Shown one piece after another: positions 1 to 12,355 of a stretch of DNA of 12,355 bases; the first letter of the stretch is position 1, and each line of letters starts with the position of its first letter. The translations under genes and the position numbers were made by a program. The notes under the pieces were generated by a model. That model had not been told where the DNA came from. It did not search any database and saw only the letters and a list, made by a program, of their open reading frames with translations. This stretch comes from Candidatus Altarchaeales archaeon WOR_SM1_86-2 (lineage in GTDB: Archaea; Altiarchaeota; Altiarchaeia; IMC4; MCBC01), in the NCBI GenBank assembly GCA_001723855.1, contig MCBC01000013.1:1-12355 (forward strand), given 5' to 3'.

Positions 1-3
1 TAA

Positions 4-207
4 GTAATAGGAATAGATAAATTTTTTTGCCGGAATATTGGCGCAACCATCATAAAATTTCAAAAAGATTTGACCTATTACTTAAAACAGGCGGAGTTAG
101 GGATCAAACCAGGACAAATTGTTGTCCATGCCGTGGATCTTAAAGAGCCTCCGAGGAAACCGATCAAGCAATGCAGGCATGAGGGCCGAGATGTTCATTC
201 CACTTGA
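4..207 (+). pseudogene. Possible 3' remnant of an unidentified gene
   Basis: An uninterrupted frame of about 67 codons runs to a TGA at 205-207, but a TAA sits directly before it at 1-3. There is no ATG or GTG at its head; the only candidate start is a TTG at 70. The translation reads like real protein in its second half (KPGQIVVHAVDLKEPPRKP), with mixed charged and hydrophobic residues rather than the Lys/Asn/Ile bias of random AT-rich frames. I do not recognise the family. It may be the decayed tail of a gene whose head lies to the left, or chance. Confidence 0.22.
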
Positions 208-342
208 AACCAGTCTTATCTTGATGTATTATCACCCGGAACATTAAAATTCTGTAAATCAAAAACTCATCCTTTTTATATTTTAAATCCAAATAAGTAA
301 TATAAAATAAACTTTTTAAAAAAAAGTATAATAATTATCATA

Positions 343-405
343 AAAATTATATGGCAATCAAAAATTCCTTCGGAATTGTTGAGCATTGAAAATGTAATTT
401 TCAAT
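343..405 (+). promoter_or_regulatory. TATA-like box and two inverted repeats upstream of the VapB-like gene
   Basis: A TATA-like stretch (AAAAATTATATGG) lies at about 343-354. It is followed by a 6-bp inverted repeat, AATTCC/GGAATT (363-368 and 372-377, 3-nt loop), and a perfect 9-bp inverted repeat, ATTGAAAAT/ATTTTCAAT (385-393 and 397-405, loop GTA). The second ends 8 nt before the ATG at 414. Ribbon-helix-helix antitoxins usually repress their own operon through palindromes, so one or both repeats are good operator candidates. That role is inferred from position and symmetry only. Confidence 0.5.
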
Positions 406-413
406 ACAAAAAA

Positions 414-617
414 ATGAAAACTACCGTTATCTTAGATGATGAATTGCATGCGTTTTTGATGGAAGAGGCAAAATCAAGGTATGGTTCGGCCAGGAAACTG
501 TCTGCCTTGCTGAACGAATTGGTCAGGGCTTATTTTTTAAAAAAGAAGGATCTTTTTGGCACAACAAAAAGGTTTGATATAAAAGATGCAAGGGATGAAA
601 GCGACCGTTTTGATTGA
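414..617 (+). CDS. Ribbon-helix-helix antitoxin, VapB/CopG-like
   Basis: This 67-residue protein has the layout of a ribbon-helix-helix DNA-binding antitoxin. It starts with a short beta strand (KTTVILD, residues 2-8), then helix 1 (about 9-21), a turn at YGSAR, and helix 2 (about 27-44, LSALLNELVRAYF). The C-terminal third is charged and probably disordered (KRFDIKDARDESDRFD), as expected of the part that wraps around a PIN toxin. The ATG at 414 is preceded by inverted repeats and the frame overlaps the downstream PIN gene by 23 nt, the usual coupling of vapBC pairs. Its expected role is to neutralise the toxin and repress the operon. The RHH fold is inferred from sequence pattern, and the family is divergent. 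Confidence 0.72.
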   Translation: MKTTVILDDELHAFLMEEAKSRYGSARKLSALLNELVRAYFLKKKDLFGTTKRFDIKDARDESDRFD

Positions 618-972
618 CTCTTATGCGTGGTTTGAGTATTTTTTTGGATCAACGAAGGGAAAGAAAGTAGCGGATATAATAAGGAGCGATTCAGAGGTTA
701 TAATCTCGCCCGTAAATTTGATAGAGGTGTACTCAAAGTATTTAAGGGAAATGCCGGACGAAGCCGAAGAGAAAAGGATTTTTATGCTGTCAAGAAGCAG
801 AGTGGTTCCCCTGGATACGAAAATATCGGGAAATGCATCAAAACTCAAGGTAAAACACAGATTGGGACTTGCGGATTCAATAATCCTATCCACCGCAAGG
901 GGCATAAATGCTAAAATAATAACCTGCGACCAGCATTTTAAAAACTTACCGGGGGTTATATTTTTAGAATAG
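595..972 (+). CDS. VapC-like PIN-domain ribonuclease toxin
   Basis: This is a single PIN domain of 125 residues, the usual VapC length. The acidic residues expected at the metal-dependent RNase site are visible: D8 (VLIDSYAW), E44 (NLIEVY), D94 (GLADSIIL) and D112 (ITCDQHF). The GLADSIILSTA segment is very typical of VapC toxins, which cleave tRNA or rRNA to arrest growth. I chose ATG 595 because it puts the first strand (MKATVLID) at the N-terminus as in the family. An in-frame ATG at 586 would add three residues and cannot be excluded. The gene overlaps the antitoxin frame and should be cotranscribed with it. No motif is missing, so it may be active. A T-rich stretch after the stop (981-995) could terminate transcription. 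Confidence 0.86.
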   Translation: MKATVLIDSYAWFEYFFGSTKGKKVADIIRSDSEVIISPVNLIEVYSKYLREMPDEAEEKRIFMLSRSRVVPLDTKISGNASKLKVKHRLGLADSIILSTARGINAKIITCDQHFKNLPGVIFLE

Positions 973-1009
973 AGGTTTATTTGCTTTTTTATTTTGAAGA
1001 AATAATAAT

Positions 1010-1315
1010 GTGATAATAGAACAAATGAAAAAAATTGAAGAAATAAAGGATATGCTGGCGGAGCATAAACATGAATTAAGGGAAGAATTTAAGGTTAAGG
1101 AGATGGGGGTTTTTGGCTCTTATGTGAGGGGGAAACAAAAAAAGACAAGTGATGTGGATATACTCGTAGATGTGGGACGCATAACCCTTCTTAAATTCAT
1201 TGAGTTGGAAAATTATCTCAGTGATCTAATTGGAGTTAAAGTAGATCTTATTATGAAAACCGCATTGAAACCAAGAATAGGAAAACATATATTGAAGGAG
1301 GTGAGATATATATGA
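1010..1315 (+). CDS. MNT-domain nucleotidyltransferase (MntA-like antitoxin of a HEPN/MNT pair)
   Basis: This 101-residue protein has the minimal nucleotidyltransferase signature GVFGSYVRGKQKKTSDVDIL: G36-S37, then R40-G41, then the metal-binding pair D48 and D50, with a third acidic residue probably D79 (VKVDLI). Proteins of this family pair with HEPN toxins and can silence them by AMPylating a tyrosine. The frame opens with GTG at 1010; an internal ATG at 1025 is an alternative start. The stop overlaps an ATG (ATGA, 1312-1315) preceded by a strong Shine-Dalgarno sequence at 1298-1304, exactly where the HEPN partner should begin, but that partner is truncated. The catalytic motif is intact, so this looks like an orphan antitoxin. 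Confidence 0.86.
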   Translation: MIIEQMKKIEEIKDMLAEHKHELREEFKVKEMGVFGSYVRGKQKKTSDVDILVDVGRITLLKFIELENYLSDLIGVKVDLIMKTALKPRIGKHILKEVRYI

Positions 1316-1380
1316 GGGATAACATAGAATTTTTGGATTACTACCAATTTATACTGTCTCTAATAAATCTCTACTCCTAA
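1312..1380 (+). pseudogene. 5' stump of a HEPN toxin gene (HepT-like), truncated
   Basis: A reading frame of 22 codons starts with an ATG that overlaps the MNT stop codon and has a near-perfect Shine-Dalgarno sequence (GGAGGTG, 1298-1304) 7 nt before it. It begins MRDNIEFLDY, resembling the start of HEPN partners of MNT proteins (typically MRD followed by a first helix). From about residue 11 the frame only reads through the antisense of the opposite-strand PIN gene, whose stop lies at 1349-1351. A real HEPN toxin is roughly 110-140 residues with an RxxxxxH motif, and none of that remains. The HEPN assignment rests on position and about ten residues. Confidence 0.5.
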
Positions 1381-1768
1381 CGATTTTGATGCTCCTAAAC
1401 TCCCCCAATTCCGACAAATGCTTATCTCCTGAAACAATGTACTGGGCAGAACTCGCAACAGCGCATTCAACGACTTTATTGTCATCAGGATCGTCTTTAA
1501 TTAGGTTAATTTTTTCATCCGGCTCAACAAATTCAGCCACTTCAAGTAACAATCCAATTGATCTTTTCTTTTGTTCATCCGTAAACTTGAGTCTCGGATA
1601 TTCAATAACCCTTTCAAGTTCTTTAAGCAAATCATAAGACATACACAACTTTATTTTGCCATCAATACAAAGATTAAATATCTTCCTCTCGTTTCCATCC
1701 CAACCAAAAGCAGAAATGAGAGTATTTGTATCCAGAACTACTCGCAGTGTTATTTTCTCCTTGCCCAT
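1349..1768 (-). CDS. PIN-domain toxin, COG1569-like
   Basis: This 139-residue PIN-domain protein resembles the COG1569 group of putative toxins rather than classical VapC. Likely active-site acids are D13 (VVLDTNTLISA), E50 (LLKELERV), D95/D96 in the motif DDPDDNKVVECA, and D115 (VSGDKHL). The DPDDNKVVECA motif is the hallmark that suggested this subgroup. Its start at 1768 lies inside the antitoxin gene (19-nt overlap), giving translational coupling. The expected role is a Mg-dependent RNase held inactive by the AbrB-type partner. The 3' end abuts the truncated HEPN gene on the other strand, suggesting the pair arrived by insertion or rearrangement. All key acids are present. Confidence 0.86.
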   Translation of the reverse strand: MGKEKITLRVVLDTNTLISAFGWDGNERKIFNLCIDGKIKLCMSYDLLKELERVIEYPRLKFTDEQKKRSIGLLLEVAEFVEPDEKINLIKDDPDDNKVVECAVASSAQYIVSGDKHLSELGEFRSIKIVRSRDLLETV

Positions 1769-2013
1769 TTTATCGCTTCTTCAACATCCTTTCTTTCAAT
1801 ACCCTCCTCTCTAAATTTCTTTTCAATTTCCCGAGATAAAGATTCAAATTCCTCTTTTGGGGAAGGAGTTTTAATTTGTTTAAACATGATGTAATCATCT
1901 CCTCCAATCGCAATGAACTTATTTTTTCCTTTAAGCCCTAATGCTTTTCGTATTGATCCCGGAACGATTACTTCGCCTTCATCCGACATTGTTACAACCT
2001 CTTCAGCAGCCAT
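1750..2013 (-). CDS. AbrB/MazE-type (SpoVT-AbrB fold) antitoxin
   Basis: The 87-residue product has the swapped-hairpin AbrB DNA-binding motif in its first half: VTMSDEGEVIVPGSIRKALGL (residues 7-27), then GKNKFIAIGGDDYIMFK. This is the form found in MazE-like antitoxins of archaeal PIN toxins. The C-terminal half (about 50-87) is charged and helical (EEFESLSREIEKKFREEGI) and is the likely toxin-binding tail. It overlaps the PIN gene by 19 nt. It probably binds its own promoter; a 9-bp inverted repeat lies at 2040-2063. The ATG at 2013 is the natural start because the fold begins a few residues later. Confidence 0.87.
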   Translation of the reverse strand: MAAEEVVTMSDEGEVIVPGSIRKALGLKGKNKFIAIGGDDYIMFKQIKTPSPKEEFESLSREIEKKFREEGIERKDVEEAIKWARRK

Positions 2014-2039
2014 TTGAAATATCTTCGTTATAATTGATA

Positions 2040-2063
2040 TTGTTTTTTAAACATAAAAAACAA
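2040..2063. repeat. 9-bp perfect inverted repeat upstream of the AbrB antitoxin
   Basis: TTGTTTTTT (2040-2048) and AAAAAACAA (2055-2063) form a perfect inverted repeat with a 6-nt spacer, 27 bp from the antitoxin start. It could be an autoregulatory operator or a terminator-like hairpin. The rest of 2064-2271 is AT-rich, and I see no convincing gene in it. Confidence 0.4.
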
Positions 2064-2271
2064 CCTTTTATTTTTAGAAAAAAGAAAACGTTGACGAAAA
2101 GAAAAACTAATATAGTTCATAAGCATAATACAACAAAAGATTGGATGTTTGGAGAGAAGAAAAATTTTGAAATACTTACAAGAATAGAGGTTTGTGAATC
2201 CTTTCTATCTAAGGCATAGAGTATTTTAATGCAATATTTATTCCCATCAATTCCGAATCATAGAATCATAT

Positions 2272-3069
2272 TTAACATTCGTCAGTAGGTTCTATACATA
2301 ATTTCACTGTTATGTTTTGGGCGTAGTTATAACAATTCCAACATGTAACATTTATCTTTATTTCGCGATAGCCCTTAGTAACATCTTTCTCATCACCCAC
2401 ACACTCACCCCCCGAACACAAAGAACTTCCAACGCCAATTGGGGAAAAACTACAATTGTGTGCCAGATTTGATATGACAGTAGGCTTAGTCTCAATAACT
2501 CCATCATCGCTCCCCTTAAACATTATCCGACCGGTATTCATTTCTCCATAATTGCACACACGAATATTAATGTATTGCCCCCATCCGCTTTCTTCAACGA
2601 GGCGGGAATCATTAAAATGGAGTGTTTCATTACCATCGGTTTCAGCAACATAAAATTCTAAATTCGGCCCACGCATTTTTTTCTGATATTCCATCCAATC
2701 TTTATTTAAATTTACATTCTCATATGTAGCCCAAACCAAAAAACAAGTTGCAGCAAATAAAAAAATAGCTGCACCTGCTGAAATTAAGCTCGTGCGATAA
2801 GACCTGTTGCCAACTTCTATTTGTTGAATTTTGTCTTCTACTCTACAAAAAGCATCTCCAGCACCTCTCATAATTGAGAAATTTCTTTCATATGAAGTAG
2901 CAGGCTGAATTAGATCGTATTTCTTCAAAACTGGAAGTATTTCACTACTGAAGTCTTTATCTGTTTCTTCCTCTACCTTTTTTGTTTCAAATATTCTTTG
3001 GTCCTTTAATAAATAATATAATATTTCTCTCTCTTCCTTCAAAGAATTAATTGGAAAGGTTGACCACAT
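2272..3069 (-). CDS. Unrecognised single-pass membrane protein with Cys-rich exterior domain
   Basis: I do not recognise this 265-residue protein. Residues 1-90 are charged and helical (KEEREILYYLLKDQRIFE), possibly a winged-helix-like cytoplasmic part. A single membrane segment follows at about 95-116 (SLISAGAAIFLFAATCFLVW). The remaining 150 residues should lie outside: they contain eight cysteines (C172, C206, C218, C223, C243, C246, C258, C265) and five N-glycosylation sequons (N147, N153, N205, N240, N252), which suits an archaeal surface protein. The ATG at 3069 and the first eight codons (MWSTFPIN) lie inside a 39-bp inverted repeat, and an in-frame TGA occurs two codons upstream. No Shine-Dalgarno sequence is seen. 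The gene may have acquired this start by rearrangement; M67 is a fallback start. Confidence 0.62.
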   Translation of the reverse strand: MWSTFPINSLKEEREILYYLLKDQRIFETKKVEEETDKDFSSEILPVLKKYDLIQPATSYERNFSIMRGAGDAFCRVEDKIQQIEVGNRSYRTSLISAGAAIFLFAATCFLVWATYENVNLNKDWMEYQKKMRGPNLEFYVAETDGNETLHFNDSRLVEESGWGQYINIRVCNYGEMNTGRIMFKGSDDGVIETKPTVISNLAHNCSFSPIGVGSSLCSGGECVGDEKDVTKGYREIKINVTCWNCYNYAQNITVKLCIEPTDEC

Positions 3070-3136
3070 CGTTCACACTTTTTCCTGTAAATTCTCTGAA
3101 AAATTAGGTCGTGCACATCGTTCACACCTTTGTAAA

Positions 3137-3163
3137 TTTGGTGTAATCGCAAATTACACCAAA
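3137..3163. repeat. 11-bp perfect inverted repeat inside the element
   Basis: TTTGGTGTAAT (3137-3147) and ATTACACCAAA (3153-3163) form a perfect 11-bp inverted repeat with loop CGCAA. It lies between the left-pointing and right-pointing core copies. It could fold as a hairpin or bind a dimeric protein. A partial echo (CTACACCAAA) follows at about 3168-3177. Confidence 0.55.
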
Positions 3164-3227
3164 TGACTACACCAAACATATCAAATGAAGAACAAAACTC
3201 CTCTATTTGGAGCTAAAAGTTAAAACG

Positions 3228-3335
3228 ATGAGGTATCCACAGGCTTCCTACATACCCATGATCATTAAAATGATAGGAAACGCAGGAAGAGGACAACCTC
3301 ACCATCCTAATCGCTGGGGTTTCATAATTTATTAG
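3228..3335 (+). other. Short reading frame inside the inverted-repeat element, possible decayed coding remnant
   Basis: A 35-codon frame starts at an ATG within the degenerate repeat copy. It reads MRYPQASYIPMIIKMIGNAG and continues with a Gly/Arg/Pro-rich stretch to a TAG at 3333-3335. The composition looks more protein-like than the surrounding AT-rich DNA and might be a relic of the element's own gene. I cannot assign a family. The rest of 3070-3572 outside the repeats is AT-rich with no other gene visible. Confidence 0.2.
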
Positions 3336-3572
3336 ATTATAAACATATATAACTAAAAGTGTGAACGATGTCCTCGACCACCTAAATTGGAAAATGTGAA
3401 CGATGTCCTCACCCAAAAAAGTGTGAACGATGTCCTCGACCCTTCCAATTAATTGTTTCCTTTTTCATGGTTTAATTTGTAAAATTTTCTGAATTGAATA
3501 GGGTATGGCATTGACAATACAAAATTATGTTGTACCTTAAATAAGACGACTAAGAACCCAACTCACAAAAAT

Positions 3573-4052
3573 TCACCCCCTCTGCATTGCTGTCGTCCCG
3601 GTTCTTGCAATTTCCTTTATCCCGAAACCTTTCATCAGATCAATGAACGCCCCCATCTTATCGGCATCCCCGGTAATTTCAGCGGTCAGCGAGTCATGGG
3701 AAACATCAACGATCCTGCCCCTGAAGACATCGGTATACTGGATCATCTCTGACTTTTCCTTTTCCGTGGGAGTATTAACCTTTATCAGGCACAATTCCCT
3801 GCATACAGAGTTTTCCTTATCCAGATCGCTCACCCTTATCACATTAACCAGCTTATTCATCTGCTTTATGATCTGTTCTAAAACGCGGTCGTCCCCCATC
3901 GCGATAATCGTCATGCGGGCGATTTTCGGGTTATCCGTCTCCCCAACAGTAATATTTTCTATGTTAAAGCCCCTGCGGGCGAACATTGAAGATACCCTCT
4001 GTAAAACCCCCGGCTTGTGTTCAACCAGTGCCGTGATAATATGTGCTTTCAT
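3573..4052 (-). CDS. ilvN: Acetolactate synthase small (regulatory) subunit
   Basis: This 159-residue protein matches the full length of the regulatory subunit of acetohydroxyacid synthase, which activates the catalytic subunit and gives valine feedback control in branched-chain amino acid synthesis. An N-terminal ACT domain opens [20 protein letters not shown], then [18 protein letters not shown], a highly typical stretch. The C-terminal domain contains [16 protein letters not shown] and ends with the usual [14 protein letters not shown] tail. In most archaea it follows ilvB and precedes ilvC, but here neither is adjacent: upstream is a divergent transglutaminase-like gene, downstream the repeat element. 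A TATA-like box for this strand lies at about 4080-4091, predicting an almost leaderless mRNA. Confidence 0.95.
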
Positions 4053-4093
4053 TATTTATTTGTATTATTCTATTGGAAAAATAAATATAAAAG
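4053..4093. promoter_or_regulatory. 41-bp divergent promoter region (ilvN / transglutaminase-like gene)
   Basis: Two genes diverge from 41 bp. On the minus strand, TTTTATATTTATT at about 4079-4091 is a good TATA box for ilvN, about 25 bp from a start just ahead of its ATG. On the plus strand, a weaker box (TGTATTATTC, 4061-4070) would place initiation near the TTG at 4094. Both transcripts would be nearly leaderless. Assignments rest on spacing only. Confidence 0.45.
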
Positions 4094-5773
4094 TTGGAAA
4101 GAATTAAAGTTCTATTCGCAATCGGGATTTTTGCGATTCTTTTATCCCATGCATCTGCCGAAAACCTAAAGCCTTATCAGATAGGAAGCTCCACTGTAGA
4201 CGTAAACTTGAGCAATGATTTAAAGATAACCGGGGACAACCCGGATGTAAAATGGATGAGACTGGAGATCAATATTCCCTTAAACGATCAAAACCAGATA
4301 GTTAGCGTTACCTCAAACCAGGAGTATAATGTAAATTCCAATGAAAACGAATCTTTGCTTGTATTGGAATGGCAAAATCCGCAAGAGAGGGTTATTCATT
4401 ATAATGTAAACATCAGGGTGGAAAGGAACAGCTTCATTACACCCATATTGTCAAATCAAAGGGGTTACAACCCAGGGTATCTGAAGACAGGCGAACTGAC
4501 CCGGTGTAACGCCGAAATCAAAAGTAAAGCAGAGGAGTTGAGCAGGGGTGCGGATAATGATCTGGTGATAATCGGGAGAATCGCGCACTGGGTGAACAAA
4601 AACGTTGAATATGATATCAATCTGTCCGGAAAAATAAAACCTGATCAGTGGGTTTTTGAAAATAAGCGAGGAACCTGCGTGGAATTTTCAAATTTATTTA
4701 TCTCCATGTGCAGATCGCTTGGCATCCCGGCAAGAAGTGTTTCCGGGTTGTCATATGACGGCAAGTCGTGGGAGCCGCATTCCTGGGCAGAGGTTTTTAT
4801 TGGCGATGCATGGATTCCGGTTGATCCGACCAATAACCAGATCGGCTTTGTTGACGGTGCGCACATAGTTTACAGCAGAGCACTGGAAAATGCCGAGATA
4901 AGATACGGATTGAGATGGCAGGGATCTGATATATCGAATGTCAGCGGATCAGAGCCGAGAAGGGAGATGGATTTTATCGAAACCCGTCCCCCCCCGGAAT
5001 TAATCGACATCTATATAGATTTTAATCCCGATAATCAAGAAATAACAAAAGGGGGGGTAAATATAACCGCTAACCTAAAAAGTTTGAGCAATTCCCATAT
5101 CGTCGGCCCGATTAGAATCATCGCCCCCACGAGTGTTATCGTTGACGAGAAAGAAAAACTGTTCTATATTGGACCAGGAGAAAAATCAAATGTTACATGG
5201 GCAGCAAAGTTAGAAAACATAAGTTTTGGTTATATCTATACATATCCTATCGCCGTGAGGTCATTATTCCCCTATGACAGGTCGGAAAAAGAACTTACCG
5301 TTAAACCTGCACCAGCGGGCGTCAGTATCGGGGATATGAGCTTTCTCAGAACGGACTATGGGATTGGCATTAATGTGGAACTCAATAATATGGGTTCTGA
5401 AAGCATGGATGTTACGGTGAAAACATGCCTTTGGGAGTCTCCGATAAATAATGGCTGCAAAGAATCTATTGTTTATCTGAAAGGTAACGCTGCGGGTACG
5501 GAATCCTTCGAGTTCCCGGTTCCGTGCGTAAATCATACATCAGAGTACACATCGGAAATTACCGTAATATCCGGTGGTGAAGTACTGGATAAAAAAAAGA
5601 CCGTGGTGAAAGTCGGGAGGTGCAATGAATGCGAAATAGACCTGATTCTCTGGAAGACGAAATTTATTGCCAAAGAATGCTGGGTTTATAAATTAACAAT
5701 CTACTTTATTTTTGTTGTATTATTGTCAATTATATTATATTATTATCACTTACATAATTATCAAAGGTCATAA
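4094..5773 (+). CDS. Secreted, membrane-anchored transglutaminase-like (papain-fold) protein
   Basis: This 559-residue protein starts at a TTG, preceded in frame by a TAA at 4088-4090. A signal peptide covers residues 1-22 (VLFAIGIFAILLSHASA). A transglutaminase-like domain spans about 130-275 with the full catalytic triad: C195 (KRGTCVEFSNLF), H229 (EPHSWAEVF) and D244 (WIPVDPT). Such archaeal proteins are thought to act as thiol peptidases or amide-modifying enzymes on the cell surface. Residues 300-505 look like beta-rich, Ig-like modules with N-glycosylation sequons. A Cys-poor hydrophobic helix at about 533-550 followed by a short basic tail anchors the C-terminus, so the enzyme should face outward. 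The substrate is unknown. It ends 10 bp before the ferredoxin gene and may share its transcript. Confidence 0.86.
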   Translation: MERIKVLFAIGIFAILLSHASAENLKPYQIGSSTVDVNLSNDLKITGDNPDVKWMRLEINIPLNDQNQIVSVTSNQEYNVNSNENESLLVLEWQNPQERVIHYNVNIRVERNSFITPILSNQRGYNPGYLKTGELTRCNAEIKSKAEELSRGADNDLVIIGRIAHWVNKNVEYDINLSGKIKPDQWVFENKRGTCVEFSNLFISMCRSLGIPARSVSGLSYDGKSWEPHSWAEVFIGDAWIPVDPTNNQIGFVDGAHIVYSRALENAEIRYGLRWQGSDISNVSGSEPRREMDFIETRPPPELIDIYIDFNPDNQEITKGGVNITANLKSLSNSHIVGPIRIIAPTSVIVDEKEKLFYIGPGEKSNVTWAAKLENISFGYIYTYPIAVRSLFPYDRSEKELTVKPAPAGVSIGDMSFLRTDYGIGINVELNNMGSESMDVTVKTCLWESPINNGCKESIVYLKGNAAGTESFEFPVPCVNHTSEYTSEITVISGGEVLDKKKTVVKVGRCNECEIDLILWKTKFIAKECWVYKLTIYFIFVVLLSIILYYYHLHNYQRS

Positions 5774-5783
5774 CTAATCTAAA

Positions 5784-6008
5784 ATGCGGGTGGATAGGGA
5801 TAAATGCTGTTATTGCGGCGGCTGCGTTGGCGTATGCCCCGAAAATGCGATGGAGTTGAAAGAAGTTGTATTGGAGATAGATACAGGTAAATGCAGCGAG
5901 TGCGGTATCTGCAGAAAGTTTTGCCCCCTGGGGGCGATCGACTGGGGCGACTACATAGAGGACTATCAAAAACCATTAGCCCTGCCGAGGGGTGTCCTGG
6001 TGGAATAG
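5784..6008 (+). CDS. 2x[4Fe-4S] ferredoxin
   Basis: This 74-residue protein has two complete cluster-binding motifs: C8-x2-C11-x2-C14-x3-C18-P (CCYCGGCVGVCP) and C37-x2-C40-x2-C43-x3-C47-P (CSECGICRKFCP). It is a small cytoplasmic electron carrier of low-potential type. Ferredoxins of this form often sit next to geranylgeranyl reductase in methanogens and supply electrons for saturating ether-lipid chains. The prenyl synthesis gene 600 bp away makes that role possible here, but no reductase lies in the window, so it is an inference. The gene starts 10 bp after the transglutaminase-like gene, and its stop codon directly touches the end of rpoK on the opposite strand. Confidence 0.92.
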   Translation: MRVDRDKCCYCGGCVGVCPENAMELKEVVLEIDTGKCSECGICRKFCPLGAIDWGDYIEDYQKPLALPRGVLVE

Positions 6009-6209
6009 CTATTTCCGTTTCACCGTCATTGGCAGAACTCCCTTCTCAAATTCAATTTTTGCTATGTCGATCGGCTTTATGATCCCCGATGATTTTTTTA
6101 ATTCCTTAAAATTTTTATCCGTTTCACTGAGTAATATTGGCGCACCCATTTTAATCTGCAATGCTCTTGCCCCTATCAACCGCGCGATCTCAAATTTCGT
6201 GTAATCCAA
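6009..6209 (-). CDS. rpoK: DNA-directed RNA polymerase subunit K (Rpb6/omega homologue)
   Basis: This 66-residue protein carries the core RpoK motif KFEIARLIGARALQIKMGAP, which clamps the assembled polymerase as Rpb6 and bacterial omega do. The C-terminal strand and tail (PIDIAKIEFEKGVLPMTVKRK) complete the family's usual length. The start is a TTG at 6209, 3 bp after the rpoN stop, and there is no clear Shine-Dalgarno sequence, so translation is probably coupled to rpoN. The rpoN-rpoK pairing is widespread in archaea. The 3' end meets the ferredoxin gene tail-to-tail with no spacer. Confidence 0.95.
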   Translation of the reverse strand: MDYTKFEIARLIGARALQIKMGAPILLSETDKNFKELKKSSGIIKPIDIAKIEFEKGVLPMTVKRK

Positions 6210-6212
6210 TTT

Positions 6213-6407
6213 TTACAATTTAAACTGTATGATTTCATCTATCACATCACAATGAGCCAAGAACATCCTCCTGCAGCAATATCTTTCATATCCGAGCGAA
6301 TCGAGAATGTCCTTTGGGCTTTCTCCCCTGCTTACCCCCCCATTATACCCTTCCCAGTCTTGAGCGATTGGTTTTCCGCAGGTAAAACACCTTATTGGGA
6401 TGATCAT
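6213..6407 (-). CDS. rpoN: DNA-directed RNA polymerase subunit N (Rpb10 homologue)
   Basis: This 64-residue protein is the zinc-bundle subunit that helps join the Rpo3/Rpo11 platform to the large subunits. It begins MIIPIRCFTCGKPI (C7, C10) and carries the second half of the zinc site in YERYCCRRM (C44, C45), all as in Rpb10. The length matches the family. It lies 55 bp downstream of tRNA-Ile on the same strand and directly upstream of rpoK. AT-rich DNA between the tRNA and rpoN contains both oligo-T runs and TATA-like stretches, so rpoN-rpoK probably has its own promoter. Confidence 0.96.
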   Translation of the reverse strand: MIIPIRCFTCGKPIAQDWEGYNGGVSRGESPKDILDSLGYERYCCRRMFLAHCDVIDEIIQFKL

Positions 6408-6440
6408 TTTATTTGATATTTAATATTATTTTAAAACTTA

Positions 6441-6458
6441 AAATAAAAACTAAAAATT
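6441..6458 (-). terminator. Oligo-T tracts after tRNA-Ile
   Basis: On the minus strand the tRNA is followed within about 10 nt by two T5 runs (6452-6456 and 6445-6449) in AT-rich DNA, typical of archaeal intrinsic termination. Their role is inferred. Confidence 0.4.
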
Positions 6459-6462
6459 ATGA

Positions 6463-6537
6463 TGGGCCCGCTGAGATTTGAACTCAGGACCTTTCGATTA
6501 TCAGTCGAACGCTCTAACCATGCTGAGCCACGGGCCC
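6463..6537 (-). tRNA. tRNA-Ile (anticodon GAU)
   Basis: This is a complete 75-nt cloverleaf without intron. The acceptor stem is GGGCCCG/CGGGCCC with discriminator A. The D stem is GCTC/GAGC, the anticodon stem TTCGA/TCGAA with loop CTGATAA (anticodon GAT at 6502-6500), the variable region 5 nt (AGGTC), and the T stem CTGAG/CTCAG with loop TTCAAAT. The 3' CCA is not encoded. It diverges from the fused kinase gene. A TATA-like box (TTTATATAATC, about 6577-6588) lies about 45 bp upstream. Confidence 0.97.
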
Positions 6538-6595
6538 ACAATAATCTTTCGTCCACGGTTATTTATTTAATTAGTAATGATTATATAAAGTAAAA
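6538..6595. promoter_or_regulatory. 58-bp divergent promoter region (tRNA-Ile / fused isoprenoid gene)
   Basis: On the minus strand TTTATATAATC (about 6577-6588) is well placed to start tRNA transcription near 6558. On the plus strand TTATTTATTTAA (about 6560-6571) would give a nearly leaderless mRNA at the ATG 6596. The two boxes lie next to each other, so initiation in the two directions may compete. Confidence 0.45.
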
Positions 6596-8440
6596 ATGTC
6601 AAATATTTTGATCAAATTGGGGGGAAGCGTGATAACTGATAAGTACGGGGAGTGCAGGGTAAATGAAGATAATATAGAAAGAATCTGTAAGTTAATTTCA
6701 AGATTTAAGGCGAATAATCCGGACAGCGACCTCATTATTGTCCACGGTGCCGGTTCTTATGCGCACCCGATTATGGCAAAAGCTGAAGAAACCAGGGATT
6801 TAGAGTATGGGGATCTGATTAAGGTCAGGCAGCAGATGAGCCGCCTGCAGAGTATTATCCAGAAAGCTTTAGAGAAGGAAAATCTGAGCGTTGCGCCAGA
6901 AACCCTGCCCCTTTATCTTGAACCCAGGGGTTGGAAATACATGGTTGATGACTGGAAAAAATTATCCTCTATGGGGAAGGTACCTCTCTTACACGGGAAT
7001 CTTGTATTGACCGACGATGGCGGGGAAAAGATTGTAAAGATATCGGGGGATGATTTAATAAAGCAAATCGGGTTCAGATGGAAAATACCGATGATTGTTA
7101 TAGCTTCAAAACACCCTGTTTGCAGCAAAGACCCGGACAAGTTCCCGGATGCAAAGCCGATCAAAGATGTTACTCCCGCGGTATTTGAATCCATACGTGA
7201 TAATTTAACAATGCCAGGATACAGAGACACAACCGGGGCGATGCTGAGAAAGCTGGAGGTTTTAAAAGAATTGTCAAGAGCGGGTGCAAGCGCATATATC
7301 GTAACCCTCAAGGGCTTTGAAAATATTTTTTCTGATCCGGAAGCGGTGCTTGAGTCCGGAGAGGGGACGCGTATTATCATGTTCCCTGAGCTCCATAAAT
7401 TTAACTTCAGCACCGAAGGATTTATCTACTTCCTGGAAGAGGTTTTGGATGATAATTACATTACGGAGTTTCTAAAAGAGGGTGGGGGGCATGGTATATT
7501 AAAGAAGATATCAAGAGAGTTTAAATCTTCATGCATAGAATATCCAAAAAGGGGGGGCAAAGCACTGAGACCATTGATCCTGATTGCTTCTTATAGGGCG
7601 GTATCGGATAAAGAAAGCGGTAATCTAAGCCATGTCCTTCCGGCAATGGCTGCTGTAGAGTTCTTACATAATTTCTCATTGGTTCATGACGACCTTATGG
7701 ATGATGATGAGTTCAGGAGGGGACTTCCAGCACTGCATAAAATCTATGGCGAGGATATAGCGATACTCTCCGGGGACATTCTGTTGACCAAAGTTGTGGA
7801 CGCCATTCTAAAGTTAGATGTAGAACCTGAGAGGAAGGAATTGATATTGAATAAAATAACGAGAACCCTCACGGATTTAAGTGTGGGGCAGAGTATTGAT
7901 ATAGGCTTTGAACGGGAGTGGGATGTCAGTATCGGCGATTATATTGCGATGATCACGGGAAAAACCGCCAGATTATTTGAAACATGTGCAGAAGTTGGTG
8001 CTATTTTGGGCAACGGCTCAGAAAGTGAAATTAAAGCGCTCAGGGATTATGGTTTAGCCCTGGGCGTGGGTTTTCAGATGATAGATGATATTTTGGGCTT
8101 GATTGGAGACCCTGAAATGACAGGTAAGCCCGTTGGCTCTGATGTCCAGGAAAGGAAGAAAACCTACCCCATCATTTATGCCCTCTCTAAATTGGATGAT
8201 AAAACAAAAAATGAAATTTTCAGAACCCTTTACATAGAGTATGCGGACAAGGATGTGCCTCAAGAGAAACTGGATGAAATAACGGAGTTAATTGAAAATA
8301 CCGGGGCGATTAAAGAAACAAAGAAGGCAGCAAAAGAGTATATAGGGGAGGCGAAGGATGCGCTGAAGGTATTGAAAGAAAGTACCGCCAGGAAGGTATT
8401 GGAGCAAACGGCTGATTCTGCATACTACCGGCTTATATAA
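6596..8440 (+). CDS. Fusion: isopentenyl phosphate kinase + geranylgeranyl-diphosphate-synthase-type prenyltransferase
   Basis: One uninterrupted 614-codon frame encodes two complete enzymes. Residues 1 to about 262 are isopentenyl phosphate kinase (amino-acid kinase fold): LIKLGGSVITDK at the N-terminus, VHGAGSYAHP with the probable catalytic H57, KISGDDL (148-154), and DTTGAM (211-216). It makes IPP from isopentenyl phosphate. Residues about 271-614 are a trans-prenyltransferase: GGKALRP (320-326), first Asp-rich motif DDLMDDD (365-371), second motif DDILG (497-501), and K511 and K521-K522 before T523. Phe360, five residues before the first motif, matches archaeal type-I enzymes that stop at about C20. 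The product should feed ether lipids. The two genes are often neighbours in archaea; fusion is unusual. An internal ATG at 7379 could also start the second half. Confidence 0.93.
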   Translation: MSNILIKLGGSVITDKYGECRVNEDNIERICKLISRFKANNPDSDLIIVHGAGSYAHPIMAKAEETRDLEYGDLIKVRQQMSRLQSIIQKALEKENLSVAPETLPLYLEPRGWKYMVDDWKKLSSMGKVPLLHGNLVLTDDGGEKIVKISGDDLIKQIGFRWKIPMIVIASKHPVCSKDPDKFPDAKPIKDVTPAVFESIRDNLTMPGYRDTTGAMLRKLEVLKELSRAGASAYIVTLKGFENIFSDPEAVLESGEGTRIIMFPELHKFNFSTEGFIYFLEEVLDDNYITEFLKEGGGHGILKKISREFKSSCIEYPKRGGKALRPLILIASYRAVSDKESGNLSHVLPAMAAVEFLHNFSLVHDDLMDDDEFRRGLPALHKIYGEDIAILSGDILLTKVVDAILKLDVEPERKELILNKITRTLTDLSVGQSIDIGFEREWDVSIGDYIAMITGKTARLFETCAEVGAILGNGSESEIKALRDYGLALGVGFQMIDDILGLIGDPEMTGKPVGSDVQERKKTYPIIYALSKLDDKTKNEIFRTLYIEYADKDVPQEKLDEITELIENTGAIKETKKAAKEYIGEAKDALKVLKESTARKVLEQTADSAYYRLI

Positions 8441-8518
8441 TTTCCGATAGAAATATAGAAATCAAACAATACGACTATATTTGTATTTAGAAGCAAAGGA
8501 TAACAGTTTGTATTATAA

Positions 8519-8531
8519 TAAAAAAGAAAAA
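8519..8531 (-). terminator. Oligo-T terminator of the structured RNA
   Basis: Directly after the closing helix of the candidate RNA, the minus strand reads T5-C-T6. This is a strong archaeal-type termination signal and helps set both strand and 3' end. Confidence 0.55.
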
Positions 8532-8532
8532 G

Positions 8533-8828
8533 GATATGCTAAAGGGTCAAGCAGGGCGAACCACAGTGCATTATGCAGAGCACCGAAGCGCAAAGCACTC
8601 GCGACCCGAAGGTTTTGATTCATGCACCATCCACATCGAAACCCCACGGACAATTAATCAACCGAAGCTGACTAACCGCTTAGAGGCGAATTCTCCAGCA
8701 CACTCCACCACCCAATGGGCGCCTCACACCAGACCACCGAAGTGATTTGCTGCAAAACCGGTATGCGTCCCTATTACACACCGATGAAGTGTCTGTTCAA
8801 TGGGTTGCTTGAATTCCCCACATATCTA
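8533..8828 (-). ncRNA. Unassigned structured non-coding RNA, about 295 nt
   Basis: The segment is visibly richer in GC than its surroundings. A closing helix pairs 8533-8538 with 8821-8826 and 8547-8553 with 8806-8812. Read on the minus strand, four hairpins end in UUCG loops: 8650-8679 (13 pairs including G-U), 8733-8746 (5 pairs), 8580-8591 (4 pairs, inside the outer stem 8565-8569/8595-8599) and 8604-8613 (3 pairs). A further stem is 8683-8688/8720-8725, and a short hairpin is 8778-8792. A TATA-like box (8851-8862) and an oligo-T run (8519-8531) flank it at the right distances. I looked for the RNase P core (GAAAGTCC, ACAGAAA) and the SRP GGAAGG loop and found neither on either strand. The size fits those RNAs, so a divergent form is possible. 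Function unknown. Confidence 0.66.
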
Positions 8829-8850
8829 TAAGGATATATTAAACATTCAA

Positions 8851-8862
8851 GTATAAAAAACC
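8851..8862 (-). promoter_or_regulatory. TATA-like box for the structured RNA
   Basis: The minus strand reads GGTTTTTTATAC here, about 25 bp before the predicted 5' end near 8828-8831. A perfect 12-bp palindrome (GCATAATTATGC, 8896-8907), between two ATGCAT-containing repeats (about 8881-8891 and 8901-8910), lies about 35 bp further upstream and could be a regulator site. Confidence 0.45.
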
Positions 8863-8976
8863 GGAAGTTATATTCATCGATAATATGCATCCCAGGCATA
8901 ATTATGCATCAGGGTAATTTTTGGATTTACTTTTTAACCCGTTTATTATAGAATTTACATATAAAATTTTAACCGT

Positions 8977-9090
8977 TTATTTTTTTGGAGCGATCTTTGT
9001 TTCCTTCACAAAAGACCATTTTCTGTGTCGGAATTCCTCGATTAAGGTTCTCGCAGACCGGCACAGCATGCAGTAACCTGTGCTAGAAAT
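8977..9090 (-). pseudogene. Small CxxC reading frame, decayed gene or mini-protein
   Basis: An open frame ends at TAA 8979-8977. It reads ISTGYCMLCRSARTLIEEFR and then about 17 more residues (HRKWSFVKE and a Lys-rich end). GYCMLCR resembles the start of small zinc-ribbon proteins. There is no ATG before the CxxC motif: the frame opens after TGA 9096-9094, leaving only an ATT, and the first ATG (9069) falls between the two cysteines. This suggests a 5' frameshift or decay, or a missed non-canonical start. An inverted repeat GCACAG/CTGTGC (9061-9066, 9078-9083) overlaps it. I cannot name a function. Confidence 0.27.
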
Positions 9091-9151
9091 CCTTCATCAT
9101 TTGAAACAGAAAAATAATTCTCAAAATTTTTATTTTTATTAACTTTAAACT

Positions 9152-9185
9152 CCAATATATAATCATTTACAAATTTGAATATTGG
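9152..9185. promoter_or_regulatory. Promoter and inverted-repeat operator candidate of the ArsR-type gene
   Basis: CCAATAT (9152-9158) and ATATTGG (9179-9185) form a 7-bp inverted repeat around an AT-rich core. The left arm overlaps a TATA-like box (AATATATAAT, 9154-9163), and the right arm covers the expected transcription start about 20 bp before the ATG. ArsR-family proteins commonly bind such sites in their own promoters. Confidence 0.45.
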
Positions 9186-9205
9186 GATAATACACGTATA
9201 ATGTG

Positions 9206-9532
9206 ATGGAAAGCGAAGTTAAGATTTTAAAGGCGTTGGCGGATGAGACGAGGCTTACCATAGTGGAAGTTTTAAAGGGCGGTAAAGAGAAATGCGTCTA
9301 TGAAATCATCCCGGTAACAGGCAAGTCCCAGCCAACGGTCTCGCAGCATTTGAAGATCTTAAGAGAGGCAGGCATACTCAAATTCAGAAAGGGGCCTTTA
9401 AAAGAGCCGGGCACACTCAAATTCAAAAAAGGAGTCAAAGAAGAGGAAAAATACTGCTACTATTACAGCCTCAAAGATGAAAAAATCTTTGAACTGATAA
9501 AGGATTTAAAGGAAATTGCAGAAAGAGTTTAG
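9206..9532 (+). CDS. ArsR-family winged-helix transcriptional regulator
   Basis: The product is 108 residues from the ATG at 9206 (a GTG codon lies directly before it). The fold is typical: the first helices carry KILKALADETRLTIVEVL, the recognition helix is SQPTVSQHLKILREAGIL, then comes the wing and a C-terminal dimer helix (IFELIKDLKEIAERV). The wing is lengthened by a tandem duplication: GILKFRKGPLKEP is followed by the similar GTLKFKKGVKEEE, a 39-bp repeat. The metal motif of classical ArsR (ELCVCD) is reduced to EKCVYE with one cysteine, and one more cysteine lies in the wing (KYCYYY), so the ligand cannot be predicted. The nearest genes are the unassigned RNA upstream and the convergent Mo/W operon; no regulated partner is obvious. 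Confidence 0.9.
   Translation: MESEVKILKALADETRLTIVEVLKGGKEKCVYEIIPVTGKSQPTVSQHLKILREAGILKFRKGPLKEPGTLKFKKGVKEEEKYCYYYSLKDEKIFELIKDLKEIAERV
9371..9448 (+). repeat. 39-bp tandem duplication inside the ArsR-family gene
   Basis: Unit 1 (9371-9409) and unit 2 (9410-9448) begin GGCATACTCAAATTCAGAAA and GGCACACTCAAATTCAAAAA. Both encode 13 residues in frame and are most alike in their first 20 bases. The duplication doubles the beta-wing. Confidence 0.75.
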
Positions 9533-9569
9533 TTTTGCTAATAGATTTTAAATTTACTGAGGGCCTGTT

Positions 9570-9686
9570 TTGAAAAAATCGGGAATTACTTACAAATTAA
9601 CTGCTCATGAAACACCCTCGGAAGCGTTCACAAGAAAACCACAAGAGCATATTCTCCATGCTGTAATAAAATTATTTGAGCGGTAA
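9570..9686 (+). other. Possible 38-codon gene fragment after the ArsR-family gene
   Basis: A frame from TTG 9570 to TAA 9684-9686 reads LKKSGITYKLTAHETPSEAF, then a short tail ending AVIKLFER. The opening faintly recalls the YbaK/ProX-type deacylase start (xYKLxEHE), but the rest does not fit and it is far too short. It could be a broken gene cotranscribed with the regulator, or chance. The remainder of 9533-9769 is AT-rich and holds a run of seven G at about 9714-9720; nothing else is evident. Confidence 0.2.
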
Positions 9687-9769
9687 TTAATATTAAAAGA
9701 TCCAATAAAACCAGGGGGGGAATTAAATCAGGAAATCACAAATTCATTTTGCAAAAGATTATATTCTTT

Positions 9770-10969
9770 TTAAAAAAATAAATTCACATCAACAAAGTCT
9801 CCCTTATGAAGGTCTGTTTTAGTGATCACATAACCATCAGAAACAAGTGACCTCGGAGACGATGCAACAACAGAAACATTGTACGGTTCATTTCTTCTGA
9901 AAATATTTAGCGGAGAACCCTCGCATCCCATGGGAATTGCTTTTCCGTTTTTTATCTGAACGAATACAACATAATCAAATCCTGGAGTGAGAATATTAAT
10001 GTTCTCAGCAATCGGATATTTTCTTGTGGGTCTCGGAGGCGCTCCGAAGAATCTTCTTAAATTTAATTCGATTGCGATAAATGCTCCGGAGGGTTTCCCG
10101 GGCAGCCCGAAAATTAATTTTTTATTTATTATTCCAACGGCAAGCGGCTTCCCTGGACGAGTGTTCACTTTATGCATCACCACTTCTCCCAATTCGGAAA
10201 TCGCATCTATGACATAATCCTTTTCCCCTACGGAAACCCCACCGGACGTAACCGCCATATCATACTCTGTGCTCTCAATAATCTTTTTCTTTACCTGTTC
10301 AAAATCATCGGGAACGGTGCCGATAAATGCGGGGTCGCAGTTAAATTCTTTTAAAAAAGCCATAATCATTGGCGAGTTTGTATCTCTTATTAAACCGCTG
10401 CATATTTCATTCCCGTTGGAAAATACTGCCACCCTGAATTTTTTATAAACAGAAATTTCAGATACACAAAGACCTGAGAGTACCGTTATATCCTGTGCTC
10501 TTATTTTATGTCCCTTTTTTAGTATAATCTCTCCTTTTTTATAATCCGTCCCGGCGAAAATAACATATTTTCCTTCTTTCAAGGGAATTCCATAAAGGAG
10601 ATTATCATCCTCTATTTTTGAATCCTCCACCCTGAGAACGGCATCAGAGCCCTCCGGAAGATAAGCGCCAGTTGCAATTCCCATCGCTTCTCCTTTTTTT
10701 ATTCCATATTCTTCTTTATCGCCTGCATAGATGCTGCCTGCTATCTTTAAAGGATAGGAATTGGTATCTTCCGACCTTACAGCAAACCCGTCCATTGTGG
10801 CAGTGTCCCTTAAAGGGGATTCGTATTTAGATATCAGGGGCTCTGCGAGTTCCCTGCCCAGAGAATCCACAACTTTTACCTTTTCAATTTCTCTTTTGAA
10901 GTAGAATTTCTCCCTTAATTGATCCATAAATTTACTGGATTCTCGAAGGGATATATTTTTTCTTTCCAT
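9770..10969 (-). CDS. moeA: Molybdopterin molybdenumtransferase MoeA
   Basis: From ATG 10969 the product is 399 residues, the usual MoeA length. MoeA inserts molybdate or tungstate into adenylylated molybdopterin to finish the cofactor. Motifs run in order: TATMDGFAV (56-64), an AGTDYKKGE loop (139-147), TSGGVSVGEKDY (241-252), RPGKPLA (271-277) and GLPGKPSGA (288-296), then a beta-barrel C-terminal domain. The frame is open 25 codons further, to ATG 11044, but that extension is basic and unlike the family. A TATA-like box (TTTTATAAAAA, about 11061-11071) between this gene and the ATPase may give it its own promoter. The motif usually read as STGDE is SNGNE here (184-188), with the Glu kept. 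Confidence 0.95.
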   Translation of the reverse strand: MERKNISLRESSKFMDQLREKFYFKREIEKVKVVDSLGRELAEPLISKYESPLRDTATMDGFAVRSEDTNSYPLKIAGSIYAGDKEEYGIKKGEAMGIATGAYLPEGSDAVLRVEDSKIEDDNLLYGIPLKEGKYVIFAGTDYKKGEIILKKGHKIRAQDITVLSGLCVSEISVYKKFRVAVFSNGNEICSGLIRDTNSPMIMAFLKEFNCDPAFIGTVPDDFEQVKKKIIESTEYDMAVTSGGVSVGEKDYVIDAISELGEVVMHKVNTRPGKPLAVGIINKKLIFGLPGKPSGAFIAIELNLRRFFGAPPRPTRKYPIAENINILTPGFDYVVFVQIKNGKAIPMGCEGSPLNIFRRNEPYNVSVVASSPRSLVSDGYVITKTDLHKGDFVDVNLFF

Positions 10970-11084
10970 TTTATTTTTTCTCTGTTGTTTTTGCCTTATC
11001 AACATTATCCATCGGGCTCTTATCTTCCGGGAACTTTCGGGCATCAGGTTCTTTTTACATCATTTTTTATAAAATAAATTAAAA

Positions 11085-12137
11085 TTAAAATAAATGCACA
11101 TCCATCGATTTGAATATAACGTAAACCTCATCACCTTCGCTTAATTCTTTTTCAAGGTATGCCCTGCGAGTTAAGAGCACGGATAACGGGATACCTACAT
11201 CAACCACCGCTTTGATTAAAATACCTTTGTCCAGGGCTTCAGTGATACGACCCTTCAACATGTTCATGTCCGCATAACATTTACACACGTCCTTTGACAG
11301 AACTATATCCTCCGGGCGGATGGAAATGTAAGTACTTCCTTCCTTTTTTGTTGTGGTAGAGATATCAGTAATCATTCCATTGATTCTAACCATGGATACT
11401 TCATCCCCAATTTTCGATGTGCCCTTGAATAAATTATCCGCTCCCACGAATTCTGCCACAATCCTTGATTTCGGTTTTCTAAAGACTTCGTCCGGGGGCC
11501 CGATCTGCACAATCTCTCCTTTATTCATAACCCCTATCCTGTCCCCCAATGATATTGCTTCTTCAAAGTTGTGGGTTACATGGATTGTTGTGACTTTAAG
11601 CTCCCTATGGATTCTCTTCAACTCTATCCAGAGTGCCTGCTGTGTCTTTGGATCGAGGGCGGATAAAGGCTCATCAAGCAGCAGTAACGTAGGTTTAACT
11701 GCCAATGCGCGAGCGATCGCGACCCTCTGTCCTTCACCCCCGCTTAAAGTTGAGGGGTCGCGATGAAGTAAATTTTCTATCTCCAGCAGGTCTAACATTT
11801 CCTTTAATCTTTGATCAATCTCAGCCTTTGAATACTTTTTGATCTTCATCCCGAACTCTATGTTTTCTTTAACCGTTAAAAACGGGAATAAAGCATAGTC
11901 CTGAGGAACATAACTCACCCCCCTCTCCTCGGGCGTTAACATTGTTGCATCCCTGCCATTTATCCATATCTGCCCAACTTTAGGGTTGTGAAGTCCGGCG
12001 ATACATTCAATCAGTACGGTCTTTCCACTGCCTGTTGGGCCAAGCAAAACGAAGTATTCCCCTTCCTGAATTTCTAAGTCTATATTTTCAAGGGAAAAAT
12101 CCCCTAAATCCTTAAAGAGATTATTAATGCGAATCAT
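11085..12137 (-). CDS. Molybdate/tungstate ABC transporter ATPase (ModC/WtpC)
   Basis: From the ATG at 12137 the ATPase is 350 residues. It has Walker A GPTGSGKT (33-40), the Q-loop VPQDY (Q79), signature LSGGEGQRVAIARAL (131 onward), Walker B LLLLDEP (151-157), D-loop SALD and switch H189. The C-terminal 110 residues form the TOBE/MOP-like domain (SIRPEDIVL) that can sense oxyanion. It powers import of molybdate or tungstate through the permease encoded just upstream. The ATG overlaps the permease stop (ATGA) and is preceded by GGGGGTGG at a good distance. A GTG at 12146 lies inside that ribosome site and is less likely. The sequence does not tell ModC from WtpC. Confidence 0.93.
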   Translation of the reverse strand: MIRINNLFKDLGDFSLENIDLEIQEGEYFVLLGPTGSGKTVLIECIAGLHNPKVGQIWINGRDATMLTPEERGVSYVPQDYALFPFLTVKENIEFGMKIKKYSKAEIDQRLKEMLDLLEIENLLHRDPSTLSGGEGQRVAIARALAVKPTLLLLDEPLSALDPKTQQALWIELKRIHRELKVTTIHVTHNFEEAISLGDRIGVMNKGEIVQIGPPDEVFRKPKSRIVAEFVGADNLFKGTSKIGDEVSMVRINGMITDISTTTKKEGSTYISIRPEDIVLSKDVCKCYADMNMLKGRITEALDKGILIKAVVDVGIPLSVLLTRRAYLEKELSEGDEVYVIFKSMDVHLF

Positions 12138-12355
12138 ATTGACCACCCCCTACCAATAACTTTTCTGATTGTAATTAAAGCGATCATCGCTATTGCTATG
12201 AGTATCAATATTACGGTCATTGCTTTCTCGACATCGGCAGTTGCTAAACTTAAAAATATTGCTATTGGCAAAGTTTCTGTCTTTAGTGCTGTCGCACCCG
12301 CTAAGGTAACGGTTGCGCCAAATTCTCCTATCGCACGCGCCCAGGTTAAAATTCC
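12134..12355 (-). CDS. Molybdate/tungstate ABC transporter permease, C-terminal part (ModB/WtpB), cut by window edge
   Basis: The last 73 residues and the stop codon of a membrane permease are present, and the rest lies beyond the window. The visible part starts ILTWARAIGEFGATVTLAG, the EAA-loop region that docks on the ATPase and is characteristic of ModB/WtpB/CysT-type oxyanion permeases. It continues with TETLPIAIFLSLATADVEKA and a last membrane helix (AMTVILILIAIAMIALITI), ending in a short basic tail. Its TGA overlaps the ATPase start codon by two bases, so the two are translationally coupled. The substrate-binding protein gene is expected further upstream. Confidence 0.92.
   Translation of the reverse strand, partial: GILTWARAIGEFGATVTLAGATALKTETLPIAIFLSLATADVEKAMTVILILIAIAMIALITIRKVIGRGWSI

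What the first reader, a model, noticed from the sequence alone, without database searches (positions are those of the whole stretch)
8519..8862. Large structured RNA of unknown class with its own promoter and terminator
Seen: a GC-richer island in AT-rich DNA, long-range complementarity closing its ends (8533-8538/8821-8826, 8547-8553/8806-8812), and four hairpins with UUCG loops all on the minus strand, one of 13 pairs. A TATA-like box lies about 25 bp before the predicted 5' end and T5-C-T6 just after the 3' end. Known: structured RNAs stand out by GC in AT-rich archaea, and UUCG is a favoured RNA tetraloop. Inference: a stable RNA of about 295 nt. The RNase P and SRP signature sequences I know are absent, so it could be a new class or a very divergent version of one of these.
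Basis: partly seen in the sequence, partly recalled or inferred. Interest (0 to 1): 0.75.

Follow-up and report, generated by a model that had tools for sequence, protein, structure and literature searches.

The report
Orphan structured RNA in an archaeon
A stretch of about 295 bases between two genes of a little-known archaeon very probably encodes a folded RNA that matches no catalogued RNA family; what it does is unknown and no convincing relative was found.

Summary
On the minus strand, 8533-8826 is a 51% G+C island between flanks of 23% and 29%. Its ends pair over 18 bp, and it carries four C(UUCG)G sequences, none on the other strand. Two of these cap hairpins of 13 and 15 pairs that the other strand does not form or forms weakly. 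Of 1051 CTTCGG sites in the nearest genome held, none has so good a stem; here 2 of 4 do. No Rfam family matches, even with relaxed filters, nor do profiles of RNase P and SRP RNA from the related phylum. The window is archaeal; its nearest named relative here is Altiarchaeales archaeon IMC4. No convincing relative of the RNA was found in 29 Altiarchaeota genomes or in two overlapping sets of 394 and 396 genomes. That negative has a control: 15 of 22 single RNase P RNAs find IMC4's RNase P gene by the method with which this RNA finds nothing. So it is most likely a lineage-restricted structured RNA with its own gene, probably an RNP scaffold. Covariation, transcript and function remain untested.

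The parts
8533..8826 (-). body of the predicted structured RNA (294 nt)
   Evidence: closed by 18 bp between its ends; z -2.80 on this strand against -0.27 on the other; no Rfam match
8851..8858 (-). TATA-like box TTTTATAC, about 25 nt before the outer helix
   Evidence: read from the sequence; consensus likeness only, not tested against chance
8834..8843 (-). alternative TATA-like box TTTAATATAT, which would start the RNA near 8812
   Evidence: read from the sequence; compare TTTATATA before the tRNA-Ile gene
8806..8826 (-). 5' half of the closing stem (7 + 4 + 7 bp)
   Evidence: pair probabilities 0.99, 0.88, 0.97
8533..8553 (-). 3' half of the closing stem
   Evidence: duplex matched by 2 of 5000 end shuffles
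8631..8804 (-). large branch A: CAUUGAA/UUCGAUG (8796-8802/8634-8640), ACACUUCAUC/GGUGGAGUGU (8783-8792/8700-8709), CGGUGUGU/GCAUACCG (8776-8783/8759-8766) and the two long hairpins
   Evidence: mean pair probabilities of these three helices 0.86, 0.95, 0.91; single-sequence fold only
8721..8758 (-). hairpin, 15 of 17 pairs, UUCG loop
   Evidence: -14.3 kcal/mol, z -2.75, against -4.5 for the opposite strand; score 12, reached by 0 of 1051 CTTCGG sites of IMC4
8650..8679 (-). hairpin, 13 of 13 pairs, UUCG loop
   Evidence: -13.4 kcal/mol, z -5.29, against 0 kcal/mol for the opposite strand; score 13
8554..8630 (-). branch B, two further C(UUCG)G sites, fold not settled
   Evidence: z -1.12, 23 of 200 shuffles fold as well (8563-8630); pair probabilities 0.27-0.45
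8520..8531 (-). T5-C-T6, probable oligo-T terminator
   Evidence: read from the sequence

Best explanation
The segment is an independent non-coding RNA gene on the minus strand. It is transcribed as about 295-305 nt from a TATA promoter and ends at an oligo-T tract. The RNA folds into a closed, multibranched structure with long UUCG-capped hairpins, and most likely works in trans as the scaffold of a small ribonucleoprotein. Shown: strand-specific structure far beyond chance in two hairpins and the closing stem, and no match to a known family. Inferred: transcription, boundaries, and the RNP role (from size, closed ends and capped hairpins, as in RNase P, SRP and other stable RNAs). It appears restricted to a sparsely sampled archaeal lineage whose nearest named relative here is Altiarchaeales archaeon IMC4.
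For: Four C(UUCG)G on one strand; 0 of 5000 shuffles reach four. Two UUCG hairpins score 12 and 13; 0 of 1051 CTTCGG sites of IMC4 reach 12. These hairpins largely or wholly vanish on the other strand; 24 of 109 predicted pairs are G-U. Closed ends. GC island and T tract. The longest start-to-stop frame inside it (69 aa, plus strand) gave no protein relative and no Pfam match. It lies between ipk-ggpps, whose stop is at 8440 and which runs towards it, and an arsR-like gene on the plus strand at 9203. Downstream on its own strand there are only a 37-aa stop-to-stop frame (8425-8538) and a 69-aa frame inside the ipk-ggpps gene (8054-8263), so an mRNA leader is unlikely. Rfam: nothing.
Against: Single sequence: no convincing homologue, no covariation, no transcript. 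Whole-fold z is only -2.8 for the exact 294 nt, and 5 of 800 shuffles fold as well. Branch B is poorly determined. The TATA box is weak and there are two candidates. Nothing points to a binding protein.
Confidence: 0.6

Rival explanations
1. A cis-acting antisense or terminator transcript: the RNA is made opposite the 3' end of the convergent ipk-ggpps mRNA and regulates its stability or termination, the structure serving mainly to stabilise it.
For: The T tract is only 80 bp from the ggpps stop codon at 8440. In 8441-8519 of the plus strand I read no run of more than three T, so the ggpps mRNA may run on into the RNA's complement.
Against: A 295-nt multibranched fold with closed ends is more than such a role needs. 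In IMC4 the ggpps gene is followed at once by another open frame in the same direction, by my reading, not by such an RNA.
Confidence: 0.12
2. A relic or non-autonomous copy of a mobile element (MITE-like), whose near-end inverted repeats and hairpins reflect DNA-level function.
For: AAGGATAT stands at 8530-8537 and 8830-8837, near both ends, so it could be a target duplication, and the ends contain inverted copies of TCAAGCA and GGG.
Against: The two hairpins depend on G-U pairs and fail or weaken on the other strand, which a DNA-level inverted repeat would not do. The outer inverted repeat uses bases of one of the supposed duplications. No second copy of the RNA body was listed in the window; the only repeats touching it overlap its 3' edge and T tract (D7, D8). 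No match in plasmids; in phages one 26-base match at E 0.1, on the T tract.
Confidence: 0.1
3. A very divergent or rearranged RNase P or SRP RNA of this lineage.
For: Size and closed ends fit. SRP RNA was not found in IMC4, the nearest genome held, so that lineage's SRP RNA is unknown.
Against: No match to any RNase P or SRP model at E up to 10 on the stretch alone. No match of the window to oriented profiles of 22 Altiarchaeota RNase P and 24 SRP RNAs, or to a single-sequence model of IMC4's RNase P. Recalled motifs (SRP helix 8, RNase P CR-I/CR-V) absent. IMC4 has an ordinary RNase P RNA.
Confidence: 0.05
4. A chance or decaying sequence without RNA function.
For: No convincing homologue; modest whole-fold z.
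Against: UUCG hairpin statistics, strand asymmetry, GC island, closed ends.
Confidence: 0.13

Closest known systems
Archaeal RNase P RNA (Rfam RF00373)
   Same: single gene, about 300 nt, ends paired, multibranched
   Different: no model or profile match; recalled CR-I/CR-V motifs absent; the IMC4 copy is a normal family member, 92.4 bits
Archaeal SRP RNA (Rfam RF01857)
   Same: about 275-300 nt, ends paired (recalled for the family)
   Different: no model or profile match; no helix 8 motif; in this fold the large branch comes first and the small one last, opposite to the order of SRP domains that I recall
Orphan structured non-coding RNAs found by comparative genomics (Weinberg et al. 2010, PMC2864571; passages shown)
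   Same: highly structured, lineage-restricted, some known only from environmental DNA or one organism, function unknown
   Different: those were found from alignments; this one rests on one sequence

Membership tests
Archaeal RNase P RNA | match to RF00373 or to a profile of phylum relatives | tested here: not met
   nothing (E up to 10); no window hit (E up to 20) with the profile of 22 oriented sequences, which finds IMC4's gene at E 1.3e-29
Archaeal RNase P RNA | CR-I and CR-V core motifs | tested here: not met
   recalled motifs searched on both strands of 8491-8870, none
Archaeal SRP RNA | match to SRP models or to a profile of phylum relatives | tested here: not met
   nothing; no window hit (E up to 20) with the profile of 24 oriented sequences. 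That profile finds no gene in IMC4 either, so it has no positive control in this lineage
Archaeal SRP RNA | helix 8 with AGCAGC | tested here: not met
   recalled motif absent on both strands of 8491-8870
Any family of Rfam 15 | score over the gathering cut-off | tested here: not met
   best on the stretch 8490-8870 is 18.4 bits on the plus strand against a cut-off of 42; the one minus-strand match (13.5 bits, cut-off 60) lies before the RNA
Structured non-coding RNA gene | strand-specific fold beyond chance | tested here: met
Structured non-coding RNA gene | covariation in homologues | tested here: inconclusive
   no convincing homologue found
Structured non-coding RNA gene | discrete transcript | not testable with these tools
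   no transcript data
Cis-regulatory leader / riboswitch | lies in the 5' region of a co-directional gene | tested here: not met
   downstream on the minus strand lies the convergent ipk-ggpps gene; only a 37-aa stop-to-stop frame at 8425-8538 and a 69-aa frame inside ipk-ggpps (8054-8263)
MITE-like mobile element | several copies in the genome | not testable with these tools
   no genome is held for the window; no second copy of the RNA body listed in the 12 kb

The most novel reading that the evidence does not exclude
A previously undescribed class of large trans-acting structured RNA, the scaffold of a ribonucleoprotein particular to an uncultured archaeal lineage near the Altiarchaeota.
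Probability: 0.4. Interest if true: 0.7.

Novelty: new member of a known kind. Interest (0 to 1): 0.45.

Why it matters
Large RNAs with elaborate folds are often RNP cores or catalysts, and few are known in archaea beyond rRNA, tRNA, RNase P, SRP and guide RNAs (recalled). A lineage-specific one would show that uncultured archaea carry RNA machinery that Rfam does not describe. If the window's own genome lacked a normal SRP RNA, it would also bear on how that particle changed.

Tried and rejected
RNase P and SRP identity, by Rfam, phylum profiles, a single-sequence RNase P model and motifs: rejected. Protein-coding reading of the 69-aa plus-strand frame 8536-8745: no relative, no Pfam match. 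Synteny in IMC4: ggpps is followed at once by another open frame, by my reading. UUCG-rich regions in IMC4: all 16 stretches with three or more CTTCGG per 320 nt (padded by 100) overlap ORFs of 90 aa or more. Ranking IMC4 intergenic regions by folding (617 of 674 jobs finished) gave mostly regions that fold well on both strands and no candidate that I could link to this RNA. Weak blastn hits in Altiarchaeota (26 of 29 genomes have one at E up to 1): many listed hits fall on the oligo-T tract; six other hits that I looked at, of 30 loci fetched, each lie inside at least one stop-to-stop frame of 50 aa or more. Two weak model hits (12.8 and 14.1 bits) were taken as chance and their surroundings not studied. 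SRP RNA missing from IMC4: the only trace (14.3 bits) lies in an open frame. My motif search found one SRP-type GTPase, which I read as FtsY, and no SRP54 in that gapped scaffold, so the absence may be assembly loss and nothing is built on it. Protein queries in viral contigs, to reach related contigs, gave none.

Sensitivity of the negative: a single-sequence covariance model of IMC4's RNase P finds 5 of 22 other Altiarchaeota RNase P genes, overlapping the place and strand listed, plus one 19-nt fragment in a sixth, and none of 3 genes from other archaea. So model R1's silence is weak evidence. Single-sequence nhmmer is a better control: 15 of 22 find IMC4's RNase P at E up to 0.01, while the RNA finds nothing up to E 10 and only five matches of E 26-47 at a limit of 50.

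Full report
What is there. The window is archaeal: it holds two short genes that I label rpoN and rpoK from recall (69% and 57% identical to frames of IMC4), tRNA-Ile, and a fused isopentenyl phosphate kinase / geranylgeranyl diphosphate synthase at 6596-8440. Its nearest named relative is Altiarchaeales archaeon IMC4: 53% identity over the synthase half (P0004, G783). That is not close. The 16 other genomes listed reach 41-45%, and no genome is held for the window itself.

The finding. Between the end of ipk-ggpps (8440, plus strand) and an arsR-like gene (9203, plus strand) lies a G+C-rich island, 8533-8826, 51.4% G+C between flanks of 22.8% and 29.0%. As minus-strand RNA its two ends pair over 7 + 4 + 7 bp. 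That duplex is equalled by 2 of 5000 shuffles of the ends and 7 of 3436 equally spaced segment pairs. Inside are four C(UUCG)G; 0 of 5000 shuffles reach four, and the plus strand of the stretch has none.

The strongest evidence is local. The hairpin 8650-8679 has 13 of 13 pairs and the hairpin 8721-8758 has 15 of 17, both around UUCG. I scored stems around every CTTCGG of the IMC4 scaffold: 0 of 1051 reach 12, while 2 of the 4 sites here do; the other two score 3 and 4. In the window as a whole, 7 hairpins with four-base loops score 11 or more on either strand; two are these, and none of the other five has a UUCG loop. One of the five lies in the promoter region, loop at 8831. Both hairpins depend on G-U pairs, so the opposite strand forms them weakly or not at all: -14.3 against -4.5, and -13.4 against 0 kcal/mol. 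This strand asymmetry argues for selection on a minus-strand RNA rather than a DNA palindrome. The whole-fold statistics are milder: z -3.49 with 306 nt (0 of 100), z -2.80 for the exact 294 nt (5 of 800); plus strand -0.75 and -0.27. The 3' part (8563-8630) is not well determined (z -1.12).

Not a known family. cmscan against all 4227 Rfam families found nothing in the region at E up to 10, first for the window. For the stretch 8490-8870 alone, where filters are laxer, four matches were listed, all far below their cut-offs (best 18.4 bits against 42, on the plus strand). RNase P and SRP were tested further. Among 29 Altiarchaeota genomes, 23 have an RNase P match below 1e-10, 16 over the cut-off, and 24 have SRP RNA over the cut-off. 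Profiles made from 22 and 24 of these, strands corrected, do not match the window; the RNase P profile finds IMC4's gene at 1.3e-29. The motifs of both RNAs that I recall are absent. IMC4 has RNase P RNA (92.4 bits), but no SRP RNA was found there with two models and a profile. The scaffold has many 100-base gaps and my motif search found no SRP54 gene, so this may be assembly loss.

Homologues. None convincing was found. blastn: 29 Altiarchaeota genomes (short hits at E 2.8e-4 or worse, many on the T tract), plasmids (none), phages (one 26-base match in two records of one phage, E 0.1). Exact 21-base patterns in viral contigs: none. Covariance model R1 of the 266-nt core: IMC4 scaffold, no match, only the window itself; 0 of 29 Altiarchaeota at E up to 10; 0 of 394 relatives of G783 at E up to 0.1; 2 of 396 relatives of G632 at E up to 0.5, with 12.8 and 14.1 bits, taken as chance. 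The genome sets overlap, and the two large ones used stricter filters. How much the silence means: the same kind of model made from IMC4's RNase P finds 5 of 22 other RNase P genes of the phylum, so R1 is not sensitive. But plain nhmmer with one RNase P sequence finds IMC4's gene in 15 of 22 trials, whereas this RNA finds nothing up to E 10. The RNA is therefore less conserved than RNase P at that distance, or absent from IMC4, or lost in its gaps.

How it most likely works. Shown: strand-specific hairpins and closed ends in a predicted multibranched fold. Inferred: an independent transcript from a TATA box (8858-8851) to the T tract (8531-8520), and a role in trans as an RNP scaffold. A leader role is unlikely because the next gene on that side is convergent, and the minus strand there has only a 37-aa stop-to-stop frame and a 69-aa frame inside ipk-ggpps. 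A cis role against the ggpps mRNA is possible and is given as a rival. A second TATA-like box (8843-8834) would start the RNA at about 8812 and drop the outer 11 bp.

Literature. Searches for Altiarchaeum with RNase P RNA and for Altiarchaeales with RNase P returned no paper. 'Altiarchaeum' with 'noncoding RNA' returned one paper on thermal-spring communities (listing and abstract start only). Broader searches were seen as listings only. Weinberg et al. 2010 (PMC2864571; passages shown) describes lineage-restricted structured RNAs, some known only from environmental DNA; this candidate is of that kind but rests on one sequence.

Verdict. It is not RNase P or SRP by any test made here. Whether it founds a new class cannot be decided without relatives.

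Noticed in passing
window 6596-8440: Isopentenyl phosphate kinase fused to geranylgeranyl diphosphate synthase in one 614-aa protein; one other full-length fused relative (P0003, 43%) and a partial one with both domains (P0002, 84%) in the protein search. IMC4 has the two as separate genes 5.3 kb apart.
   Followed up: partly
window 3041-3131 and 3355-3458: Five copies of a repeat of about 25 nt, two in one orientation and three in the other, with an outer inverted repeat of 43 nt at 88%, at the start of and upstream of an uncharacterised gene (2272-3069, minus strand), before ilvN (3573-4052).
   Followed up: no
window 414-2013: Cluster of toxin-antitoxin-like genes: two PIN-domain proteins and a MntA-like nucleotidyltransferase (43.5 bits, below the NCBIfam cut-off of 60), with two small ORFs (414-617, 1750-2013) that matched no family where scanned and are putative antitoxins by position only.
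   Followed up: no
G783 (IMC4), e.g. 312069-312289, 1030486-1030780, 629677-630069: Many intergenic regions of the IMC4 scaffold fold extremely well on both strands (z about -8 to -14 in these three, 20 shuffles each), as palindromic repeats would.
   Followed up: no
G783 (IMC4): No SRP RNA found with RF01857, RF00169 or a phylum profile, and no SRP54 by motif, in a scaffold with many gaps.
   Followed up: partly
window 8821-8843: The 5' strand of the outer closing helix can instead pair with sequence just upstream (hairpin with loop at 8831, score 12.5), overlapping the second TATA-like box.
   Followed up: no
window 1045-1056 and 8529-8540: The 12-mer AAAGGATATGCT occurs inside the MntA-like gene and at the 3' end of the RNA (within repeat D7); probably chance.
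   Followed up: no
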